The notes beneath the pieces are model-generated. The model had not been told where the DNA came from. It saw only the letters and a list, made by a program, of their open reading frames with translations, and searched no databases. This document shows positions 1 through 64,000 of a stretch of 64,000 bases of DNA, piece by piece. The first letter of the stretch is position 1. Each line of letters begins with the position of its first letter. Position numbers and translations under genes: made by a program. The stretch is from contig NZ_CP022282.1 of assembly GCF_002216065.1 (NCBI RefSeq), positions 1,488,001 to 1,552,000 on the forward strand, written 5' to 3'. Origin of the DNA: Chryseobacterium sp. T16E-39. Lineage in GTDB: Bacteria; Bacteroidota; Bacteroidia; Flavobacteriales; Weeksellaceae.

Positions 1-685
1 TTTTTTCTCATCACCATTTCAGAACATCCAGATCATATGTGATTCAACTATCGATATTGAAGACTTAAGCTTTCACAGCGATTTTTACTGTATAGAATTT
101 CACAAAAAAGAAGTGGCTTGTAACGGGTTGCTTTTTAATAATATTTACCTCTTCCCCTATTTTAAATTAGATCAGGAAGTTTTCAACGAGATAGCGGAAT
201 ATTTTTCAAAAATCCAAAGAGTAAATCTCCAGGAAGATTTCTCACAAGCCATTTCACAATCCTACCTTCAGCTTATTCTGGCTATTTGCAGTAAAGAAAA
301 AAATAAAATACTTCCCGATAAGGAACTCATTCAGGATGATTTTAAAGAATTAAAATCTTTTCAGAATCTTGTGGAAATTCATTTTCTCACAGAAAAAAAT
401 CTATCATTTTATGCGGATCTTTTACATATTGCACCAAATACTTTAAGTAAAAAGATCAAGTCCCGTTTTAATAAAACACCTTCTCAGATCATTCAGGAAA
501 GAGTGATCCTTGAATCGAAAAAACAAATTCACCTCACCCGAAAATCAATTAAAGAGATTGCTGTAGCGCTTAATTTTAGTGACGAGTTTTACTTTAGCAA
601 ATATTTTAAAAAACACACAGGGATCTCTCCAAGTCATTTTAGAAGAGAAGCCGGAATTTCGATTGTTGCAGATTTGTACAAGTAA
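1..685 (+). CDS. AraC-family transcriptional regulator, 5' end outside window
   Basis: The reading frame is open from base 2, so the gene starts upstream of the window. A GTG at 113 gives a shorter in-frame version but is not a convincing start, because the upstream codons read as normal protein (HSDFYCIEFHKKE). About 227 residues are visible. The C-terminal third is an AraC/XylS double helix-turn-helix, with the typical second-helix signature IKEIAVALNFSDEFYFSKYFKKHTG followed by SPSHFRRE split across the end. The N-terminal part is an effector-binding cupin-like region, as in regulators that sense small molecules. It lies 61 bases upstream of a DUF417 membrane gene on the same strand, a plausible target. 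The ligand cannot be told from sequence. Confidence 0.9.
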   Translation, partial: FFSSPFQNIQIICDSTIDIEDLSFHSDFYCIEFHKKEVACNGLLFNNIYLFPYFKLDQEVFNEIAEYFSKIQRVNLQEDFSQAISQSYLQLILAICSKEKNKILPDKELIQDDFKELKSFQNLVEIHFLTEKNLSFYADLLHIAPNTLSKKIKSRFNKTPSQIIQERVILESKKQIHLTRKSIKEIAVALNFSDEFYFSKYFKKHTGISPSHFRREAGISIVADLYK

Positions 686-706
686 AGTCCATAATTCTCC
701 ATTCTA

Positions 707-732
707 TTGAGTAAGCATTCATTCTAATTTTG
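707..732 (+). promoter_or_regulatory. Promoter candidate for the DUF417 gene
   Basis: TAATTTTG at 725-732 matches the Bacteroidota -7 box TAnnTTTG. A TTG at 707-709 could be the -33 element, although the 15-base spacer is shorter than the usual 17-23. The ATG follows 14 bases downstream, so the leader would be very short. Confidence 0.45.
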
Positions 733-746
733 TAAAAAAAAATAAT

Positions 747-1310
747 ATGATTGAATTCTTAGCACACTCCCAGAAAAACTTTATTCATATTTTAAGGATA
801 AGTGTTTTTATCGTTATGGCATGGATTGGTGGATTAAAAGCTTTTCACTACGAAGCTGAAGGCATTATCCCTTTTGTTGCCAATTCCCCTTTTATGAGCT
901 TTTTCCTCAATAAGAAAGCCTCAGATACGGATAGTTATAAAGTCCATAAAAACAAGGAAGGCGAAGTTATTCCTAACAATATAAAGTGGCATGAAGCCAA
1001 CGGCACTTACGTTTTTTCCTATGCATTGGGAAGTTTCATCGTCGGAATTGGTATTCTCGTGATTCTTGGAATTTTCTATCCAAAGATTGGACTATTATCC
1101 GGAATTTTAACTGCCGGAATGTCCTTTGTGACACTTTCTTTTCTAATAACGACCTCTGAAGCATGGGTCCCCGATTTGGGCGGCACTGAACATGGATTCC
1201 CTTATCTTTCGGGAGCAGGAAGATTGGTGATCAAAGATATTATTATGTTTGGAGCAGGTTTGGTTATCGCTTCAGACTCAGCAAAAAGCATTTTAAACAA
1301 AGCTTCATAA
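747..1310 (+). CDS. DUF417 family membrane protein (YkgB/RclC-like)
   Basis: This 187-residue protein has the DUF417 layout: an N-terminal amphipathic start, a first membrane helix near residues 15-30 with MAWIGGLKAFHYEAEGI, and an extracytoplasmic stretch around residues 50-85. Three more hydrophobic segments follow, at about 90-110, 115-135 and 160-175. E. coli RclC (YkgB) belongs to the same family and is induced by reactive chlorine through the AraC-type regulator RclR. The neighbouring AraC gene here gives a similar arrangement, but no RclA homologue is present, so a role in oxidant stress is only a suggestion. The ATG at 747 fits the promoter box just upstream. Confidence 0.8.
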   Translation: MIEFLAHSQKNFIHILRISVFIVMAWIGGLKAFHYEAEGIIPFVANSPFMSFFLNKKASDTDSYKVHKNKEGEVIPNNIKWHEANGTYVFSYALGSFIVGIGILVILGIFYPKIGLLSGILTAGMSFVTLSFLITTSEAWVPDLGGTEHGFPYLSGAGRLVIKDIIMFGAGLVIASDSAKSILNKAS

Positions 1311-1317
1311 TGGAATA

Positions 1318-1346
1318 ATTTCGGCGGGCATTCTGCCCGCCGAAAT
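1318..1346. terminator. Bidirectional terminator
   Basis: ATTTCGGCGGGCA and TGCCCGCCGAAAT form a perfect 13-bp stem with a three-base loop (1318-1330 with 1334-1346). It sits between the convergent DUF417 and membrane-protein genes, one base from the latter's stop codon. Confidence 0.85.
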
Positions 1347-1347
1347 A

Positions 1348-1941
1348 TTATTTTTGAAATTCCATAACAAGTGTTTCTATTGTTGTTATGTATTTGCCAT
1401 AAAATTTTTGAAACCAGTATTTTCCTAAAAGATATAAAAAGAACAATCCAATTAAAACTGCACTTATTAGAATGGTAGCGATCCTAAGATCACTTAACGG
1501 TTCTGGTCTCGGAATAAATTCTAAGACAATAATGATCTCACAAACCAAAAAGGGAATAAAACTGAGGTAAAATGAGAGGTAATATTGTTTATTCAGCTCA
1601 AACTGGTGAAGCAAATCCTTTAATCCATCATACGTTTTCATCCCCGGATCACTCATATCTTTATAAAGCTTAAAGAATTTTTTAAAAAAGAAAAAGGTTA
1701 CTATAGCCATAGAGGCTAAAAGTATGGTGAGATAAAATTTAAATTTAAAAGGGGCTCCACAAAGCCAGACAACAGCAAACCCAAAAATGAAAATTCCAAT
1801 AGTAGAAAGGAATTCATGCTTCATATTTCTGCGAATCCTTTCTAAAGGAAGGTTGATCTTATTTTTATTTTCAATACTGATTTCAGGTGTCTTTTCAAAG
1901 ACATCTTCATTCCATGTATTTTTTAGTTCATCTATATTCAT
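1348..1941 (-). CDS. Membrane protein, likely partner of the ECF sigma factor
   Basis: The 197-residue product has a soluble charged N-terminus of about 45 residues (MNIDELKNTWNED), then two close membrane helices near residues 45-85. After a basic loop, two further helices fall near 125-145 and 152-172. It starts 16 bases after the stop of the ECF sigma gene, so the two are almost certainly co-transcribed. In Bacteroidota such small membrane proteins behind a sigma gene often act as the anti-sigma factor, with the cytoplasmic N-terminus binding sigma. No zinc-binding anti-sigma motif (HxxxCxxC) is visible, so the role is inferred from position only. Confidence 0.7.
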   Translation of the reverse strand: MNIDELKNTWNEDVFEKTPEISIENKNKINLPLERIRRNMKHEFLSTIGIFIFGFAVVWLCGAPFKFKFYLTILLASMAIVTFFFFKKFFKLYKDMSDPGMKTYDGLKDLLHQFELNKQYYLSFYLSFIPFLVCEIIIVLEFIPRPEPLSDLRIATILISAVLIGLFFLYLLGKYWFQKFYGKYITTIETLVMEFQK

Positions 1942-1957
1942 TGTTATTGATTTAAAA

Positions 1958-2458
1958 TTAGTATTTATTTGAGTTTAAGATATCTTTCAACTTATTTTTA
2001 GCACGATTCATTTTCACCCTTACATTTCCCTCTGAAATCCCCATTTGATCAGCAATCTCACGACCCGAAACATCTTCGAGATAATAAAATATAAAAGCTT
2101 TATCTATTGAATTGAGTTGATGAATAGCCAGATACATAGCAGAGAGTTTTTCCTCTTTTCCACTGTCATACTCCTCCTGGGAAATTTTATAATTGGAAAT
2201 ATCTTCATTCGCTATAAAACTTCTTTTCTTTTCAGATTTTAAAAAAATAATCGCTGTATTAAGGGCTATTCTATATAACCATGTAGAAAATTCGCTTTCT
2301 CCTTTAAATCCGGGATATGCCCTCCAAACCTGATAGGTAATTTCCTGAAAGAGATCATCGCGGTCATCCTTATTATCCATGTACATCTTAGAAATCTTGA
2401 AAATGATTCCTTTGTGTTTTTCAATTTTATCTAAAAATTCTTTTTCTAATGTGCTCAT
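1958..2458 (-). CDS. RNA polymerase ECF sigma factor
   Basis: At 166 residues this is the usual ECF size. Region 2 spans about residues 15-80 and contains DDLFQEITYQVWRAYPGF and FSTWLYRIALNTAI, which bind core polymerase and the -10 element. Region 4 spans about residues 105-160 and holds the helix-turn-helix SGREIADQMGISEGNVRVKMNRAK. The gene leads a two-gene operon with a membrane protein that may be its anti-sigma factor. No SusC/FecR-type target lies next to it, so it does not look like a carbohydrate-transport sigma. Its regulon cannot be read from this window. Confidence 0.93.
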   Translation of the reverse strand: MSTLEKEFLDKIEKHKGIIFKISKMYMDNKDDRDDLFQEITYQVWRAYPGFKGESEFSTWLYRIALNTAIIFLKSEKKRSFIANEDISNYKISQEEYDSGKEEKLSAMYLAIHQLNSIDKAFIFYYLEDVSGREIADQMGISEGNVRVKMNRAKNKLKDILNSNKY

Positions 2459-2631
2459 GGTTCTTGGCTCTGAAGAGTTAGTGACAATTCATAGAAAATG
2501 TTACAATACTTTGTAAAAAATAATAAAAATTTAATTATATCATTAAAAAAACAGGCTCATTTTTCTTTTTACCATTTGGTAAATCGAATGAAATAGACTT
2601 GTAAGAAATTTGCATCATAAAATAAATAGTA

Positions 2632-3366
2632 ATGATACCAACAGCAAATTCTTTAGAAGGAAAAAAAGTAATCGTCATGGGTGGAAGTGCAGGAATAGGC
2701 CTTGCAACAGCAAAAGCTGCCGCTAAAAAAGGAGCAATACTTACCATTGTGGCATCTAATCAGCAACGTATAGATTCTGCATTAGGACAGCTCCCTGAAA
2801 ATGCTACTGGCCAGTCAGTAGACCTCAGTAAAGAAGAAAACATTCGAAACTTCTTTACCAACCAGTCTTCATTTGACCACCTGGTATATACCGCGGGTGA
2901 AAATCTCCAATTAACGGATATCAGTGAAACTTCTATCTCAGAAGCTCAAAAATTCTTTACCATAAGGTATTGGGGTGCCCTTGCGGCCGTAAAATATGGG
3001 GCATCAAAAATCAATGCGGGAGGATCTATTGTCTTAACCAGTGGTATAGCCGGAAACCGCCCGGGAAAAGGATGGGGAATTGGAGCCAGTATTACCTCAG
3101 CTATGGAAGGATTTACCAGAGCAATGGCTGTTGAACTCGCCCCTACAAGAGTTAATATTGTATCTCCTGGTATTGTAAAAACAGATCTGTGGGGTGATAT
3201 TCCGGAAAAAGCCCGTGAGGAAATGTATCAACAATATTCCGATACATTACTGGTCAAAAAAATAGCCAGCCCAGAGGATATCGCTCTTGCTTATATTTAT
3301 CTCATGGAGCAGAGTTTTAGTACAGGTAATACGATTGTAGCTGATGGGGGTGGGTTGTTAATTTGA
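2632..3366 (+). CDS. SDR-family protein lacking the YxxxK catalytic pair
   Basis: This 244-residue Rossmann-fold protein keeps the SDR cofactor motif GGSAGIG (residues 17-23), the YTAG version of NNAG (86-89), the active-site Ser (TSGIAG, S137) and the C-terminal NIVSPGIVKTDLW stretch. Where classical SDRs carry Y-x-x-x-K, it reads GASIT, so the Tyr position is Gly151 and the Lys position Thr155. It can therefore bind NAD(P) but should not work by the classical mechanism. A sub-group of bacterial SDRs shows this loss. Substrate unknown. The gene ends in a bidirectional terminator shared with the convergent aldehyde dehydrogenase. Confidence 0.85.
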   Translation: MIPTANSLEGKKVIVMGGSAGIGLATAKAAAKKGAILTIVASNQQRIDSALGQLPENATGQSVDLSKEENIRNFFTNQSSFDHLVYTAGENLQLTDISETSISEAQKFFTIRYWGALAAVKYGASKINAGGSIVLTSGIAGNRPGKGWGIGASITSAMEGFTRAMAVELAPTRVNIVSPGIVKTDLWGDIPEKAREEMYQQYSDTLLVKKIASPEDIALAYIYLMEQSFSTGNTIVADGGGLLI

Positions 3367-3381
3367 ACTACTGGGTCCGGG

Positions 3382-3429
3382 TTTTAGGGTTTTAGAGTTT
3401 TAGAGTTTTAGAGTTTTAGAGTTTTAGAG
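3382..3429. repeat. Tandem 8-bp repeat, six copies
   Basis: Six head-to-tail 8-mers lie just after the SDR stop codon. The first reads TTTTAGGG and the next five TTTTAGAG exactly. The array is non-coding, sits before the terminator hairpin, and is the kind of short repeat that changes copy number by replication slippage. Confidence 0.9.
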
Positions 3430-3440
3430 TAAGTTAAAAG

Positions 3441-3476
3441 AAAAACCGTACTCATTTTAGATGCAGTACGGTTTTT
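3441..3476. terminator. Bidirectional terminator
   Basis: AAAAACCGTACT (3441-3452) pairs with AGTACGGTTTTT (3465-3476) around a 12-base loop. A-runs and T-runs on both sides make it work in either direction, for the SDR gene and the convergent aldehyde dehydrogenase gene. Confidence 0.9.
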
Positions 3477-3500
3477 TATTTTGAAGTGATTGCTTTAATC

Positions 3501-5129
3501 TTAGAAGATATAATCTGTACTTAAGAAATTAGAATCATGTTCTCTGACAATGGTATTTAAAAGCTCTTTATTGGACTCCGTCAATTTTGCTGCTACCAAA
3601 GATCTTATAGAAAAAGAACGAAGAGCATCAAATACAGAAAGAGTCCCTTCCGCACTGTCTTTTCTTCCGGTAAATGGGAAAACATCCGGACCTCTCTGTG
3701 CCTGACAGTTAATATTCACTCGGCTTACAAGATTAACAAATGAATCAATAAGTTTTGAAACTTCATGTGGATCTTCACTAAAAATACTTACCTGCATTCC
3801 ATGGGAAGCATTTACCTGATAATCGATCGGCTCATCAATACTGTCAAAAGGAACGACAGGTATTACAGGCCCAAATTGTTCTTCATGATACAATTTCATT
3901 TCGCTGGTAACAGGGTAAACTACTGCAGGAAATACGAAAGAGGCATCATTGTATCCTCCGTTCTCATTCAATATCTTAGCTCCATGCGCAATCGCATCAT
4001 CAATACACTCTTTCAGATATGGAGGCTTATTCACTTCAGGAAGCGGGGTTATTTTCACATCCTTTTCCCAGGGAAGTCCCGGCTTCAAAGCAGATACAGC
4101 CTTATTTAATTTTTCTGTGAATTCTGCAGCAACTTCTTTTTGTACAAACAGTAATTTTAATGCTGTGCATCGCTGCCCGTTAAAAGAAAGCGCTCCTAAA
4201 ATACATTCATTGACGGCTACATCAAGATCAGCATTTTTTGTAATGATCGCTGCATTTTTTGCATCAAGACTTAAAATCGCACGTAAACGGTTTACTTTTG
4301 GATGCAGCTTTTTCAATCCATTAGCCACTTTACTGGATCCGATAAATGCCAACACATTTACTTTCCCACTTTCCATAATGGGAGTAATGATTTCAGAACC
4401 TTTTCCATACAGTGTATTTACCGTCCCTTTTGGAAATGCTTCTTTAAATGCATTTAATAATGGATAATGAGCCAAGACCCCATGTTTAGGGAGTTTAAAT
4501 AAAATAGTATTTCCCATAATCAATGCCGGAATCAATGTGGTAAATATCTCATTTAAAGGATAATTAAAAGGTCCCATACTTAAAACAACACCCAACGGAG
4601 CTCTACGAATTTGGGCAATCGTTCCTTCTGCCTGCTGGAAACGTGAGGATTCACGATCAAGATCCTTTAATGCATCAATGGTCTGATTGATATAATCCAC
4701 GGTGCGGTCGAATTCTTTGGTAGAATCAGCAAGCGTTTTTCCAATCTCCCACATCAAAAGTTTGATAACAAGATCACGCTGCTGGATCATTAGATAAACA
4801 AATTTCTGCATACATTTTATGCGTCCCTCTACAGACATTGTCGGCCATTCTCCAAGACCATTATCATAAGCTTGTACACATGCTTCAAGAACTTCCATAG
4901 CATCTTCAGGGCTTATATTGGGAATACTACCCAATAGTTTTCTTTCAAGTCCGTTTTCTGTAGGAATACAAACCGGTGAATAAATATTTGTAACCTCGCC
5001 CTTCCACTCTACCAGTTCACCATTCAGCAAGTAGGTGCGCTGATGAATTTCCTGAACTTTAAATTCTTCAGGGATTTCATTCTCACTTTTAAAGATTCCT
5101 TGAAATGACGAATTATGTACTGAATCCAT
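3501..5129 (-). CDS. gapN: NADP-dependent glyceraldehyde-3-phosphate dehydrogenase-like aldehyde dehydrogenase
   Basis: This 542-residue aldehyde dehydrogenase is closest in style to non-phosphorylating GapN, which oxidises glyceraldehyde 3-phosphate to 3-phosphoglycerate with NADP. Visible landmarks are GPFNYP (oxyanion Asn189), the cofactor-site FIGSSKV, the nucleophile Cys321 in FNGQRCTALK, EEQFGPVIPV and the GapN-like ARGPD/FPF region (here QRGPDVFPF). The family's general-base motif ELGGK is replaced by SLDAK (residues 287-291), so the usual Glu is missing. The protein is longer than typical GapN (about 475-500), mainly at the N-terminus. The gene stands alone between the terminator at 3441 and the divergent thiol peroxidase. 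Substrate assignment is by similarity only. Confidence 0.8.
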   Translation of the reverse strand: MDSVHNSSFQGIFKSENEIPEEFKVQEIHQRTYLLNGELVEWKGEVTNIYSPVCIPTENGLERKLLGSIPNISPEDAMEVLEACVQAYDNGLGEWPTMSVEGRIKCMQKFVYLMIQQRDLVIKLLMWEIGKTLADSTKEFDRTVDYINQTIDALKDLDRESSRFQQAEGTIAQIRRAPLGVVLSMGPFNYPLNEIFTTLIPALIMGNTILFKLPKHGVLAHYPLLNAFKEAFPKGTVNTLYGKGSEIITPIMESGKVNVLAFIGSSKVANGLKKLHPKVNRLRAILSLDAKNAAIITKNADLDVAVNECILGALSFNGQRCTALKLLFVQKEVAAEFTEKLNKAVSALKPGLPWEKDVKITPLPEVNKPPYLKECIDDAIAHGAKILNENGGYNDASFVFPAVVYPVTSEMKLYHEEQFGPVIPVVPFDSIDEPIDYQVNASHGMQVSIFSEDPHEVSKLIDSFVNLVSRVNINCQAQRGPDVFPFTGRKDSAEGTLSVFDALRSFSIRSLVAAKLTESNKELLNTIVREHDSNFLSTDYIF

Positions 5130-5275
5130 ATTTTTTATCTTTTTAATAATTAAGTGTCCACTTTTTATTAGAATAAAGGTAGACGTTAGAATTGATTATA
5201 AAAATAGGCAGTTAATAGATTCGGTCTATTTAAAGACTGTTTGAATTAAAATTAATATTCAATCCAAAAAAAGAA

Positions 5276-5283
5276 TAATTTTG
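5276..5283 (+). promoter_or_regulatory. -7 box candidate for the thiol peroxidase gene
   Basis: TAATTTTG matches TAnnTTTG and lies 16 bases before the ATG at 5300. No TTG is found at the proper -33 distance. Confidence 0.4.
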
Positions 5284-5299
5284 TTAAAAAATAAATTCA

Positions 5300-5872
5300 A
5301 TGTTTTCAAAATTAATTTTCACCACACTATTGTCTTTCTCTGTATCTCTTTTTGCCCAAAATTCAAAAACGGCCAATACAGTTATGATGGGAGGAAAACC
5401 AGTAAGTACTTATTCCAAATTACCGGCTGTCAATAAAGCTGCGCCAAAGTTCACTCTTACAGATGTTGGAATGAAAGATCAGACCTTAGATTCTTACAAA
5501 GGGAAATTTTTGATTCTTAATATTTTTCCAAGTGTAGATACGGGGGTTTGCTCAGCTTCAGTGCGTCACTTCAATGAAGATGCGGCCAACCTTCCCAATA
5601 CGGTTGTTCTTTGTATTTCCAAAGATCTGCCTTTTGCACAAAAAAGATTTTGTGGAGCTGAGGGGATCAAAAATGTGGTAATGCTTTCCGATTTCCGTTC
5701 TGATTTCGGAAAAATGTACGGTGTAGAACTCACAGACTCTGTTATGAAAGGTCTTTTAAGCAGGGCTGTGGTTGTAATTGACCCTTCAGGGAAGATTGTT
5801 TACGAAGAGCAGGTTGCTGACATTTCACATGAACCGAATTATGAAGCAGCAATTAAGGCTGTGAAAAATTAA
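5300..5872 (+). CDS. tpx: Secreted thiol peroxidase (Tpx-type peroxiredoxin)
   Basis: The product is a 190-residue peroxiredoxin of the Tpx class, which reduces hydrogen peroxide and organic hydroperoxides. The peroxidatic Cys is C84 in FPSVDTGVCSASVRHFN and the resolving Cys is C118 in KRFCGAEG, both in the standard Tpx spacing. A further Cys, C105, is seen. Residues 1-19 form a clear signal peptide ending SLFAQ, so the mature enzyme should act in the periplasm. Many Tpx proteins lack a signal, which makes this an envelope-protection version. The reductant that recycles it outside the cytoplasm is not encoded nearby. It is followed by the bacteriocin-like peptide gene. Confidence 0.93.
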   Translation: MFSKLIFTTLLSFSVSLFAQNSKTANTVMMGGKPVSTYSKLPAVNKAAPKFTLTDVGMKDQTLDSYKGKFLILNIFPSVDTGVCSASVRHFNEDAANLPNTVVLCISKDLPFAQKRFCGAEGIKNVVMLSDFRSDFGKMYGVELTDSVMKGLLSRAVVVIDPSGKIVYEEQVADISHEPNYEAAIKAVKN

Positions 5873-5957
5873 GTTTAGTTTAAAAATAATTTGTTCGCTA
5901 ATGCTTTAAATGGAGAATATTCCTATATTTAAAACTTAAACGAATTAATAATTTACT

Positions 5958-6134
5958 ATGAAAAATTTTAAAAAGATCTCAAGAGAACAATTAAAAAATG
6001 TACAAGGAGCAGGTTCTTTACCACAATGTCCGGTTGGATATATCTACAGATGCGAAGCCGTAGGTGTATGTGATGAAATAAGTGGTCAAGATGACTGTGC
6101 ATGTGGATGTGTAGTTAAACCTGTGAGACCATAA
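5958..6134 (+). CDS. Bacteriocin-like leader peptide with Cys-rich core
   Basis: This 58-codon gene is too short for ordinary gene calling but is well delimited: ATG at 5958, TAA at 6132-6134, and a strong terminator 7 bases later. The first 19 residues (MKNFKKISREQLKNVQGAG) match the bacteriocin-type leader common in Chryseobacterium and relatives: a basic start, the LSREQLK-like helix and a double-glycine-type end (GAG). C39-peptidase transporters usually cut such leaders. The remaining 39 residues hold six Cys (24, 32, 38, 47, 49, 51), ending in the cluster CACGC. The core may be a disulfide-rich or modified secreted peptide. No transporter, modification enzyme or immunity gene is recognisable in the window. 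Confidence 0.8.
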   Translation: MKNFKKISREQLKNVQGAGSLPQCPVGYIYRCEAVGVCDEISGQDDCACGCVVKPVRP

Positions 6135-6140
6135 AAATTC

Positions 6141-6165
6141 AAACCCTCTTTCCAGAGGGTTTTTT
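6141..6165 (+). terminator. Terminator of the bacteriocin-like peptide gene
   Basis: AAACCCTCT (6141-6149) pairs with AGAGGGTTT (6154-6162) around a TTCC loop and runs into a six-T tract. It marks the peptide gene as a monocistronic unit. Confidence 0.9.
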
Positions 6166-6249
6166 ATTGTTTATAAATAAGCTATCGATTATGATCAGGA
6201 AAAAGCATTATTTTATCTAAAAATCTATTGACTATATTTTAGTCATCTC

Positions 6250-6687
6250 CTATTCCATAAAACTAGCTGTGGAATAATACAGAAATAGTAAAGCCAAGGC
6301 ATCGTCTACAGAATCATCAAGTTCAATACTAAAGGTAGGATCTTTAAACCACTTCCTATGGGTCTGGATATCTATCAGTAACTTTTTCTGTTCGTAAAGC
6401 TGCATTCCTTTACCGAATTTAAAATGGCAGATCTTCACTTCTTTACCAGTTTTAATGATCCTGTCTTTACCAAAGTCTGTATAGTAAAGTACTTTTCTTC
6501 CATCTGAAAGTTCAATATCATTCCATAAAAAGCCTACATTTTTAATGTCGTAGCGCTTAGAATCACATAAAATAAATTTTTTCCACGAAATTAATTTACT
6601 TGTTTCGACAATTTTTCCAATTTCAGAATTATTTTCTGAAAATAAGGTTAACTGTCTTTTTCCGAATTTTGCTGTATATCTTTTCAA
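6250..6687 (-). CDS. Uncharacterised 145-residue protein
   Basis: I do not recognise this family. The protein has no signal peptide or membrane helix. It alternates short beta-like strands with charged turns (RQLTLFSENNSEIGKIVE, then GFLWNDIELSDGRKVLYYT), which could be a barrel like that of LURP/scramblase-type proteins. It ends in an acidic helix (SIELDDSVDDALALLFLYYS). The coding potential looks real because the frame is clean, and an AT-rich upstream stretch separates it from the decayed gene at 6743. It lies in the small accessory islet between the thiol peroxidase and urocanate hydratase genes. Confidence 0.6.
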   Translation of the reverse strand: MKRYTAKFGKRQLTLFSENNSEIGKIVETSKLISWKKFILCDSKRYDIKNVGFLWNDIELSDGRKVLYYTDFGKDRIIKTGKEVKICHFKFGKGMQLYEQKKLLIDIQTHRKWFKDPTFSIELDDSVDDALALLFLYYSTASFME

Positions 6688-6742
6688 TAATTTAATTTTT
6701 AAATTAAAAACGGTTAAAGCTTCATAAAAAATTTAGTCATCC

Positions 6743-7107
6743 TTAGTGATCTCTTTTTTTACTCTCTATAACAATTACTCCATATTCTCCAGCATTTCCA
6801 TACAACTTTTTCGCTTCCTAATGAAAGCACCCTTACAATTTGTATTTTATCGGGATCATTTTTTTCATTTTATCTTCTGAAATCTTTTTATTATCTAATA
6901 AAATCAAAGGTTTTGTAGATTCAATATGTTCTTTTGTAGATATCCCTAGCCAGTCAGTTTTTCACAATCTACCTCTAATTACTAGCCTATCAATATTTCT
7001 TTTTAATCAACTGTTCCACTATATCTTTTTTCATTTGTATCAAAGAATAACAAACTCTTTATCAGAAAATCCACTAAATTATACCCCCTTTTTTCTGGAA
7101 ACTCCAT
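6743..7107 (-). pseudogene. Decayed TonB-plug-like protein gene
   Basis: Three minus-strand frames in succession spell one recognisable domain. 6955 to about 6860 reads DWLGISTKEHIES, then KPLILLDNKKISEDKMKK. After a frameshift comes DKIQIVRVLSLGSEK, and after another comes EAKKLYGNAGEYGVIVIE ending at a TAA at 6743-6745. Intact Bacteroidota proteins carry the pattern (P)L-I-x-L-D-G-K-x-I ... P-x-x-I-x-x-I-x-V-L-K ... Y-G-x-x-G-x-N-G-V-I-x-I. Upstream, a 34-codon open stretch (7003-7107) with stops on either side is probably more of the same relic. At least two frameshifts and several stops make it non-functional. Boundaries are approximate. Confidence 0.75.
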
Positions 7108-7195
7108 AAAACCACATTTTCCATACGGGTTTCATTTCATTCCAACTTTCACGGCACATCCAATTTTTATTTTTTTCATTATTTTGTATAAAAAT

Positions 7196-7226
7196 AAAAA
7201 AACTTTGCAATAAGCAAAGTTTTTTA
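7196..7226. terminator. Terminator downstream of urocanate hydratase
   Basis: AACTTTGC (7201-7208) pairs with GCAAAGTT (7214-7221) around AATAA, with A-runs and T-runs outside the stem on both strands. It ends the minus-strand hutU transcript about 20 bases after its stop codon. Confidence 0.88.
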
Positions 7227-7245
7227 TTAAATATTTTTTCAAAAA

Positions 7246-9231
7246 TTATAATAAATTATCATCAACCATATTAGGAAGAGTAACTTTTAAATTCGGTTCT
7301 ACTTCCATTGCTCTTTTGATTGCAAAGATGGCACCTTCATTTCTAGCCCAACTCCTTCTTGAAATTCCGTTATTGACATCCCAGAAAAGCATAGATTTCA
7401 ATCTTCTGTCTGCTTCAGCACTTCCGTCTAGTAACATTCCAAAACCTCCGTTGATCACTTCTCCCCATCCAACACCACCGCCATTGTGAATAGACACCCA
7501 GGTTGCCCCACGGAAACTGTCACCAATCACATTATGGATAGCCATATCCGCAGTAAATCTTGAACCGTCATAAATATTTGAAGTTTCTCTGTAAGGAGAA
7601 TCTGTTCCTGATACATCATGGTGATCTCTTCCTAAAACTACCGGACCAATTTCTCCGCTTTTTATCGCTTTATTGAATGCCTCCGCAATTTTCATTCTTC
7701 CCTCTGCATCAGCATAAAGAATTCTTGCCTGAGAACCTACGACAAGTTTGTTCTCCTGCGCTCCTTTGATCCATTGAATATTATCTTTCATTTGCTGCTG
7801 AATCTCTTCAGGAGAGTTCTTCTGAATCTCTTCTAAGATCTGACAAGCAATTTCATCTGTCTTTTGAAGATCTTCCGGTTTTCCACTTGTACAAACCCAA
7901 CGGAAAGGTCCAAATCCATAGTCAAAACACATAGGTCCCATAATATCCTGAACATAGCTCGGAAATTTAAATTCTCTGCCTAAGGTAGGATTATCCGCCA
8001 TGACATCCGCTCCTGCTCTGGATGCCTCTAATAAAAAGGCATTTCCATAATCAAAGAAATAGGTTCCCTTTTCTGTATGTTTATTAATTGCAGCAGCATG
8101 TCTCCTTAAAGTTTCCTGAACTTTCTCTTTAAATAATTCAGGATCTTCAGCCATCATCGTATTCGATTCTTCAAAACTTTGTCCCACAGGATAATATCCT
8201 CCAGCCCATGGATTATGAAGAGAAGTCTGATCAGAACCTATATCGATTCTTAAATCTTCTTCATCAAATTTTTCCCAAACCTCAACAATATTTCCAAGGT
8301 ATGCCAACGAAACCGTTTCTTTATTTTCCTGCGCTTTTTTTACTCTTGTTACCAGTTCGTCTACATTGTCATGGATTTCATTCACCCATTTCTGATCGTG
8401 GCGGATCTTTGTGATCTTAGGGTTTACCTCAGCACAGACGGTAATACACCCTGCAATATTTCCTGCTTTTGGTTGTGCACCACTCATTCCTCCTAACCCA
8501 GAGGTTACAAATAGGCCTCCCTTCGTTTCCTTTTTTATCTTCCTGAAAGCATTAAGAACGGTAATGGTTGTACCATGAACAATCCCCTGTGGCCCGATAT
8601 ACATATAACTTCCCGCAGTCATCTGTCCATACTGAGAAACCCCTAATGCATTGAACTTTTCCCAATCGTCCGGTTTTGAATAATTTGGAATCACCATTCC
8701 ATTGGTTACCACTACTCTAGGTGCATCTTTATGTGAAGGAAATAATCCCATCGGATGCCCTGAGTACATCGTCAGGGTCTGCTCATCTGTCATCTCAGAC
8801 AAATACTTCATCGTTAAAAGGTATTGTGCCCAATTTTGGAAAACAGCTCCGTTTCCGCCATATGTGATGAGTTCGTGTGGATGCTGTGCAACTGCATAAT
8901 CAAGATTATTCTGAATCATCAGCATAATCGATTTAGCCTGTTCAGATTTTCCTGGATAATCAGTAATCGGCCTTGCCTTCATTTCATAATCCGGACGGAA
9001 ACGATACATGTAAATTCTACCATATTTTTCTAATTCTTCTTTAAATTCCGGTAGTAATTCAGCGTGAAATTGGGGATCGAAATATCGTAAAGCATTTTTC
9101 AACGCTAGCTTTTTCTCCTCCTCACCTAAAATTTCTTTACGCTTGGGAGCATGATTAATATTCGTTTCGTATGGTTTTGGTTGTGGCAACTGATTAGGTA
9201 TACCCTGTTGTATCTGTTCTTGAAAAGTCAT
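7246..9231 (-). CDS. hutU: Urocanate hydratase
   Basis: The enzyme converts urocanate to 4-imidazolone-5-propionate, the second step of histidine breakdown, using tightly bound NAD as an electrophile. Family landmarks are YGGNGAVFQNWAQY, the SGHPMGLFPSH stretch, the NAD-loop region GLGGMSGAQPKA, and the active-site region FGPFRWVCTSG with the conserved Cys. Near the C-terminus come DHHDVSGTDSPYRET and GGGVGWGEVINGG. At 661 residues it is the long form found in Bacteroidota rather than the roughly 555-residue Pseudomonas type. No other hut gene lies in the window, so the rest of the pathway must be elsewhere. It has its own promoter and terminator. Confidence 0.97.
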   Translation of the reverse strand: MTFQEQIQQGIPNQLPQPKPYETNINHAPKRKEILGEEEKKLALKNALRYFDPQFHAELLPEFKEELEKYGRIYMYRFRPDYEMKARPITDYPGKSEQAKSIMLMIQNNLDYAVAQHPHELITYGGNGAVFQNWAQYLLTMKYLSEMTDEQTLTMYSGHPMGLFPSHKDAPRVVVTNGMVIPNYSKPDDWEKFNALGVSQYGQMTAGSYMYIGPQGIVHGTTITVLNAFRKIKKETKGGLFVTSGLGGMSGAQPKAGNIAGCITVCAEVNPKITKIRHDQKWVNEIHDNVDELVTRVKKAQENKETVSLAYLGNIVEVWEKFDEEDLRIDIGSDQTSLHNPWAGGYYPVGQSFEESNTMMAEDPELFKEKVQETLRRHAAAINKHTEKGTYFFDYGNAFLLEASRAGADVMADNPTLGREFKFPSYVQDIMGPMCFDYGFGPFRWVCTSGKPEDLQKTDEIACQILEEIQKNSPEEIQQQMKDNIQWIKGAQENKLVVGSQARILYADAEGRMKIAEAFNKAIKSGEIGPVVLGRDHHDVSGTDSPYRETSNIYDGSRFTADMAIHNVIGDSFRGATWVSIHNGGGVGWGEVINGGFGMLLDGSAEADRRLKSMLFWDVNNGISRRSWARNEGAIFAIKRAMEVEPNLKVTLPNMVDDNLL

Positions 9232-9268
9232 AACTATATTGAAGTTCTACGTTTAAAATTCAAAGTTT

Positions 9269-9300
9269 TAAAGATATTCAAAATAGAAAATATAATGCAA
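9269..9300 (-). promoter_or_regulatory. Promoter candidate for hutU
   Basis: Read on the minus strand, TTG (9300-9298), a 21-base spacer and TATCTTTA (9276-9269) fit the Bacteroidota -33/-7 arrangement. This gives a leader of about 30 bases before the ATG at 9231. Confidence 0.55.
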
Positions 9301-9331
9301 AGAAAACATGAAAAATTCCCCTCTCAGGGAT

Positions 9332-9365
9332 GGCTAATTATTGTAATTAGCCTAAATTACAATAA
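9332..9365. repeat. Two overlapping, mutually exclusive inverted repeats upstream of hutU
   Basis: GGCTAATTA/TAATTAGCC (9332-9340 with 9344-9352) is a perfect 9-bp stem. TTATTGTAATT/AATTACAATAA (9338-9348 with 9355-9365) is a perfect 11-bp stem that reuses the same central bases, so only one can form at a time. The element lies about 32 bases upstream of the predicted hutU -33 box. As DNA it could be a regulator site with two half-sites. The remainder of 9366-9505 shows nothing recognisable. Confidence 0.7.
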
Positions 9366-9505
9366 CCACTTTGTTTAAAAATGATAATTTCCGCCGATAA
9401 AGCCTTCCAATCCCAACCACTCCTCTTGTAACCAAAGCCCCCTTAAAAAAAAGAATGATAGATTCTTAAAAAAATGTGATTGCATCTTATTTTCACAAAC
9501 TGATA

Positions 9506-9534
9506 ATAAAAAACCTTACTCGCTTGAGTAAGGT
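9506..9534 (-). terminator. Terminator of the acidic protein gene
   Basis: ACCTTACTC (9513-9521) pairs with GAGTAAGGT (9526-9534) around GCTT. On the minus strand the stem is followed by a T-run. It lies 27 bases beyond the stop of the gene at 9562. Confidence 0.85.
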
Positions 9535-9561
9535 CTGATCTATATCGTTTCATTGAATACT

Positions 9562-9855
9562 TTATGTAAGAACATCATCATTTTCTTCTTCATGATCGTC
9601 ATTGTTATCACTGGTACTCCAATAATTATTTTCTTCATCTTCTGATCCTACTTCTTCCATATCATCATCTTCCTCAGAACCCGGAACATCCAGATCCATT
9701 TCCATCTCATAATCATCTTCATTTTCATTCAGAATAGGATTTCCATCGCCATCTAAAGGAATATGTTTTTCTTTATTGAAGAAATCTTCGTTGGGATTAT
9801 AATCCATTTCTCTTAATCTTCTATTTTGCTCGTTGATGTTATCTTCTGGTATCAT
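9562..9855 (-). CDS. Highly acidic small protein
   Basis: This 97-residue protein is nearly half Asp, Glu and Asn, with the C-terminal 50 residues almost pure acid (runs such as GSEEDDDMEEVGSEDEENN). The N-terminal third is more ordinary and includes a Gly/Asp-rich turn, HIPLDGDGNPIL. No membrane helix, signal or enzymatic motif is visible, and most of the chain is probably disordered. Homologous acidic ORFs of this kind are usual in flavobacteria without assigned function. It is a single-gene unit with its own terminator, on the same strand as the downstream hutU and the upstream dehydrogenase. Confidence 0.7.
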   Translation of the reverse strand: MIPEDNINEQNRRLREMDYNPNEDFFNKEKHIPLDGDGNPILNENEDDYEMEMDLDVPGSEEDDDMEEVGSEDEENNYWSTSDNNDDHEEENDDVLT

Positions 9856-9909
9856 ACTATTAGTATTTAGTGTTGACTCATATAAAACAAAAATAATTCC
9901 AAGTTGTAT

Positions 9910-10887
9910 TTAATTGCCTGAATAAATGTCAGGATTAACACAATGAGGCATTCTTTCTCCTTTTGAAAATGCAATTATATTTTCAGCTGCTAATTTTGCC
10001 ATTCCATTTCTTGCTTCAACCGTAGCTGATCCAATATGCGGAAGGACACAAACACTTGAAAGTTCCAATATAGGATCATCTTTTACAATAGGTTCCGGAT
10101 TGGTAACATCTAAACCGGCACCCCATATTTCCCTGGAAACCAATGCCTCATACAAATCATTTTGATGGTGAAATCCACCTCTCGCCGTATTGATAAAAAT
10201 CGCATTGGGTTTCATGTTTTTAAAAACAGAACCATTGAAAAGATCTTTATTTTCAGGTTTGAAATTAGCATGAATACTTAAAACATCAGAACGTTCGATT
10301 AACTCCTCAAAGGAAACATACTTTGCATCGAGTTCTTTTTCAGCTTCCTCATTACGATGCCTGTTGTGATAAATAATATTCATATCAAAAGCCTTCGATG
10401 ATTTTTTTGCCATTTCAAAACCGATCCTTCCCAGCCCAAAAATACCTAAAGTCTTTCCATAGAGTTCCTGTCCTAATGCATGAAGAGGATCAAAATCCCC
10501 CCAATTGCCATCTTTCACTTTCTGGTAATTATAACTGGCTCTTCTTGCTACGGACTGCATTAATAAAAAAGCTACATCAGATGTTGCTTTACTCAGCACA
10601 TCCGGTGTATTTCCAATCGGTATACTTTTATGAGTAGCCGCTTTAACATCCACATGATCAAAACCAACTGAATACAATGCAATAGCCTTTACATTAGGGC
10701 ACTGTTCAAAAAAGTCCTTATCAAAGGAATGAACTCCAACATTTAAAATTGCATCTGTATTTTTACAATAGCTCAACCACTCTTCCTTAGAAAGATTTTC
10801 ATTTTCCGGTATGATCACTTCTACACCTGCTTCTTCAAGCAATTTTATTCCTATTTCAGGAATCCTTTTATTGAGGAATACTTTCAT
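9910..10887 (-). CDS. D-2-hydroxyacid dehydrogenase, NAD-dependent
   Basis: The protein reduces 2-keto acids to D-2-hydroxyacids or the reverse, and is of the D-lactate/glyoxylate reductase type. It shows the two-domain pattern with the Rossmann motif GIFGLGRIG, the substrate Arg in FINTARGG, the Asp/Glu of AGLDVTNPEPI and the catalytic His in LPHIGSAT. I place the start at the ATG at 10887 (325 residues, MKVFLNKRIPE), because the in-frame ATG at 10929 adds a tail that overlaps the terminator hairpin of the upstream gene. Exact substrate is uncertain. Candidates are hydroxypyruvate, glyoxylate and 2-ketogluconate. Confidence 0.9.
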   Translation of the reverse strand: MKVFLNKRIPEIGIKLLEEAGVEVIIPENENLSKEEWLSYCKNTDAILNVGVHSFDKDFFEQCPNVKAIALYSVGFDHVDVKAATHKSIPIGNTPDVLSKATSDVAFLLMQSVARRASYNYQKVKDGNWGDFDPLHALGQELYGKTLGIFGLGRIGFEMAKKSSKAFDMNIIYHNRHRNEEAEKELDAKYVSFEELIERSDVLSIHANFKPENKDLFNGSVFKNMKPNAIFINTARGGFHHQNDLYEALVSREIWGAGLDVTNPEPIVKDDPILELSSVCVLPHIGSATVEARNGMAKLAAENIIAFSKGERMPHCVNPDIYSGN

Positions 10888-10912
10888 TATACACAATTTA
10901 TTTTTTTCCAAT

Positions 10913-10942
10913 AAAAAAACCTCACTCATTGTATAAGTGAGG
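10913..10942 (-). terminator. Terminator of the small gene at 10962
   Basis: CCTCACT (10920-10926) pairs with AGTGAGG (10936-10942). On the minus strand a seven-T run follows the stem. It lies 20 bases after the stop of the 53-residue ORF, which supports that ORF being a gene. Confidence 0.8.
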
Positions 10943-10961
10943 CTTAACTTTAATATAAAAA

Positions 10962-11123
10962 TTACTTCTTCTCTTCTGATCTTTTTTTATTCTCCCTAAC
11001 TTCGAAAAACATTTCCTGAGTATCTCCCGAAACATCTTTTACAGATTTTTGTGCATAGCTCATAAATTCATGTTTTGTTTCTTCATTATTAAGAGATCTC
11101 GTTATAAATACTTCAATATTCAT
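10962..11123 (-). CDS. Small hypothetical protein, 53 residues
   Basis: ATG at 11123 and TAA at 10964-10962 enclose 53 codons reading MNIEVFITRSLNNEETKHEF and ending in a strongly basic/acidic tail (ENKKRSEEKK). No domain is recognised. Evidence for a real gene is the open frame with sensible composition and a proper factor-independent terminator directly behind it, which would otherwise have no gene to serve. There is no signal or membrane segment. Region 11124-11227 upstream holds nothing else I can name. Confidence 0.5.
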   Translation of the reverse strand: MNIEVFITRSLNNEETKHEFMSYAQKSVKDVSGDTQEMFFEVRENKKRSEEKK

Positions 11124-11227
11124 TCCGAAAATCATTCAGAAAGTGATTCCAGATGATCTCCTTTTTTCAATCCTCCATTACAAAAAGGATAGAAGCTATA
11201 ATAGATTTTTTGAATGATAAACAAAAT

Positions 11228-11623
11228 TTATATTAACCGTATCAATTCTCCTTTTCTTTTGACAATGTTTTTATAGTCCCACTGAATGCGTTGCGATTTT
11301 TCAAGCCATCTTTTCAGATCAGCTTCATCAATTTGCTCTGGTGATGTATATCTGATCTCCGCAGCCTTAAAAGAACCTTCTACTTTCAGGTCGCTTTCCT
11401 CAAAAGATTGTCCACTCCAAAATAATAAGCGTACAGAATCTTTCAACTTACTATACCCAACAATAGGATTTCCATCTAAAAACCAAACGGGATGTCTGTG
11501 CCAGATTTTATTTTCAGCCTCCTGCAGCTGATGACCGATAATCACAGAGAGTTTTTTGCAGATTTCCTGATCCGATTCTTTCGATTGTGTATTGTTATAA
11601 TCTATTGTATCGGGATGTATCAT
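11228..11623 (-). CDS. DUF1801 family protein (YdhG/YjhX-like fold)
   Basis: This 131-residue cytosolic protein has the DUF1801 pattern. Helices early on are followed by NKIWHRHPVWFLDGNPIVGYSKLKDSVRLLFWSGQSF, in which the W-x-x-P-x-W/F and L-x-F-W elements are typical. The family forms small alpha/beta domains of unclear function. The start lies just 3 bases after the stop codon of the L-isoaspartate methyltransferase gene, so the two are co-transcribed. Confidence 0.85.
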   Translation of the reverse strand: MIHPDTIDYNNTQSKESDQEICKKLSVIIGHQLQEAENKIWHRHPVWFLDGNPIVGYSKLKDSVRLLFWSGQSFEESDLKVEGSFKAAEIRYTSPEQIDEADLKRWLEKSQRIQWDYKNIVKRKGELIRLI

Positions 11624-11626
11624 ATT

Positions 11627-12280
11627 TTATGTATTGGTATTGTTAAGCATTGGAACAAACTTATATGCACCAAACTCTTCTTTTTCAATCTCCGTTGGAG
11701 AAATTTTTGTAAACCTATATAATACCTGTTCATCAGTAGGTCCTAACGGAATAACCATTTTTCCGCCCACTTTCAATTGCTTTAATAATTCAGTCGGCAG
11801 TACAGAAGCTCCGCATGTTACAATGATCTTATCAAAGGGAGCAAATGTTGGCAATCCGGCAAAGCCGTCCCCAAAACTCTGAAATTTTGGAAAAAGGTGA
11901 AGTTCCCTCAGTTTTTTCTTAGAAAAATCAAATAAATCTTTCTGTCTTTCTACTGTATACACCAAAGCTTTCATCGTTAAAAGAACAGCAGTCTGATACC
12001 CACACCCAGTTCCGATTTCAAGGACTTTTTCTCCGGGTGTTACTTGTAAAAGCTCCGATTGCTCAGCAACCGTTGAAGGGTGAGAAATGGTTTGATGAGC
12101 CAGAATAGGAAAAGCACGGTCTTCGTAGGCATAGTCTTCAAAAATACTTTCAATAAAAAGATGCCTCGGAACTTCATTCATGGCCGAAAGTACATTTTTA
12201 TCTGTAATCCCAATTCTTTGTTGAAGATATTCAACTAAAATTTTTCTTTTTCCTTTATGTACAAACGAATCTTGCGTCAT
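11627..12280 (-). CDS. pcm: Protein-L-isoaspartate O-methyltransferase
   Basis: The enzyme repairs age-damaged proteins by methylating L-isoaspartyl residues with S-adenosylmethionine. The family-specific HPSTVAEQSELLQ segment precedes the SAM-binding motif I VLEIGTGCGYQTAVL. Later come VERQKDLFDFSKKKL, FDKIIVTCGAS and LKVGGKMVIPLG, all in standard order. I chose the ATG at 12280 (217 residues, MTQDSFVHKGKRK), which matches usual lengths. An in-frame ATG at 12319 would add 13 unusual residues. The gene is first in a pair with the DUF1801 gene. Confidence 0.95.
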   Translation of the reverse strand: MTQDSFVHKGKRKILVEYLQQRIGITDKNVLSAMNEVPRHLFIESIFEDYAYEDRAFPILAHQTISHPSTVAEQSELLQVTPGEKVLEIGTGCGYQTAVLLTMKALVYTVERQKDLFDFSKKKLRELHLFPKFQSFGDGFAGLPTFAPFDKIIVTCGASVLPTELLKQLKVGGKMVIPLGPTDEQVLYRFTKISPTEIEKEEFGAYKFVPMLNNTNT

Positions 12281-12440
12281 TAAATAATAGTTATTAGGTT
12301 GCTGATGGTAGTTCCTCACAAAAATAAGAATTAGATTTTAGATTTCAGGAAACCTCCGGAATTTTTGCTGATTAAAGTCAAAAGTCTTTATATCTAAAAT
12401 ATCATACCTAATGTATATCTTTACAAAAATTAAAAAAGCT

Positions 12441-13403
12441 ATGTTGAAAGCAGGTTTGGTAGGCGCCGGACATTTGGGAAAAATACACTTAAAACTTCTC
12501 AATCAATCAGATAAGTATGATTTTGTAGGTTTCCATGATAAAGATGTAGAAAACGGAAAAAAAATAGAAGCCGAATTCGGTTACAAATATTTCGAAAACT
12601 TCGATGATTTATTGAATCAGATCGATATGTTGGATATTGTAACACCCACGGTTTATCATTACGATTACGCATTAAAAGCAATTGAAAAAGGATTGCATTT
12701 TTTCATTGAAAAGCCTGTAACGCAAACGCTTCAGCAAGCAGAGGAGATCCTTTACAAATGTCGTGAAAATGGGATAAAAGCTCAGGTAGGCCATGTTGAA
12801 AGATACAATCCCGCCTTTATGGCAACCAAGGAATATATCAAAAATCCAATGTTTATTGAAATTCACAGGTTGGCAGAATTCAATCCCAGGGGAACAGATG
12901 TTTCTGTAGTACTGGACTTGATGATACACGACCTGGATATTTTACTGAGCATGGTGAGATCAAAAGTAAAAGCAATCCATGCCAGTGGTGTCTGTGTAGT
13001 AAGTAAAACTCCGGATATTGCGAATGCTAGAATAGAATTTGAAAATGGATGTGTTGCCAATCTTACCACTTCAAGAATTTCTATGAAGGCGATGAGAAAA
13101 AGCCGTTTCTTCCAGAAAGATGCCTATATCTCGGTTGACTTCCTTGAGAAAAAGGCAGAAGTCATCCGAATGAAAGATGCCCCTGAGACCCCTACTCCAT
13201 TTGATATGATCATTGAAAATGCTGATGGTGAAAAGAACCAGATCTTATTTGAATATCCAAACATCCAGCCTAACAATGCTATTTTAGATGAGCTCAATTC
13301 GTTTGCAGATTCTATCACCGAAAATAAAAATGTAGAAGTATCACTGGAAGATGGTACGGAGGCATTAAAGGTTGCTTTAGAAATCATGAAACTGATAAGC
13401 TAA
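12441..13403 (+). CDS. Gfo/Idh/MocA-family oxidoreductase
   Basis: This NAD(P)-dependent sugar or cyclitol oxidoreductase shows the N-terminal Rossmann motif GLVGAGHLGKIHLKLL, the catalytic-site EKPVTQTLQQAE, and a C-terminal alpha/beta domain with MIHDLDILL. I start it at the ATG at 12441 (320 residues, MLKAGLVGAGHLG). The earlier in-frame ATG at 12411 falls inside the promoter-like stretch TATCTTTAC, and its ten extra residues do not fit the family. Substrate is not predictable. It has its own terminator and no operon partner. Confidence 0.9.
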   Translation: MLKAGLVGAGHLGKIHLKLLNQSDKYDFVGFHDKDVENGKKIEAEFGYKYFENFDDLLNQIDMLDIVTPTVYHYDYALKAIEKGLHFFIEKPVTQTLQQAEEILYKCRENGIKAQVGHVERYNPAFMATKEYIKNPMFIEIHRLAEFNPRGTDVSVVLDLMIHDLDILLSMVRSKVKAIHASGVCVVSKTPDIANARIEFENGCVANLTTSRISMKAMRKSRFFQKDAYISVDFLEKKAEVIRMKDAPETPTPFDMIIENADGEKNQILFEYPNIQPNNAILDELNSFADSITENKNVEVSLEDGTEALKVALEIMKLIS

Positions 13404-13424
13404 GTAACAATAGCTATAAAAAAC

Positions 13425-13465
13425 ATTCCTCTTTAAATTGTTCATATATTTAAAGAGGAATTTTA
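13425..13465 (+). terminator. Terminator of the Gfo/Idh gene
   Basis: ATTCCTCTTTAAA (13425-13437) pairs with TTTAAAGAGGAAT (13449-13461) over an 11-base loop, and a T-rich tail follows. Confidence 0.85.
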
Positions 13466-13488
13466 ATTTTTATTCAATATTTTTTAAA

Positions 13489-13496
13489 TATATTTG
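13489..13496 (+). promoter_or_regulatory. -7 box candidate for the GH5 gene
   Basis: TATATTTG is a full match to TAnnTTTG and lies 56 bases before the ATG. There is no clear TTG at the -33 distance. Confidence 0.4.
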
Positions 13497-13552
13497 TGAT
13501 TAGCAAACTTATAATTCTAAAAACAATCCCATAATCTTATAAAATCAATACT

Positions 13553-15283
13553 ATGAAAAGAACCATCCTAATTTCCGCTTTATTATTGTCTCAATTTGGG
13601 ACATCACAATTACTCAAGACAAGCGGTCAAAAGATCGTAAATGACAAAGGTGAAAATATCCAGCTTAAGGGGCTCGGTTTGGGAGGATGGATGTTGCAGG
13701 AGGGCTATATGCTGAAAACAGCAGATTTTGCCGGTCCTCAATATAAAATCAAACAGAAGATCTCTGAACTGATTGGTGAGGAGGGAATGAAAGAATTTTA
13801 TAAATCTTATTGGAAAAATGGAATTACCAAGCAGGATATTGATTTGCTTGCAAAAGCAGGCTTTAATTCCGTAAGGCTTCCGATGCATTATAATTTGTAT
13901 ACACTCCCGATTGAAAAAGAACCGGTAAAGGGCCAGAATACATGGCTTGAAGAGGGTTTTAAAATGACTGATGATCTTTTGAAGTGGTGTGCCGATAATA
14001 AAATGTATCTGATCCTGGATTTACACGCACTTCCCGGGGGGCAGGGAAATGATGTAAACATTTCTGATAACGACAAATCTAAACCATCACTTTGGGAAAG
14101 TGAGGAGAATCAGAAAAAGACCATTGCTTTCTGGAAGAAGCTTGCAGAACGTTATAAAGATGAGCCCTGGATAGGAGGTTATGACCTCATTAACGAACCT
14201 AACATCAATTTCACGGGGAAAAACCCAAATGGAACAGATGAAATGTCTAACGCTCCCCTATGGAAATTCCAGAAAGAGATCACAGAAGCCATTCGTGAAG
14301 TGGACAAAAAGCACATCATCATTCTCGAAGGAAACGGATGGGGAAATAACTATAATGGGCTGACTCCACTTTGGGATAATAATCTTGTTTTCAGTTTCCA
14401 TAAATATTGGAATAATAATGATGATGCAACGATAAAGGGAATCCTTGATTTAAGAGAGAAACATAATATTCCGATCTGGCTGGGAGAAACCGGAGAAAAC
14501 TCCAATGTATGGTTTACAGAACTGATCCAGCTGATGAATAAACACAACATCGGTTATGCTTTCTGGCCAATGAAAAAGATTGATAATACAGCAGGAATTG
14601 CCAATGTAAAAATTACCCCTGAATACCAGAAACTTTTAGATTACTGGAAAAATGGTGGTGAAAAACCAACAAAAGAGTTTGCAACAAAAGCTTTAATGAA
14701 AATTGCTGACAACTATAAATTCAGCAACGTTGAAATAAAACAAGATGTTATCGATGCCATGTTCAGACAAATAACAGATGATTCTACAAAACCATTTAAA
14801 AACCATCAGGCACCTGGAAGAATTTTTGCTGCAGACTATGATTTGGGAAGAATGGGTTCTGCCTATATGGATAATGATTTTACCAACCTTTGGGTAAGCG
14901 ATCCGGCTAAAAGATCCGAATGGAATTCCGGTCACCAAATGAGAAATGATGGAGTTGATATCTATTTGTGTAAGGACAAGCCGAGCAATCAATACTACGT
15001 GGGAAAAACGGAAAAAGGAGAATGGCTGCAGTATACCATCAACAGTAAAACAGACAAAGGATACACTTTTGATATACGATATGCTGCAGGTAGTGATTCA
15101 AAAATAAGGATTGAAGATGCAGGAGGGAAACAACTCGCCACAGTTTCATTACCTTCAACAGGGGGGAAAGATCAGTGGAAAACAATCTCAGTTAAAGGTG
15201 TTAACCTGAAAAAAGGAGAAAACAAGATCAGGGTCATCTTTGAAAATGATGGTGTTGACCTCAATTACTTCGAATTAAAATAA
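13553..15283 (+). CDS. Secreted GH5-family glycoside hydrolase with C-terminal carbohydrate-binding domain
   Basis: The signal peptide (MKRTILISALLLSQFGTSQ) is followed by a TIM-barrel glycosidase. GH5 landmarks are the GGWMLQEGY start, AGFNSVRLPMHY, and LDLHALPGGQ. The acid/base Glu is E215 in DLINEPN, and the nucleophile is E312 in LGETGEN. After about residue 400 comes a beta-rich tail with features of a CBM6-like module (GEWLQYTI, FDIRYAAGSDSKIRI, and ENKIRVIFENDGVDLNYFEL at the end). The 576-residue enzyme probably attacks a beta-glucan or related polymer outside the cell, and could feed the beta-glucosidase of the SusC/D locus at 31.8-41 kb. It has its own terminator. Confidence 0.92.
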   Translation: MKRTILISALLLSQFGTSQLLKTSGQKIVNDKGENIQLKGLGLGGWMLQEGYMLKTADFAGPQYKIKQKISELIGEEGMKEFYKSYWKNGITKQDIDLLAKAGFNSVRLPMHYNLYTLPIEKEPVKGQNTWLEEGFKMTDDLLKWCADNKMYLILDLHALPGGQGNDVNISDNDKSKPSLWESEENQKKTIAFWKKLAERYKDEPWIGGYDLINEPNINFTGKNPNGTDEMSNAPLWKFQKEITEAIREVDKKHIIILEGNGWGNNYNGLTPLWDNNLVFSFHKYWNNNDDATIKGILDLREKHNIPIWLGETGENSNVWFTELIQLMNKHNIGYAFWPMKKIDNTAGIANVKITPEYQKLLDYWKNGGEKPTKEFATKALMKIADNYKFSNVEIKQDVIDAMFRQITDDSTKPFKNHQAPGRIFAADYDLGRMGSAYMDNDFTNLWVSDPAKRSEWNSGHQMRNDGVDIYLCKDKPSNQYYVGKTEKGEWLQYTINSKTDKGYTFDIRYAAGSDSKIRIEDAGGKQLATVSLPSTGGKDQWKTISVKGVNLKKGENKIRVIFENDGVDLNYFELK

Positions 15284-15300
15284 TAAATATCTTAAATTTC

Positions 15301-15334
15301 AAATCCCTTTAGAATCTAAAGGGATTTATTTTTT
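15301..15334 (+). terminator. Terminator of the GH5 gene
   Basis: AAATCCCTTTAGA (15301-15313) and TCTAAAGGGATTT (15315-15327) are perfectly complementary, and T-rich sequence follows. The beta-lactamase ATG begins only 13 bases later. Confidence 0.9.
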
Positions 15335-15346
15335 AAATTTACCCTT

Positions 15347-16225
15347 ATGAAAAAAACAGGATTTCTTCTTCTTTTGATCTCAGCATTTAGCTTTGCTCAA
15401 ACAACGTCACTGGAACAAAAGATCAACTCTATTGTAAATGGCAAAAATGCGACCGTAGGTGTTTCTGTCCTGAGCATTGAAAATGATTTCAATTATAACA
15501 AAAACGGGGAGAAAAAACTTCCGATGCAAAGTGTTTTCAAATTTCACATCTCCTCTGCTGTTTTAGATCTTGTTGATAAGGGAAAACTCTCATTGGATCA
15601 GAAAGTTTTAATTAAAAAATCCGATCTCCTGGATGACACCTGGTCTCCGATGCGGGAAAAGTATCCTGCAGGTAATGTTGAACTCCCTTTAAGTGAAATT
15701 ATCGATTTTACCGTTGCTCAAAGTGACAATAATGGATGTGACATCCTTTTACGATTAATTGGAGGAACATCTACAGTACAGAAATTCATGAATTCAAAAG
15801 GAGTAAAGAATTTTCAGATCAAATTCAATGAAGAAGAAATGCATAAGGGCTGGAATGTGCAATATGAAAATTTCAGCACGACCAATTCTATTGTAGATGT
15901 ATTGAAAAAGTTTTATCAGGGAAAACTACTTTCAAAAAAATCGACTGCCTATCTGATGAAAGTAATGCTTGGAACAAAGACCGGAGCCAATAAGTTGGTT
16001 GAACAACTTCCTAAAAATACGCCAGTCGCACATAAAACAGGTTCTTCAGGCAAAAATAAAGAAGGGCTTACCGGTGCAGAAAATGATATGGGAATTGTGA
16101 CCCTTCCCAATGGAAAACACTATGCAATTGCTGTATTTGTAAGTAATTCCACTGAAACAGAAGCCGTAAACTGTAAAATCATTTCTGATCTTTCAAAGGT
16201 AGTTTGGGATGATTTTAATAAGTAG
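15347..16225 (+). CDS. Class A beta-lactamase, subclass A2
   Basis: This 292-residue enzyme hydrolyses beta-lactams in the periplasm, with a signal peptide ending FSFAQ at residue 18. The serine motif is S62-V-F-K, the SDN loop is S126-D127-N128 and the KTG box is at 230-232 (HKTGSS). The omega-loop reads NEEEMH, which puts a His where TEM has Asn170, as in the PER branch. These traits and the genus-like context point to the chromosomal CGA/CIA group of Chryseobacterium. No LysR/AmpR-type regulator is adjacent. A TAAATTTA box immediately before the ATG suggests an almost leaderless transcript. Spectrum cannot be judged from sequence. Confidence 0.93.
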   Translation: MKKTGFLLLLISAFSFAQTTSLEQKINSIVNGKNATVGVSVLSIENDFNYNKNGEKKLPMQSVFKFHISSAVLDLVDKGKLSLDQKVLIKKSDLLDDTWSPMREKYPAGNVELPLSEIIDFTVAQSDNNGCDILLRLIGGTSTVQKFMNSKGVKNFQIKFNEEEMHKGWNVQYENFSTTNSIVDVLKKFYQGKLLSKKSTAYLMKVMLGTKTGANKLVEQLPKNTPVAHKTGSSGKNKEGLTGAENDMGIVTLPNGKHYAIAVFVSNSTETEAVNCKIISDLSKVVWDDFNK

Positions 16226-16311
16226 ATTTTAAAGCTTAATTTTAAGCGAAAGAAAAAAGGCTTCATGTCTTAAAAAAAGAGGCTTAATTAACCTTAATTC
16301 TATTGATCAAA

Positions 16312-16719
16312 ATGAAAAAATTAGCAATACTTCTCGGTATTTTTTGTGGTACATTCTTTTTCTCACAAAAGAATCAAAACTATTTACAGGTGGGATACGC
16401 AAGTATTTGTTGCGGAACTCCTTCTGAAGACCCTGTCATTAATTATATTTCAAAATTTCAAAAAAAGAATAAAACCAAACCTTTCGAAATTTACAGAGAA
16501 AGTGGCTTGGGAAGAGAAGGTGAATTTAACCTTTATATCGGAGTCGATGCTTTAGCAAAAAGAAAAAAAAGTAAATTCATATCGGGTCTTAAAGCTGCTA
16601 TTTTTTCACAAAATGCACAAAGAAAAAGCAACAGTGGAAATGTGAATTTTGATGAAGCACAGGTGGTAACAAAAGCTGACTTAGCCAATTCAAGAAATCT
16701 AACTATCTATAAAAAATAA
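16312..16719 (+). CDS. Secreted hypothetical protein
   Basis: The ATG at 16312 gives 135 residues and a clean signal peptide (MKKLAILLGIFCGTFFFSQ). A TTG nine bases upstream is in frame but adds nothing. The mature part is basic and contains a CC pair in ASICCGTPSEDP, then GREGEFNLYIGVDALAKRKKSKF. I recognise no domain. It ends 16 bases before the 3-hydroxybutyryl-CoA dehydrogenase start, so the two may share a transcript, although their roles look unrelated. Confidence 0.7.
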   Translation: MKKLAILLGIFCGTFFFSQKNQNYLQVGYASICCGTPSEDPVINYISKFQKKNKTKPFEIYRESGLGREGEFNLYIGVDALAKRKKSKFISGLKAAIFSQNAQRKSNSGNVNFDEAQVVTKADLANSRNLTIYKK

Positions 16720-16735
16720 TTTAATTAAAGGAAAA

Positions 16736-17629
16736 ATGATCAAAAACGTTGTAGTTATCGGAGCTGGAACCATGGGAAATGGTATTGCACATACTTTTGC
16801 GCAAAGCGGATTTAAAGTAAGCCTGGTGGATGTATCTCAGGAAGCTTTAGACAGAGGAATAAAAACCATCACCACCAACCTCGACAGAATAATTGCAAAG
16901 GGTAACCTTACAGAAGAGCAAAAAGCAGAAACTTTAGGAAATATCACCACTTTTACAGAACTGAAGGGGGCTGTAGGAGCAGCTGATCTGATCGTAGAAG
17001 CAGCGACTGAAAATCAGGATCTGAAGTTAAAAATCTTTGGACAAATGGATGAATTTGCTCCTGAAAACTGTATTCTGGCAACCAATACTTCTTCCATTTC
17101 TATTACGAAAATAGCAGCAGCAACGAAGAGAGCTGATAAGGTGATCGGTATGCATTTTATGAATCCAGTACCTATCATGAAATTGGTAGAAATCATCAAA
17201 GGGTATTCTACATCAAAAGAGACTTTTGATACGATCTATGAAATGAGTAAAACCCTAGGAAAAGTACCTGTAGAGGTTAATGACTACCCAGGTTTTGTTG
17301 CTAACAGAATTTTGATGCCTATGATCAACGAGTCTATCGAAACATTGTATAACGGAGTGGCAGGCGTTGAAGAAATCGACACTGTAATGAAACTCGGAAT
17401 GGCTCACCCAATGGGACCTCTTCAGTTGGCTGACTTTATTGGTCTTGATGTTTGCCTGGCTATCCTTAATGTCATGTATGATGGTTTTAAAAATCCTAAA
17501 TATGCTCCAAATCCACTTTTGGTGAATATGGTAATGGCAGGAAAATTAGGAGTGAAATCTGGTGAAGGTTTTTATGACTATTCTGAAAGCAAAAAAGCAG
17601 AAAAAGTTTCGAAAATGTTCTCTAAATAA
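16736..17629 (+). CDS. hbd: 3-hydroxybutyryl-CoA dehydrogenase
   Basis: The 297-residue enzyme interconverts (S)-3-hydroxybutyryl-CoA and acetoacetyl-CoA with NAD(P), serving fatty-acid or phenylacetate-type CoA metabolism. The N-terminal Rossmann motif is GAGTMGNGIAHTFAQSG. The catalytic pair appears as TNTSSISI with HFMNPVPIMKLVE, and the C-terminal helical domain starts at NDYPGFVANRILMPMINE. Typical end motifs GPLQLADFIGLD and GVKSGEGFYDY are present. Length and motifs fit stand-alone bacterial Hbd/PaaH. The gene ends before a strong terminator at 17705. Confidence 0.95.
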   Translation: MIKNVVVIGAGTMGNGIAHTFAQSGFKVSLVDVSQEALDRGIKTITTNLDRIIAKGNLTEEQKAETLGNITTFTELKGAVGAADLIVEAATENQDLKLKIFGQMDEFAPENCILATNTSSISITKIAAATKRADKVIGMHFMNPVPIMKLVEIIKGYSTSKETFDTIYEMSKTLGKVPVEVNDYPGFVANRILMPMINESIETLYNGVAGVEEIDTVMKLGMAHPMGPLQLADFIGLDVCLAILNVMYDGFKNPKYAPNPLLVNMVMAGKLGVKSGEGFYDYSESKKAEKVSKMFSK

Positions 17630-17704
17630 TTCTCTGAACTACTTTTATATATTCAGACAGTAGGCTCTTGCTTGCCATCTGCAATTAAAAAAACAAATAC
17701 TATT

Positions 17705-17736
17705 TGGTCATCACCAGCAAGTGATGACCATTTTTT
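17705..17736 (+). terminator. Strong terminator after hbd
   Basis: TGGTCATCAC (17705-17714) pairs with GTGATGACCA (17721-17730) around CAGCAA, followed by six T. Confidence 0.92.
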
Positions 17737-17929
17737 CATTTCTTTATTAATAAGTCCCGGAAACAGGACAAATTAATTCTTACACTACAGATATGGCGCG
17801 GCTATCAGTAGATTTTAATGGTATAATTTGACTTTAAAGCGTGTAGACTTCTTATAGAAAACATCTGTTACTGGGTGCAAAGTTTTACAAAAAAACAGGC
17901 TCGACGAGAACAAATATCAATAATTTTAT
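17737..17929. other. Intergenic stretch with no recognised content
   Basis: I see no ORF with sensible start and composition, no strong hairpin and no tRNA-like fold here. It leads into the -7 box of the next gene. Confidence 0.5.
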
Positions 17930-17937
17930 TATCTTTG
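17930..17937 (+). promoter_or_regulatory. -7 box candidate for the acidic 79-residue protein
   Basis: TATCTTTG matches TAnnTTTG, 22 bases before the ATG at 17960. No TTG lies at the -33 position. Confidence 0.45.
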
Positions 17938-17959
17938 AAAAAGTTAAAATATTAAAAAA

Positions 17960-18199
17960 ATGAAATTACCAAAGTTTTTATTAGCAGATAATTCGGAATT
18001 TCCTGAGGATTTATTCGTGGTTCATACAGAATACCCAAGATTTATCTTAAACGTTGAGGAAGAAGAAGTTGAGTGGCTTGATGATTTGGAGGGTGACGAT
18101 GAAGAGACCATGGCAGATGAAGCTACTAAAGTGGTAGAAGCAGCTTTCAAATGGTGTGACGAAGAATTGGCTAAGTACGACGAAGAAGAGGAAGAATAA
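17960..18199 (+). CDS. Conserved-looking acidic small protein
   Basis: This 79-residue protein opens with an ordered-looking segment (KLPKFLLADNSEFPEDLFVVHTEYPRF split over residues 4-30). It then becomes strongly acidic (VEEEEVEWLDDLEGDDEE, and an EEEEE end) around a helix, VVEAAFKWCDEELAKY. Proteins of this size and pattern are common single genes in flavobacteria, with no known function. No signal or membrane segment. It is framed by its own promoter box and a palindromic terminator. Confidence 0.8.
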   Translation: MKLPKFLLADNSEFPEDLFVVHTEYPRFILNVEEEEVEWLDDLEGDDEETMADEATKVVEAAFKWCDEELAKYDEEEEE

Positions 18200-18220
18200 G
18201 AAAACCTTAAAACATAAAAA

Positions 18221-18240
18221 AGGAACTCAATTGAGTTCCT
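18221..18240. terminator. Bidirectional terminator
   Basis: AGGAACTCAATTGAGTTCCT is a perfect 20-base palindrome flanked by A5 and T4. It serves the acidic-protein gene and the convergent META lipoprotein gene. Confidence 0.85.
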
Positions 18241-18248
18241 TTTATTTT

Positions 18249-18659
18249 TTATTCTGATTTATTGAATTTCAATAACAAAAGATTGTCTTTATACAATTCT
18301 AAAGTAGTTCCGGAAATTACATATTTATTAGCTTTTCCCACCATATCCATAAAGTTCTGCTCCACATTCATATTGTCACAAGCCATTTTTGTAGACCCCA
18401 TTGGACCCGCAGAAAAATTACCTGTTGAAGCATCCAGCTTTACTGTTCCAAAATAGTTGTTACATCCCCCATTTCCATTGATCTTTTCTCCTTCGATATT
18501 CAATGTAGGAATTTTTCCTTTCACATTATCTGCTAAGGTCCATTTTGTATTTACTAATGAAGGCTGAGATTTTCCTACTTTTGAAGCAGATGCGCTTGAC
18601 ATAGTTCCGCACGACGCCAAAATCACGGCTGCACTTATACTTAAAAAAAGATTTTTCAT
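18249..18659 (-). CDS. META-domain lipoprotein (HslJ-like)
   Basis: I start this gene at the ATG at 18659 (136 residues), which gives a lipoprotein signal with lipobox ILASC. The ATG at 18683 would only add a Lys-rich prefix. The mature part is a META domain. NTKWTLADNVKG is followed by the signature NGNGGCNNYFGTVKLD, then GPMGSTKMACDN with the second conserved Cys, and EQNFMDMVGKANKY. HslJ of E. coli, in the same family, is a heat-induced outer-membrane-linked protein affecting novobiocin tolerance. Here the function is unknown. The protein should be anchored in the envelope. Confidence 0.88.
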   Translation of the reverse strand: MKNLFLSISAAVILASCGTMSSASASKVGKSQPSLVNTKWTLADNVKGKIPTLNIEGEKINGNGGCNNYFGTVKLDASTGNFSAGPMGSTKMACDNMNVEQNFMDMVGKANKYVISGTTLELYKDNLLLLKFNKSE

Positions 18660-18785
18660 TTTTTTCTTTTTTGATTTTACCAAATTTACGGAAATTATAT
18701 TACCTAAACGGTTTTCAAAGAATTTTATTATTCATCTATCCTTTGGATCTATAATTTATTTCCCGCAAATGGGGAGATAGGTTTT

Positions 18786-18943
18786 GGCTAAAGCCGAAAT
18801 ATGTAGATAATTATTTTAGGTAGGCTAAAGCCTACCTCTATTGATATTCATTTCATTTTTCTTTCAATGTATTTGGCTAAAACATACATTCTCCGACATA
18901 TCTGTATTATATTAAAACAAAAAAAACGGGCTAAAGCCCGTTT
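18786..18943. repeat. Cluster of four GGCTAAA-centred hairpins
   Basis: Four small inverted repeats share the core GGCTAAA. They are GGCTAAAGCC at 18786-18795, AGGTAGGC/GCCTACCT at 18818-18837, AATGTAT/ATACATT flanking TTGGCTAAAAC near 18867-18891, and AAACGGGC/GCCCGTTT at 18924-18943. They look like a REP-type intergenic element. The last one lies 22 bases beyond the pheT stop and doubles as its terminator. Confidence 0.6.
18924..18943 (-). terminator. Terminator of pheT
   Basis: AAACGGGC, TAAA loop, GCCCGTTT. On the minus strand the stem runs into a T-run (A-rich on the plus strand at 18917-18926). Confidence 0.8.
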
Positions 18944-18965
18944 CAATATATTTATATGTTTTATT

Positions 18966-21368
18966 TTATGATCTCAATTCTGCATTAAAGTCTTTTTGGA
19001 AAGATTTAATTAAAGAATCCATCACTTCGGAAATTTCTTTTTCCTCCAAAGTTTTTGTTTCATTTAATAACTCAAAGCTCATCGCATAAGATTTCTTTCC
19101 TTCCGGAAGATTTTTCCCTTCATATACATCGAATAAGTTAATATCCTTAATGAATGGAGATTTATTCTTTTTTGCCGTTTGATATAATTCCTGATACGTA
19201 ATATTCTTATCAATCAATAGTGCTAAATCTCTTCTGATCTTATTGAATTTAGGAATATCCTTAAATTTCAGTTCATTAGTAGAACGCAATTGCTGAGCCA
19301 TTTCCAATTCAATTTCTGCATAGAAACAATCCTGATCAACATCAAAATCTTTTAATAATCCTGCAGAAACTTTTCCAATTCTTACTAATGTTTTTCCATC
19401 TACTTCATAAGCTAATGCATCAGAGAATCTTTCATCAGATAAAGCTACCTCTTTATAATCAATCGCCAGTTTTTCCAGCAATACCTTTACATATGCTTTA
19501 AGGTTATAAAAATCAGTTGCCGATTTAGGTTGTAACCAGTTTTCTGCAACATCTCTTCCAGAAACAAGAATTGCTAATTGTTTTCTCTCTTCATATTGAG
19601 CTCTTTTGTGATAGATCTTTCCAAACTCAAAGAACTTGATATCCTGATTTTTTCTATTGATGTTGTAAACTGCATTTTGAAGAAGACCTTCCAATAAAGA
19701 TTTTCTCATGAAAGCTAAATCACCACTTAAAGGATTCAGTAATTTTACTGCATCTGTTTCGTCTTTTACAGAAGTTAATGAATTATTCATTACTTCATTA
19801 AAACCTAAACTCTGCAATGTTCTTGCCCAGTTATTCTCCAATTCATCCTGATCGTTAGCGCTCAGCTTTACAGGTGTAAATGAAATCTTTTGTGGAGCAT
19901 CAATTTTATTGTATCCATAGATTCTTAAAATCTCCTCAATAACGTCTATTTCTCTCGTTACATCAGCTCTGTAGGCAGGAACAGAGATTTCCAATCCATT
20001 CTGAATTTCATTTAAAACTTTGATCTCAAGAGCTTTTAAAATTTCTTTTACTTTCTCTCTGTGAATCTTAGTTCCTAAAATCTGTTCAATTTTAGAGAAT
20101 CTGATAATTACATAGCTGTCTTCGATTTTCTTTGGATACTCTTCCAATAGTTCACCTACCAATTTTCCTTCTGCAATTTCCTGAATCATTTTGATTGCGT
20201 GGGTAATTGCTGTTCTGGTAAGATTTGGATCTACTCCCCTTTCAAATCTGAAAGATGCATCCGTATTCAACCCATGAAGTTTAGCCCCTTTTCTTACCGC
20301 TACCGGATTGAAATAAGCACTCTCCAGGAATATTGTTTTTGTTTCGTTGGAAACTCCGGAATTAGCACCACCGAATACACCGGCAATACACATTGGTTTA
20401 TCTTTTCCGTCTTTGATCATTACCTCAGAACCATTCAAAGTTCTTTCAACACCATCTAAAGTCGTAAATTTTGTTCCCTTTTTTACGGTTCCTACTTTTA
20501 CTTTTTTATCTGCAATCTTATCCGCATCAAAAGCATGAAGTGGCTGTCCAAATCCATGAAGAATATAGTTTGTAATATCTACAATATTGTTAATCGGGCT
20601 TAATCCGATTGCTTTTAATCTGTTTTTTAACCAAGCCGGAGATTCTGCTACTTTTACATCTTCAATGACAGCACCAATATATCTTGGACACAGATCTGTA
20701 TTTTCTACTTCTAAAGTAAAGCTATGAGCACCTTCATTATTTAATGGCTCAGAAGCTACTTTTTCAAACTGCGCTTTCTGCTGATTGGTTGATAGAAACG
20801 CATATAGATCTCTTGCAACTCCATAGTGTGACATTGCATCTGTTCGGTTTGGTGTCAAACCAATTTCAATCACCTCATCATTCGTCAGTTCAAAATAGTC
20901 TGCAAAATTCTTTCCTACCTCATATTTCGTTTCATCCAAAACCATGATTCCTCCATGATCATCACTAAGACCTAACTCATCTTCAGCACAGATCATTCCC
21001 TGGGAAACCTCGCTTCTGATTTTTGCCTCTTTGATTTCAAAAAAGTTACCGGTTTTATCATAGATTTTTGTTCCAACAACTGCTACAGGAACTGTTTGTC
21101 CTGCCTCTACATTAGGAGCACCACATACAATGTTAAGTACTTTTCCATTTCCTACATCTACAGTTGTTTTCTTTAGTTTATCGGCATTTGGATGTTTTTC
21201 ACAGGTTAAAACTTTACCTACTACGATTCCTTCCAAACTTCCTTTTACACTTTCAAATTTATCTATACCTTCAACCTCAAGACCAATATCTGTAAGGAAC
21301 TCACCGATTCTTTCAGTTTTCAATTCCGTCTTTATGTAATCTCTTAGCCAGTTATTTGATATTTTCAT
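18966..21368 (-). CDS. pheT: Phenylalanine--tRNA ligase beta subunit
   Basis: The 800-residue beta chain of the alpha2beta2 enzyme that charges tRNA-Phe. The N-terminal tRNA-binding (EMAP/OB) domain shows VGKVLTCEKHPNADKLK at about residues 50-66. Then come the B3/B4 editing domain with GLNTDASFRFERGVDP, the B5 domain with PAYRADVTREIDVIEEI, the catalytic-like core (SLTSVKDET, LLNPLSGDLAFMRKSLL) and the C-terminal anticodon-binding FDX-ACB domain (FKDIPKFNKIRRDLALLI). Length matches the family. pheS is not adjacent, which is usual in Bacteroidota. Confidence 0.97.
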   Translation of the reverse strand: MKISNNWLRDYIKTELKTERIGEFLTDIGLEVEGIDKFESVKGSLEGIVVGKVLTCEKHPNADKLKKTTVDVGNGKVLNIVCGAPNVEAGQTVPVAVVGTKIYDKTGNFFEIKEAKIRSEVSQGMICAEDELGLSDDHGGIMVLDETKYEVGKNFADYFELTNDEVIEIGLTPNRTDAMSHYGVARDLYAFLSTNQQKAQFEKVASEPLNNEGAHSFTLEVENTDLCPRYIGAVIEDVKVAESPAWLKNRLKAIGLSPINNIVDITNYILHGFGQPLHAFDADKIADKKVKVGTVKKGTKFTTLDGVERTLNGSEVMIKDGKDKPMCIAGVFGGANSGVSNETKTIFLESAYFNPVAVRKGAKLHGLNTDASFRFERGVDPNLTRTAITHAIKMIQEIAEGKLVGELLEEYPKKIEDSYVIIRFSKIEQILGTKIHREKVKEILKALEIKVLNEIQNGLEISVPAYRADVTREIDVIEEILRIYGYNKIDAPQKISFTPVKLSANDQDELENNWARTLQSLGFNEVMNNSLTSVKDETDAVKLLNPLSGDLAFMRKSLLEGLLQNAVYNINRKNQDIKFFEFGKIYHKRAQYEERKQLAILVSGRDVAENWLQPKSATDFYNLKAYVKVLLEKLAIDYKEVALSDERFSDALAYEVDGKTLVRIGKVSAGLLKDFDVDQDCFYAEIELEMAQQLRSTNELKFKDIPKFNKIRRDLALLIDKNITYQELYQTAKKNKSPFIKDINLFDVYEGKNLPEGKKSYAMSFELLNETKTLEEKEISEVMDSLIKSFQKDFNAELRS

Positions 21369-21522
21369 CTGCTTAAATCTATTTTTTTATCGGTTAGATG
21401 GTACTGTTATAAGCATTCATCTACTTTATTTTGAAAAATTCCACTTCGAATTTTGCGTTTACAAAGGTCGTGTTTTTTTAAGAAATAACGAAATTTTTAA
21501 CTTCTCAACTGACCTTAAAAAC

Positions 21523-21554
21523 AAAAAAAAGAGGTCTTGAAAATTCAAAACCTC
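21523..21554 (-). terminator. Terminator of dnaN
   Basis: GAGGT-C-TTGAA (21531-21541) pairs with TTCAA-A-ACCTC (21544-21554) with one mismatch, and eight T follow on the minus strand. Confidence 0.8.
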
Positions 21555-21575
21555 TGTTATTCATGTAACTTAATC

Positions 21576-22706
21576 TTATAATCCAATTACAGGCATTGAT
21601 AACATTAAGATATTTTCGTTTTCTTCAAGACCGTCAAGAGGTTCAATAATTCCCGGTCTGTTGGGTTGAGACATTTTCATTGTGATATCGTCAGAACCAA
21701 GGATCGTTAACATTTCAGTTAAGAACTTAGAGCTAAATCCAATGTTGATATCTTCGCCGTTATAATCACAAGGAATCTGCATATCTGCTTTGTTTGCATA
21801 TTCTGTATCTTCTGCATGAAGGTGAAGAATGTTTGCAGACAATTTAAATCGAACCTGATTGGTTGATTTATTAGACATGATTGATGCTCTTTTAATCGCT
21901 CCTAATAAAAGATTTCTGTTGATCGTTAATACATTCGGGTTTTCTTTTGGAATTACCGCTGTATAGTTAGGATATTTCCCATCGATCAGTCTACAGATCC
22001 AGATATGTTTACCAAAAGTAAATTTAGCCATGTTCTCGTTGAAATCAATCGTCACATCTTCATTAGAACTTGCTAAAATATTTTTGAAAATATTCAAAGG
22101 TTTTTTAGGCATGATGAATTCCATCGGTTCGGCATTCATCAGATCCATTCTTTTATAAACAACCAATCTGTGAGAATCTGTAGAAACAAAATTCGTTTCA
22201 TTCTCTCCAAACTGGAAAAGAACTCCTGTCATTACCGGACGTAAAGAATCATTACTTGTTGCAAAAAGCGTATTGGTAAGTGCCTCAGAAAGAACTCCTG
22301 CAGACATTGTTACACTTTGAGAAGCATCAAATTCAGGTAATTCCGGATAATCATCTGCATTATCCAACGCTACCGCGAAATTATCCTTTTCATCTAAAAT
22401 CTCCAGCTGGCTCCCTGTTCCTTCTGCGTTATCCTTTACAGATAACGTAAGCGGTTGTTCACCATAAGTTTTGATAAAATCTTGAAAAATTTTAGCAGGA
22501 ACAGCAAATTTACCCGAGTCATCAGACTTCACTTCCAAAGAAGTAACAAGCGTTGTTTCGCCATCGGATGCCGTAATGGTAACTTGAGTTTCGTTTAGTT
22601 CGATAAGATAGTTTTCTAAAATCGGTCTCGATTGAGAGCTTGATATTACGCCACTTACAGTTTGCAAAGCCTTCTGCAGTTCACCACTTGAAATAATAAA
22701 TTTCAT
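21576..22706 (-). CDS. dnaN: DNA polymerase III sliding clamp, beta subunit
   Basis: The 376-residue beta clamp forms a ring dimer around DNA and tethers the replicative polymerase. Three repeated clamp domains are visible at about residues 1-125, 130-250 and 255-375. The family ends are MKFIISSGELQKALQTV at the start and ENILMLSMPVIGL at the stop, with the third-domain pattern IGFSSKFLTEML. Length is standard. The gene is monocistronic and not next to dnaA or recF, as is normal for this phylum. Confidence 0.97.
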   Translation of the reverse strand: MKFIISSGELQKALQTVSGVISSSQSRPILENYLIELNETQVTITASDGETTLVTSLEVKSDDSGKFAVPAKIFQDFIKTYGEQPLTLSVKDNAEGTGSQLEILDEKDNFAVALDNADDYPELPEFDASQSVTMSAGVLSEALTNTLFATSNDSLRPVMTGVLFQFGENETNFVSTDSHRLVVYKRMDLMNAEPMEFIMPKKPLNIFKNILASSNEDVTIDFNENMAKFTFGKHIWICRLIDGKYPNYTAVIPKENPNVLTINRNLLLGAIKRASIMSNKSTNQVRFKLSANILHLHAEDTEYANKADMQIPCDYNGEDINIGFSSKFLTEMLTILGSDDITMKMSQPNRPGIIEPLDGLEENENILMLSMPVIGL

Positions 22707-22727
22707 AGATTTAAAAATAAATTTTTA

Positions 22728-22735
22728 CAAATATA
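22728..22735 (-). promoter_or_regulatory. -7 box candidate for dnaN
   Basis: On the minus strand TATATTTG, a full match to TAnnTTTG, sits 21 bases before the dnaN ATG. No TTG at -33. Confidence 0.45.
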
Positions 22736-22881
22736 ATAAATAGAAAATAGATTAAAAAATATAATTCTGAGAGTTATTAACAACGAGTAAAAGATTTTTA
22801 TAGCTACTTCCGGTACACTTTTTCATGATTATAAAAACATCATAAAGGATTAAAGATAGGCATTTTCTTTAAGCAATTAAT

Positions 22882-22889
22882 TATATTTG
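22882..22889 (+). promoter_or_regulatory. -7 box candidate for dgkA
   Basis: TATATTTG lies 18 bases before the ATG at 22908. Its final TTG could be misread as a start codon, which argues for the downstream ATG. Confidence 0.5.
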
Positions 22890-22907
22890 TACATAATCTT
22901 TTTGATC

Positions 22908-23264
22908 ATGCGTAAACCACCTATCCATAGAAGTTTCCTGAATGCTTTTCGAGGTGTTTTTTTAATGGTAAAAAGCGAAAGAAATTTTCAGATTGAATGT
23001 CTGGCTCTGTTGATCAATCTGTTTCTCGTCTTTTATTTACAGCTGTCAAAGCTGGATGCAGCCCTGATTCTTATCGTCTCTTTCGGTGTTCTAAGTACTG
23101 AAATTCTCAATACAGCCATTGAACGGATATGTGATATCATTCAACCGGAATTTGACAGGAGAATTGGATTTATTAAGGATGTTTCTGCGGGTGCAGTAAT
23201 TCTTATGGCGATTGTTTCGGTGATTGTTGGAATTTTGGTGTACTGGAAATATATTTTCATTTAA
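22908..23264 (+). CDS. dgkA: Diacylglycerol/undecaprenol kinase family protein
   Basis: This 118-residue integral membrane kinase starts MRKPPIHRSFLNAFRG. Three membrane helices fall near residues 25-45, 50-70 and 95-115. The family signature sits in VLSTEILNTAIERICD, whose Glu residues bind metal-ATP. It phosphorylates diacylglycerol or undecaprenol at the inner membrane. Gram-positive members of this soluble-domain-free type prefer undecaprenol, so the lipid substrate here is open. The start is chosen because the TTG 21 bases earlier lies inside the promoter box. Confidence 0.9.
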   Translation: MRKPPIHRSFLNAFRGVFLMVKSERNFQIECLALLINLFLVFYLQLSKLDAALILIVSFGVLSTEILNTAIERICDIIQPEFDRRIGFIKDVSAGAVILMAIVSVIVGILVYWKYIFI

Positions 23265-23363
23265 ATTGCATTCCTAATAAGCACTCCCGCAGATTATGCA
23301 GATTGAGCATATTTTTCCGGTTTTCATTAATTAGCCCTATGTCTATAGTAAAAAAGCTTTATT

Positions 23364-23402
23364 GTGTCATTCAGAGCGAAACGAAGTGAAGCCTGGAATC
23401 TC
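23364..23402. repeat. Copy of a dispersed intergenic repeat
   Basis: The stretch beginning TGTCATTCAGAGCGAAACGA and ending TGGAATCT has the form of the widespread TGTCATTCTGAGCGAAGCGAAGAATCT-like intergenic repeat. No second copy is in the window. The rest of 23265-23445 is featureless. Confidence 0.5.
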
Positions 23403-23445
23403 TACCATTTTAATAGATACATACACAGACCGTTTTTATTACAAA

Positions 23446-23778
23446 TTATTTCACAACATAAATAAATCCCTTTTTACCTGATCTAAAAGTGGTTTCAATC
23501 CTCTTATAATCATCTACTTCATATTCATCAGCCTGAAGGATTTCACCATCAGTAACTTCAAAAAGCATTCCCTCCACTTCGTCTTCAATCATTCCTGAAA
23601 ACTCCAAAATCGGATGATACTTCTGATTACTTTTTCTCAGCACTTCAGGATCAGTGATCTCAAGCATTTTGAGTTTACATCCCATAAGAATATCTTTTTC
23701 ACCGTTCAATACTCTTCCAAATGTTTCTGTTTGAACCTGTTCATTCTGTAAGGTTCCGTATGAAAATAAATAGGGCAT
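23446..23778 (-). CDS. Gamma-glutamylcyclotransferase-family (AIG2-like) protein
   Basis: The 110-residue protein has the beta-barrel fold of gamma-glutamyl cyclotransferases. It begins LFSYGTLQNEQVQ, matching the (V/L)F-x-Y-G-(T/S)-L substrate-binding motif. The catalytic Glu is expected in DEVEGMLFEV. It ends at DEYEVDDYKRI-like sequence, in which the DEYE pattern is typical. Its ATG shares one base with the stop of the upstream GDSL esterase gene (TAATG), so translation is probably coupled. The exact amine substrate is unknown. Confidence 0.88.
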   Translation of the reverse strand: MPYLFSYGTLQNEQVQTETFGRVLNGEKDILMGCKLKMLEITDPEVLRKSNQKYHPILEFSGMIEDEVEGMLFEVTDGEILQADEYEVDDYKRIETTFRSGKKGFIYVVK

Positions 23779-24404
23779 TATAAATATTTTTCGATAATTG
23801 GTATTGCAATTTCCGCCATTGTTCCATAGCCTTTTTCATTGGGATGCACTCCATCCTGAGAGAGTAAAATTTCTTTATCCATCAAGAATGCAGCATAAAA
23901 ATCGATATAAGCACATGAATTTTCAAGGGCAATGTCCTGAAGAATTTTATTATATACTAAAACTTCATCATTGGTCCTTAACTTTCCGGAAGCGACTTCA
24001 ATTCCATCTACATTTTTAGAAAATGGTAAGATACTTACGAGATAAATATCGTCGGTATATTGTTTCGCAGAATTGATTGCGGTTTGAATATGTACTTTAA
24101 ACTGTTCAGAGCTCACCATTTGGGATCCCTCTTTTATAGCCAGATCATTTGCTCCATATGCTAAAAAGACAACATTTCCTTCAGCTGAATATCGCGCATC
24201 CAATTCATGAGATATCCTTTTTACAAGACCTTCAGTTGTTTCTCCGCCAATTCCTAAATTGTAAACAATAACTTCGTTACTTCCTTCATGGAATTTTTGT
24301 AATGCATATCTTTTCAAAATATCTACCCAGCCTCCAAATACTCCGTCATATTCGCCATAAGTGATACTGTCCCCAAAGAACAGTGCATATATCATTCTTT
24401 TCAT
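23778..24404 (-). CDS. GDSL/SGNH-type esterase
   Basis: The 208-residue hydrolase shows the four SGNH blocks: block I FFGDSITYGE with the nucleophile Ser, block II GIGGETTEG with Gly, block III AYGANDL with Asn, and block V DGVHPNEKGY with the catalytic Asp and His. No signal peptide is present, so it should be cytosolic and may be a lysophospholipase/thioesterase or carbohydrate esterase. Start at 24404, or three codons later at MIYALFFGDS. It overlaps the following gamma-glutamylcyclotransferase-like gene by one base. Confidence 0.92.
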   Translation of the reverse strand: MKRMIYALFFGDSITYGEYDGVFGGWVDILKRYALQKFHEGSNEVIVYNLGIGGETTEGLVKRISHELDARYSAEGNVVFLAYGANDLAIKEGSQMVSSEQFKVHIQTAINSAKQYTDDIYLVSILPFSKNVDGIEVASGKLRTNDEVLVYNKILQDIALENSCAYIDFYAAFLMDKEILLSQDGVHPNEKGYGTMAEIAIPIIEKYL

Positions 24405-24466
24405 TTTTACAATTTATTTTACCCTTGAAAGAGTCTAATATAGCTTGAACCTTATTTACTAAATTT

Positions 24467-24847
24467 TCAGTCTAACGTCAATTTGATTTTTTCATGTGAT
24501 TCAATGATTTCAATCAGAATATCAAATAAGGTCTGTCCTTCTCCTGAAATTAGGGCATCTAATTTTTCCTGAATCAGTTCTGTATTAAAAGGCCTTCCCT
24601 GTTTGATCTTTCTTTCATAAAACTCACGCGTTGCTTCAAGTCCCAACTCATCTTCTGACTTTTTAGCGTCCTTCCAGATTATTTCAATTTCTTCATTGTT
24701 TTCGAAAACTCCGAACCCTCCGTAAAGAATATCATCAAAACCATCCAGTGTTCCCACTTTCCAGTCTACATCTTTCATTAAAACGCCGGAAACCTCTTCA
24801 TAGAACCCTGCCAGATTAGAAAAATGACCGCCATTAATGACGATCAT
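24467..24847 (-). CDS. Barstar-family ribonuclease-inhibitor-like protein
   Basis: Starting at the ATG at 24847 (126 residues, MIVINGGHFSNL), the protein shows the barstar pattern: a beta strand, then an acidic helix (GFYEEVSGVLMKDVDWKVGTL), DGFDDILYGGFG and the strand EIEIIWKD. Barstar blocks barnase-type RNases by inserting acidic side chains in the active site. An in-frame ATG at 24883 would overlap purL by 23 bases and is less likely. It sits 13 bases behind purL, the two probably co-transcribed. No barnase-like toxin is visible in the window, so this is an orphan immunity-type gene. Confidence 0.8.
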   Translation of the reverse strand: MIVINGGHFSNLAGFYEEVSGVLMKDVDWKVGTLDGFDDILYGGFGVFENNEEIEIIWKDAKKSEDELGLEATREFYERKIKQGRPFNTELIQEKLDALISGEGQTLFDILIEIIESHEKIKLTLD

Positions 24848-24860
24848 TTTCTTGTTATTT

Positions 24861-27800
24861 TTATTTGAAGTACTCAACTCCATTTTTAAAGATGTTGTGA
24901 TAATTCGCTGTTGGAATATTTTTCATGAGACCTTCAGCAAACCGTTCCGGGTGTCCCATTCTACCAAAAATCTTACCACATGGACTGGTAATTCCTTCAA
25001 TTCCGAATAATGAGTTATTAGGATTGAATGGCATTCCATGCGCAATATTTCCATCAAAGTCAATATACTGGGTAGCGATCTGGCCATTTTCATACAACTT
25101 TTGAATTTCAGCTTCAGAAGCCATAAAGCGACCTTCACCATGAGAAATCGGAATGGTAAATGTCTGGTCTTTCATTCCTTTCAACCATGGACTTTCGTCA
25201 TTCACTACCTTTACAGTAACCATTTGAGAAATATGTCTTCTGATTGCATTGTGAGCAAGCGTTGGAGCATTTTCATCAAGGTCTTTAATTTGTCCGTAAG
25301 GTAATAATCCTGATTTCACCAATGCCTGGAAACCGTTACAGATTCCAATGATCATTCCGTCTCTGTCTAAAAGATCGTGAACCGCCTTTTTCATTTTTTC
25401 ATTCTTCAAGACGTTCACTATAAATTTAGCTGATCCGTCCGGCTCATCTCCTGCTGAGAATCCTCCAGAGAAAGCTAAAATCTGAGACTGTTTTATTTCT
25501 TCTACCCAAGCATCAATACTTTCATCAAGCAATTGGTGGTTGATATTTTTCAACGGTAAACTGTTTACCAGAGCTCCTTCTTTCTGGAATGCATTTAATG
25601 TTTCATACTCACAATTCGTTCCAGGGAACAAAGGAGCAAAAACTCTTGGCTGAGCAATTCCATGTTTTTTAATGATAATATTTCTAGGTGTTGTTGAATT
25701 CAGTTTCTCATCTAATTCAACTGTAATTTTTTCCTTCTCAACTGTTGGGAAAAGTTTTTCGAAAGTTTTTGTATAAGCAGATTCGAGATCCGAGATACGG
25801 GATTCCAGATTGTTTATTTTCAAAATACCGGAATCTTTCACTTCTCCAATCAACTGAAGGAATGCTGAACCTAACTCTTCTTTCGTCTCAATGATCAGAC
25901 TACCAATATTTTTAGCTAATAAGGTATTTTCATCAACATTGATTTCAGCTCCAAGTCTGTTTCCAAAACTCATTTTTGCCAGGGCTACTGCTACTCCTCC
26001 ATCTTTTACTGTTTTAACCGAAACAATTTTTCCAGCTTTAATATTTTCAAAAATGAAATCGTAAACAGCCTTTAAACTGGTATAATCTGGAAGACCATTT
26101 TCCTGAGCAATATGATTGTAGAAATACAGTTTATTTCCAACCGTTTTTAATTCAGGAGAGATAACATTCTTCTTTTGTCCGTCAGCACAAGCAAAGGAGA
26201 TCAATGTTGGCGGAACATTCAGATCCTGATACGTTCCACTCATCGAGTCTTTACCTCCGATTGCAGCCAGACCCAGATTGATCTGAGCGTCATAAGCTCC
26301 TAAAAGAGAAGCTAATGGTTTTCCCCATTTTTCAGGGTTCTGTCCTAATTTCTCAAAATACTCCTGGAAACTTAGTCTTATATTTTTATAATCGCCACCC
26401 ATGGCTACGATCTTTGCAACACTTTCTACTACAGCATAAGATGCTCCAAGCAATGAGTTCTGTTTGGAAATTTCGGCATCAAAGCCCCAACTTGCCAAAG
26501 AAACTGTTTCTATGTTCTTAGCTCCTAAGATAGGCAGTGTCTGAGCACTTCCTTCCATCAGTGTCTGCTGATATTTACCTCCAACCGGCATTGCAACTGT
26601 TGTTGCCCCAATTGAAGAATCAAACATTTCTAACAATCCTTTTTGAGAAGCTACATTTTTATCTGCTAAGATCTTTAAGAATTCTTCTTGTGAGAAAGTT
26701 TTTTGATCAAGTTTTACTTTTTCAAGATGAGTAATTTTTACCTCCTGGCTTTTTGCACATCCGTTGGTATCTAAAAATGCTCTTGAAAGATCAACGATCT
26801 TATCTCCTTTCCAGAACATTTGCATTCTTCCTGAATCTGTTACTTTTGCTACTTCTACCGCAACAATATTCTCAGCCTCACAATACTTGATGAACTGTTC
26901 TTTATCTTTCGGATCAACAACAACCGCCATTCTTTCCTGAGATTCAGAAATAGCAAGTTCAGTTCCGTTAAGTCCTTCGTATTTTAATGGTAATACATCT
27001 AAATTCACTTCCAAAGAGTCTGCAATTTCTCCGATTGCTACAGAAACACCTCCCGCACCAAAGTCATTGGATTTTTTAACCAATTTTGTTACTTCCGGTT
27101 TTCTGAACAATCTCTGAATTTTACGTTCTTCAACTGCATTTCCTTTCTGAACTTCAGAACTCATCGTGTGGATAGAAGTTTCGTCCTGTTCTTTTGAACT
27201 TCCACTTGCTCCACCTACTCCATCGCGACCTGTCGCACCACCTAAAATGATGATAGAATCACCATTTGCAGGCTTTTCACGTCTTACCCAATCAATAGGA
27301 ACAGCTCCGGTAACGAAACCAACTTCCATTCTTTTAGCTTTATAGCCTTCATCATAGATTTCAGAAACCATTGTTGTTGCCAGACCGATCTGGTTACCAT
27401 AAGAAGAATATCCATTGGCAGCCTGTTTAGTAATCGTTTTCTGAGGCAATTTACCTGGTAAAGTTTTGTCAACAGACTCTAATACATCTGCAGCACCCGT
27501 TAATCTCATCGCCTGAAAAACGAAAGATCTTCCAGACAATGGATCTCTGATTGCTCCTCCTAAACAGGTTGAAGCCCCACCAAAAGGTTCGATTTCTGTA
27601 GGGTGATTATGGGTTTCATTCTTGAATAACAAATACCATGGTTCTTTTTTACCATCATATTCTGCTTCGATCTGAATGGTACATGCATTGATCTCATCAG
27701 AAACCACAAGATTATCCAGATTCCCGGTCTTGTGGAAGTATCTTCCACAAACTGTCGCTAAATCCATTAAAGAAATAGGTTTCAATTCGCGGCCCAAGAA

Positions 27801-28556
27801 TTTTCTTTTTTCAATATAGTCGTTGAAAATTGTCTCCAATGTCTGTTTAAAGTCTCCTTCAAACTGAATATCTGACAATTGCGTTTCAAAAGTCGTGTGA
27901 CGGCAGTGGTCACTCCAATAGGTATCTAAAACTTTAAGTTCAGTTTCCGTTGGATTTCTTTGTTCAGTTTTAAAATATTCCTGAATAAATTTTAAGTCAT
28001 CTAATCCTAATGCAAATCCATGCTGGTTGTAAAAATTCTCCAACTCAGCATCATTGAAATTGATGAAATTTTCGTGGATCAAAACTTTTGCTGGTACTTC
28101 ATCTGCTGGAATATCTAGAACTGACAAATCCTTTAGCTGAGATTCTACTTTATTGATCAAAAGATCTTTTATTTTCACAAGATCAGCTTCTGAAACGCCT
28201 TCAAATTCGATCAGTTTTCCACTTCTTACTTTAGATTTTTCATTTTCAGTCAGTAAAGCAATACACTGTTGTGCAGAATCAGCACGCTGATCAAATTGCC
28301 CAGGTAAAAACTCCATCGCAAAATGGATGGTTTCTGCAGGGTTTTCTGTATGTAAAATATCAGTAACAGGGTCTACGAAAGTGCTGTTCACCACCTTCTC
28401 CAATTCACCATCATTCAAATTAAAGATATCGTATACATTGTATACTTTTACATTTTTGACTGACGGAACTACCGCTTTTACTTCATCAAAAATTTTTGGA
28501 CTTTCTACATCGAAAATACCTCTTTTTTCTACGAAAATTCTTTTGTTATTAGACAT
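24861..28556 (-). CDS. purL: Phosphoribosylformylglycinamidine synthase
   Basis: This 1231-residue enzyme is the large single-chain PurL of purine synthesis. It converts FGAR, glutamine and ATP to FGAM. The order is an N-terminal PurS-like domain, a linker with TYWSDHCRHTTFET, the ATP-binding synthetase half (KNETHNHPTEIEPFGGA and GGATGRDGVGGASGSS), a second half with GGKDSMSGTY, and a C-terminal class I glutamine amidotransferase. That last domain shows FPGTNCEYET, the nucleophile Cys in GICNGFQAL, and the final RMGHPER. Gram-positives use separate PurS/Q/L, so the fused form fits Bacteroidota. purB lies two genes away on the same strand. Confidence 0.97.
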   Translation of the reverse strand: MSNNKRIFVEKRGIFDVESPKIFDEVKAVVPSVKNVKVYNVYDIFNLNDGELEKVVNSTFVDPVTDILHTENPAETIHFAMEFLPGQFDQRADSAQQCIALLTENEKSKVRSGKLIEFEGVSEADLVKIKDLLINKVESQLKDLSVLDIPADEVPAKVLIHENFINFNDAELENFYNQHGFALGLDDLKFIQEYFKTEQRNPTETELKVLDTYWSDHCRHTTFETQLSDIQFEGDFKQTLETIFNDYIEKRKFLGRELKPISLMDLATVCGRYFHKTGNLDNLVVSDEINACTIQIEAEYDGKKEPWYLLFKNETHNHPTEIEPFGGASTCLGGAIRDPLSGRSFVFQAMRLTGAADVLESVDKTLPGKLPQKTITKQAANGYSSYGNQIGLATTMVSEIYDEGYKAKRMEVGFVTGAVPIDWVRREKPANGDSIIILGGATGRDGVGGASGSSKEQDETSIHTMSSEVQKGNAVEERKIQRLFRKPEVTKLVKKSNDFGAGGVSVAIGEIADSLEVNLDVLPLKYEGLNGTELAISESQERMAVVVDPKDKEQFIKYCEAENIVAVEVAKVTDSGRMQMFWKGDKIVDLSRAFLDTNGCAKSQEVKITHLEKVKLDQKTFSQEEFLKILADKNVASQKGLLEMFDSSIGATTVAMPVGGKYQQTLMEGSAQTLPILGAKNIETVSLASWGFDAEISKQNSLLGASYAVVESVAKIVAMGGDYKNIRLSFQEYFEKLGQNPEKWGKPLASLLGAYDAQINLGLAAIGGKDSMSGTYQDLNVPPTLISFACADGQKKNVISPELKTVGNKLYFYNHIAQENGLPDYTSLKAVYDFIFENIKAGKIVSVKTVKDGGVAVALAKMSFGNRLGAEINVDENTLLAKNIGSLIIETKEELGSAFLQLIGEVKDSGILKINNLESRISDLESAYTKTFEKLFPTVEKEKITVELDEKLNSTTPRNIIIKKHGIAQPRVFAPLFPGTNCEYETLNAFQKEGALVNSLPLKNINHQLLDESIDAWVEEIKQSQILAFSGGFSAGDEPDGSAKFIVNVLKNEKMKKAVHDLLDRDGMIIGICNGFQALVKSGLLPYGQIKDLDENAPTLAHNAIRRHISQMVTVKVVNDESPWLKGMKDQTFTIPISHGEGRFMASEAEIQKLYENGQIATQYIDFDGNIAHGMPFNPNNSLFGIEGITSPCGKIFGRMGHPERFAEGLMKNIPTANYHNIFKNGVEYFK

Positions 28557-28585
28557 TAGATGTCAGATATTAAATATTATTAGAC

Positions 28586-29548
28586 TTATTTACTTAATTT
28601 ATTCGGATTATCCGGGTGCTCCTTCTGGTATGCTTCTGCTTCTTTGATCTCTTTCTTCAGCCACTGGTCAAATGGAAGTTTGTCCACATCATAGTCCTGT
28701 GCAAATACTTTTTTACCATCTTCTGAGACTAAAAATTTGAAATCAAATGATAATCCTCCATCTATCTTTCTATAATCGTACGTATAGACCTGATAAAAAG
28801 GAAAATTCTCTTTGGGCCTTTCAACGATTTCAAAAAATAGTTTTTTTTCATCTCCTGATAATTTATTATACCAATTCACATAATAAATTTCCGAAAGCTT
28901 CTTATTTTGTTTTTCAAAAAATTGAAGAATACTCTTCTCTTTTTCATTGTATTTGAATGGATTCGGATAAAATTTCCCGCTAACTTCTACCGCGTTTTCT
29001 GGTATTGAAACAGGCTGAGTAATTTCTCCTTTAAAGTTCATCACGCCCCAGGTTCCTCCAACAATTGCTTTGTGTTCATCCTGTGTCTTCTCCCAGTCAC
29101 AACCGTCACAAAATGCTGCATAGCCATAATTAAAAGGAGAAACAAAATCGTGCTTTGCTTCAATGATGGTCTTTCCATTTCTATCTGCAAAACCAACCTT
29201 CCCATTTTTGACAAATCTTCTTACCCCTTCTGAGAAATAATCAGCTCCATTATCATAAAGAAAAGGCCTGTATAAGAAGTTCCCTTTTTTATCATAGACA
29301 TATCCCCAGGCGTTTTTTTCTTTGACCTCATCTTTCTTAAAACCATCAAATTCGATCGTTTCACCTTTTACCGTTTCACCATCTTCCAGAACAGAATATA
29401 CCCTGAATTGCGCAGGAATAATCACTTTTCCATTTTGGTCTTTTACTCCAACTAAAGAATCTTTTGATTTAAAATACATTAAAACATCTTTCCCTTGTGA
29501 AAAGGAAATGAAAGGTATCCATAAAAGTAAAAATGATATTTTACTCAT
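28586..29548 (-). CDS. WG-repeat secreted protein
   Basis: The 320-residue protein has a signal peptide (FLLLWIPFISFSQG) and several WG-type repeats in the first two thirds: SLVGVKDQNGKVIIPAQF, NAWGYVYDKKGNFLY, KVGFADRNGKTIIEAKHDF and GTWGVMNFKGEI. Such repeats fold into beta-propeller-like arrays and are found in envelope proteins of unknown role. The C-terminal third (about residues 200-320) is a mixed alpha/beta segment without repeats, ending in a charged tail. It lies between purB and purL on the same strand. Its function in that setting is not evident. Confidence 0.85.
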   Translation of the reverse strand: MSKISFLLLWIPFISFSQGKDVLMYFKSKDSLVGVKDQNGKVIIPAQFRVYSVLEDGETVKGETIEFDGFKKDEVKEKNAWGYVYDKKGNFLYRPFLYDNGADYFSEGVRRFVKNGKVGFADRNGKTIIEAKHDFVSPFNYGYAAFCDGCDWEKTQDEHKAIVGGTWGVMNFKGEITQPVSIPENAVEVSGKFYPNPFKYNEKEKSILQFFEKQNKKLSEIYYVNWYNKLSGDEKKLFFEIVERPKENFPFYQVYTYDYRKIDGGLSFDFKFLVSEDGKKVFAQDYDVDKLPFDQWLKKEIKEAEAYQKEHPDNPNKLSK

Positions 29549-29594
29549 TCTTCAGATGAAATAAAATATGCAGCCGAAAAGACTGCATATGATG

Positions 29595-31022
29595 TTATAC
29601 TTTAAGATCAGCTTCCAGTCCTATCAGGTCTTTGTTTTGATCGAGAATCGGCTGAACTTCATTTTTAATGAATTCCTCCGTCTGAATTGGTGCAAAGCCA
29701 ATGAAATTTTTAGGATCTAAAACTTCTTTTAATTTTGATTTATCCAGTTTTAAAGAATCATCATTCAAGATTCTTTCAATCAGATCATTTTCTTTTCCTT
29801 CTTCTTTCACCTTTTTGGAAGCTTCCATTGAGTGAACTCTGATCACTTCGTGAATTTCCTGACGGTCTCCCCCTGCTTTTACTTCTTCCATGATGATATA
29901 TTCAGTTGCCATGAAAGGTAGCTCTTCTTCGATATGCTTGTTGATTCTGTTTGGATATACCACGATTCCGTTCATGATGTTATTCCAGATCAATAGGATT
30001 GCATCCACAGCTAAGAAAGCCTGAGGAATCGTTAATCTTTTGTTAGCAGAATCATCTAATGTTCTTTCAAACCATTGTGTAGAAGCTACCATTGCAGAAC
30101 TTGTCGTTAAAGACATTACGTATTTAGCTAAAGCTCCAATTCTTTCACTTCTCATCGGGTTACGTTTGTAAGCCATTGCGGATGAACCGATCTGGTTTTT
30201 CTCGAATGGTTCTTCAATTTCTTTAAGATTTTGAAGAAGACGTAAATCGTTTGTAAATTTATGTGCAGACTGAGCTATGTTTCCTAGTAAAGCAACTACT
30301 TTAGCATCAATTTTTCTGTCATACGTTTGTCCTGAAACCCCAAAAACTTTTTCGAAACCAAATCTTTTTGAAAGTTCTTTATCTAAGTGTTTTACTTTAG
30401 AATAATCACCATTGAAAAGCTCTAAGAAGCTGGCAGCAGTTCCAGTAGTTCCTTTTACCCCTCTGAAACGTAATGTTTCTAAGAAGAAATCAAGTTCTTC
30501 GATATCAAGAACCAAACTTTGTAACCAAAGTGTTGCTCTTTTTCCAACAGTCGTTAACTGAGCTGGTTGGAAGTGAGTAAATCCTAAAGTAGGAAGGTCT
30601 TTATATTGAATAGAAAAATCTGCAAGATTCTTCATTACGTTAACAAGCTTTTTCTTTAAGATCAAAAGCCCGTCACGGATTTGAATTAAGTCTGTATTAT
30701 CCCCTACAAAAGCTGAAGTAGCTCCCAAATGTATAATTCCTTTTGCTGAAGGTGCTACGTCTCCATAGGTATGAACGTGAGCCATTACATCATGACGGAA
30801 TTTTTTCTCATATTCTGCTGCTTTATCAAAATCGATATTTTCAGCATGAGCTTTCAACTCTGCAATTTGCTCGTCAGAAATTTCAAGTCCAAGGTCTTTT
30901 TCGATTTCAGCAAGAGCGATCCAAAGCTGTCTCCAAGTACGGAATTTATTATTATGTGAGAAATTAAATAACATCTCTTCGCTGGAGTAGCGCTCTTCCA
31001 ATGGATTTTTGTAGGAATTCAT
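29595..31022 (-). CDS. purB: Adenylosuccinate lyase
   Basis: The 475-residue fumarase-superfamily enzyme acts twice in purine synthesis, cleaving SAICAR and adenylosuccinate to release fumarate. Visible signatures are KKFRHDVMAHVHTYG and the catalytic loop with GSSAMAYKRNPMRSERI, the superfamily signature. Others are HLGATSAFVGDNTDL and TLGFTHFQPAQLTT with the general-acid His. Length is standard. A TATTTTTG box lies 26 bases upstream of the ATG. Confidence 0.97.
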   Translation of the reverse strand: MNSYKNPLEERYSSEEMLFNFSHNNKFRTWRQLWIALAEIEKDLGLEISDEQIAELKAHAENIDFDKAAEYEKKFRHDVMAHVHTYGDVAPSAKGIIHLGATSAFVGDNTDLIQIRDGLLILKKKLVNVMKNLADFSIQYKDLPTLGFTHFQPAQLTTVGKRATLWLQSLVLDIEELDFFLETLRFRGVKGTTGTAASFLELFNGDYSKVKHLDKELSKRFGFEKVFGVSGQTYDRKIDAKVVALLGNIAQSAHKFTNDLRLLQNLKEIEEPFEKNQIGSSAMAYKRNPMRSERIGALAKYVMSLTTSSAMVASTQWFERTLDDSANKRLTIPQAFLAVDAILLIWNNIMNGIVVYPNRINKHIEEELPFMATEYIIMEEVKAGGDRQEIHEVIRVHSMEASKKVKEEGKENDLIERILNDDSLKLDKSKLKEVLDPKNFIGFAPIQTEEFIKNEVQPILDQNKDLIGLEADLKV

Positions 31023-31047
31023 TCTTTCTTATTACTTTTTAGATGCA

Positions 31048-31055
31048 CAAAAATA
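31048..31055 (-). promoter_or_regulatory. -7 box candidate for purB
   Basis: On the minus strand TATTTTTG matches TAnnTTTG about 26 bases before the ATG. The -33 TTG is not evident. Confidence 0.4.
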
Positions 31056-31188
31056 CGGATTTTCGGTGAGAGATAAAAATTGTTAGGTTGGTTTTAAATT
31101 TTGATTAAAACCAATGGGTTGGAGAGCAGGTGGTTTCATATCCATGAGTTAATTTTGAGACCTTATATTGCTTTACAGGCCTATGTTT

Positions 31189-31272
31189 AGCCCCGATAGA
31201 AATGGTTACCCCGCAGCTGGAATTGGGATTGCTTTGGAGCGAGGAGTATGAATGGAAGCGGGAAATAGCTCC
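31189..31272. repeat. Possible flavobacterial intergenic repeat
   Basis: The stretch starts AGCCCCGATAGAAATGG, has GGATTGCTTTGGAGCGAGGA in the middle and ends GGAAGCGGGAAATAGCTCC. This matches my memory of a dispersed element found between genes in Flavobacteriaceae genomes. The ends are partly complementary (AGCCCCG... and ...AGCTCC are weakly paired). It fills most of the 307-base gap between purB and the secreted-protein gene. No gene is visible here. Confidence 0.45.
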
Positions 31273-31295
31273 AAAAAATAGCGAATTATTGTTCA

Positions 31296-31320
31296 TAAAA
31301 AAGCCACTCTTTCGAATGGC
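31296..31320 (-). terminator. Terminator of the secreted protein gene at 31330
   Basis: GCCACTC (31303-31309) pairs with GAATGGC (31314-31320) with one wobble pair, and A/T runs outside give a minus-strand T tract. It lies just past the gene's stop codon. Confidence 0.75.
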
Positions 31321-31329
31321 CTTTTTCAT

Positions 31330-31743
31330 CTATTGATAAATGACTACGTCATCTTTTTTAATCTGGTAACCTGTTTTTTTGTAAGGTACCAAAACATAAC
31401 TTTCTTTAATGTAGCTTCCGCTTTTCCAGACTTTGCTTTTTCCTTCTCTTGCCAGGATAATACTTTTTGCATTTCCATCTGGAATGAAAATTTCAGCTCT
31501 TTTCATGTCCTTACTAAAAATAACAGCCGTCATTGTAGTATAACTTTTATCTGAACCTACTTCTTTTAACTTGATTTTCTGTTCGAAAACCCTTACACAG
31601 TCATTTTTGATTTGTGAATAAGTATAGCCTGCAGAGCCTTTACAACCGTGGACATCTCTGTCGCCTCCTACTACAGGGGCTTGTTTTTGTGCAAAAGCTA
31701 AAGAACCTAGGAACATCGCGCTCAATAAAATTGTTTTTTTCAT
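31330..31743 (-). CDS. Secreted hypothetical protein with Cys-containing N-terminal motif
   Basis: The 137-residue product has a signal peptide (LLSAMFLGSLAFAQ). The mature start reads DRDVHGCKGSAGYTYSQIKNDCVRVFE, a pattern seen in Bacteroidota proteins I know only as hypothetical, with two Cys likely paired in the periplasm. The rest is beta-rich (AVIFSKDMKRAEIFIPDG, KSIILAREG, YVLVPYKKTGYQIKKDDVVIY). No enzymatic motif. It is flanked by its own terminator and by the terminator of the GH3 gene upstream, so it is a single unit. Confidence 0.8.
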   Translation of the reverse strand: MKKTILLSAMFLGSLAFAQKQAPVVGGDRDVHGCKGSAGYTYSQIKNDCVRVFEQKIKLKEVGSDKSYTTMTAVIFSKDMKRAEIFIPDGNAKSIILAREGKSKVWKSGSYIKESYVLVPYKKTGYQIKKDDVVIYQ

Positions 31744-31820
31744 ATTTAAATTATTAATGTTTTCACTTTGGTAAAAAGTATGCCAAAAAATAGGTATTAG
31801 TTAATTTAATCCTAAGTTAC

Positions 31821-31848
31821 AAAAAAAGCCACTCAAAATGAGTGGCTT
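31821..31848 (-). terminator. Terminator of the GH3 gene
   Basis: AAGCCACTC (31826-31834) pairs with GAGTGGCTT (31840-31848). A seven-base A run on the plus strand gives the minus-strand T tract. It closes the polysaccharide locus. Confidence 0.88.
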
Positions 31849-31855
31849 ATCTATT

Positions 31856-34186
31856 TTATTTTGTCCAATTGATTTTTGAATGTTTCACATCCTCGGAATT
31901 GGTTCCGATCATGATGTCAAATTCTCCCGGTTCCCAATCAAATTTTAAATCTCCATTATAGAATTTAAGATTTTCCGGTGTAATATCGAAAGTAACTTTC
32001 TTAGACTCGCCTTTTTTCAGGAAAACTTTTTGGAATCCTTTTAGTTCTTTTACAGGTCTGGTAATGCTTCCGACCATATCTCTGATGTATAACTGTACTA
32101 CTTCTGCCCCATCATAATTTCCTGAATTTGTAACAGTAACTGAAGCCTGAATTGTCTGATTCCCTTTTGGATTGGAATTAGACACACTAAGATCAGAATA
32201 ATTGAATTTTGTATAGCTCAATCCATAACCGAATGGATAAAGCGGGGTGTTACACTCATCCATATAATTGGAACGGAAACGTTGGTATTCACATTTATCA
32301 ACCAATTTCTGGTCTAACGGACGTCCTGTGTTTTTAGCATTATAGTAAATTGGAACCTGCCCCAGACTTCTTGGGAAAGTCATTGGTAATTTCCCGGAAG
32401 GGTTTACTTTTCCAAATAAAACATCTGAAATCGCATTTCCAGCTTCAGAACCCGAGAACCATACATTCAGAATAGCATCAGGAGTATCTTTTACATTCGT
32501 TAATGCCAAAGGACGGCCTGTGAAAAGAACCATCGCAATTGGTTTTCCTGTTTTCTTCAATTCATTTAAGAGATCAACCTGAGACTGAGGAATCGTGATT
32601 TCTGTTCTGGAGGAAGATTCGCCACTCATTTCCGCAGATTCTCCAATAGCCAGAATAATTACATCTGCTTTATTCGCAACATCCACAGCTTCTTTCAACA
32701 GAGCTTCTTTTGAACGGGTATCTCTATCCGTCTTCTTTCCATGAGCTGCATAGATATTTTCTAATTTTTCGCTGTAATCTATGTTTGCTCCTTTAGCAGA
32801 AATAAACTTCACCTCTTTTCCAAGATTATCCTGAAGCCCCTGCATTAGGTTAACAGCAGTTGCATGCTTGGCAGCCACACTCCATGTTCCGGCCATATTC
32901 AGTGAATTATTAACCAGTGGTCCGATTACCGCTACCGTTCCGGATTTTTTCAAAGGTAAAACCTGATTATCATTTTTCATCAATACCATCGACTGAGCGG
33001 CAACATTTCTGGCAATCGTACGATTTTCAAGATTATATACTTCTTTTGCAGCTAATTTTGCATCCCCATGTTTATATGGATTATCGAATAACCCTAAATC
33101 ATATTTAGCTTCAAGAATTCTTTTAGCAGCTATATCAATTTCTGCCTGGGTAACTTTCCCTTCAGATAAAGATTTCTTGAGGGTTGTTAAAAAGCCTTCC
33201 CCTACCATATCCATGTCTACCCCAGCTTTCAAAGCCAGAGCAGAAACCTGCTGGAGATCTCCCATCCCATGGTCCACCATTTCATTGATTCCGGTATAAT
33301 CGGTAACTACAAAACCTTTGAAATTCCATTTGTTTCTCAGAACCTCTGTCTGCAGCCATCTGTTTCCTGTTGCAGGAACACCATCCACCTCATTAAACGA
33401 AGCCATTACCGAGGCAACTCCTGCATCTACAGCAGCTTTATAGGGTGGAAAATATTCATTGAACATTCTTATATGGCTCATATCAACTGTATTGTAATCC
33501 CTTCCCGCTTCACCAGCTCCATACAATGCGAAGTGTTTTACACATGCCAGAATGTTTGTTCCGTTTGCCAAATCTTTCCCCTGATAGCCATAGACCATAT
33601 TTTTGGCAATTTCACTTCCTAAATAGGGATCTTCACCAGAACCTTCAGAAACTCTTCCCCATCTCGGTTCGCGAGAAATATCCACCATCGGAGAGAATGT
33701 CCAGTTGATCCCATCAGAAGATGCTTCTCTCGCTGCAACCTTTGCAGACTGCTGAATAAGATTCATATCCCAGGAAGCAGCTAAACCTAAAGGAATAGGA
33801 AAAGTGGTCTCATAACCATGGATAACATCCATTCCAAAGATCAATGGAATTTTCAAACGACTTTTTTCTACGGCAACTTTTTGAACTGCTTTAATTTTAT
33901 CAGCTCCTTTTATATTGAATAATCCGCCGACCAGACCTTGTTCTACTTTTTTACCTATATCAGAGCTTTGAGCTAACCCGGTTGTAAAGTCCCCTGAACT
34001 TGGTAAGTTAAGCTGTCCTATTTTTTCATCTAAAGTCATTTTTGACAAAAGCTGATCTACAAAGGCCTTTTTCTTCGCTTGATATTGAGCTGTCTGGTAG
34101 GATTGAACAGGTTTCACAACCATTTCCTGAGCCGAAAACACCTCCGAAAGCGCTAAAGCGGCTATTAAAATTAACTTTTTACTCAT
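31856..34186 (-). CDS. bglX: GH3 beta-glucosidase (BglX-type), last gene of the polysaccharide locus
   Basis: A 776-residue secreted exo-glycosidase with signal peptide ending EVFSAQ. The N-terminal TIM barrel carries the substrate loop GMDVIHGYETTFP, SREPRWGRVSEG and the nucleophile Asp296 in KGFVVTDYTG. The alpha/beta sandwich contains GESAEMSGESSSRTE, the expected acid/base region. A C-terminal fibronectin-III-like domain ends the chain. It would take glucose from the non-reducing end of beta-gluco-oligosaccharides. In the Bacteroides BT3566-BT3569 locus the GH3 partner of a GH144 enzyme is a beta-1,2-glucosidase, which suggests the same linkage here. That last point is inference from neighbours. 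Confidence 0.93.
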   Translation of the reverse strand: MSKKLILIAALALSEVFSAQEMVVKPVQSYQTAQYQAKKKAFVDQLLSKMTLDEKIGQLNLPSSGDFTTGLAQSSDIGKKVEQGLVGGLFNIKGADKIKAVQKVAVEKSRLKIPLIFGMDVIHGYETTFPIPLGLAASWDMNLIQQSAKVAAREASSDGINWTFSPMVDISREPRWGRVSEGSGEDPYLGSEIAKNMVYGYQGKDLANGTNILACVKHFALYGAGEAGRDYNTVDMSHIRMFNEYFPPYKAAVDAGVASVMASFNEVDGVPATGNRWLQTEVLRNKWNFKGFVVTDYTGINEMVDHGMGDLQQVSALALKAGVDMDMVGEGFLTTLKKSLSEGKVTQAEIDIAAKRILEAKYDLGLFDNPYKHGDAKLAAKEVYNLENRTIARNVAAQSMVLMKNDNQVLPLKKSGTVAVIGPLVNNSLNMAGTWSVAAKHATAVNLMQGLQDNLGKEVKFISAKGANIDYSEKLENIYAAHGKKTDRDTRSKEALLKEAVDVANKADVIILAIGESAEMSGESSSRTEITIPQSQVDLLNELKKTGKPIAMVLFTGRPLALTNVKDTPDAILNVWFSGSEAGNAISDVLFGKVNPSGKLPMTFPRSLGQVPIYYNAKNTGRPLDQKLVDKCEYQRFRSNYMDECNTPLYPFGYGLSYTKFNYSDLSVSNSNPKGNQTIQASVTVTNSGNYDGAEVVQLYIRDMVGSITRPVKELKGFQKVFLKKGESKKVTFDITPENLKFYNGDLKFDWEPGEFDIMIGTNSEDVKHSKINWTK

Positions 34187-34281
34187 TTTATCTTCATTTT
34201 TTAATAGTATTCTTGAATCTTAGATTTCATAAATTTATCTTCTTACATTATAGTTCTTACTTTTTGTTCTATTTTAATTAA

Positions 34282-34332
34282 ACGCAAAGGCGCAATTTTT
34301 GACAAACTTTATATTTTTAAGACGCAAAGGCG
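34282..34332. repeat. Pair of short direct repeats
   Basis: ACGCAAAGGCG occurs at 34282-34292 and again at 34322-34332, 40 bases apart, in the gap between the GH3 and alpha/beta-hydrolase genes. It resembles the ACGCAAAGAC stem of the terminator at 45976, a motif often reused between flavobacterial genes. Confidence 0.45.
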
Positions 34333-34374
34333 TTTCACTTAACCAAGGCTTGTACTTTATTTTTCCTAATAGGA

Positions 34375-35085
34375 TTATTTATCTCCCTTTTTCTTAGACA
34401 ACATCCATTCGTAGAGTTTGGGATCTGAATACGCAGAATCCCAGGAATTATGATTATCATTAGGGAATATAATGAGTTCTGCACCAGGATTTACCGGATG
34501 GAGCTTCTGGTAGAATTTAAATGCATTTTCAGGTAAGACAATATCGTCCATTCCTCCATGAAAAATTTTCATATTCAGATCTTTATACCGGTTGATATTT
34601 GCCGTCATTATCTGATCCGTAGGTGCACAGACAGGAACTACAGCTGCAAACATTTCAGGATGTTCCATAGCCAGCTTTAAAGTACCCCATCCTCCCAGTG
34701 AAAGGCCTGTCAGGTAAATTCTTGAGGCATCAATTTTATATTTTTTCTGAATCTCTTTGATCAGATTATAAATGGTCACTGTATCCCACCAACTGTCCGC
34801 AGGACACTGAGGTGCTAAAATTGCTACAGGTTCCTTGATCAGATTTTTATAAGTAAAAGGACTGTGGACTTTTACCAGTTCCAGATCCGTTCCTCTTTCT
34901 CCTGATCCATGCAGAAATACAATTAAAGGAACATTCCCTTTTACTTTTTGTGGATAATCCAGAATATAAGATACTTTTTCCGCCCTCTTGATTTCTTTGT
35001 TCAGTTCAGCTTTGATCTCCTGCGCATTCAGTTGTAATGCAAGAAGAGGAAGCAAGAGGAGCGCATGTCTTAGTTTTAATTTCAT
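34375..35085 (-). CDS. Secreted alpha/beta-hydrolase (esterase/prolyl-oligopeptidase-like)
   Basis: The signal peptide (LLLLPLLALQLNAQ) precedes a 236-residue alpha/beta-hydrolase. Oxyanion region VFLHGSGERG is followed by the nucleophile elbow GLSLGGWG (Ser129). The Asp is likely in GGMDDIVLP and the His in PNDNHNSW. This fits the dienelactone-hydrolase / PHB-depolymerase-like esterases found in sugar-utilization loci, where some remove acyl groups from glycans. It sits between the glucoamylase-family and GH3 genes in the locus, so a glycan-deacylating role is plausible. Confidence 0.85.
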   Translation of the reverse strand: MKLKLRHALLLLPLLALQLNAQEIKAELNKEIKRAEKVSYILDYPQKVKGNVPLIVFLHGSGERGTDLELVKVHSPFTYKNLIKEPVAILAPQCPADSWWDTVTIYNLIKEIQKKYKIDASRIYLTGLSLGGWGTLKLAMEHPEMFAAVVPVCAPTDQIMTANINRYKDLNMKIFHGGMDDIVLPENAFKFYQKLHPVNPGAELIIFPNDNHNSWDSAYSDPKLYEWMLSKKKGDK

Positions 35086-35145
35086 ATTGTTATTTAGATT
35101 TGGCTAAAGCTTGTTTCTATTGGTGATTGGGTTTATAAAATTAAA

Positions 35146-36528
35146 TTACTTAATTCCATATTTTGTTGACTGAAAGCTTAATTTCTTAAGCCCTTGTTGA
35201 ATTTCAGGGGCATTCATAAATAATTTCCATAAAAATCCTGTTCTGTAATTTTCTATCATGGGAGCAATGGTTCCCTGATCTATCGCCAGATATCTTGGTG
35301 TAAACCAATTGTTATAATTGATCGATGTCGCATCATAAGGCCCCGCAGAACCAACAAATTCAGGTTTTTGAATATAAATAAATTTCAAAAAATTCATGGA
35401 TTCTTTTGGTGAATAAGGAAAACTACTTAAGGCAGCTGTTGGAGAAATAACACCATGATCATTTTGAGGAAAATGGGCGTTGTATCCTGTGGTTCCATCT
35501 TCATTTCTGGAATAGCTTGCAGTAAGTCCCCAATAGTTTGGCCCATACCCCTTCCATTGTTTTGGATTTTCTACGCAATATTGGTAATCGATCAAAACCT
35601 GATTTTTATTGAGATCAAAATAATTTTTAATCAACTTATCAGACAATCCGGTCGGATCTAAACCGATATAGGAATAATGTGCCCAGAAAAGGGGGCCTCC
35701 ATATTCTTCAGCATAATTATGCTTCACATACATCGGAAGCCCATATTTTGTTTTATCTGAAAGAAAAGTTCCGTTTCTCGTCCACCCTTTATAATACGTT
35801 TCAGCATCAATGGAATAGGTTGGAGATGAAGCCGCCAAAATGTAGGTAATCATGCATTCGTTATATCCCTCCAACGGAAAATTCATTTCCCACTGGTACT
35901 CGGGTGACCAGTGCCAATACAGCACCTTTTTACCCCCTTTTGTATACCAGTTCCACTGAATACCTTTCCACAATTCATCACATTTTTTAGCCAACGCTTT
36001 TTCCTCTGCATTTCCATTTTTAAAATATTCACGGACCATTAATATTCCTGATGTTAAAAATGCAGTTTCAACCAAATCTCCACCGTTATCTTTTTTACCA
36101 AAAGGAACCGTTTTTCCTGTTTCTCCATTGATCCAGTGTGACCATGCTCCTTTAAAACGATCCGCCTTAGCAAGGAAGTCCATCATATGGGAAAGTCTTT
36201 TCACCGCTTCTTTTCTTGGGACAAAGCCTCTTTCCACTCCGACTAAAATTGTGGCCAGCCCAAATCCTGATCCACCTGTAGTTACTACATGTTTATCATG
36301 ATCCGGATAGATGTCGTCTTCGTGATAACGCTCCCTTCCCAACATAGAATTCGGTTCTGCATACTCCCAGAAATACCTTAGAGCATCTTTCTGAACTTTA
36401 TCCATTAATTGTTCATCCGTAATATCGTTTTTTACTGTTTCCTTTTTAAGAACTTCTTGACTTTGAATCTGAGCTTTACAGAAAAAAAGAGATGCAACTG
36501 TAATAATAGAGACAATACCTAGCTTCAT
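35146..36528 (-). CDS. Glucoamylase-family (PF10091, GH144-like) glucanase
   Basis: The 460-residue secreted protein (signal ending CKAQ) is an (alpha/alpha)6-barrel enzyme. The first conserved stretch is DALRYFWEYAEPNSML, followed by TTGGSGFGLATILVGVERGF. The GKKDNGGDLVETAFL region and the C-terminal IDQGTIAPMIENYRTGFLWKLFM stretch are hallmarks of PF10091. Characterised members of GH144 cut beta-1,2-glucan (SGL-type endo or sophorose-releasing). Together with SusC/D and GH3, this predicts cleavage of beta-1,2-glucan, although the glucoamylase name is historic and the linkage is inferred. Confidence 0.88.
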   Translation of the reverse strand: MKLGIVSIITVASLFFCKAQIQSQEVLKKETVKNDITDEQLMDKVQKDALRYFWEYAEPNSMLGRERYHEDDIYPDHDKHVVTTGGSGFGLATILVGVERGFVPRKEAVKRLSHMMDFLAKADRFKGAWSHWINGETGKTVPFGKKDNGGDLVETAFLTSGILMVREYFKNGNAEEKALAKKCDELWKGIQWNWYTKGGKKVLYWHWSPEYQWEMNFPLEGYNECMITYILAASSPTYSIDAETYYKGWTRNGTFLSDKTKYGLPMYVKHNYAEEYGGPLFWAHYSYIGLDPTGLSDKLIKNYFDLNKNQVLIDYQYCVENPKQWKGYGPNYWGLTASYSRNEDGTTGYNAHFPQNDHGVISPTAALSSFPYSPKESMNFLKFIYIQKPEFVGSAGPYDATSINYNNWFTPRYLAIDQGTIAPMIENYRTGFLWKLFMNAPEIQQGLKKLSFQSTKYGIK

Positions 36529-36555
36529 AAATGGCTTTTTATTTAGGGTTAAGTA

Positions 36556-36586
36556 AAAATAGCCAAAGCTGAACTTTGGCTATTTT
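36556..36586 (-). terminator. Terminator after susD
   Basis: AAAATAGCCAAAG (36556-36568) pairs with CTTTGGCTATTTT (36574-36586) around CTGAA, within 30 bases of the SusD stop. It would limit read-through from susC-susD into the hydrolase genes, a common way to keep transporter mRNA high. Confidence 0.85.
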
Positions 36587-36599
36587 ATATGATTATAGA

Positions 36600-38063
36600 T
36601 TAATAACCTGGGTTTTGAGCCGACAAACCTCCAGACTCACTAATAAACTCTTGAGGCAAAGGAAATACCTCATGTTTTCCAATTTGGAATACCTTCCCAC
36701 CATCTGCAGCCATAGCTGCTTGTGCCTGACCTGTTCTTACAAGATCAAACCATCTGTCGTGTTCGAAAGCTAGTTCCAATCTTCTTTCTTTCCAGATTGC
36801 ATTCCTTACATCTGCTTGAGAACTTGCTGTCGTATTTGCAACACTAGCTCTTGTTCTCACTTGGTTTAAAAATGGAATAGCTGCAGAAGTCTGCCCCAAT
36901 TCATTCATCGCCTCTGCTTTAATTAAAAGAATTTCGGCATATCTTAAATAACGAATATTTGTATCTGTAGATGCCTGATCTCTATAATTAGATGAGTACG
37001 CTTTATAATTGTAAAATTTATTTTCCACATTAGGTCCTACGTGATACCCATCATATAAGGTCATATCCTTATGGATTATTGTTGCATCTCTTCTTGTATC
37101 TGTTGTCGAATAAGCATCGTATAATCCTTGAGTAGGAGTTGCAAATCCCCAACCCCAACCAGTAGTACCTCTTGCTCCTTGGACCTGACTATATTGCTGA
37201 ATAGCTTTCCCAGAAGTTCCTCCACTACCTTGAATTTCAAAAATAGATTCTCCATTATTTTCTCCAGACACTTTATAAATATCAATAAAATTAGGAGTAA
37301 GAGAATAACCAGTAACCAAGTTTGTTTGTTCTATTGCTAACTGCCATTTTTTCTGGTATAAATACACTTTAGCCAATAATGCATGTGCAGCACCAACAGA
37401 AGCTCTTCCTACATTAGCTCCTGTATAGCTCGACTTATCTGGAAGTGCTGTAATTGCATCTTTTAAATCCTGTTCAATAAAAGCATAAATTTCTTCTTTA
37501 CTTTTTCTTGTAAGAGTCATCTTTTTATCTTCCTCATCTCCAGAAACAGGAACATGATCAACTAAAGGAACACCACCAAATGATTTTACCAAAGTAAAAT
37601 ACATAAATGCGCGCAAAAACTTAGCTTCTCCAATCAATCTTTTTCTTAATTCTGAATCTGCCTTATTTAGCTGAGGAATATATTTTAAAGCTTGATTAGC
37701 TCTATTAATTCCTTGGTAATTTGAAGCGAATAATTCTTTAAAAGAAGGGGTCGATGGAGTGAAATTTAAAGCGTCTAAAATATCTTTATCTGATCCTGCA
37801 TCTCCAGGGCTAGAGCCTTTATCCGCATCATCTGAAACAATAGAAGTTACTCCAATCCAAGCAAATGTACTCATATTCCAATCCAAGAACTTAGCATAAA
37901 TTGCAGTAACAAATTGATTTGCTCCATCATTATTATTATATATTTCCAAATTTGATTCTGGAATATTTTCCGATGGAGACACATCAATAAAATCATTACT
38001 ACAACTTTGATTTATAGCTCCAAAAAACAATATAGCAGCTGCTATAATATATTTCTTATTCAT
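36600..38063 (-). CDS. susD: SusD/RagB-family outer-membrane glycan-binding lipoprotein
   Basis: The 487-residue lipoprotein (lipobox NQSC at about residue 21) is the surface lid of a SusCD pump. N-terminal TPR-like helices appear (KFLRAFMYFTLVKSFGGVPLV, HALLAKVYLYQKKW), with LRYAEILLIKAEAMNEL and the family's ERRLELAFEHDRWFDLVRTG near the end. It starts four bases after the susC stop codon, so the pair is translationally close. It would bind the glycan at the cell surface and hand it to SusC. Confidence 0.95.
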   Translation of the reverse strand: MNKKYIIAAAILFFGAINQSCSNDFIDVSPSENIPESNLEIYNNNDGANQFVTAIYAKFLDWNMSTFAWIGVTSIVSDDADKGSSPGDAGSDKDILDALNFTPSTPSFKELFASNYQGINRANQALKYIPQLNKADSELRKRLIGEAKFLRAFMYFTLVKSFGGVPLVDHVPVSGDEEDKKMTLTRKSKEEIYAFIEQDLKDAITALPDKSSYTGANVGRASVGAAHALLAKVYLYQKKWQLAIEQTNLVTGYSLTPNFIDIYKVSGENNGESIFEIQGSGGTSGKAIQQYSQVQGARGTTGWGWGFATPTQGLYDAYSTTDTRRDATIIHKDMTLYDGYHVGPNVENKFYNYKAYSSNYRDQASTDTNIRYLRYAEILLIKAEAMNELGQTSAAIPFLNQVRTRASVANTTASSQADVRNAIWKERRLELAFEHDRWFDLVRTGQAQAAMAADGGKVFQIGKHEVFPLPQEFISESGGLSAQNPGY

Positions 38064-38067
38064 TTTT

Positions 38068-40920
38068 TTAAAAATTTAAGTTTACTCCAAATACGAAAGA
38101 TCTTAAGCTAGGGTAAGTATCCAGTTCAACACCTGTTAGCTTGTATGGATCTCCCTCTACAGCAGCATCTGTGGGATTATAGCCTGATAACTCAGACGAA
38201 TAACCCGAATACTTTTGGAATACAAAAGGATTAATTGCGCTTACATATAATTTAATTGATTTCACATAATCAGTGATATTTTTAAATGTATATCCTACTG
38301 ATATGTTATTGATTCTAAAATAATCACCACTTTCTAAAAAGAATGACGAAGCAATTGGTATAGCGGTCGTTGGCGCTGGATTCGCAGCTCCTGTGTTAGA
38401 TGGTGTCCAATAGTTATCTGCTACAGAAGACTCTATGTTTTCTCCATTGATTCTTTGAGCTTTTTTTCCATTATATACTTTAAAACCAAATGCTCCATAC
38501 CCATTTATTGCAAAATCCCAATTCTTATAAGCCATTGAAACATTAATACCTAATGTAGATTTTGGAATATATGAGTCAAAGTAACGTCTATCTCCAGCGT
38601 CTGCTTTACCTGTTACCCCATTACCATTTAAATCTTTAAACTTCATGTTTCCATTGGAATCATATCCATCAAAATCCCATAAATAGAAACTTCCTAAAGC
38701 ATGCCCTACTGAAGATGCATCAAATAATTTTGTCCATTCTCCATTCCCTAAACTTCCTCCGTTAATCTGAGAAATAGGTTTTGAAGCATCTATACTTGTC
38801 AACCTATTTTTATTAAATGAATAATTAGCGCCAACGGAGTAGGAAAAGTCTTCACCTACTTTATCAGACCAATTCAAACCGACCTCAGCTCCTTTATTTA
38901 CAACACTTCCCATGTGCGAATAATTCACTTCCGAAATTCCAGTCCCTAAATAAGGAGTAACTGCTAGAATAATATTTTTAGTCTTTCTGTTATAAACATC
39001 AAAAGATCCTGTTAATCTATTATTTAAAATTCCAAAATCCAATCCTGCTGAAGATTCTTCTGTCACTTCCCATCCTAAATTTGGATCATAACTTTTATTC
39101 ACAGTAATACCGTTACTTACCGGAGAATTACCAAATCCATAATTGTAAGCAGCACCAGATAATAATGGTAAATAGTTAAGGGGAACATTTTGGTTACCAA
39201 TTTTACCCCAACCTCCTCTTATTTTTAAAGTATTAAAAAATCCGCCTTTCAAAAAGTCCTCTTCAGAAATAATCCATCCCGCTCCTAATGAAGGAAATGT
39301 TCCCCATTTGTGCCCATCAGCAAATTGAGAAGAACCATCACGTCTTATAGTACCACTTAATAAATAACGATTCATAAACTTGTATTGTACTCTACCAAAA
39401 TATGAAATCGTTGTATTCCTGTTATATTTTACAGATTCAATAGCTTTAGTAGTCGCATCACTGTACAAGTAATTATAATAATCTGTTCCCGAAAGATTCC
39501 AATAATCTTGAGAAACAGGTACATTTTGTCTATTGATGATTAGGGATTCAATACCATTTTTCACAGACGCTTCCGTTCCAGCAACCACTTCTATATCATG
39601 ATTACCGGTCTTTTTAGTGTATGTTAAATAGTTACTTAATAACCAATTGTAATAATTTTGATTTTTGTTCGTCAATCTGGTAGTGGGCGAAGTAGACTGA
39701 TATTGACTCTCAAGTCTTGTAGGATCATTAGCTAACCATAAAGATTTAGAATTAACAAAGTTATAATACTTGTAATTATTATATTCTCCATTAAATTGAG
39801 ATGTGAATTTTAAATCTTTGACAATGTCAATATCCAATTTTAGTCCTCCCTGTAATAAAAAGTTTTTGCCTCTTTGATCATCATAAGCTAATTGCATAAC
39901 TGGATTTGATACATTATTAAACCTCCCTCCAGTATAACTTATATTTCCATTGTTATCATATATTGGTTGCCCATATTGCCCACTAGGATAATAAACAGGA
40001 ACAAGAGGAGATTGTTTATAAGCTGATGTAAATGCTCCCAACGATTTCGGAGTATCATTTGTAAAAGTGACACTTAAATTTTGAGATAAGCGAATGCCTT
40101 TAGCAATTTTATATTCGTTATTTAACCTTACAGTATTTCTATTATAATTTGTTCCATTAAGAATTGATTGTTCATCATAATTACTAAAACTCAGAAAATA
40201 TTTCACTGCCTCAGTCGATCCGGAAATTGAAACATTATGCTGATTGTATACACCAGTCCTTGTGATCTCGTCGAACCAATTTGTATTATACGGTTGATTA
40301 GGATTTAAATTAACACTCCCGACTCCTGCATTATTATAATTTGCAAACTGGGAAGCATTAGCCATTTTAACTTTCTTTAGTGGGTTTCTTATTCCAATTA
40401 ACCCATCATAAGATACACTTAACTTTCCTTTACCACTTTTTGTAGTGATAATAATAACACCGTTTGCAGCTCTATTACCATAAATCGCCAATGCTGTTGC
40501 ATCTTTTAGAACATCATAGGTTAAAATATCATTTGAATTAATATTATTAATATTATCAGTAAACATACCATCTACAACATATAATGGTGTTCGTCCTCCT
40601 AGTACAGTCCCGAGACCTCTAATTGTAACTGTTGGAGTTGATCCTGGCATATCAGAAGCTGTTACTTGTACCCCTGCTGCTTTTCCTTGAATAGCTTGCG
40701 AAGCATTTAAAACTTTCGTTCTTGTTACTTCCTCCGCGCTTATAGAACTGATAGAAGTTGTATTATCAACCTTCTTACGGCTTCCATATCCAATCATAAC
40801 CACCTCTTCGATCTTCTGTTCTTTGGTAACAGTATCCTTAGGTGTCACCTGTGCATTGACGTTCATACCAAAGTATAAAACAGCAACGAGTGATGAATAC
40901 TTTAAATCACTTTGTTTCAT
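38068..40920 (-). CDS. susC: SusC/RagA-family TonB-dependent transporter, short N-terminus
   Basis: I start at the ATG at 40920 (950 residues), which gives a signal peptide (MKQSDLKYSSLVAVLYF...NAQ). The annotated-looking start at 40944 adds eight residues. After the signal comes a TonB-box-like stretch (EEVVMIGYGSRKK), the plug with NASQAIQGKAAGVQV, TVTIRGLGTVLGG, PLYVVDG and GNRAANGVIIITTK, then a 22-strand-type barrel ending in F-V-F-G-V-N-L-N-F. The CarboxypepD_reg-like domain that normally precedes the plug of SusC proteins is absent. It imports oligosaccharide across the outer membrane with TonB energy. Confidence 0.95.
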   Translation of the reverse strand: MKQSDLKYSSLVAVLYFGMNVNAQVTPKDTVTKEQKIEEVVMIGYGSRKKVDNTTSISSISAEEVTRTKVLNASQAIQGKAAGVQVTASDMPGSTPTVTIRGLGTVLGGRTPLYVVDGMFTDNINNINSNDILTYDVLKDATALAIYGNRAANGVIIITTKSGKGKLSVSYDGLIGIRNPLKKVKMANASQFANYNNAGVGSVNLNPNQPYNTNWFDEITRTGVYNQHNVSISGSTEAVKYFLSFSNYDEQSILNGTNYNRNTVRLNNEYKIAKGIRLSQNLSVTFTNDTPKSLGAFTSAYKQSPLVPVYYPSGQYGQPIYDNNGNISYTGGRFNNVSNPVMQLAYDDQRGKNFLLQGGLKLDIDIVKDLKFTSQFNGEYNNYKYYNFVNSKSLWLANDPTRLESQYQSTSPTTRLTNKNQNYYNWLLSNYLTYTKKTGNHDIEVVAGTEASVKNGIESLIINRQNVPVSQDYWNLSGTDYYNYLYSDATTKAIESVKYNRNTTISYFGRVQYKFMNRYLLSGTIRRDGSSQFADGHKWGTFPSLGAGWIISEEDFLKGGFFNTLKIRGGWGKIGNQNVPLNYLPLLSGAAYNYGFGNSPVSNGITVNKSYDPNLGWEVTEESSAGLDFGILNNRLTGSFDVYNRKTKNIILAVTPYLGTGISEVNYSHMGSVVNKGAEVGLNWSDKVGEDFSYSVGANYSFNKNRLTSIDASKPISQINGGSLGNGEWTKLFDASSVGHALGSFYLWDFDGYDSNGNMKFKDLNGNGVTGKADAGDRRYFDSYIPKSTLGINVSMAYKNWDFAINGYGAFGFKVYNGKKAQRINGENIESSVADNYWTPSNTGAANPAPTTAIPIASSFFLESGDYFRINNISVGYTFKNITDYVKSIKLYVSAINPFVFQKYSGYSSELSGYNPTDAAVEGDPYKLTGVELDTYPSLRSFVFGVNLNF

Positions 40921-40945
40921 ATAGTTCAATTTTATTTCGTACAAT

Positions 40946-40976
40946 CAAATTTCGAGACAGGTTTTTAAACCATCAA
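40946..40976 (-). promoter_or_regulatory. Promoter candidate for the SusC-led locus
   Basis: On the minus strand, TTG (40976-40974), a 20-base spacer and GAAATTTG (40953-40946) approximate TTG-N19-TAnnTTTG. It lies 25 bases before the ATG at 40920. No hybrid two-component or ECF/anti-sigma gene for glycan sensing is next to the locus. Confidence 0.5.
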
Positions 40977-41227
40977 GCTGTCTTTAATTAAATAAATATT
41001 CTATTTCTCAAAAAAAGACATTAACCAAAATTATAAAATATATGAACTATTCTTAAAATATCGTAATAATTCTAAAATTAGCTTAATACTCCATGTTGCA
41101 TGTGTGAAAAGTTTATTTTTTAACGTATTATCAATAAAAATAAATTTAGTTTAACATTAAATTTATAATGAATTTTAAAGGGTTTCTAGAGAATAACTCC
41201 CCAAAACACGAACATTAATTTAATATT

Positions 41228-41257
41228 TTGTTAAACAGATTTTCCTCTTTACCTTTG
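41228..41257 (+). promoter_or_regulatory. Promoter for the DUF4197 gene
   Basis: TTG (41228-41230), a 19-base spacer and TACCTTTG (41250-41257) fit the Bacteroidota consensus almost perfectly. This is the clearest promoter in the window. The remainder of 40977-41227 is AT-rich without features. Confidence 0.7.
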
Positions 41258-41294
41258 GCGTACTATTTGAAAATACTACCATTAATAAAAATCA

Positions 41295-41972
41295 ATGAAA
41301 AAATACATTTTAGCAATAGCTTTAATAGCAGGAACAGCTGCAGTAATTACTACTTCTGTACAATCATGCACCAGTCTTGCGACTACTGATTTGGGATTAT
41401 CCATTATCAAAAAGTTTTTATTGAACGGAATTGACAAGGGAATGACTGTTTATGGCAATAAAGATGCTTTCCTGCAAAATAATATGGTTGATAAAGCGTT
41501 ACCTAAAGAGCTAAGAGATATCAACACGATGCTGGAGAAAATATCTCCTTCACTGGTAGCCAAAGAAAGGGAATATGTTGCAGAGGCAGCTGCTTATACC
41601 GTGAATATTTCAAAGCCAATTCTTCAAAATGCAGTTAACAGTTTAAATGCACAGGATGTAACAAGAATTATCCAGGGAGAAAAGGGAACAGCAACCTTAA
41701 TCCTGAAGGAAAAAACTTCCGATCAGTTAGTAGCTGCCATTGCTCCTAAAGTGGACGAACAGTTAAACCGATATGGAATTGTTAAAACTATTAATACTGC
41801 ATTGGCTGGAAGTAATTTTTTAGGAAATTTATTAGGAGGAAATAACAATACCGTTAATGCGGGAGGCTTAAGTCAATTAGCTTCAGAGCAATTGGTAAAT
41901 GGTTTATTTAATATCATTGAAGATTACGAAATAAAGAACTCCAAGACCCTTTTAGGACCACTTGGAAAATAG
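41295..41972 (+). CDS. DUF4197 family lipoprotein
   Basis: The 225-residue protein carries a lipoprotein-type signal (SVQSC, about residue 25). The typical DUF4197 order is then seen: LSIIKKFLLNGIDKGMTVYGNKDAFLQN, PLPKELRDINTMLEKI-like (here DKALPKELRDINTMLEKI), KEREYVAEAAAYTVNISKPIL, then an ARG-free helical bundle (EKTSDQLVAAIAPKVDEQLNRYG). Function is unknown. It is likely periplasmic and starts a two-gene transcript with the DUF493 gene 42 bases away. Confidence 0.85.
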   Translation: MKKYILAIALIAGTAAVITTSVQSCTSLATTDLGLSIIKKFLLNGIDKGMTVYGNKDAFLQNNMVDKALPKELRDINTMLEKISPSLVAKEREYVAEAAAYTVNISKPILQNAVNSLNAQDVTRIIQGEKGTATLILKEKTSDQLVAAIAPKVDEQLNRYGIVKTINTALAGSNFLGNLLGGNNNTVNAGGLSQLASEQLVNGLFNIIEDYEIKNSKTLLGPLGK

Positions 41973-42013
41973 AAAAAATTTCGTTAAATTTATATATAAT
42001 TTAAAATTGTTAG

Positions 42014-42319
42014 ATGGATATCATTCAAGGAAATCAACACGCAAGTCCAGAGGATTTTTATGATTCTTTAAGGGAAAAATTAGAAGGTCATCACGACTTT
42101 CCGGAAGATTATTTATTTAAATTTATTATTCCCACAGATCAGGCAAAACTTACAGAAATATATAGAGTTTTTGATGGAATTAAGTTTACACTTGGAAACA
42201 GAGAAAGTAAAAATGGGAAATATACAGCCTGCAATATCAATGCTTTTGTCTTAGATGCCGATCAGGTCGTTCACATTTATAAAGAAGTTGGAAAAATAGA
42301 GGGAGTAATTCTTTTATAA
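42014..42319 (+). CDS. DUF493 family protein (YbeD-like)
   Basis: The 101-residue protein has the DUF493/YbeD alpha-beta fold: an N-terminal helix (PEDFYDSLREKLEGHHDFP), the strand pair DYLFKFIIPT and the typical KYTACNINAFVLDADQVVHIYKEV with the ferredoxin-like core. E. coli YbeD sits beside lipoyl-ligase genes, but no such gene is here, so its role is open. It ends in a bidirectional terminator. Confidence 0.85.
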   Translation: MDIIQGNQHASPEDFYDSLREKLEGHHDFPEDYLFKFIIPTDQAKLTEIYRVFDGIKFTLGNRESKNGKYTACNINAFVLDADQVVHIYKEVGKIEGVILL

Positions 42320-42324
42320 AAATA

Positions 42325-42349
42325 AAAAGTCAGCCTAAAGCTGACTTTT
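42325..42349. terminator. Bidirectional terminator
   Basis: AAAAGTCAGC (42325-42334) pairs with GCTGACTTTT (42340-42349) around CTAAA, between the convergent DUF493 and ArsC-like genes. Confidence 0.88.
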
Positions 42350-42370
42350 ATTGTATATCATTGTTTGAAT

Positions 42371-42721
42371 TTATTTTTCAATAAAAAACTTTACATTTTC
42401 AATTGGTCTTCCCAACATAGCTACAGAGCCTTTTATCAGAATAGGTCTTTGTATCAGTGAGGGGTTTTTAGATAAGATCTCCAGCCATTCTTCTTCTGAA
42501 TAATTCTTAGCTGCAAACTGATCAAGATATAATTTTTCAGTCTTTCTGATCAGATGAAAAACACTTTGATTCAGTTTCTTTAAAACTGTTTTTAATTCTA
42601 AAATACTTAGTGGGTCTTCTACTATATTAATAATCTCAAATGGCACCCCATTCTCGTCCAAATACTCTAAAACAGCATTTGATTTTGAACAACTTCCATT
42701 ATGTAAAACCTTTACTAACAT
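42371..42721 (-). CDS. ArsC/Spx-family thioredoxin-fold protein
   Basis: The 116-residue protein belongs to the arsenate reductase ArsC/Spx family. The N-terminal Cys is in LHNGSCSKSNAVLEYL, within the CX3S-like motif. It has the later LGRPI-type loop of the fold and RPILIKG, the usual P-(I/V)-L-(I/V) strand. Members either reduce arsenate with glutaredoxin or act as regulators (Spx/MgsR type). With only one Cys visible and no ars genes nearby, the role is undecided. Confidence 0.85.
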   Translation of the reverse strand: MLVKVLHNGSCSKSNAVLEYLDENGVPFEIINIVEDPLSILELKTVLKKLNQSVFHLIRKTEKLYLDQFAAKNYSEEEWLEILSKNPSLIQRPILIKGSVAMLGRPIENVKFFIEK

Positions 42722-42814
42722 ATTTAATTACATTAAAAAATTAAACTTGTCTTATAACAAATTTAAAAAGAAATCGAGTTACAAAAATCTTAAGAGATAA
42801 TAAATAAATGTTAA

Positions 42815-43429
42815 TTAAAACAAACCATTCAGTTCAGCCTCAATTTTCTCCAGAATAAATCCAAAATCTTCCGGTTTTTCCACAAAGTCCAGATCATCCA
42901 CTTCAATTACCAACAGCTTTCCTTCCGTATAGTTGGAAATCCATTTTTCATATTTCTGATTTAATTTTGAAAGATATTCAATACTGATCGAAGCTTCATA
43001 CTCTCTTCCTCTTTTGTAGATCTTTTTTACCAGATTAGGTACATCAGATTTTAAATAGATCAATAAGTCCGGCGCTGAAACAAAAGATTTCATCAAATTA
43101 AAAACATCCTGATAATTCTTAAAATCCCTGTCAGAAAGCAAATGCATATCATTTAAGTTTTCAGCAAAAATGTGAGCATCTTCATAAATGGTACGATCCT
43201 GAATAATATTTTTCCCACTTTCTCTTATTTCTTTTACCTGACGAAATCTGCTCCCTAAAAAGTAGATCTGTAAAGCAAAACTCCATTTGCTCATGTCCGC
43301 ATAAAAGTCTTCTAAGTAAGGATTGTGATCTACATCTTCAAATTGTGCATCCCATCCATAATGCTTAGAAAGCATCGTCGTTAATGTCGTTTTTCCTGCT
43401 CCGATATTTCCTGTAACCGCAATGTGCAT
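42815..43429 (-). CDS. Deoxynucleoside kinase
   Basis: The 204-residue enzyme phosphorylates deoxynucleosides in the salvage pathway. The P-loop is GNIGAGKTTL at the N-terminus. The catalytic/substrate region is IIQDRTIYEDAHIFAENL with the ERS/DRT motif, and the LID-type YKRGREYE segment follows. Members of this family in Bacteroidota are annotated as deoxyadenosine/deoxyguanosine kinase, and the base specificity cannot be told. The gene lies 40 bases upstream of nothing related. Its neighbours are a secreted protein and an ArsC-like protein. Confidence 0.92.
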   Translation of the reverse strand: MHIAVTGNIGAGKTTLTTMLSKHYGWDAQFEDVDHNPYLEDFYADMSKWSFALQIYFLGSRFRQVKEIRESGKNIIQDRTIYEDAHIFAENLNDMHLLSDRDFKNYQDVFNLMKSFVSAPDLLIYLKSDVPNLVKKIYKRGREYEASISIEYLSKLNQKYEKWISNYTEGKLLVIEVDDLDFVEKPEDFGFILEKIEAELNGLF

Positions 43430-43469
43430 ATTCTATTTTCCCTTATGTTTATTGATATCGATGAAATCA

Positions 43470-44441
43470 TTAAATGCCAACAGATTGAACTTCTGATGTC
43501 TCTTCAATAAGTTTTTTCAGAGTATCTTCTGCAGGTTTCTCTACATTTTGATCTTTAATAAACTTATCCTGAGCTTTTTCTAATGATTTATCTGTCGATT
43601 CAACTGGTTTTTCGACAGGTTTTTCATTATTTTCGGGTTCCGACTTAGGCTCTTCTAACTGCTTAGCTTGTTTAATTTTTTCAAGGCTGTAAAGATAAAG
43701 GTTGTTCGCTTTGATTTCAAAATAAGCAAGGGTATTTTTATCCACAATTTGTGCATCAGGGTCTTCAAAAATTTTCACTAAACCTTTTTCAGGGATATAC
43801 TTTAGGATCGAGCTGTTGGTCATCATTAAAATAAATTCATTCTCCCGTCTGAAACGTTTTCCATTTTCTATTGGAATCTCCACCAGCTTTTCAAATTTCA
43901 GGCTGTAAATCCTGAAGTGCTTTCTTGTCAGTATATAAACCTTATTTTCATACACCAAAAGATCCATTAAATCATCAAAACTGGCATCAAAAGGATACGA
44001 ATTTATGGTTGTATCATTTCTGAAATTATATTGGATAAGGCGTTTTGAACTTTCATCCAATAACCATATTTGCTGAAGATCCTCCGCGTAAGCTATTTTA
44101 ATAAAAGCAAATTTCTGCTTGAAATCTATTCTTTGGATCTCATTAAGGTTTTGATCTACAAATTTCAATTCCTGGGCATTTTCTGAAAACAACGGAACAG
44201 TTAAAGGGTTTTGAACGCCCTGAATTTTAAATGGTACCGTAAGCATCATTTTTCCAATTTGCTTTCCCAGGGAATCATACTTGGTGAGACTAAAGTCTTT
44301 ATTCTTATAGATGTATAGATTTCCATAATCATCAGCAAAGAAATCTTTAGCTTCTTTTAATTTTAAAGTATCCAATGCCACAGCTTTCTGCGCAGAATAT
44401 GAGCAGAAAATAAAAGCAAATATGAAAGGTAATAATTTCAA
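43470..44441 (-). CDS. Secreted protein with charged repetitive tail
   Basis: The 323-residue protein has a signal peptide (MKLLPFIFAFIFCSYSA). Its body reads as successive short beta strands around residues 30-245 (GNLYIYKNKDFSLTKYDS, LKFVDQNLNEIQRIDF, QIWLLDESSKRLIQYN, KVYILTRKHFRIYSLKF), as in a beta-propeller. From about residue 255 it becomes a Lys/Glu/Pro-rich low-complexity tail (EEPKSEPENNEKPVEKPVES). I do not recognise a named domain. It is upstream of the deoxynucleoside kinase gene with a 40-base gap. Confidence 0.75.
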   Translation of the reverse strand: MKLLPFIFAFIFCSYSAQKAVALDTLKLKEAKDFFADDYGNLYIYKNKDFSLTKYDSLGKQIGKMMLTVPFKIQGVQNPLTVPLFSENAQELKFVDQNLNEIQRIDFKQKFAFIKIAYAEDLQQIWLLDESSKRLIQYNFRNDTTINSYPFDASFDDLMDLLVYENKVYILTRKHFRIYSLKFEKLVEIPIENGKRFRRENEFILMMTNSSILKYIPEKGLVKIFEDPDAQIVDKNTLAYFEIKANNLYLYSLEKIKQAKQLEEPKSEPENNEKPVEKPVESTDKSLEKAQDKFIKDQNVEKPAEDTLKKLIEETSEVQSVGI

Positions 44442-44515
44442 TGTTCGTTTACTAAGATAGCGTCCCTGAGGAACGCTACCAATTTAATACTTTATTTTAA
44501 AAGAAATTGCCTTAA

Positions 44516-45538
44516 TTATTGAATAACAACTTCATAAATTTTCGACCAGTTTTTACCTGTTACCAGCATGTTTTCTCCTTTGAAAGCAATTCCATTTAAT
44601 ACGTCATCACTTCCTTTAGTATTTTGTTTAGCAATATCTGTGAAATCAAACATTCCCACTACCTCTCCATTCGCTGGATTAATTTTCAGGATAATCGGTT
44701 TTTGCCAAACGTTTGCGTAGATAAAACCATTATGGTATTCTAATTCATTCAGCTGATCATAAGCCTGAGAACTCCCTGCTACAGCAATGTATTTAACTAG
44801 TTTTGAAGGATCTTTAGGATCAAGGAAATACAATAGTTTACTTCCATCTGAAGCGATCAGATTTTGTCCATCATACGTTAATCCCCATCCTTCACCAAGG
44901 ACATTAGGATATGCAAATTCCGATAAAAGCTTCAAAGAACTCTTATCATAGATGTACCCTTTTTTGCTTTGCCATGTTAGCTGGTATACTTTATCTCCTA
45001 CAATGGTACTCCCTTCAGAGAAATCCTGCTGCGCCTGTTTTGTTGAAGCTAATGGTGTAGTAGTTCCTAAAGTATATTTTAAGATTTGTGAAGATCCGTT
45101 CTGCCCGTCACTTTCATAAATGGTGTTCCCTTCTATCTGAAATCCCTGAACGAAATTCGCCGGGTTATGAGGATACTCTGCAATAATTTTATAAGAAATC
45201 TTTTTCTCAGGATTTTTTGCAAAAACATTGATCGTTGCATCCTGGTTCAAAGTTTCCCCACCTTTAGTTTTAATATTAAAAGTAACTGCATTATCCCCTA
45301 AAGTGAAAAATTTAGGATCTACAACTAAATTTGAAGTTTCCTTATCTCCAAAACTGATGGTTACACTTTCAGCATTATCTGCAACATCTTTAGGAAGTTC
45401 AAGTTTATCCCCAAAGTGATATCCCTTACTTTCCATTGAATTGTTATAATCATTTAAACTATTCAACATTTTTTTATCATTGTTACACGACGCCAACATT
45501 AAGACCGCTGCAAAACCAACTATTATATTTTTTTTCAT
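44516..45538 (-). CDS. Glutaminyl-peptide cyclotransferase, plant-type
   Basis: The 340-residue lipoprotein (lipobox LASC at residue 18) belongs to the beta-propeller glutamine cyclotransferase family (PF05096), which turns N-terminal Gln into pyroglutamate. The family pattern YPHNPANFVQGFQIEGNTIYES near residue 120 is clear. The following blades show GWGLTYDG and LNELEYHNGFIYANVW, with the expected LNGIAFKGENMLVTGKNW near the end. About 110 residues at the N-terminus form an extra Ig-like domain. Mature location is the outer membrane or periplasm. Confidence 0.9.
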   Translation of the reverse strand: MKKNIIVGFAAVLMLASCNNDKKMLNSLNDYNNSMESKGYHFGDKLELPKDVADNAESVTISFGDKETSNLVVDPKFFTLGDNAVTFNIKTKGGETLNQDATINVFAKNPEKKISYKIIAEYPHNPANFVQGFQIEGNTIYESDGQNGSSQILKYTLGTTTPLASTKQAQQDFSEGSTIVGDKVYQLTWQSKKGYIYDKSSLKLLSEFAYPNVLGEGWGLTYDGQNLIASDGSKLLYFLDPKDPSKLVKYIAVAGSSQAYDQLNELEYHNGFIYANVWQKPIILKINPANGEVVGMFDFTDIAKQNTKGSDDVLNGIAFKGENMLVTGKNWSKIYEVVIQ

Positions 45539-45573
45539 TGAATTTCTAAATATTTCCCCAAAAATAGCAAATT

Positions 45574-45957
45574 TTATTCCGTTGTACTAATTTGATCCAC
45601 GGGCTGACCAAATTGTAATATATATCCATTGTTATCATAAATGGCAAATTCCCGCATACCCCATTCAAAGGTCTCTATTTCATAGCAAATTTCAGCCTGG
45701 TCTTTTAATTCTTCCCATAGTCCATCTACATTATCAATGTTAAAATAAAAAGAACCTGTAAATCCGATTCCATTAAATTTTTCATGATCATTGGGTTTTG
45801 AAAGCATGATCTGTACATCATCTTTATTAATCGTCGCCCATTCCCACTCATCATTTCTTGCCATTAAAGTAAAGCCAAGAGTCTGAATATAAAAACTTAA
45901 GGTTTCATCGATATTTTGTGTCCAAAGTATGGGACGCAGAGAATTATATTTTATCAT
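45574..45957 (-). CDS. VOC-family (glyoxalase/bleomycin-resistance-like) protein
   Basis: The 127-residue protein has the beta-alpha-beta-beta-beta module of the vicinal-oxygen-chelate superfamily. PILWTQNIDETLSFYIQTLGFTL begins the module, VQIMLSKPN and GFTGSFYFNIDNVDGLWEEL follow, and the domain ends REFAIYDNNGYILQFGQP. The E-x-x-D-x-D-G-type metal end is altered to YDNNGY. Function is unknown; members bind bleomycin or act as isomerases. Confidence 0.85.
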   Translation of the reverse strand: MIKYNSLRPILWTQNIDETLSFYIQTLGFTLMARNDEWEWATINKDDVQIMLSKPNDHEKFNGIGFTGSFYFNIDNVDGLWEELKDQAEICYEIETFEWGMREFAIYDNNGYILQFGQPVDQISTTE

Positions 45958-45975
45958 AACATTGAGTTTATACTT

Positions 45976-46013
45976 AAAAACGCAAAGACACTGATCTGCG
46001 TCTTTGCGTTTTT
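45976..46013. terminator. Bidirectional terminator
   Basis: AAAAACGCAAAGAC (45976-45989) pairs with GTCTTTGCGTTTTT (46000-46013) as a perfect 14-bp stem. It lies one base after the stop of the SRPBCC gene at 46015. Confidence 0.9.
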
Positions 46014-46014
46014 G

Positions 46015-46443
46015 TTATTTATTTTCCACATATGATTTCAAACTTTGTCTGATAATTACATTCCAACCTTTAGTAAAATCTTCTTTCGAAAATCCTTCGC
46101 CAAGGTCTTTGAAATGATCAACATTCTCATGGGTTAATTTGACGATCGTCCCTTCATCTTCAGGATAAAGTTCCCATGAAATGATCGTTTCAGCATCAGA
46201 AAAATCGGGATAAGACCACGAATGTTTTAGTTTTTCATTGACAACAAAATCCAGAACAATTCCCTGGTGATGATATTTTTTAGCATCTCCCGGTTCATAG
46301 AAATTAAATTGCTTCCCAATTTCCATTTCAAAATCAGAAATATCAAAATACCATGATTTCATCTCCTCTCTATCAGTCAATGCACTCCAAACCTCATCAA
46401 TTGAAGCATCCATTTTTTGCTGAACAATAATAGGTGTTCTCAT
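46015..46443 (-). CDS. SRPBCC/AHSA1-like protein
   Basis: The 142-residue cytosolic protein is a START-fold SRPBCC domain. IIVQQKMDASIDEVWSALT leads into EEMKSWYFDISDFEMEIGKQFNFYEPG, then KLKHSWSYPDF, TIISWELYPEDEGTIVKLTHENV and a final helix GWNVIIRQSLKSYVEN. AHSA1-type proteins activate Hsp90, while stand-alone bacterial ones bind hydrophobic ligands. The ligand here is unknown. Confidence 0.88.
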   Translation of the reverse strand: MRTPIIVQQKMDASIDEVWSALTDREEMKSWYFDISDFEMEIGKQFNFYEPGDAKKYHHQGIVLDFVVNEKLKHSWSYPDFSDAETIISWELYPEDEGTIVKLTHENVDHFKDLGEGFSKEDFTKGWNVIIRQSLKSYVENK

Positions 46444-46469
46444 GTTCTTCTTTTTAGTAAGTTATCAAT

Positions 46470-48083
46470 CTACCCATGGGTAAATCCGGTAATTTTTGCT
46501 TCATCAAAATCCAGCTGCATTTCTATCGTTCTCATGACGTGATCATCAAAGATCTTCTCCCGTTTCATCCGGTGAAGTTCGTTTCTTTGTGCCTGAATGA
46601 CCTGTCTTAACACATCTTTATTTTCATTCATTGCTGAAACATAATCCCCTGTCGACGCCATGCATTGTGCTTTATCAGCCATCATCATCATTTCATTTTC
46701 CAATTTATGTTTTTGATGGCGTACCAGGCTGTTCTTTTCTGCCAGTTCTGAGAAATCTGTATCCAATTTATGCAAAGCTGTTTCTTTTAACTTTCTCATT
46801 AAAATAACTTCCTGCTTTTCTTCAGGGATCTCACTTCCTGCATCACTTATTTTCAATAACTTCAAAATAGGAGATAATAACAGCCCCTGACCAACCAAAG
46901 TAATTAAAATAATGACAAAAGTTACGAATAATATAATATTCCTGTGAGGAAATGCATCTCCATTTGGCAAAAATGCCGGTATAGATAATGCGGCAGCTAA
47001 GGAAACCACTCCCCTCATAGCAGCAAAACTGATGATAAAAGGTTCCCGCCAATCCGGTCTGGGAACTTTCAGCCTTAATTCTTTTGAGCAAAGCCTTGGA
47101 AAATACATTAATGCATAGCTGTATGCAATTCTTGTTAAAATAATTGCCCCGCCAATCACAACGCTGTAAAAAATACCTTCGGAAATGGTATATTCTTTCA
47201 TCGCAGCAATAACAATAGGTAATTCAAGTCCGATAAGGATAAAAATAATCGTATTCATTAAAAATATCAGAACACTCCATACATTCCCTGACTGAATCCT
47301 TGAAGTATGGCTTAAATAACAATGTGAATTATACGACATCAGCAGTCCTCCTGCGACAACAGATAGTACTCCGGAAAAATGAAAATGCTCTGCACCCACA
47401 TACATAATGTAAGGGACAATCAGTGTAATGATGGTATCAATATTAGAGTTTGAGGGGATCAAACGAAGTAAGGCTCCAAACAGAAAACCTACGGCAATCC
47501 CAATTGCAATGCCACCAATAGCCATAATAAAGAAGTCCTGTACAGCCTCTCTGAAGATAAACTGTCCGGAAATTACAGCTGCTAAGGCAAATTTAAATAC
47601 AATTAAACTCGATGCATCATTAATCAGACTCTCTCCTTCAAGAATACTCGTAATCTTCTTAGGTATTTTCATATTTCTTAATACGGATGTTGCAGCAACC
47701 GCATCAGGTGGAGAATTCACTCCCCCAAGCAAAAACCCCATAGCCACAGTAAGCCCCGGAATAATAGATGACGAGAGATACGCGACTACTATGGAGGTAA
47801 GGAATACCAATCCGAAAGCCATAGAAAAAATCTGTTTCCGCCACTTATGGAAATCCTGCCATGAAGTAAACCATGCTGCCTCAAATAAAATTGGGGGCAG
47901 AAAAATAAGAAAAACTAAGTCTGGTTCTATTTCAATGTGGGGCATTCCCGGAATAAAGCTTATTAATAAACCCGCTATAACAAGGAAAATGGGATAAGCT
48001 ACTTTCAGTTTCTGCCCGATCATTACTAATATCATCACAGACAACAACACTGCGATTGATATTATGACGTAATTGTGAATCAT
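46470..48083 (-). CDS. CPA1-family Na+/H+ antiporter
   Basis: The 537-residue membrane protein exchanges Na+ (or K+) for protons across the inner membrane. Twelve to thirteen hydrophobic helices fill residues 1-410. The signature transport-site stretch is GGVNSPPDAVAATSVLR followed by ILEGESLINDASSLIVFKF, whose Asp/Glu residues are the CPA1 hallmark. A soluble C-terminal tail of about 110 residues (SEIPEEKQEVILMRKLKETALHKLDTDF) is predicted to be cytoplasmic and helical. It has no operon partner. The bestrophin-like gene is 77 bases away on the same strand. Confidence 0.93.
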   Translation of the reverse strand: MIHNYVIISIAVLLSVMILVMIGQKLKVAYPIFLVIAGLLISFIPGMPHIEIEPDLVFLIFLPPILFEAAWFTSWQDFHKWRKQIFSMAFGLVFLTSIVVAYLSSSIIPGLTVAMGFLLGGVNSPPDAVAATSVLRNMKIPKKITSILEGESLINDASSLIVFKFALAAVISGQFIFREAVQDFFIMAIGGIAIGIAVGFLFGALLRLIPSNSNIDTIITLIVPYIMYVGAEHFHFSGVLSVVAGGLLMSYNSHCYLSHTSRIQSGNVWSVLIFLMNTIIFILIGLELPIVIAAMKEYTISEGIFYSVVIGGAIILTRIAYSYALMYFPRLCSKELRLKVPRPDWREPFIISFAAMRGVVSLAAALSIPAFLPNGDAFPHRNIILFVTFVIILITLVGQGLLLSPILKLLKISDAGSEIPEEKQEVILMRKLKETALHKLDTDFSELAEKNSLVRHQKHKLENEMMMMADKAQCMASTGDYVSAMNENKDVLRQVIQAQRNELHRMKREKIFDDHVMRTIEMQLDFDEAKITGFTHG

Positions 48084-48160
48084 TTATTTATGATTTTATG
48101 TATTAATATTAAGTTAGAAATCTAAATAAATTCTTTTCTTTATGTGTGTTTATAATTTTT

Positions 48161-49164
48161 TTAAAGGACAATATTGTTCTTAGGAGTAATAGGTGAAGGG
48201 AGATCAGTTTCATCCAGCATATCTCTCATATCAATTTCTATTGTACGGCTAATCTGTGTAATAGGAACATCATTAGGACTTCCTTCAAACGGATTTACAG
48301 AAGCTTCTCCTACACTATCCAACGTGTGAAAGCACCAGGTTACCAAAAGTGAAAACGGAATATTAAACCATATGGTAAAGCCTTCCAATACCGTTCCTTC
48401 CCCTAATTTATCAAATTCTTTTAATAATCCAAAAGGAACAAAAACAATGAATAATAAAAGCAAATACGTAGTTATAGAGGAAAAATTCCTGGGATAGGGA
48501 AAGTTCTTAATTCTTTCCGCTTTTCCCTGATCATCTGTAAACTTCACCAATTGCTGATTGATTTGTGTCCATTGAAAATCATTGATCTCTCCTTTTGCAT
48601 AAGCCTCTGATAATTCCTTGCTCTGAGAAGCCATCAACTGCGTGGCCCTATTTTTTTACTTAAAATATATTGAAGTTCCTGATCAGAAAGATAATTTTTC
48701 AATTCGTCATCCAGTTTAGCAAGTCTTTCAGGAATATCATATTTCTTGGAATATTCATCATACTGGACGGTATTCATATTCTCCCAGGTTCTTGGCTCTC
48801 TAAGCTGAAAACGAAGCGCCGTCAGCCATGCATAATGACGTAAAAAAATTTCTTTTACTCTGATGGAATTTTTTTCTGAAAACGAATCTCTTACAATATA
48901 TCCAAAACTTCGGCTGTTATTAATAATGGAACCATAGATCTGTCTTGCTTCCCAAAGCCTGCTATAACTGGCATTATTTTTAAAGCCTACGATAAACGCT
49001 ACCGCAGTTCCCATAATAGCAATCGGCTGCCAGGGAAATGATACAAATTTTAACCCGCAATAATATAATACTGTAGGAATCGCTGCTAAAATGGCCAAAA
49101 CATAAATACTTCGTCTTGTCCAAATTATAAATTCGCGTGCTCCAAATCTTTTTCCTGAGTGCAT
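48161..49164 (-). pseudogene. Bestrophin-type chloride channel, frameshifted in an A7 run
   Basis: Two adjoining frames, 49164-48634 and 48637-48161, together make one bestrophin-like protein (PF01062). The first part shows MHSGKRFGAREFIIWTRRS, TAVAFIVGFKNNASYSRLWEARQI and RVKEIFLRHYAWLTALRFQL, then breaks off at QYILSKKIGPRS. The second continues with MASQSKELSEAYAKGEI and ITTYLLLLFIVFVPFGLL, ending with the FHTLDSVGEASVNPFEGSPNDVPI block. The junction is a run of seven A in the coding sense (plus-strand T at 48651-48657). One more A would give QYILSKKNRATQLMASQ, as the family expects. This is either a real mutation, a sequencing slip or a transcriptional slippage site. Confidence 0.88.
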
Positions 49165-49182
49165 ATGTGTTTTGTATTTATT

Positions 49183-49857
49183 TTACTTTTTATTGAATGG
49201 TATATTGTTATAAAATCCAATCTGAACCTGTCCCCGATTTTTATTTTCCTGAATCTGATTCATATATCCGGCTTCAATCCTTAAATTTTTATTGATGACA
49301 TATCCTAATGCTCCATATACCCTGTTTCTGTCAAAAGTCGGACTATTGAAATTCAGAAATATCTCATTATACACTGAGGCATAAAATGTTTTCGGCAGCA
49401 TTTCTTTGTTATTGATCGGAATATTAAGTCCCAGAAAATACCTAAACCTCATTCTGAAGTCATCTTGCAGAAAACGTTCTTCCAATCGGTAACGGTGCTG
49501 AAGATAGATTCTTCCAAATTGTTGTTTTGTTATAAACTGCTGGAAAATCCTATGTTCAATATTTTCCTTTTTCTCACCATTTACATAGGGTTGGCTTAAA
49601 ATAAATCCGTAACCTAATAAAACATTGTTATTATTTTCGGATAGGTCATACCCAATTCCTGTCCGTATCAGAAGCTGTTCCAGATCTCCCCCTGCATCGA
49701 AATTACGATACTGAATTTCATTATGCCAGTTCCATTTTTTATTAATTTTATTGTTTCCAAAATACATATACCAGGCTCCCAAATCACTTTTCTGAGCAAA
49801 TGAAAGTGTTGTTGCTACAATAAAAATGAGCAGAGCTACCGACCTTATAATCTCCAT
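49183..49857 (-). CDS. DUF2490 family outer-membrane-like protein
   Basis: The 224-residue protein has a signal peptide ending TTLSFAQ and then the DUF2490 arrangement: SDLGAWYMYFGNNKINKKWNWHNEIQYR, LLIRTGIGYDLS, GYGFILSQPY, and a series of amphipathic strands ending QVQIGFYNN. The predicted beta-barrel resembles small outer-membrane proteins. Function is not known. It lies directly behind the frameshifted bestrophin gene, 18 bases away. Confidence 0.85.
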   Translation of the reverse strand: MEIIRSVALLIFIVATTLSFAQKSDLGAWYMYFGNNKINKKWNWHNEIQYRNFDAGGDLEQLLIRTGIGYDLSENNNNVLLGYGFILSQPYVNGEKKENIEHRIFQQFITKQQFGRIYLQHRYRLEERFLQDDFRMRFRYFLGLNIPINNKEMLPKTFYASVYNEIFLNFNSPTFDRNRVYGALGYVINKNLRIEAGYMNQIQENKNRGQVQIGFYNNIPFNKK

Positions 49858-49882
49858 ACTAATCTCCTTCGTTTATTCTTTA

Positions 49883-50308
49883 TTAATTTGCCTGACCAAT
49901 TTCCAGTTTATCAAACTTTCCTTCACTATTGATATTAAATTTAAAAAAGGTCCGAAAGTCTCCCCAACTCTCTGTATGAAATTGACCGTAGATCGTTTTA
50001 CCATCATTTTCAATCTTATCTATCGAGGTAAATTTTTCATGTCCGCAGGCATCTTTTACAAATTTTTTAAAATCTCGTGGATTCCCATCATCATATAATT
50101 GAGCATTACCGGTAAAGAAAGAAGTAAAAGTTTCTGCATCACCACTTTGCCAGGCGTCGAAAGCTTTTTTCACCGTGTCATTGAGCTTTGTTGTATCCAT
50201 AGTCTGTTTTGTCTGTTGTTGAGTTTTAGTTATTTTTTGAGAATCATTTTTTTGTGCACAAGCTGAACACATTGAAAATATGAGCAGCAAAAGAGAGATT
50301 TTTTTCAT
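49883..50308 (-). CDS. NTF2-like (SnoaL-type) lipoprotein
   Basis: The 141-residue protein has a lipoprotein signal (lipobox MCSAC, Cys at about residue 17), a Thr/Gln-rich linker, then an NTF2-like fold. DTVKKAFDAWQSGDAETFTSFFTGNAQLYDDGNP holds the usual alpha helix and first strands, and KTIYGQFHTESWGDFRTFFKFNINSEGKFDKLEIG the sheet. The ligand is unknown. Its ATG overlaps the stop of the upstream membrane-protein gene by four bases, so they form one operon. Confidence 0.85.
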   Translation of the reverse strand: MKKISLLLLIFSMCSACAQKNDSQKITKTQQQTKQTMDTTKLNDTVKKAFDAWQSGDAETFTSFFTGNAQLYDDGNPRDFKKFVKDACGHEKFTSIDKIENDGKTIYGQFHTESWGDFRTFFKFNINSEGKFDKLEIGQAN

Positions 50309-50655
50309 GAAAATTTAAATGGATAATTTAAGTAAATAATAACAAGATTCAAAGCAATGAAAGGAAGTTCAATTAATGCTCCTTTAATATCCCCATGAAA
50401 AAGCTCAAGACACATAATAAGCAGTATCGTTCCAGCCATCAAAAAATTCCCCCATACAAAGGTCTGTGGAATGAGGATCATCACCGCACTGATCAGGGTA
50501 ATGATCCCTAAAATCATAATTGCAGTACTATTCATTCCTAATTTCCCAAGCATCTGCAACATTTCAGGTTTTCCTGAGACCATTGCCAGACCTTGTTTAC
50601 AACCCATATACACTGCAATAACAATCAATGCAATGGTTAGTATTTTTAAAATCAT
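50305..50655 (-). CDS. Small four-helix membrane protein (DoxX-like)
   Basis: The 116-residue protein contains four hydrophobic helices (near residues 3-20, 42-62, 68-84 and 95-110). The interhelical stretch QGLAMVSGKPEMLQMLGKLGM recalls DoxX-like proteins, a loose family of unknown role in redox or sugar handling. Its stop overlaps the NTF2-like gene by four bases, so the two are translationally coupled. Confidence 0.7.
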   Translation of the reverse strand: MILKILTIALIVIAVYMGCKQGLAMVSGKPEMLQMLGKLGMNSTAIMILGIITLISAVMILIPQTFVWGNFLMAGTILLIMCLELFHGDIKGALIELPFIALNLVIIYLNYPFKFS

Positions 50656-50683
50656 AAAGTGTGCTTTTTTTAATTATTTAAAT

Positions 50684-51082
50684 CTATTGAGAGGGTATTT
50701 GCTCTACTAAAATATGGTTCTTTTTATAGTCAAAATAGGTACAAGTCATTTCATTTAAATCCATTTCCCAACCCTCAATTCCACTCTCAGCGCAATCCTG
50801 ACAAAAAGTAGGGTAATCTGTTCCTCCCTTCTGATGCAGTTTCAATCTTGTTTTAAAATGATCCAGATTTAAAGTTTCAGAAATAGACAAAGTATTATAT
50901 TTACCTCCCGTTTCAGCTGATTGATTCTCGTTATCAAAATATTGAGTATTTCCATCGGAAACATATGTCGTATAATGAGAAACTCCTTTTTCTTTAATTG
51001 CCTGGATGTAGCGGGGAAAATCGGCACCACTTTTTACTTTTTGGTGCTCTGCTTTAATTTCATCGATCGTAAATTTCATCAT
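50684..51082 (-). CDS. DUF1398 family protein
   Basis: This 132-residue cytosolic protein matches the DUF1398 (YbcV-like) pattern: IKAEHQKVKSGADFPRYIQAIKEKGVSHYTTYVSDGNTQYF, then HFKTRLKLHQKGGTDYPTFCQDCAESGIEGWEMDLNEMTCTYFD. E. coli members occur in cryptic prophages, but here the neighbours are ordinary, so no phage link is implied. A second ATG one codon downstream at 51079 could equally be the start. Confidence 0.85.
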   Translation of the reverse strand: MMKFTIDEIKAEHQKVKSGADFPRYIQAIKEKGVSHYTTYVSDGNTQYFDNENQSAETGGKYNTLSISETLNLDHFKTRLKLHQKGGTDYPTFCQDCAESGIEGWEMDLNEMTCTYFDYKKNHILVEQIPSQ

Positions 51083-51187
51083 GTAGTTTTATTATTTTAC
51101 TAAAATAAGAATTTCAAATTTTACTTTCTAAAAATCAATCCTATTTACATTAAAAAAATCAGGAGTGCAAATGTATAATAAAATGAA

Positions 51188-51211
51188 AACCGGCGGGATA
51201 TCCTGCCGGTT
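51188..51211 (-). terminator. Terminator of the PhnB-like VOC gene
   Basis: AACCGGCGGGAT and ATCCTGCCGGTT form a 12-bp stem with one G-T pair (51188-51199 with 51200-51211), centred in the gap after the VOC gene. T-rich sequence follows on the minus strand. Confidence 0.75.
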
Positions 51212-51246
51212 ATATTTAACTATATTTCGTATACAAAATATGAATA

Positions 51247-51696
51247 TTACGGATGAGCCTGAGCTTTAGCCGGATCATCATAATTGACCATCCAATTGAT
51301 GCCAAATTTATCCGTGAACATTCCAAAGTAAGCTCCCCAGAAAGTATCTGCCAAAGCCATTGTTACATTGCCGCCTGCTGACAGTCCGTTGAACAGTTTT
51401 GTTGCCTCATCTTTTGATTCCGCATTAATAGAAATTGAAATATTGTTTCCTTCTTTAAACTGAGAAGCCCAGTCTTCACCCGTATCACTTCCCATCAGTA
51501 CTGTTTCTTTAGAAATCGGAAGGGAGACATGCATAATTTTATCTTTGTCAGCTTCAGGAGTTTCTTTTCCTTCCATTGGAGGCATTTCTCCGAAAGTTCC
51601 TATATAAGGATATTCGCCGCCAAAAACTGATTTGTAAAAATCAAATGCTTCTCTGCAGTTTCCATTGAATGTAAGATAAACGTTTAATGATGCCAT
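51247..51696 (-). CDS. PhnB-like VOC-family protein
   Basis: The 149-residue protein is of the PhnB/3-demethylubiquinone-like VOC type. NVYLTFNGNCREAFDFYKSVFGGEYPYIGTFGEMPP is the first module, and ISINAESKDEATKLFNGLSAGGNVTMALADTFWGAYFGMFTDKFGINWMVNYD the second. The latter contains the family's typical W-G-x-x-F-G-M-x-x-D pattern. No enzymatic activity can be assigned. Confidence 0.9.
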   Translation of the reverse strand: MASLNVYLTFNGNCREAFDFYKSVFGGEYPYIGTFGEMPPMEGKETPEADKDKIMHVSLPISKETVLMGSDTGEDWASQFKEGNNISISINAESKDEATKLFNGLSAGGNVTMALADTFWGAYFGMFTDKFGINWMVNYDDPAKAQAHP

Positions 51697-51732
51697 AATT
51701 TTTTAAAGTTTAGTTAGTTTAATTTGTACGCA

Positions 51733-52275
51733 TTAAGGTTTTTCCGAAAGTTCTTTTAACTTCAAGAGTCCTTTGTCATAATCTTTTCCAATAGCGTCAT
51801 CCATATTCATAAACAATTTCATAACCGTAAAAGGATAAGGAATTTGCGACGTAAAACCCCACGTCACTTTACTTCCACTTCCATCAGCAACTACTACAAC
51901 ATAGGTATCTGCCTCACTGTCATAAGGCGTCATAAACCTAATCGACGTATCTATTCTTTTATTGATACGATCTACTTTTTTGATCTCCTGACATCCTTTT
52001 CCCGCTTTTTCATTGTTGCTGCTCCAGCACATTTTTTCACCTGCCTGACCAGTTGTTCCGGACCAATCCTTTTTCATTCCTGTATCCAGTTGATTCCACG
52101 GACTCCATTGATCCATTGCTTTTAAAGTACTGGTATTTTGCCAAATTTTTTCCACAGGAGCATTAATTGTAATCGATTTCTCATATTTGAAGTCACCGGA
52201 AATTAATGCGGCAACCGCCAGCCATACGATAAGTATCGCAGCCAGCGCAATCATGATCCATTTTAAAATCTTCAT
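51733..52275 (-). CDS. SRPBCC polyketide-cyclase-like protein with N-terminal membrane anchor
   Basis: The 180-residue protein starts with a hydrophobic helix (IMIALAAILIVWLAVAALISG) and then an SRPBCC domain: YEKSITINAPVEKIWQNTSTLKAMDQWSPWNQLD, GEKMCWSSNNEKAGKGCQEI, and VTWGFTSQIPYPFTVMKLFMNMDDAIGKDYDKGLLKLK. The combination is typical of envelope or inner-membrane-tethered ligand-binding proteins. It lies 9 bases downstream of the stop of the VOC gene at 52285. Confidence 0.88.
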   Translation of the reverse strand: MKILKWIMIALAAILIVWLAVAALISGDFKYEKSITINAPVEKIWQNTSTLKAMDQWSPWNQLDTGMKKDWSGTTGQAGEKMCWSSNNEKAGKGCQEIKKVDRINKRIDTSIRFMTPYDSEADTYVVVVADGSGSKVTWGFTSQIPYPFTVMKLFMNMDDAIGKDYDKGLLKLKELSEKP

Positions 52276-52284
52276 ATTGCTTTT

Positions 52285-52656
52285 TTATCTGTGTTGATCA
52301 ATTAAAATCATATTCCCATCAGGATCTTTAAGTGTTATATATTCAGGTCCGGAAGTAGATTCATCAGCATCCTTTTCTAGTTGGACATTATTTTCTTTAA
52401 GATGTTTCTGAATATCGCGCACATCATCGAAAGACTCCAGATTCTGAGCATTTTCGTCCCAACCAGGATTAAAAGTAAGCATATTCCCATCGAACATAGC
52501 CTGAAACAGACCAATCAAGGTATTTCCATTTTTCATGATAAGATAATTCTGGTCCATATTTCCCCCCATGGAACTAAAACCTAACTTTTCATAAAAATCT
52601 TTAGACTTTTGAAGGTCTTTAACACTTAAACTCAGAGAAAATACTCCTAATTTCAT
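52285..52656 (-). CDS. VOC-family glyoxalase-like protein
   Basis: The 123-residue protein has the single-module VOC pattern: GVFSLSLSVKDLQKSKDFYEKLGF, NYLIMKNGNTLIGLFQA, and the closing strand GPEYITLKDPDGNMILIDQH with the usual D-P-D-G-N metal end. It starts an overlapping-spaced pair with the SRPBCC gene (9 bases). Substrate unknown. Confidence 0.88.
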   Translation of the reverse strand: MKLGVFSLSLSVKDLQKSKDFYEKLGFSSMGGNMDQNYLIMKNGNTLIGLFQAMFDGNMLTFNPGWDENAQNLESFDDVRDIQKHLKENNVQLEKDADESTSGPEYITLKDPDGNMILIDQHR

Positions 52657-52698
52657 ATCCTTTTTTTTATTTTTTCTTTAAAAATCTTACAATCGATA

Positions 52699-53169
52699 CT
52701 ATTGGTTGGTTATCCGGGTTTTGAAATCGAGAGTTCCATCATAACTTTTCCAATTCCCAATGAATTCAATATATTGACCTTCAATTTTTTCACTGGTTTT
52801 GTTCCATTTAAAAGTATAGACAAATTTACCTTTGAAAAGACCGGAATGTTTTCCTTTGTTTTCTTCAGCAAATTCATACTCTCCATAAACAGTTCCTTTC
52901 TTCTTGGTATCCTTGTATTTGCTGATCGTTAAATTACCTTCAAATTTTGTATAATTCTTATCGACAAGCGTGTACCCGGAAACAAAATATTCCTGGTCAT
53001 TCTTCCTGTTCTGTTCGGAAATATTGATTTTAAGTTTTATGGCTTGCTTTTCATTTCCAATAGTACCGGCATATGCTTTACTGTTATTAAGCCAGACATT
53101 TGAAATATTCGGCATCTGAGCAAAAGCAAATTGGGAAATAAGAATGAGGAGTAATAAAAGTTTTTTCAT
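52699..53169 (-). CDS. Secreted hypothetical protein
   Basis: The 156-residue product has a signal peptide (LLLLLILISQFAFAQ) and a beta-rich mature part with repeated Lys/Gly pairs (KAYAGTIGNEKQAIKLKINI, FEGNLTISKYKDTKKKGTVYGEYEF, KGKHSGLFKGKFVYTF and KIEGQYIEFIGNWKSYDGTLDFKTRI). The pattern looks like a small lipocalin-like barrel, but I do not recognise the family. Confidence 0.75.
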   Translation of the reverse strand: MKKLLLLLILISQFAFAQMPNISNVWLNNSKAYAGTIGNEKQAIKLKINISEQNRKNDQEYFVSGYTLVDKNYTKFEGNLTISKYKDTKKKGTVYGEYEFAEENKGKHSGLFKGKFVYTFKWNKTSEKIEGQYIEFIGNWKSYDGTLDFKTRITNQ

Positions 53170-53278
53170 ATTGTTTTGGTTTTAATTGAAGATCACTTAC
53201 GCACTATCAGCAAGGGGTAATTTTATAAACCGGTGTGGGAATGGTTCATGTATTCTTCATTACAGTTTCAATTCAGAA

Positions 53279-53734
53279 TTATACTCCAAATTGAGATAAG
53301 TGGTGATTTAAATGTTTCGCAAACATATTGCTCCATTCATGAGATTTCAGTTTGCCAAAAGAGAATGATTCTTTTCCATCGAAAGCTTCTGCTCCCAATT
53401 GCTGTGTTTTCTGAATAAATCCTATCAACCTTTTCTTTTCTTCTTCGAAATCTCTTCTTCCAACGACCATAAATTGTGGTGCTGTAGGAGAATCTCGCGG
53501 ATAGGCTTTTTCACTGACTACTTTAGGTTTTACAAAATTTTTCAGGATAAATTTTGCGATAGCTCCAGGTTTTTTATGTTTTTCCGGTTCATATACCATC
53601 TCATATGAGACACTACAGTGGGCCAACATTTGGTCCACCATCATTTTTCCCCAGATACCATGGGTATCTTCAATAAGATTATTTATTCTATTGATATAAT
53701 CCTGAGCAACTTTTGCATCAAATACGTTTTCCAT
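53279..53734 (-). CDS. DUF1569 family protein (DinB-like)
   Basis: I choose the ATG at 53734 (151 residues, MENVFDAKVAQDYINRINN), because a TATATTTG promoter box lies 24 bases upstream of it. The longer frame up to 53878 would read through that box. The DUF1569 pattern is visible: IWGKMMVDQMLAHCSVSYEMVYEPEKHKKPG, then FGKLKSHEWSNMFAKHLNHHLSQFGV, in which the His residues sit where DinB proteins bind metal. The role is unknown; such proteins often belong to DinB-like detoxifying enzymes. Confidence 0.85.
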   Translation of the reverse strand: MENVFDAKVAQDYINRINNLIEDTHGIWGKMMVDQMLAHCSVSYEMVYEPEKHKKPGAIAKFILKNFVKPKVVSEKAYPRDSPTAPQFMVVGRRDFEEEKKRLIGFIQKTQQLGAEAFDGKESFSFGKLKSHEWSNMFAKHLNHHLSQFGV

Positions 53735-53757
53735 TGTTTGTTTAATTGTTCGGAAAA

Positions 53758-53765
53758 CAAATATA
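53758..53765 (-). promoter_or_regulatory. -7 box for the DUF1569 gene
   Basis: TATATTTG on the minus strand matches TAnnTTTG and lies 23 bases before the ATG at 53734. It decides the choice of start. Confidence 0.5.
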
Positions 53766-53936
53766 TTAGTTTTTTCTGATGATTTTATATCCTTTTTTAA
53801 AAACCGTAAAAACACTGGAATGAGGTGAGGGTTTATACTTTCAGACGTAGGATCATCAATATGAGGTGCGAGATGCAAGGTCCGGGTTATGGAGCGGAAA
53901 AGGTTAATTATCTAGGATTTAATTATGTAGGGCGAC

Positions 53937-55142
53937 CTATCCTATTTCTTCAAAATCTTCCTTTTCCTGAGGAGCTTCTGGTTTTACATATCTGAAGATT
54001 AACCACAATTTGATCTTTAAAGCTACCCATCCTAAAAAAGCATAGATTAGGACAAGAATTCCCAGGTGTTTAAGGTAGGGAAATGTAAGCTCTACCGAAC
54101 CTTTTTGTATTAATAAAATTTTGAAGGCCTGTAAAAATGGTGTCAGCGGAATAATATTCGCTATAAACTGGACAAAAGCAGGCATGGCATTTAGCGGCCA
54201 GGTAAATCCACTGATGATAAATGCTGGAGAAGCAATAACCATCAGAATCTGAGTTGCTTTCAGGGCGTCCGGAATTAAAATACTGATAAAAACGCCTAAA
54301 AAAGAGGCTGATCCTACAAAAACGGCAGTCAGGATAATGAAGTTAAAGATTCCTTGCGGCATAGGAACTTTGAAAATCATGTGCATGAAATAATACATCC
54401 CCACGATTAAAATAGAAAATATCCAGATGGGAATCACCTTGATCAGCATCGTTGGGAATGCCCATTTTCTCATTCCATAATATTCCTTTACAAAGGAGCC
54501 TCCTTTAAATTCTGCTGCAAAACTTACCGCCATCGCCAAAAGGATCACTTGCTGCAATACCACAGCCAACATTGCCGGCCACATAAAAATAAGATAATTG
54601 CTGGTGGTATTAAAAAGTGTTATATAGTTGGTTTTAAAAGGTTCAAATTGGGTTGCAGCACGGGTCGCAGGCATTCCGGCCTTTTGAAGTGCTTTTATGG
54701 ATGCTCCGGCCGAAAAGGTTCCTATAGTAAGTTGAAGCGCTTTTGTGGCAAAATTAGCTGTCAGAACATTTCCTGTATTAATATATACATTGACCTCCGG
54801 GTATTTTTTCTGCAGCATTCCAGCTTCGAACTTAGACGGGATGATCACGACTGCAGCAGCCTCGTTTTTGATGACCTCATCTTTTATACTTAGAGGTTCC
54901 TGAATGTACTTAAGAACCCTGATCCCTTTGTTGTCCTGCAACATTTCAACCAACTGGTTAGATAAAGGGGTATTGTCTCTGTCAATAACAATGACCGGGG
55001 TATGTTCTACTTTTCCGCTTTTATAAACGAACCCTAATAAGGTAGCATAGAATAATGGAGCCACAAAAAATACGGTCCGTAAGGTGGAGTTTTTAATGAA
55101 CATTTTAAACTCACGCTTTAAAAGGCGGAAAAACTCTTTCAT
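53937..55142 (-). CDS. ABC-2-type permease of an export system
   Basis: The 401-residue membrane protein has the ABC-2 permease plan: one N-terminal helix near residue 25-45, a long periplasmic domain (residues 50-180, TPVIVIDRDNTPLSNQLVEML), then five helices with AMAVSFAAEFKGGSFVKEYY and ILTAVFVGSASFLGVFI, and a final helix near 370-390. It resembles YhhJ/YbhS/YbhR. No ATP-binding partner lies in the operon: TolC and HlyD genes are upstream and nothing related is downstream. The operon may use an ATPase encoded elsewhere. Confidence 0.9.
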   Translation of the reverse strand: MKEFFRLLKREFKMFIKNSTLRTVFFVAPLFYATLLGFVYKSGKVEHTPVIVIDRDNTPLSNQLVEMLQDNKGIRVLKYIQEPLSIKDEVIKNEAAAVVIIPSKFEAGMLQKKYPEVNVYINTGNVLTANFATKALQLTIGTFSAGASIKALQKAGMPATRAATQFEPFKTNYITLFNTTSNYLIFMWPAMLAVVLQQVILLAMAVSFAAEFKGGSFVKEYYGMRKWAFPTMLIKVIPIWIFSILIVGMYYFMHMIFKVPMPQGIFNFIILTAVFVGSASFLGVFISILIPDALKATQILMVIASPAFIISGFTWPLNAMPAFVQFIANIIPLTPFLQAFKILLIQKGSVELTFPYLKHLGILVLIYAFLGWVALKIKLWLIFRYVKPEAPQEKEDFEEIG

Positions 55143-55213
55143 CTTTTTATTTTCTATGTTTTTTAGCAGAGTAATGGAATTTGAAAAACAATCCCATTAG
55201 CAATATCTCATGA

Positions 55214-56170
55214 TTATTTTAGGATAACATTCGCATTGACCAGAATATTTTTGGCTTTATTCATATCCTTTGGTTTTACTTTGATCTCATAAATTGCATC
55301 CTGGAGTTGATAATCCGGATAAGCTGTTGTAATATCCGCATATCTTGTCAGCTGTTTAATGTATAGGATTGTTCCCTCAAGCATTTCTTTATTATAAACT
55401 ACCTGCATGGCAACAGTTTCTCCTTTTTTGTATTTTGATATTTCACTTTCAGGAACGGTAAACCTGAAATAGGTACTCTCGGGAATATACCCATTAAATA
55501 ATGCAAAACCTGCCGTCGCCAGCTCACCTGCATTCAGACTGATGGTTTCAATTTCCATATCATTTGTTGCTATAATATAGCGTTCCGAATATGCAACATT
55601 GGCTTCCTGCAAAGCTCCTTTTGCCTGAGATGCCTGCCCTGCTGCCATTTCCACTTTTTCGAAACGGGTCCCTCTTTTTACGTCATCCAATTCTGCTACC
55701 ACAGCATCATATTGTGCTTTAGCCCCCTGAAGCTTTGCGTAGATCTCATCATAAGCCTGAGGTGACATCAGACTATCCCGGAACATATTGGATGCTCTTT
55801 TGAAAGATTTCTGAGCAAAATCATATTGTTCTTTCAGTCCTTTATGCTTTGCCTGAAGCTGTCTCAGCTGATCAGCAGTCGCTCCATTTTTAGCCATCTG
55901 CTCCTGTGCCGTTGCTGCACTTACAGCCCCCTGTGCCTGAGCAATTTTAGCCGAAACTTCGGGAACATCCAGTAAAGCAAGGGTATCTCCTTTTTTTACG
56001 GTCTGTCCTTCCGTTACGTATATTTTAAGAATCCTTCCGGTTACCTTTGGGGCAAATGAAACGACATCTTTTTTTGTTTTTCCTTCTGAATCATTAAGAT
56101 TTTCTTTTTTTTGAGTACAACTTCCCAATAAAACCAGAAAACCAAAGAGTATAGAAATATTTTTTTGCAT
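55214..56170 (-). CDS. HlyD-family membrane-fusion lipoprotein
   Basis: The 318-residue protein starts at the ATG at 56170 (a second ATG is one codon upstream). It has a lipoprotein signal (LLGSC), a lipoyl-like pair of half-motifs (FAPKVTGRILKIYVTEGQTVKKGDTLALLD), a long coiled-coil (residues 70-165, YDFAQKSFKRASNMFRDSL), and a beta-barrel domain with FTVPESEISKYKKGETVAMQV. The middle of the hairpin supports TolC docking. It links the TolC channel to the ABC-2 permease. Start 16 bases behind the TolC stop. Confidence 0.92.
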   Translation of the reverse strand: MQKNISILFGFLVLLGSCTQKKENLNDSEGKTKKDVVSFAPKVTGRILKIYVTEGQTVKKGDTLALLDVPEVSAKIAQAQGAVSAATAQEQMAKNGATADQLRQLQAKHKGLKEQYDFAQKSFKRASNMFRDSLMSPQAYDEIYAKLQGAKAQYDAVVAELDDVKRGTRFEKVEMAAGQASQAKGALQEANVAYSERYIIATNDMEIETISLNAGELATAGFALFNGYIPESTYFRFTVPESEISKYKKGETVAMQVVYNKEMLEGTILYIKQLTRYADITTAYPDYQLQDAIYEIKVKPKDMNKAKNILVNANVILK

Positions 56171-56188
56171 CATTTTAATTTTAATGGG

Positions 56189-57598
56189 TTAATACAGTTT
56201 CGCAATATCCAGTTCCTGAGTAGATCTCATCAGTTCTATCCCTGCTCTGCGTTGGTTAAAAATAGCATTTTGATATTCCAGTTCCACAACTTCAAGATCA
56301 GTTTCGGCTTCTATCAGCTGTGATGATTTGCTCATTCCATACCTGAATTCTTTTTCTGCTTGCACGAGGGCATTTTTAGCCAATTCTTTTTCTTTGCTCT
56401 TCAACGTTATCTGTGCGGTAGCGATATCATAATTGGTTTGGTTATTCGCCAGATTCAGGGTTAATTTCTTTAAAGCATCTTCTTTTTTATTCTGCAGGAC
56501 TTCCTTTCCAATACGAGCTGTCTCTTCTGCATGTTTTCCTTCTTTTCCATCAAAAATTTCCCATTTAAAACCTACTCCTGCTGTAAATAATGGGAGTATA
56601 TTGATATTCGTTGGTCTCCAATCGAGTTTTGCTCCTTCATATCCCAGGGCTGGGATTGCGGGAATTACATTTTCAGATGTTTTGATCCTGCTTCCGTACA
56701 ATCCGATGTAATATGCAGAGGCCATCAGCTGAACTTTTGGAATCATCCAAGTCCTTTCGGCTTTTATTTTATAATCTGCAGCAACAATTCCATGTTCTAA
56801 TGCGCGGATCTCTGCTCTCTGCTCAATTCCTTTTTCATGAGTAAGCATATCTACCGGGGACAGGACCGGATCTATCAAACGAAGCCGTTCTCTGTTGATT
56901 CCCGTTAATATGTACAATTGGGTTAGGAGCAATTCTTTTTTACCTTCATATTCTACGATCTTGGCATCCAGTGTTGCCTGGGCAAGTTCGATCTTTTTAT
57001 GGTCATAAGGAGTAATCAATCCATATCCTAACGCTTTGTCTGCTGTCTTTCTGTTGATGTCCAGTCTTTTTTTACTTTCATCTAACACGTTTTTAGACTG
57101 ATGAATTAAAGCCAACTGATCATATGCTTTGGAAACATTGGCTACAACCTCATCTCTTGTTTTTTCAAGAAGAATATTTTCTGAGACTTTCTTTTCTTCG
57201 ATGGCTTTCTTCAGATACTTTACTTTTCCCCCTGAATAAACAAGCATTTTGGCATCTGCCTTCGCGATGCCAGAGAAACCGGAAATATTCAGATTGTTAT
57301 CATATCTTCCTGCCGGAATCTGTATAAAAGGCTGAAGATTGATTTCGGGAGAAGTTAGGCGTGCGGTTGCATTCAGATATCCGACCTGTCCGCTTAATTC
57401 CAAAGTCGGAAGAAAGATATCTTTCAGTTTGTGTTCGTCAAGATCAGTGAGTTTATTTTGGGTGACCTGCATTTTGAGATCAGAATCCCGAACCATTGCA
57501 CTGTCTAAAAGCTCCTTAAAGTCTGGCGCTGACTGTGCCCAACCAAAAGCTGGAAGTACAAAAAAACCAAGGGCAAAAATCAATAAATTGTTTTTCAT
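56189..57598 (-). CDS. TolC-family outer-membrane efflux protein
   Basis: The 469-residue channel has a signal peptide (ALGFFVLPAFGWAQ) and the duplicated coiled-coil repeat of outer-membrane factors: DLKMQVTQNKLTDLDEHKL, NVSKAYDQLALIHQSKNVLDESKKRLDINR, and its echo ALVQAEKEFRYGMSKSSQLIEAETDLEVVELEYQNA near the C-terminus. It is the first gene of the TolC-HlyD-permease operon, with a promoter and a palindrome just upstream. Substrate class unknown; likely drugs or lipids. Confidence 0.93.
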   Translation of the reverse strand: MKNNLLIFALGFFVLPAFGWAQSAPDFKELLDSAMVRDSDLKMQVTQNKLTDLDEHKLKDIFLPTLELSGQVGYLNATARLTSPEINLQPFIQIPAGRYDNNLNISGFSGIAKADAKMLVYSGGKVKYLKKAIEEKKVSENILLEKTRDEVVANVSKAYDQLALIHQSKNVLDESKKRLDINRKTADKALGYGLITPYDHKKIELAQATLDAKIVEYEGKKELLLTQLYILTGINRERLRLIDPVLSPVDMLTHEKGIEQRAEIRALEHGIVAADYKIKAERTWMIPKVQLMASAYYIGLYGSRIKTSENVIPAIPALGYEGAKLDWRPTNINILPLFTAGVGFKWEIFDGKEGKHAEETARIGKEVLQNKKEDALKKLTLNLANNQTNYDIATAQITLKSKEKELAKNALVQAEKEFRYGMSKSSQLIEAETDLEVVELEYQNAIFNQRRAGIELMRSTQELDIAKLY

Positions 57599-57613
57599 GG
57601 TTCATGTTTACAA

Positions 57614-57646
57614 CAAATATAATGCAAAAAAGCTTCAATTTCACAA
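57614..57646 (-). promoter_or_regulatory. Promoter of the TolC-HlyD-permease operon
   Basis: On the minus strand TTG (57646-57644), a 22-base spacer and TATATTTG (57621-57614) fit the Bacteroidota consensus, 16 bases before the ATG. Confidence 0.6.
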
Positions 57647-57653
57647 ATGAACC

Positions 57654-57667
57654 TCACGAATTCGTGA
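57654..57667. promoter_or_regulatory. Candidate operator: 14-bp perfect palindrome
   Basis: TCACGAATTCGTGA is fully palindromic and lies 7 bases upstream of the -33 element of the efflux promoter. Its symmetry and position suit a TetR- or MarR-type regulator dimer. No such regulator gene is in the window. Confidence 0.5.
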
Positions 57668-57818
57668 ATTTAAAAATTGTTCAATGTTTATCTGCTTTTA
57701 TTAGCATTCTCTCTTTAATCGTTTAATTTTAGTTTAGAACAAAAATAATTTTCTTTATTCCCCAAATACTATAGAATTATTACCTATTTTTTCATGATTA
57801 CACTGTATTAAAACAAAA

Positions 57819-57844
57819 AAACTCTCCAACAATGTGGAGAGTTT
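57819..57844 (-). terminator. Terminator of the ecotin gene
   Basis: AAACTCTCC (57819-57827) pairs with GGAGAGTTT (57836-57844), with an A-run outside giving a minus-strand T tract. It closes the alpha-2-macroglobulin/ecotin operon. Other sequence in 57668-57818 is featureless. Confidence 0.88.
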
Positions 57845-57864
57845 TATATTTAAATAAGTTGAAA

Positions 57865-58353
57865 TTACCTCTGAACTGCTTTCTTCATTCCAGCATCCGG
57901 ACGTAAAACTCTGTAACGTACTTCTAAGTCTTTAGGTACGTAAAATACCAAAGGAAGTCTGCTGTTATATCTTACGATTTCTGGTTTGATATAAATGAAC
58001 TTCTTAGTGGCTTTTTTATTCATGCAACCCATTAAAGTTCCTACTGCCTCTCCATTAGATTCCACTTCATAATAGTTGTAGCCCCAACCCTGAAGGTCCT
58101 GGGATTTCACACTCCCCATTAAAGAATAGTTATTACAATCCAGCATTTTTTCGGTTCCTACAAAATACTCAACTTTTAGATCCTGTTCATTCTTTGCGAC
58201 AGGAAGCTGAATATACACTTGCTTATATCCGTCTTTTGCTTTAGGAAACATTTCGATCTCTAATTTTTCAAATTTTTCCGCTTTCTTCTGAGCAAAAGCA
58301 TTTACTCCTACCACCATGATCAATCCTGCGATTAACGTCTTTGAAAATTTCAT
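57865..58353 (-). CDS. eco: Ecotin, periplasmic serine-protease inhibitor
   Basis: The 162-residue protein has a signal peptide ending NAFAQ and the ecotin pattern. PKAKDGYKQVYIQLP leads in, LDCNNYSLMG follows with Cys73, LQGWGYNYYEV is the core, then TLMGCMNKKATKKFIYI with Cys110, and RYNSRLPLVFYVPKDLEVRYRVLRP at the end. Cys73-Cys110 should form the loop-bracing disulfide. By alignment with E. coli ecotin (STMMAC), the reactive P1 residue would be Leu107 rather than Met. Ecotin dimers block chymotrypsin, trypsin and elastase. It is the second gene of a likely operon with the alpha-2-macroglobulin, whose stop is only 42 bases upstream. Confidence 0.93.
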   Translation of the reverse strand: MKFSKTLIAGLIMVVGVNAFAQKKAEKFEKLEIEMFPKAKDGYKQVYIQLPVAKNEQDLKVEYFVGTEKMLDCNNYSLMGSVKSQDLQGWGYNYYEVESNGEAVGTLMGCMNKKATKKFIYIKPEIVRYNSRLPLVFYVPKDLEVRYRVLRPDAGMKKAVQR

Positions 58354-58395
58354 ATTTTTTGTATTTATTTTTTACTGATTCTCTAAAGTCAAAAA

Positions 58396-61300
58396 TCATT
58401 CCAAAATTTGAACACTACTTCCTTTTGTATGAGCATTCATCTGCGGCGCATAGTAATTCTGCATTGTGGTAATCCCATTCGAGAACTTCCCTGAAGCATT
58501 GGCAACATAATCATATTCAAATACATATTTACCTTTTGGCATATATTGAATATAGAAATTTGTAGAGGCATCTTTAGTAGATTGATAATATCCCAAAGAA
58601 TTTTTCCACTGATATCCCGATAAGGTATTTACAGGTTCAAATCCGGCAGCTCTCATATCTTTAATATGAATATATTCCATTGCACGATCGGTATTTAAAA
58701 TCATTCTTACTGTTACTTTATCCCCTACTTTCAGTGGAGTATCTCCAGAGATTTTCTGTAGCTCTTCTCCATTTACTGTTTTTACTTTTTTATAAAGCTC
58801 TTTCGTAATAGAGATATAATTTTCAGATGATTTTATCTTATCCAGATCTTCATAATACTGCCAGAACAATCCACCCTGAACAATTCCAGGTCCAGGTTTT
58901 GTGATGGTAACAGTACTTAGGTTTTTATCCACCACATCAGTTTTCACTGTTGATTTCACATATCCTGTTGCCTGTGTTTGTGGAGCTAGCTCTTTTCCAC
59001 CCCAAACGATCGTCGCTTTATCACTTTCAGCACCCGTCCACGATTTCCCTGAATTTAATATGGTGAAAATCACTTCTGAAGTCCCTCTTGAACTTCCCCA
59101 TGAGTTCACTTCTTTCTGAGTCACTAACCAGATCTTCATGTCTTCAATGAACTTCTGATCGTTCGGTTTTAATGTATTAAAGGCTTCAAGCGCACCCGCG
59201 TGATTCACTACTTTTGAGCTGAACCAGCCCCAGTCATTAAGATTCTGTTTCCAGTATACTCCTTGTGTTTTGGTATCTGTAGACGTTTCTTTAAGATAGT
59301 TCATTAATTTATCTGAAGTATCTTTCATTCCGTAATCATTCATCAGTAAAGCAGCACGGTGAAGTCCAAAGAATGTAAAATCAGTGATTTTTGCCGTTTT
59401 TGCTTTTTGTTTCACTAATGATTTCAAAGTAGCTCCTTTTCCTTTCAAAGGATATTGTTTTTCCCAATAGTTTCGGGTATCTAAATAATCCAGAGCCCAG
59501 TTGTTCCAGATATTTTCTTTGGTGTCAGCATATTTATTGATTTCATTATCTACATACTGCACCAATTGAGCAACCATTTCATTTTGTGTAGAACTTTGAT
59601 AATCCTTTACATTGTCTTTCAACCATGCGTTGATTTTTCCTAAATTTTTAAGAACATAGAGTGAAACTCCATAAGAGCTTGGATATCCTGAATACCATGA
59701 GAAACCTCCATCCGGATTTTGCAGTTTTTTGAAATCATCCCAATCCTGATTGATCGAGTTTTTCATCGTATTGACATCAAACAGCAATGCCAGTTTCTGC
59801 ATTTGTTCCTGTTCATTTTTACTTTCCAATACCCAAGGCGTTTCTTCTAATAACAATTGTTTTAATTCCTGATTTTTCTCAAGATTAGAAGTTAACAACC
59901 CTTTGCTTTGATATTCTTCGAAAATGGTTTTCATTTTCGGATTTGCTTTGAATATTTCAGAAGCCAGAACATCAGCAAACCATTTATTAAAGACCACATC
60001 AGCAGAACTGTTCTGATCATTTTTCAGACTTGGAAGTGCAAACATAATTTCCCAGATCGGGTTGGTCGTCAATTCCAACGTATTTGAAACATTAGATATA
60101 CTTGTTGAAGTCGCATCTTTAAGATTATCTAAAACAAACGTTTTAGTCTCTCCTTCTTTTACAAAAACCGGAACAGCATCTGTCACCAACATTCTATTCG
60201 GTAAAACAGCAATTGCCTGTTGCTCTCCATCGGAATAAGCACCAGCTTTTGCCACTACTTTCAGAATGATCGATGAAACATTATTGGGAACTTTTACTTT
60301 CCATGTTACTACTGAGTTTCCACTTTCATTTAGATCAAAATTCTGAGTATTTGAATTCAATCCAAATTTTGACGAAATATCTTCGTTGGTGAACGCATCG
60401 AAGATCTGTAAAATTGCGGAACCATTTAATCGCTTAGCAGTTAAATTAGAGAGTTTTGACTGAAGATTCAGCTCATCCCCTTCTCTTAAGAATCTCGGAT
60501 AATTTGGAGTTACTGAAAATTCTTTCTGTGTAACCACTTCTTTTTCTAACGTTGCTGCTCTGGCATCTTTTGTATGAGCAAGGAACATCAGTTTCCATTT
60601 TGTCAATGCTTCCGGAGAAGTGAATTCAAAATTAACGTTTCCTTCGGCGTCAGTTTTCAGATCCGGATAGAAAAATGCAGTCTCATTCAGATTTTGACGA
60701 ACAGGAACTTTTTCCAAAGATTCTTTGTTTTCAATAACATCTGTATATTCTTTCTTTTCTCTTTCACTTAATTGTCTTCCAGAATTCACAACATCTATTG
60801 CAGCATCTGCCATTACTTCTTGTTTTGCGGCAGCAACAGGAGCCGGCAACGCTTTATAAGAAATATTTCCACGAATTCTTACCCCGCTTGCCCTTCCTTC
60901 TAAATTTTGAAGACCTCCATTAGAATAATACAGCGAATTATCAAACCAGTCAAAAGCCGGTACATCCACATATTTTCCATTCATGTATTTGAGTCTCTTC
61001 TGATAATATTTCTGTAACAGATTTTGTCTGATATCATAAGAGGTAATAATAGTATAAGGTGTATATAATTTCTCCCAATTGAAGCTGTTGGCAGCAAACT
61101 GATCGAGAGACATATCATACATATTGGCCAATACTTCAGCATTGATCTTCTCTTTATCGTTACCCGACACTTTTACTGACCATTTTTCTTTAGAATTAGG
61201 TTCCAGCTTATCTCTAAATGTAACGGTTTCAATTTTCAGTGGCTGTTCAGAATCTTTTATTTTTAAATTAACGGATTCAGTCTGTACATCATTAAATGCA

Positions 61301-64000
61301 GCTACCTGAAACTGCACATTTAAAACAGATACACTTTTATCTTTAGGGATATCTACTGTATATTCTAAAACTCCGTTTTTAAGCTTATAGCTTTCGGAAA
61401 CGGTATTTCCGGAACCATTCTGTACAAATACATTCACCAAAGCATCCGGAATAGCCGAATACACATAAATTTTTGCTTTTTCACCTCTTGTGAATTCGTT
61501 TTTAGGTTCCAGAACTTTTAAGAATGTTTTCTGATTGGGTTTTAAAGAAGCTTTATCCCAAACACTGAAATTCTGTAAAGATTTTATGGTGTCTTTTCCT
61601 TCAATATTATAAAGCTCCAATTGGTAATCTCCTGTTTCCAATTTACCCAGATCAAGATTGGTTGCCAATTGTGCCGGGACATTTGAAGCTTCCTGAGTTT
61701 TAGTGAAAACTACTTTTCCAACCTTCCAATTCTTTAATTCATCGTTTTTATCAAACAGGTCATGTGGGAATTTTTTAATGAATTCCTCTTTACTTAATTT
61801 TGGTAAATTCTGAACTTCTGTCTCGAAGTTGCTTCTGAAAATCCTGTCAGGAGAATCCAGTTTAGATAATTTAACCTGATATGATTTTTTAAGATTCTGT
61901 TCGTTATAGTTTTTCGTTTCTACTTTTACCTTTACGTTTTCATCAGCAAAAGCATTTTTGATTTCATCTGCCTTAATATAATGGGATACTGATGCTACTT
62001 TCAGTTGTGTATTGGCCGTCTGTGTTTCCCCATTAATATCTGTCACAGAGGCATTGATCTCATAATTATCAATCTGGATGCCTTCTAATTTCTCATCTTT
62101 TTTAAGATCCAGACGAATGACAAATTCTCCTTTTTCATTTGTTTTTGCTTCTCCTAATATCGAGTTTTCATTATCATCCCCTTGTGGATACCACCAAAAG
62201 TATCTCCAACGGATATTGTGTTTTTTAATTTCATAGCTTACTGTGGTATTGCTTAGAGCAACTCCTGAAAACATGGCTGCTTTTCCTTTCAGTTCTATCG
62301 TCTGACCATATTTATATTCTTCTTTTACCGGATCGAAAGTCACCTCGAACTTTGGTCTCTTATATTCTTCTACCCGAATATCTTTATATCCCTGTGTATT
62401 GCCATCTGTATTCAGATAAAATACACCATTTAGTTTTCCTTTTGGTAAAATAAAACTTCCATGGTAAGATCCGAATTCATTCGTGGTGAAATTCTGTACA
62501 GAAACCTCCTGACCATTCGCATCCACCAATGTGATCTTTTGCTTCAAACCGGAAGCAACTCCTTCTATTTCTTTATCAATTTTAGTATTGATTACTTTAA
62601 AATAGACTGTTTGTCCAGGTCTGTAAATTGCTCTATCTGTAAAGATCTGAGCTTTTGTGCGAGCCTGTTTATTAGGGTTATAGTCAGAATAACCATCATT
62701 ACCATAAACCTGCATGATCTGATAATCGTTGGTCTTAGGCTGTTGAATTAAAAAAGTTCTGTAATATTCTTTATTCGTTGTTGCCGGAAATTTGAAAACT
62801 CCCTTATCGCTGGTTTTACCATCAACTTTATTTAAAGTTTTATTGGCTACAAATTCATAAAACGAAATATTCTCATTTACAACAGGTTTTCCATTTTCAC
62901 TGTTAACCAATTTCAATTCATTTGAAAGTTGATTTCTGTCTGTTTTGGATTGATAAATTACTTTATTGTTTGACACTAAGAAGTAGAAATTTTGCCTGTC
63001 ATCAGTAGCTTTCTCAGCACCTGCAACAGTATATTCTGCCACATAAATTCCTGAAGGTAAAGGTTGTATTTCAAGAGAAGTTTTATGAAGCTGATAATCT
63101 TTAAAATCAGGAAGCTGATAGGTCTCCTTTCTGATCAGGTTTTTCTTTAATTTACCAAATGTATTTCCATAAGAATTTCTGATATGTTGCATCAGTGAAG
63201 TAAAATCGTCTTTTACCTCATAGATGTTTATTGAAAATTCAGAAACATTTTTATGTTCAGCTACAAAGTGAATGGGAAGGTTAGCCTGAGTCTGTTCTTC
63301 ATATTTAATATTAAGATTCGGATTGATAATCTGTTCTTCCTTATTCTTTATATTTTCAAGAAACGGAGATTTTGGATATTGGCTCTTGGCCTGAACAGCA
63401 ACTGCTAAAGCTTCTTTTGATTGTTTTTTAGCAAGGTATTCGTTCATAACCTCTTCCATGATCAGTACTTTATAATCTCCTTCTGTATTGGATTTTAAAA
63501 GATTCTGCAACTGGGCAAGTTTATCCTTACACTGATTCGAGTTGCAGTTTTCAGAAAGCTTCTGATGCATAAAATACAATTTAGCATTTCCTGTATTCTG
63601 AGCAATTAATTCATCAAAAATTGTATTGATCTGAACTTTGTTTTCTACAAGTTCATTTTTTGTAAAAAGTCCATTTTCAGATAAGAAATTTATTTTCTTT
63701 AAAGAATACCAATCCCATAAAGTAGGAAAGTAAGCAATATCCTTTGTATTGGAAAAAGCACTTTTATATTTTTCCAATGTAATCTTCTTCATTTCCTGTT
63801 TTTGCTGATCGAGGTCCTTGAAGTTTTTATTGAGATAATTTTTAAAATCCAGCTTACTCCATGTTTCAATTTGTGAAACATCCTGTGAGTTCAGATTGGT
63901 TCTGCCATTGATCTCCCATGAGTGCTGGTTATAATAATCCAAAAAGAAACCACTTAACAGAACATCATAGACGATTTTTTCTTCGCCCTTCAACTGCTTT
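58396..64000 (-). CDS. Alpha-2-macroglobulin family protein, 5' end outside window, no thioester motif
   Basis: The frame is open to the window edge; a TTG at 63993 is not a convincing start since KQ precedes it in frame. About 1,867 residues are visible. The order is helical/TPR-like N-terminus (to about 220), MG-type domains, then QIFTDRAIYRPGQTVYFKV (the MG2 signature), REGDELNLQSKLSNL, and the complement-like (alpha/alpha) toroid with QNPDGGFSWYSGYPSSYG. It ends in a receptor-like domain. The thioester site CxEQ is absent: the aligned stretch reads NPIWEIMFALPSLKNDQ then NSSADVVFNKWFA. It would therefore trap proteases, if at all, without covalent linkage. Ecotin follows directly. Confidence 0.93.
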   Translation of the reverse strand, partial: KQLKGEEKIVYDVLLSGFFLDYYNQHSWEINGRTNLNSQDVSQIETWSKLDFKNYLNKNFKDLDQQKQEMKKITLEKYKSAFSNTKDIAYFPTLWDWYSLKKINFLSENGLFTKNELVENKVQINTIFDELIAQNTGNAKLYFMHQKLSENCNSNQCKDKLAQLQNLLKSNTEGDYKVLIMEEVMNEYLAKKQSKEALAVAVQAKSQYPKSPFLENIKNKEEQIINPNLNIKYEEQTQANLPIHFVAEHKNVSEFSINIYEVKDDFTSLMQHIRNSYGNTFGKLKKNLIRKETYQLPDFKDYQLHKTSLEIQPLPSGIYVAEYTVAGAEKATDDRQNFYFLVSNNKVIYQSKTDRNQLSNELKLVNSENGKPVVNENISFYEFVANKTLNKVDGKTSDKGVFKFPATTNKEYYRTFLIQQPKTNDYQIMQVYGNDGYSDYNPNKQARTKAQIFTDRAIYRPGQTVYFKVINTKIDKEIEGVASGLKQKITLVDANGQEVSVQNFTTNEFGSYHGSFILPKGKLNGVFYLNTDGNTQGYKDIRVEEYKRPKFEVTFDPVKEEYKYGQTIELKGKAAMFSGVALSNTTVSYEIKKHNIRWRYFWWYPQGDDNENSILGEAKTNEKGEFVIRLDLKKDEKLEGIQIDNYEINASVTDINGETQTANTQLKVASVSHYIKADEIKNAFADENVKVKVETKNYNEQNLKKSYQVKLSKLDSPDRIFRSNFETEVQNLPKLSKEEFIKKFPHDLFDKNDELKNWKVGKVVFTKTQEASNVPAQLATNLDLGKLETGDYQLELYNIEGKDTIKSLQNFSVWDKASLKPNQKTFLKVLEPKNEFTRGEKAKIYVYSAIPDALVNVFVQNGSGNTVSESYKLKNGVLEYTVDIPKDKSVSVLNVQFQVAAFNDVQTESVNLKIKDSEQPLKIETVTFRDKLEPNSKEKWSVKVSGNDKEKINAEVLANMYDMSLDQFAANSFNWEKLYTPYTIITSYDIRQNLLQKYYQKRLKYMNGKYVDVPAFDWFDNSLYYSNGGLQNLEGRASGVRIRGNISYKALPAPVAAAKQEVMADAAIDVVNSGRQLSEREKKEYTDVIENKESLEKVPVRQNLNETAFFYPDLKTDAEGNVNFEFTSPEALTKWKLMFLAHTKDARAATLEKEVVTQKEFSVTPNYPRFLREGDELNLQSKLSNLTAKRLNGSAILQIFDAFTNEDISSKFGLNSNTQNFDLNESGNSVVTWKVKVPNNVSSIILKVVAKAGAYSDGEQQAIAVLPNRMLVTDAVPVFVKEGETKTFVLDNLKDATSTSISNVSNTLELTTNPIWEIMFALPSLKNDQNSSADVVFNKWFADVLASEIFKANPKMKTIFEEYQSKGLLTSNLEKNQELKQLLLEETPWVLESKNEQEQMQKLALLFDVNTMKNSINQDWDDFKKLQNPDGGFSWYSGYPSSYGVSLYVLKNLGKINAWLKDNVKDYQSSTQNEMVAQLVQYVDNEINKYADTKENIWNNWALDYLDTRNYWEKQYPLKGKGATLKSLVKQKAKTAKITDFTFFGLHRAALLMNDYGMKDTSDKLMNYLKETSTDTKTQGVYWKQNLNDWGWFSSKVVNHAGALEAFNTLKPNDQKFIEDMKIWLVTQKEVNSWGSSRGTSEVIFTILNSGKSWTGAESDKATIVWGGKELAPQTQATGYVKSTVKTDVVDKNLSTVTITKPGPGIVQGGLFWQYYEDLDKIKSSENYISITKELYKKVKTVNGEELQKISGDTPLKVGDKVTVRMILNTDRAMEYIHIKDMRAAGFEPVNTLSGYQWKNSLGYYQSTKDASTNFYIQYMPKGKYVFEYDYVANASGKFSNGITTMQNYYAPQMNAHTKGSSVQILE

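Follow-up and report, generated by a model that had tools for sequence, protein, structure and literature searches.

How a small peptide of bacteriocin type could be exported and matured where no transport or modification gene lies beside it is the question raised by an open reading frame at 5958-6134 (+) of the window, by which we mean the whole 64,000-nucleotide stretch of Chryseobacterium sp. T16E-39 DNA analysed here. The frame opens with ATG and encodes 58 residues with six Cys (residues 24, 32, 38, 47, 49 and 51; spacing Cx7Cx5Cx8CxCxC), the last three of which form the motif CACGC; this gene structure had been read correctly in the preliminary description. We put at roughly two in three the probability that a single export and oxidation hub elsewhere in the genome acts in trans on many dispersed disulfide-rich peptides, including this one; the seemingly orphan peptide thus probably has its maturation machinery after all.

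Leader, core and neighbourhood of the six-cysteine precursor

We searched the 58-residue precursor with leader models. The NCBIfam model NF047798 (leader_Chryseo) scored 40.7 bits over all 18 leader positions, where its cut-off is 23.5 bits; a search with leader profiles was a check proposed in the preliminary description. The same model exceeded its cut-off in none of 14 control genomes. The matched segment, residues 1-18 (5958-6011, +), ends in Gly17-Ala18 and carries Val15, Leu12 and Ile7 at positions -4, -7 and -12, in agreement with the pattern of double-glycine C39 substrates (GG, GA or GS at -2/-1, hydrophobic residues at -4, -7 and -12). As described in the available part of PMC6363468, the crystal structure of a leader-bound C39 protease shows these three hydrophobic positions being read, and GA is among the sites accepted for cleavage. 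In the other 24 aligned rows, positions 17-18 were G-G (13), G-A (10) or G-S (1). Together with the hydrophobic residues at the C39 positions, these residues place the predicted cut after residue 18, and hence predict a core of 40 residues (6012-6131, +) that starts with GSLPQ. The bacteriocin-style leader noted previously was therefore upheld, whereas its proposed end at GAG, with a 39-residue core, gives way to a likely cleavage after Gly17-Ala18. The predicted core is slightly acidic, with three Lys/Arg and five Asp/Glu.

Two further bacteriocin models scored the peptide below their thresholds: the CCPGW family putative bacteriocin NF047792 (23.9 bits, over residues 1-20 only, against 80) and Pfam Bacteriocin_IIc PF10439 (12.3 bits against 27.1). 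In the order of its Cys the core is similar to the first, N-terminal half of EGF (seven EGF entries, E 0.05-0.48, with a weak structure model); with a best E of 0.05, we took this resemblance as probably due to chance. AlphaFold models of the VKOR-thioredoxin protein discussed below and of the peptide were both weak (pLDDT 65.8 and 60.5), which leaves disulfide pairing and fold unsupported by modelling.

Cys modification of another kind is known in the genus. In the DUF692-type ChrA/ChrH system, Cys residues are modified to a macrocycle, and we considered whether the window peptide might be processed likewise. According to the portion of PMC10214503 available, ChrA bears a C-terminal CPACGMG and has ChrH and ChrI encoded beside it; the window peptide lacks CPACGMG, and ChrA is a different peptide. 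We regard a DUF692-type origin as very improbable.

We then evaluated conservation, on which the preliminary description had staked its candidate. A protein search with the window peptide gave a match at E<=0.001 in 143 of the 173 genomes of the genus (its own included), although many of the weaker matches are leader-driven. Six Cys are encoded at each of the 30 loci fetched from this search, the window's own being among them. When 25 of these loci were aligned, five Cys columns proved invariant and the sixth (C47) was conserved in at least 90% of rows, being shifted in one (L082). Ratios of dN/dS were 0.04-0.33 in 18 chosen pairs (29 rows; L079 was left out, its start being unclear). Named relatives belong to Chryseobacterium species and Elizabethkingia (35 loci, of which the six-Cys family makes up only part). 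These results confirm that the window ORF is a real, conserved gene. Directly 3' of its stop codon lies a terminator-like hairpin with a T-run (6141-6162, +), one of four such sites in 5200-7300 where shuffled sequences gave an expectation of 0.8; Rfam returned nothing above gathering score over 5000-7400.

The gene 85 bp upstream, co-oriented with the precursor (5300-5872, +), encodes a thiol peroxidase (tpx; NF001808, 222.7 bits, cut-off 123). A peroxidase does therefore adjoin the peptide, as had been pointed out, yet of 30 fetched tpx loci only 4, the window's own included, had the peptide at a distance of 1.5 kb or less. This linkage is probably incidental, and we dropped a functional tie between peptide and peroxidase. 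In two genomes outside those 30 loci (G062 and G066), a relative was found on the strand of tpx at distances of about 1.6 and 2.4 kb. On the other side, a 145-residue ORF with a TTG start (6250-6687, -) matched nothing in Pfam or NCBIfam at E<=1 and gave no tblastn match at E<=1e-4 at any of 29 other loci (three of them the same tpx locus); it may be strain-specific, or not a gene. Farther along the window, the ORF at 15347-16225 (+) may encode a secreted class A beta-lactamase. No obvious immunity gene lies beside the peptide, and the window holds no C39 gene, just as had been stated.

Exporters and dispersed precursors of the genome

The suggestion that export and maturation genes might be missing was not supported by a search of the genome, which revealed four C39 exporters, all outside the window. 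One of these, at the locus L035 (genome about 3870519-3876189, ~2.4 Mb from the window peptide; exporter 3872147-3874336), is the sole exporter with an adjoining precursor of the leader_Chryseo type, and is accompanied by an HlyD protein and a VKOR-thioredoxin protein. The adjoining precursor has six Cys and scored 16.5-17.7 bits with NF047798, below the 23.5 cut-off. The VKOR-thioredoxin protein (501 residues) is the single match of its kind in the genome; three Cys pairs were invariant in 30 aligned homologs, taken from 120 listed of 388 found, and judging by their motifs we take them for the active-site pairs of the VKOR and thioredoxin domains. We rejected the idea that this protein has a degenerate, N-terminal C39-like domain (hhalign probability 0.1, with a C39 set that included one row, L204, in the wrong frame; model pLDDT below 50 for residues 1-53).

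From these components we propose the following route. The L035 exporter would bind the leader and cut after Gly17-Ala18; the exporter, the HlyD adaptor and a presumed outer-membrane channel would secrete the 40-residue core; and the VKOR-thioredoxin protein would pair the six Cys into three disulfides.

The other three exporters adjoin, respectively, a JmjC_2-like protein, a LanB protein with a pinensin leader, and a radical SAM/SPASM enzyme. The first locus (L036:6962-10733), where the JmjC_2-like protein falls below the Pfam cut-off and a putative precursor carries a VVRQV-type repeat tail, is possibly an unusual RiPP locus. The second (L037:8989-16879) is a lanthipeptide locus with a lantibiotic dehydratase (LanB) and a pinensin-type leader, and at the third (L038:6704-10549) the radical SAM/SPASM protein is joined by a C39 exporter of its own and by a putative GG precursor.

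Since these exporters and enzymes exist in the genome, and since the C39 protease domain can tolerate varied leaders (PMC6363468, in the part available), the window peptide could instead be a substrate of one of them and carry a lanthipeptide, radical SAM or JmjC_2-linked modification. However, a putative precursor with another leader accompanies each of the three, the three 18-kb regions around them contain no leader_Chryseo match at E<=1, and the single VKOR-thioredoxin match of the genome adjoins the L035 exporter; we consider this assignment unlikely. No thioether-forming enzyme linked to the leader_Chryseo type was found, the scan at exporter loci of relatives being one for HlyD, C39 ABC, VKOR and precursors.

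We next surveyed the precursors themselves. NF047798 had 55 matches at E<=1 in the window's genome, 31 of them over the cut-off. After exclusion of one 439-residue frame (E 0.85), the other 54 read as short precursors composed of a leader and a Cys-rich core, and are spread over 30 loci (loci being more than 10 kb apart). They contain four (17 precursors), five (2), six (32) or eight (3) Cys, an even number in 52 of 54. Core clustering at 40% identity merged 47 of the 54 and was uninformative, so we used Cys spacing to define families. Even counts held in 30 of the 32 spacing families, compared with 20 of 30 ORFs of comparable length taken from the same DNA as controls, each with 4-8 Cys, a small control set against paralogs that are not independent. 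Even Cys counts across many unrelated spacings point to disulfide pairing, and this bias, together with the VKOR protein, argues for disulfides rather than thioethers.

These data also bear on whether the peptide is a Cys-rich metal-binding peptide of the cell or periplasm, with CxCxC as ligand. The CACGC motif would suit such a ligand, since Cys 49 and 51 are invariant and Cys 47 is conserved in at least 90% of the 25 rows; the Cys of the peptide are nonetheless conserved along with a cleavable-type leader, and the even-Cys paralogs show many unrelated spacings, which makes metal binding a very unlikely function.

A terminator-like hairpin was present within 60 nt of the stop codon in 30 of the 54 precursors (an uncontrolled count), and a shared promoter motif was not found, TAnnTTTG occurring in 6 of the 54 upstream 60-mers. 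By pattern match, eight of the 54 have a knottin-like Cys order (CC-containing, like inhibitor cystine knots); four of these eight are L014, L016, L018 and L029 (genome 2754882, 86256, 4564986 and 4197614).

Leader and hub in other genomes

We investigated whether leader and hub occur together across the genus. The leader was over cut-off in 160 of 173 genomes, in line with the earlier view that locally orphan precursors are widespread in Chryseobacterium, and a full VKOR-thioredoxin homolog was present in 161, being absent or weak (G030) in 12. Both traits occurred in 159 genomes and neither in 11, with VKOR only in 2 and leader only in 1 (Fisher 1.2e-14, ignoring relatedness). Some ABC match to the hub exporter was found in all 173 genomes; when an ortholog was defined as a best E reported as 0, leader and exporter were both present in 158 genomes and both absent in 9, with exporter only in 4 and leader only in 2 (Fisher 1.2e-10, again ignoring relatedness). 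Outside the genus, across 147 genomes (a number we inferred), leader and VKOR were both present in 12 and both absent in 125, with leader only in 4 and VKOR only in 6 (Fisher 2.1e-10). Leader match counts per genome, within and outside the genus, are lower bounds, part of the candidates having been scored. A ClpX tree of 30 of the 173 genomes, picked so as to include every exception and many genomes with low counts, requires 8 changes in the leader trait; among independent pairs, leader and VKOR changed in the same way 2-3 times and never in opposite ways, which is not significant.

The exceptions differ in kind. In G069 no C39 match accompanies the four leader matches, of which three have the look of Cys-rich precursors; this genome is a true exception to the pairing of leader and exporter, and may reflect a recent exporter loss or another route. 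Its leader precursors L184, L190 and L192 are intact and Cys-rich although no C39 domain was found. G128 is probably not a true exception, because C39 pieces lie in short frames and the assembly is 75% complete. G137 has exporter and VKOR with no leader match, and the one sub-threshold leader match of G089 is a six-Cys precursor.

The composition of the hub was conserved as well. We took 30 loci of the genus with an exporter ortholog (that of the window's genome plus 29 more), with 1.5 kb flanks that contig ends cut short in some cases. HlyD was present at all 30 and VKOR at 24, while 25 had Cys-rich precursors of the leader type, with up to five per locus. We added 14 further stretches; 13 were picked because they matched VKOR, ten in other genera and three in this one. 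The trio of VKOR, exporter and HlyD stood together at 11 of the 13 (8/10 in other genera and 3/3 in this genus). No exporter or HlyD was seen at L252; at L258 the VKOR match was in pieces with no exporter, and at L253 the exporter match was in pieces. No leader-type precursor was seen near the other-genus hubs L254 and L255. The fourteenth stretch, L263, is a leader locus without the hub cluster. Two close copies of the hub exporter occur in each of the genomes G051, G081 and G094.

We further compared the dispersed cores with precursors encoded at hubs. Exporter/VKOR loci of other genomes, 42 in total, yielded 83 precursors in 33 loci, with even Cys counts in 81 of 83; two loci were taken twice (L106/L262 and L109/L260), so that at least four of the 83 are counted twice. 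Core relatives at these loci were found for 12 of the 54 precursors (z >4 against Cys-fixed shuffles, 60 each). One of the 12 is the exporter-linked precursor itself, which leaves eleven orphans with relatives inside clusters of other genomes. Several of the core relatives are close (z 10-20), while others share only a knottin-like frame (z 4-7). The window core had no relative among the precursors at the 42 loci (z -0.5), and its assignment to the hub thus rests on its leader.

This last result, together with the scarcity of the peptide near tpx (no more than 1.5 kb away in just 4 of the 30 fetched loci), would suit a relic, a former cluster member that has lost expression or export. Against this stand the intact frame, the conserved Cys, low dN/dS across divergent species and the terminator-like hairpin 3' of the gene, and we judge a relic to be improbable, if somewhat less so than metal binding. 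Maturation of the window peptide in trans by the L035 hub remains our preferred explanation. The wider proposition, that Chryseobacterium and its kin release dozens of unlinked, unrelated disulfide-rich peptides per genome, knottin-like in some cases, all of them both folded and exported through one C39/HlyD/VKOR hub in trans, with new peptides arising anywhere by carrying the common leader, is one we hold at even balance.

Role of the peptide and relation to known systems

For the role of the secreted peptide, we tentatively favour antagonism among related bacteria, as part of a large hub-served repertoire, yet a role as signal or inhibitor is just as likely. The peptide could be exported and oxidized as proposed and still not be a bacteriocin, serving instead as a secreted signal, a protease inhibitor, or a matrix or stress peptide. 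Purifying selection with no visible diversification in the 18 chosen pairs, the slightly acidic core, the lack of an obvious neighbouring immunity gene, the presence of more than 50 paralogs in this one genome and the knottin-like Cys order of 8/54 all suit such a role. Pulling the other way, bacteroidetocins kill although no immunity gene has been found for them in what is available of PMC6671954, and two of five database relatives of the window peptide carry a bacteriocin or bacteriocin-like label. In addition, according to the accessible part of PMC6256643, a strain of Chryseobacterium indologenes for which a single bacteriocin cluster is predicted antagonizes another bacterium, with a link to these peptides not shown there. 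We regard a non-bacteriocin role as equally likely.

The leader family is already named in NCBIfam: NF047798, a 'bacteriocin-like protein', is alike over 18 positions, covers the leader only, and names no exporter, oxidase or function. Its name and accession appeared in no paper of the open-access literature searched, and neither the hub nor the set of dispersed precursors was seen to be described there (most subscription journals being outside that scope). A survey, in the part available, reports many Chryseobacterium-specific RiPP cluster families (PMC10734526).

The closest analogy is with the bacteroidetocins (class IIf, Coyne et al. 2019, PMC6671954). On the basis of the available portion of that paper, the shared features are a double-glycine leader, a small Cys core, a C39 ABC exporter, a thiol oxidoreductase, no immunity gene found, and a Bacteroidetes host; deletion of the oxidoreductase attenuates bacteroidetocin activity, and no immunity protein was found (PMC6671954). 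Bacteroidetocins are encoded by four genes together, with one basic peptide of four Cys (PMC6671954), whereas in the present case a precursor with six Cys and a slightly acidic core stands apart from its proposed machinery, a single hub appears to serve about 54 precursors, and the exporter comes with an HlyD protein. Class IIf is defined by a C39 protein, a thiol oxidoreductase and a TM protein beside the precursor, and by a leader of 15-16 residues with at least two core Cys; the C39-VKOR-HlyD locus lies ~2.4 Mb away, and the window peptide has an 18-residue leader and six Cys. The VKOR-thioredoxin protein would be the counterpart of the bacteroidetocin thiol oxidoreductase by its proposed role. 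In our best reading, the hub would work like bacteroidetocin biosynthesis, but decentralized.

In Gram-negative bacteria, microcin V-type secretion (CvaAB) also combines a C39 ABC exporter with an HlyD-type adaptor, with one precursor linked in cis; the present system differs in its VKOR oxidase and its many unlinked precursors. Prochlorosin precursor genes are dispersed. Prochlorosins and the lah cluster (LahA1-9/LahT) share with the present set one tolerant C39 protease/exporter or maturation system, conserved leaders and diverse cores (PMC6363468, in the portion available). Those are lanthipeptide systems (PMC6363468), whereas here no linked maturase was found and disulfides are inferred.

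If the proposed scheme is true, the orphan precursors of a large genus are not orphans, and a single deletable locus controls about fifty secreted peptides per genome, which would make peptide function directly testable through deletion of one exporter and one VKOR. It would also constitute a natural bacterial system that exports and oxidizes many small disulfide-rich scaffolds, and a Gram-negative, disulfide-based counterpart of the prochlorosin strategy of one machine for many peptides.
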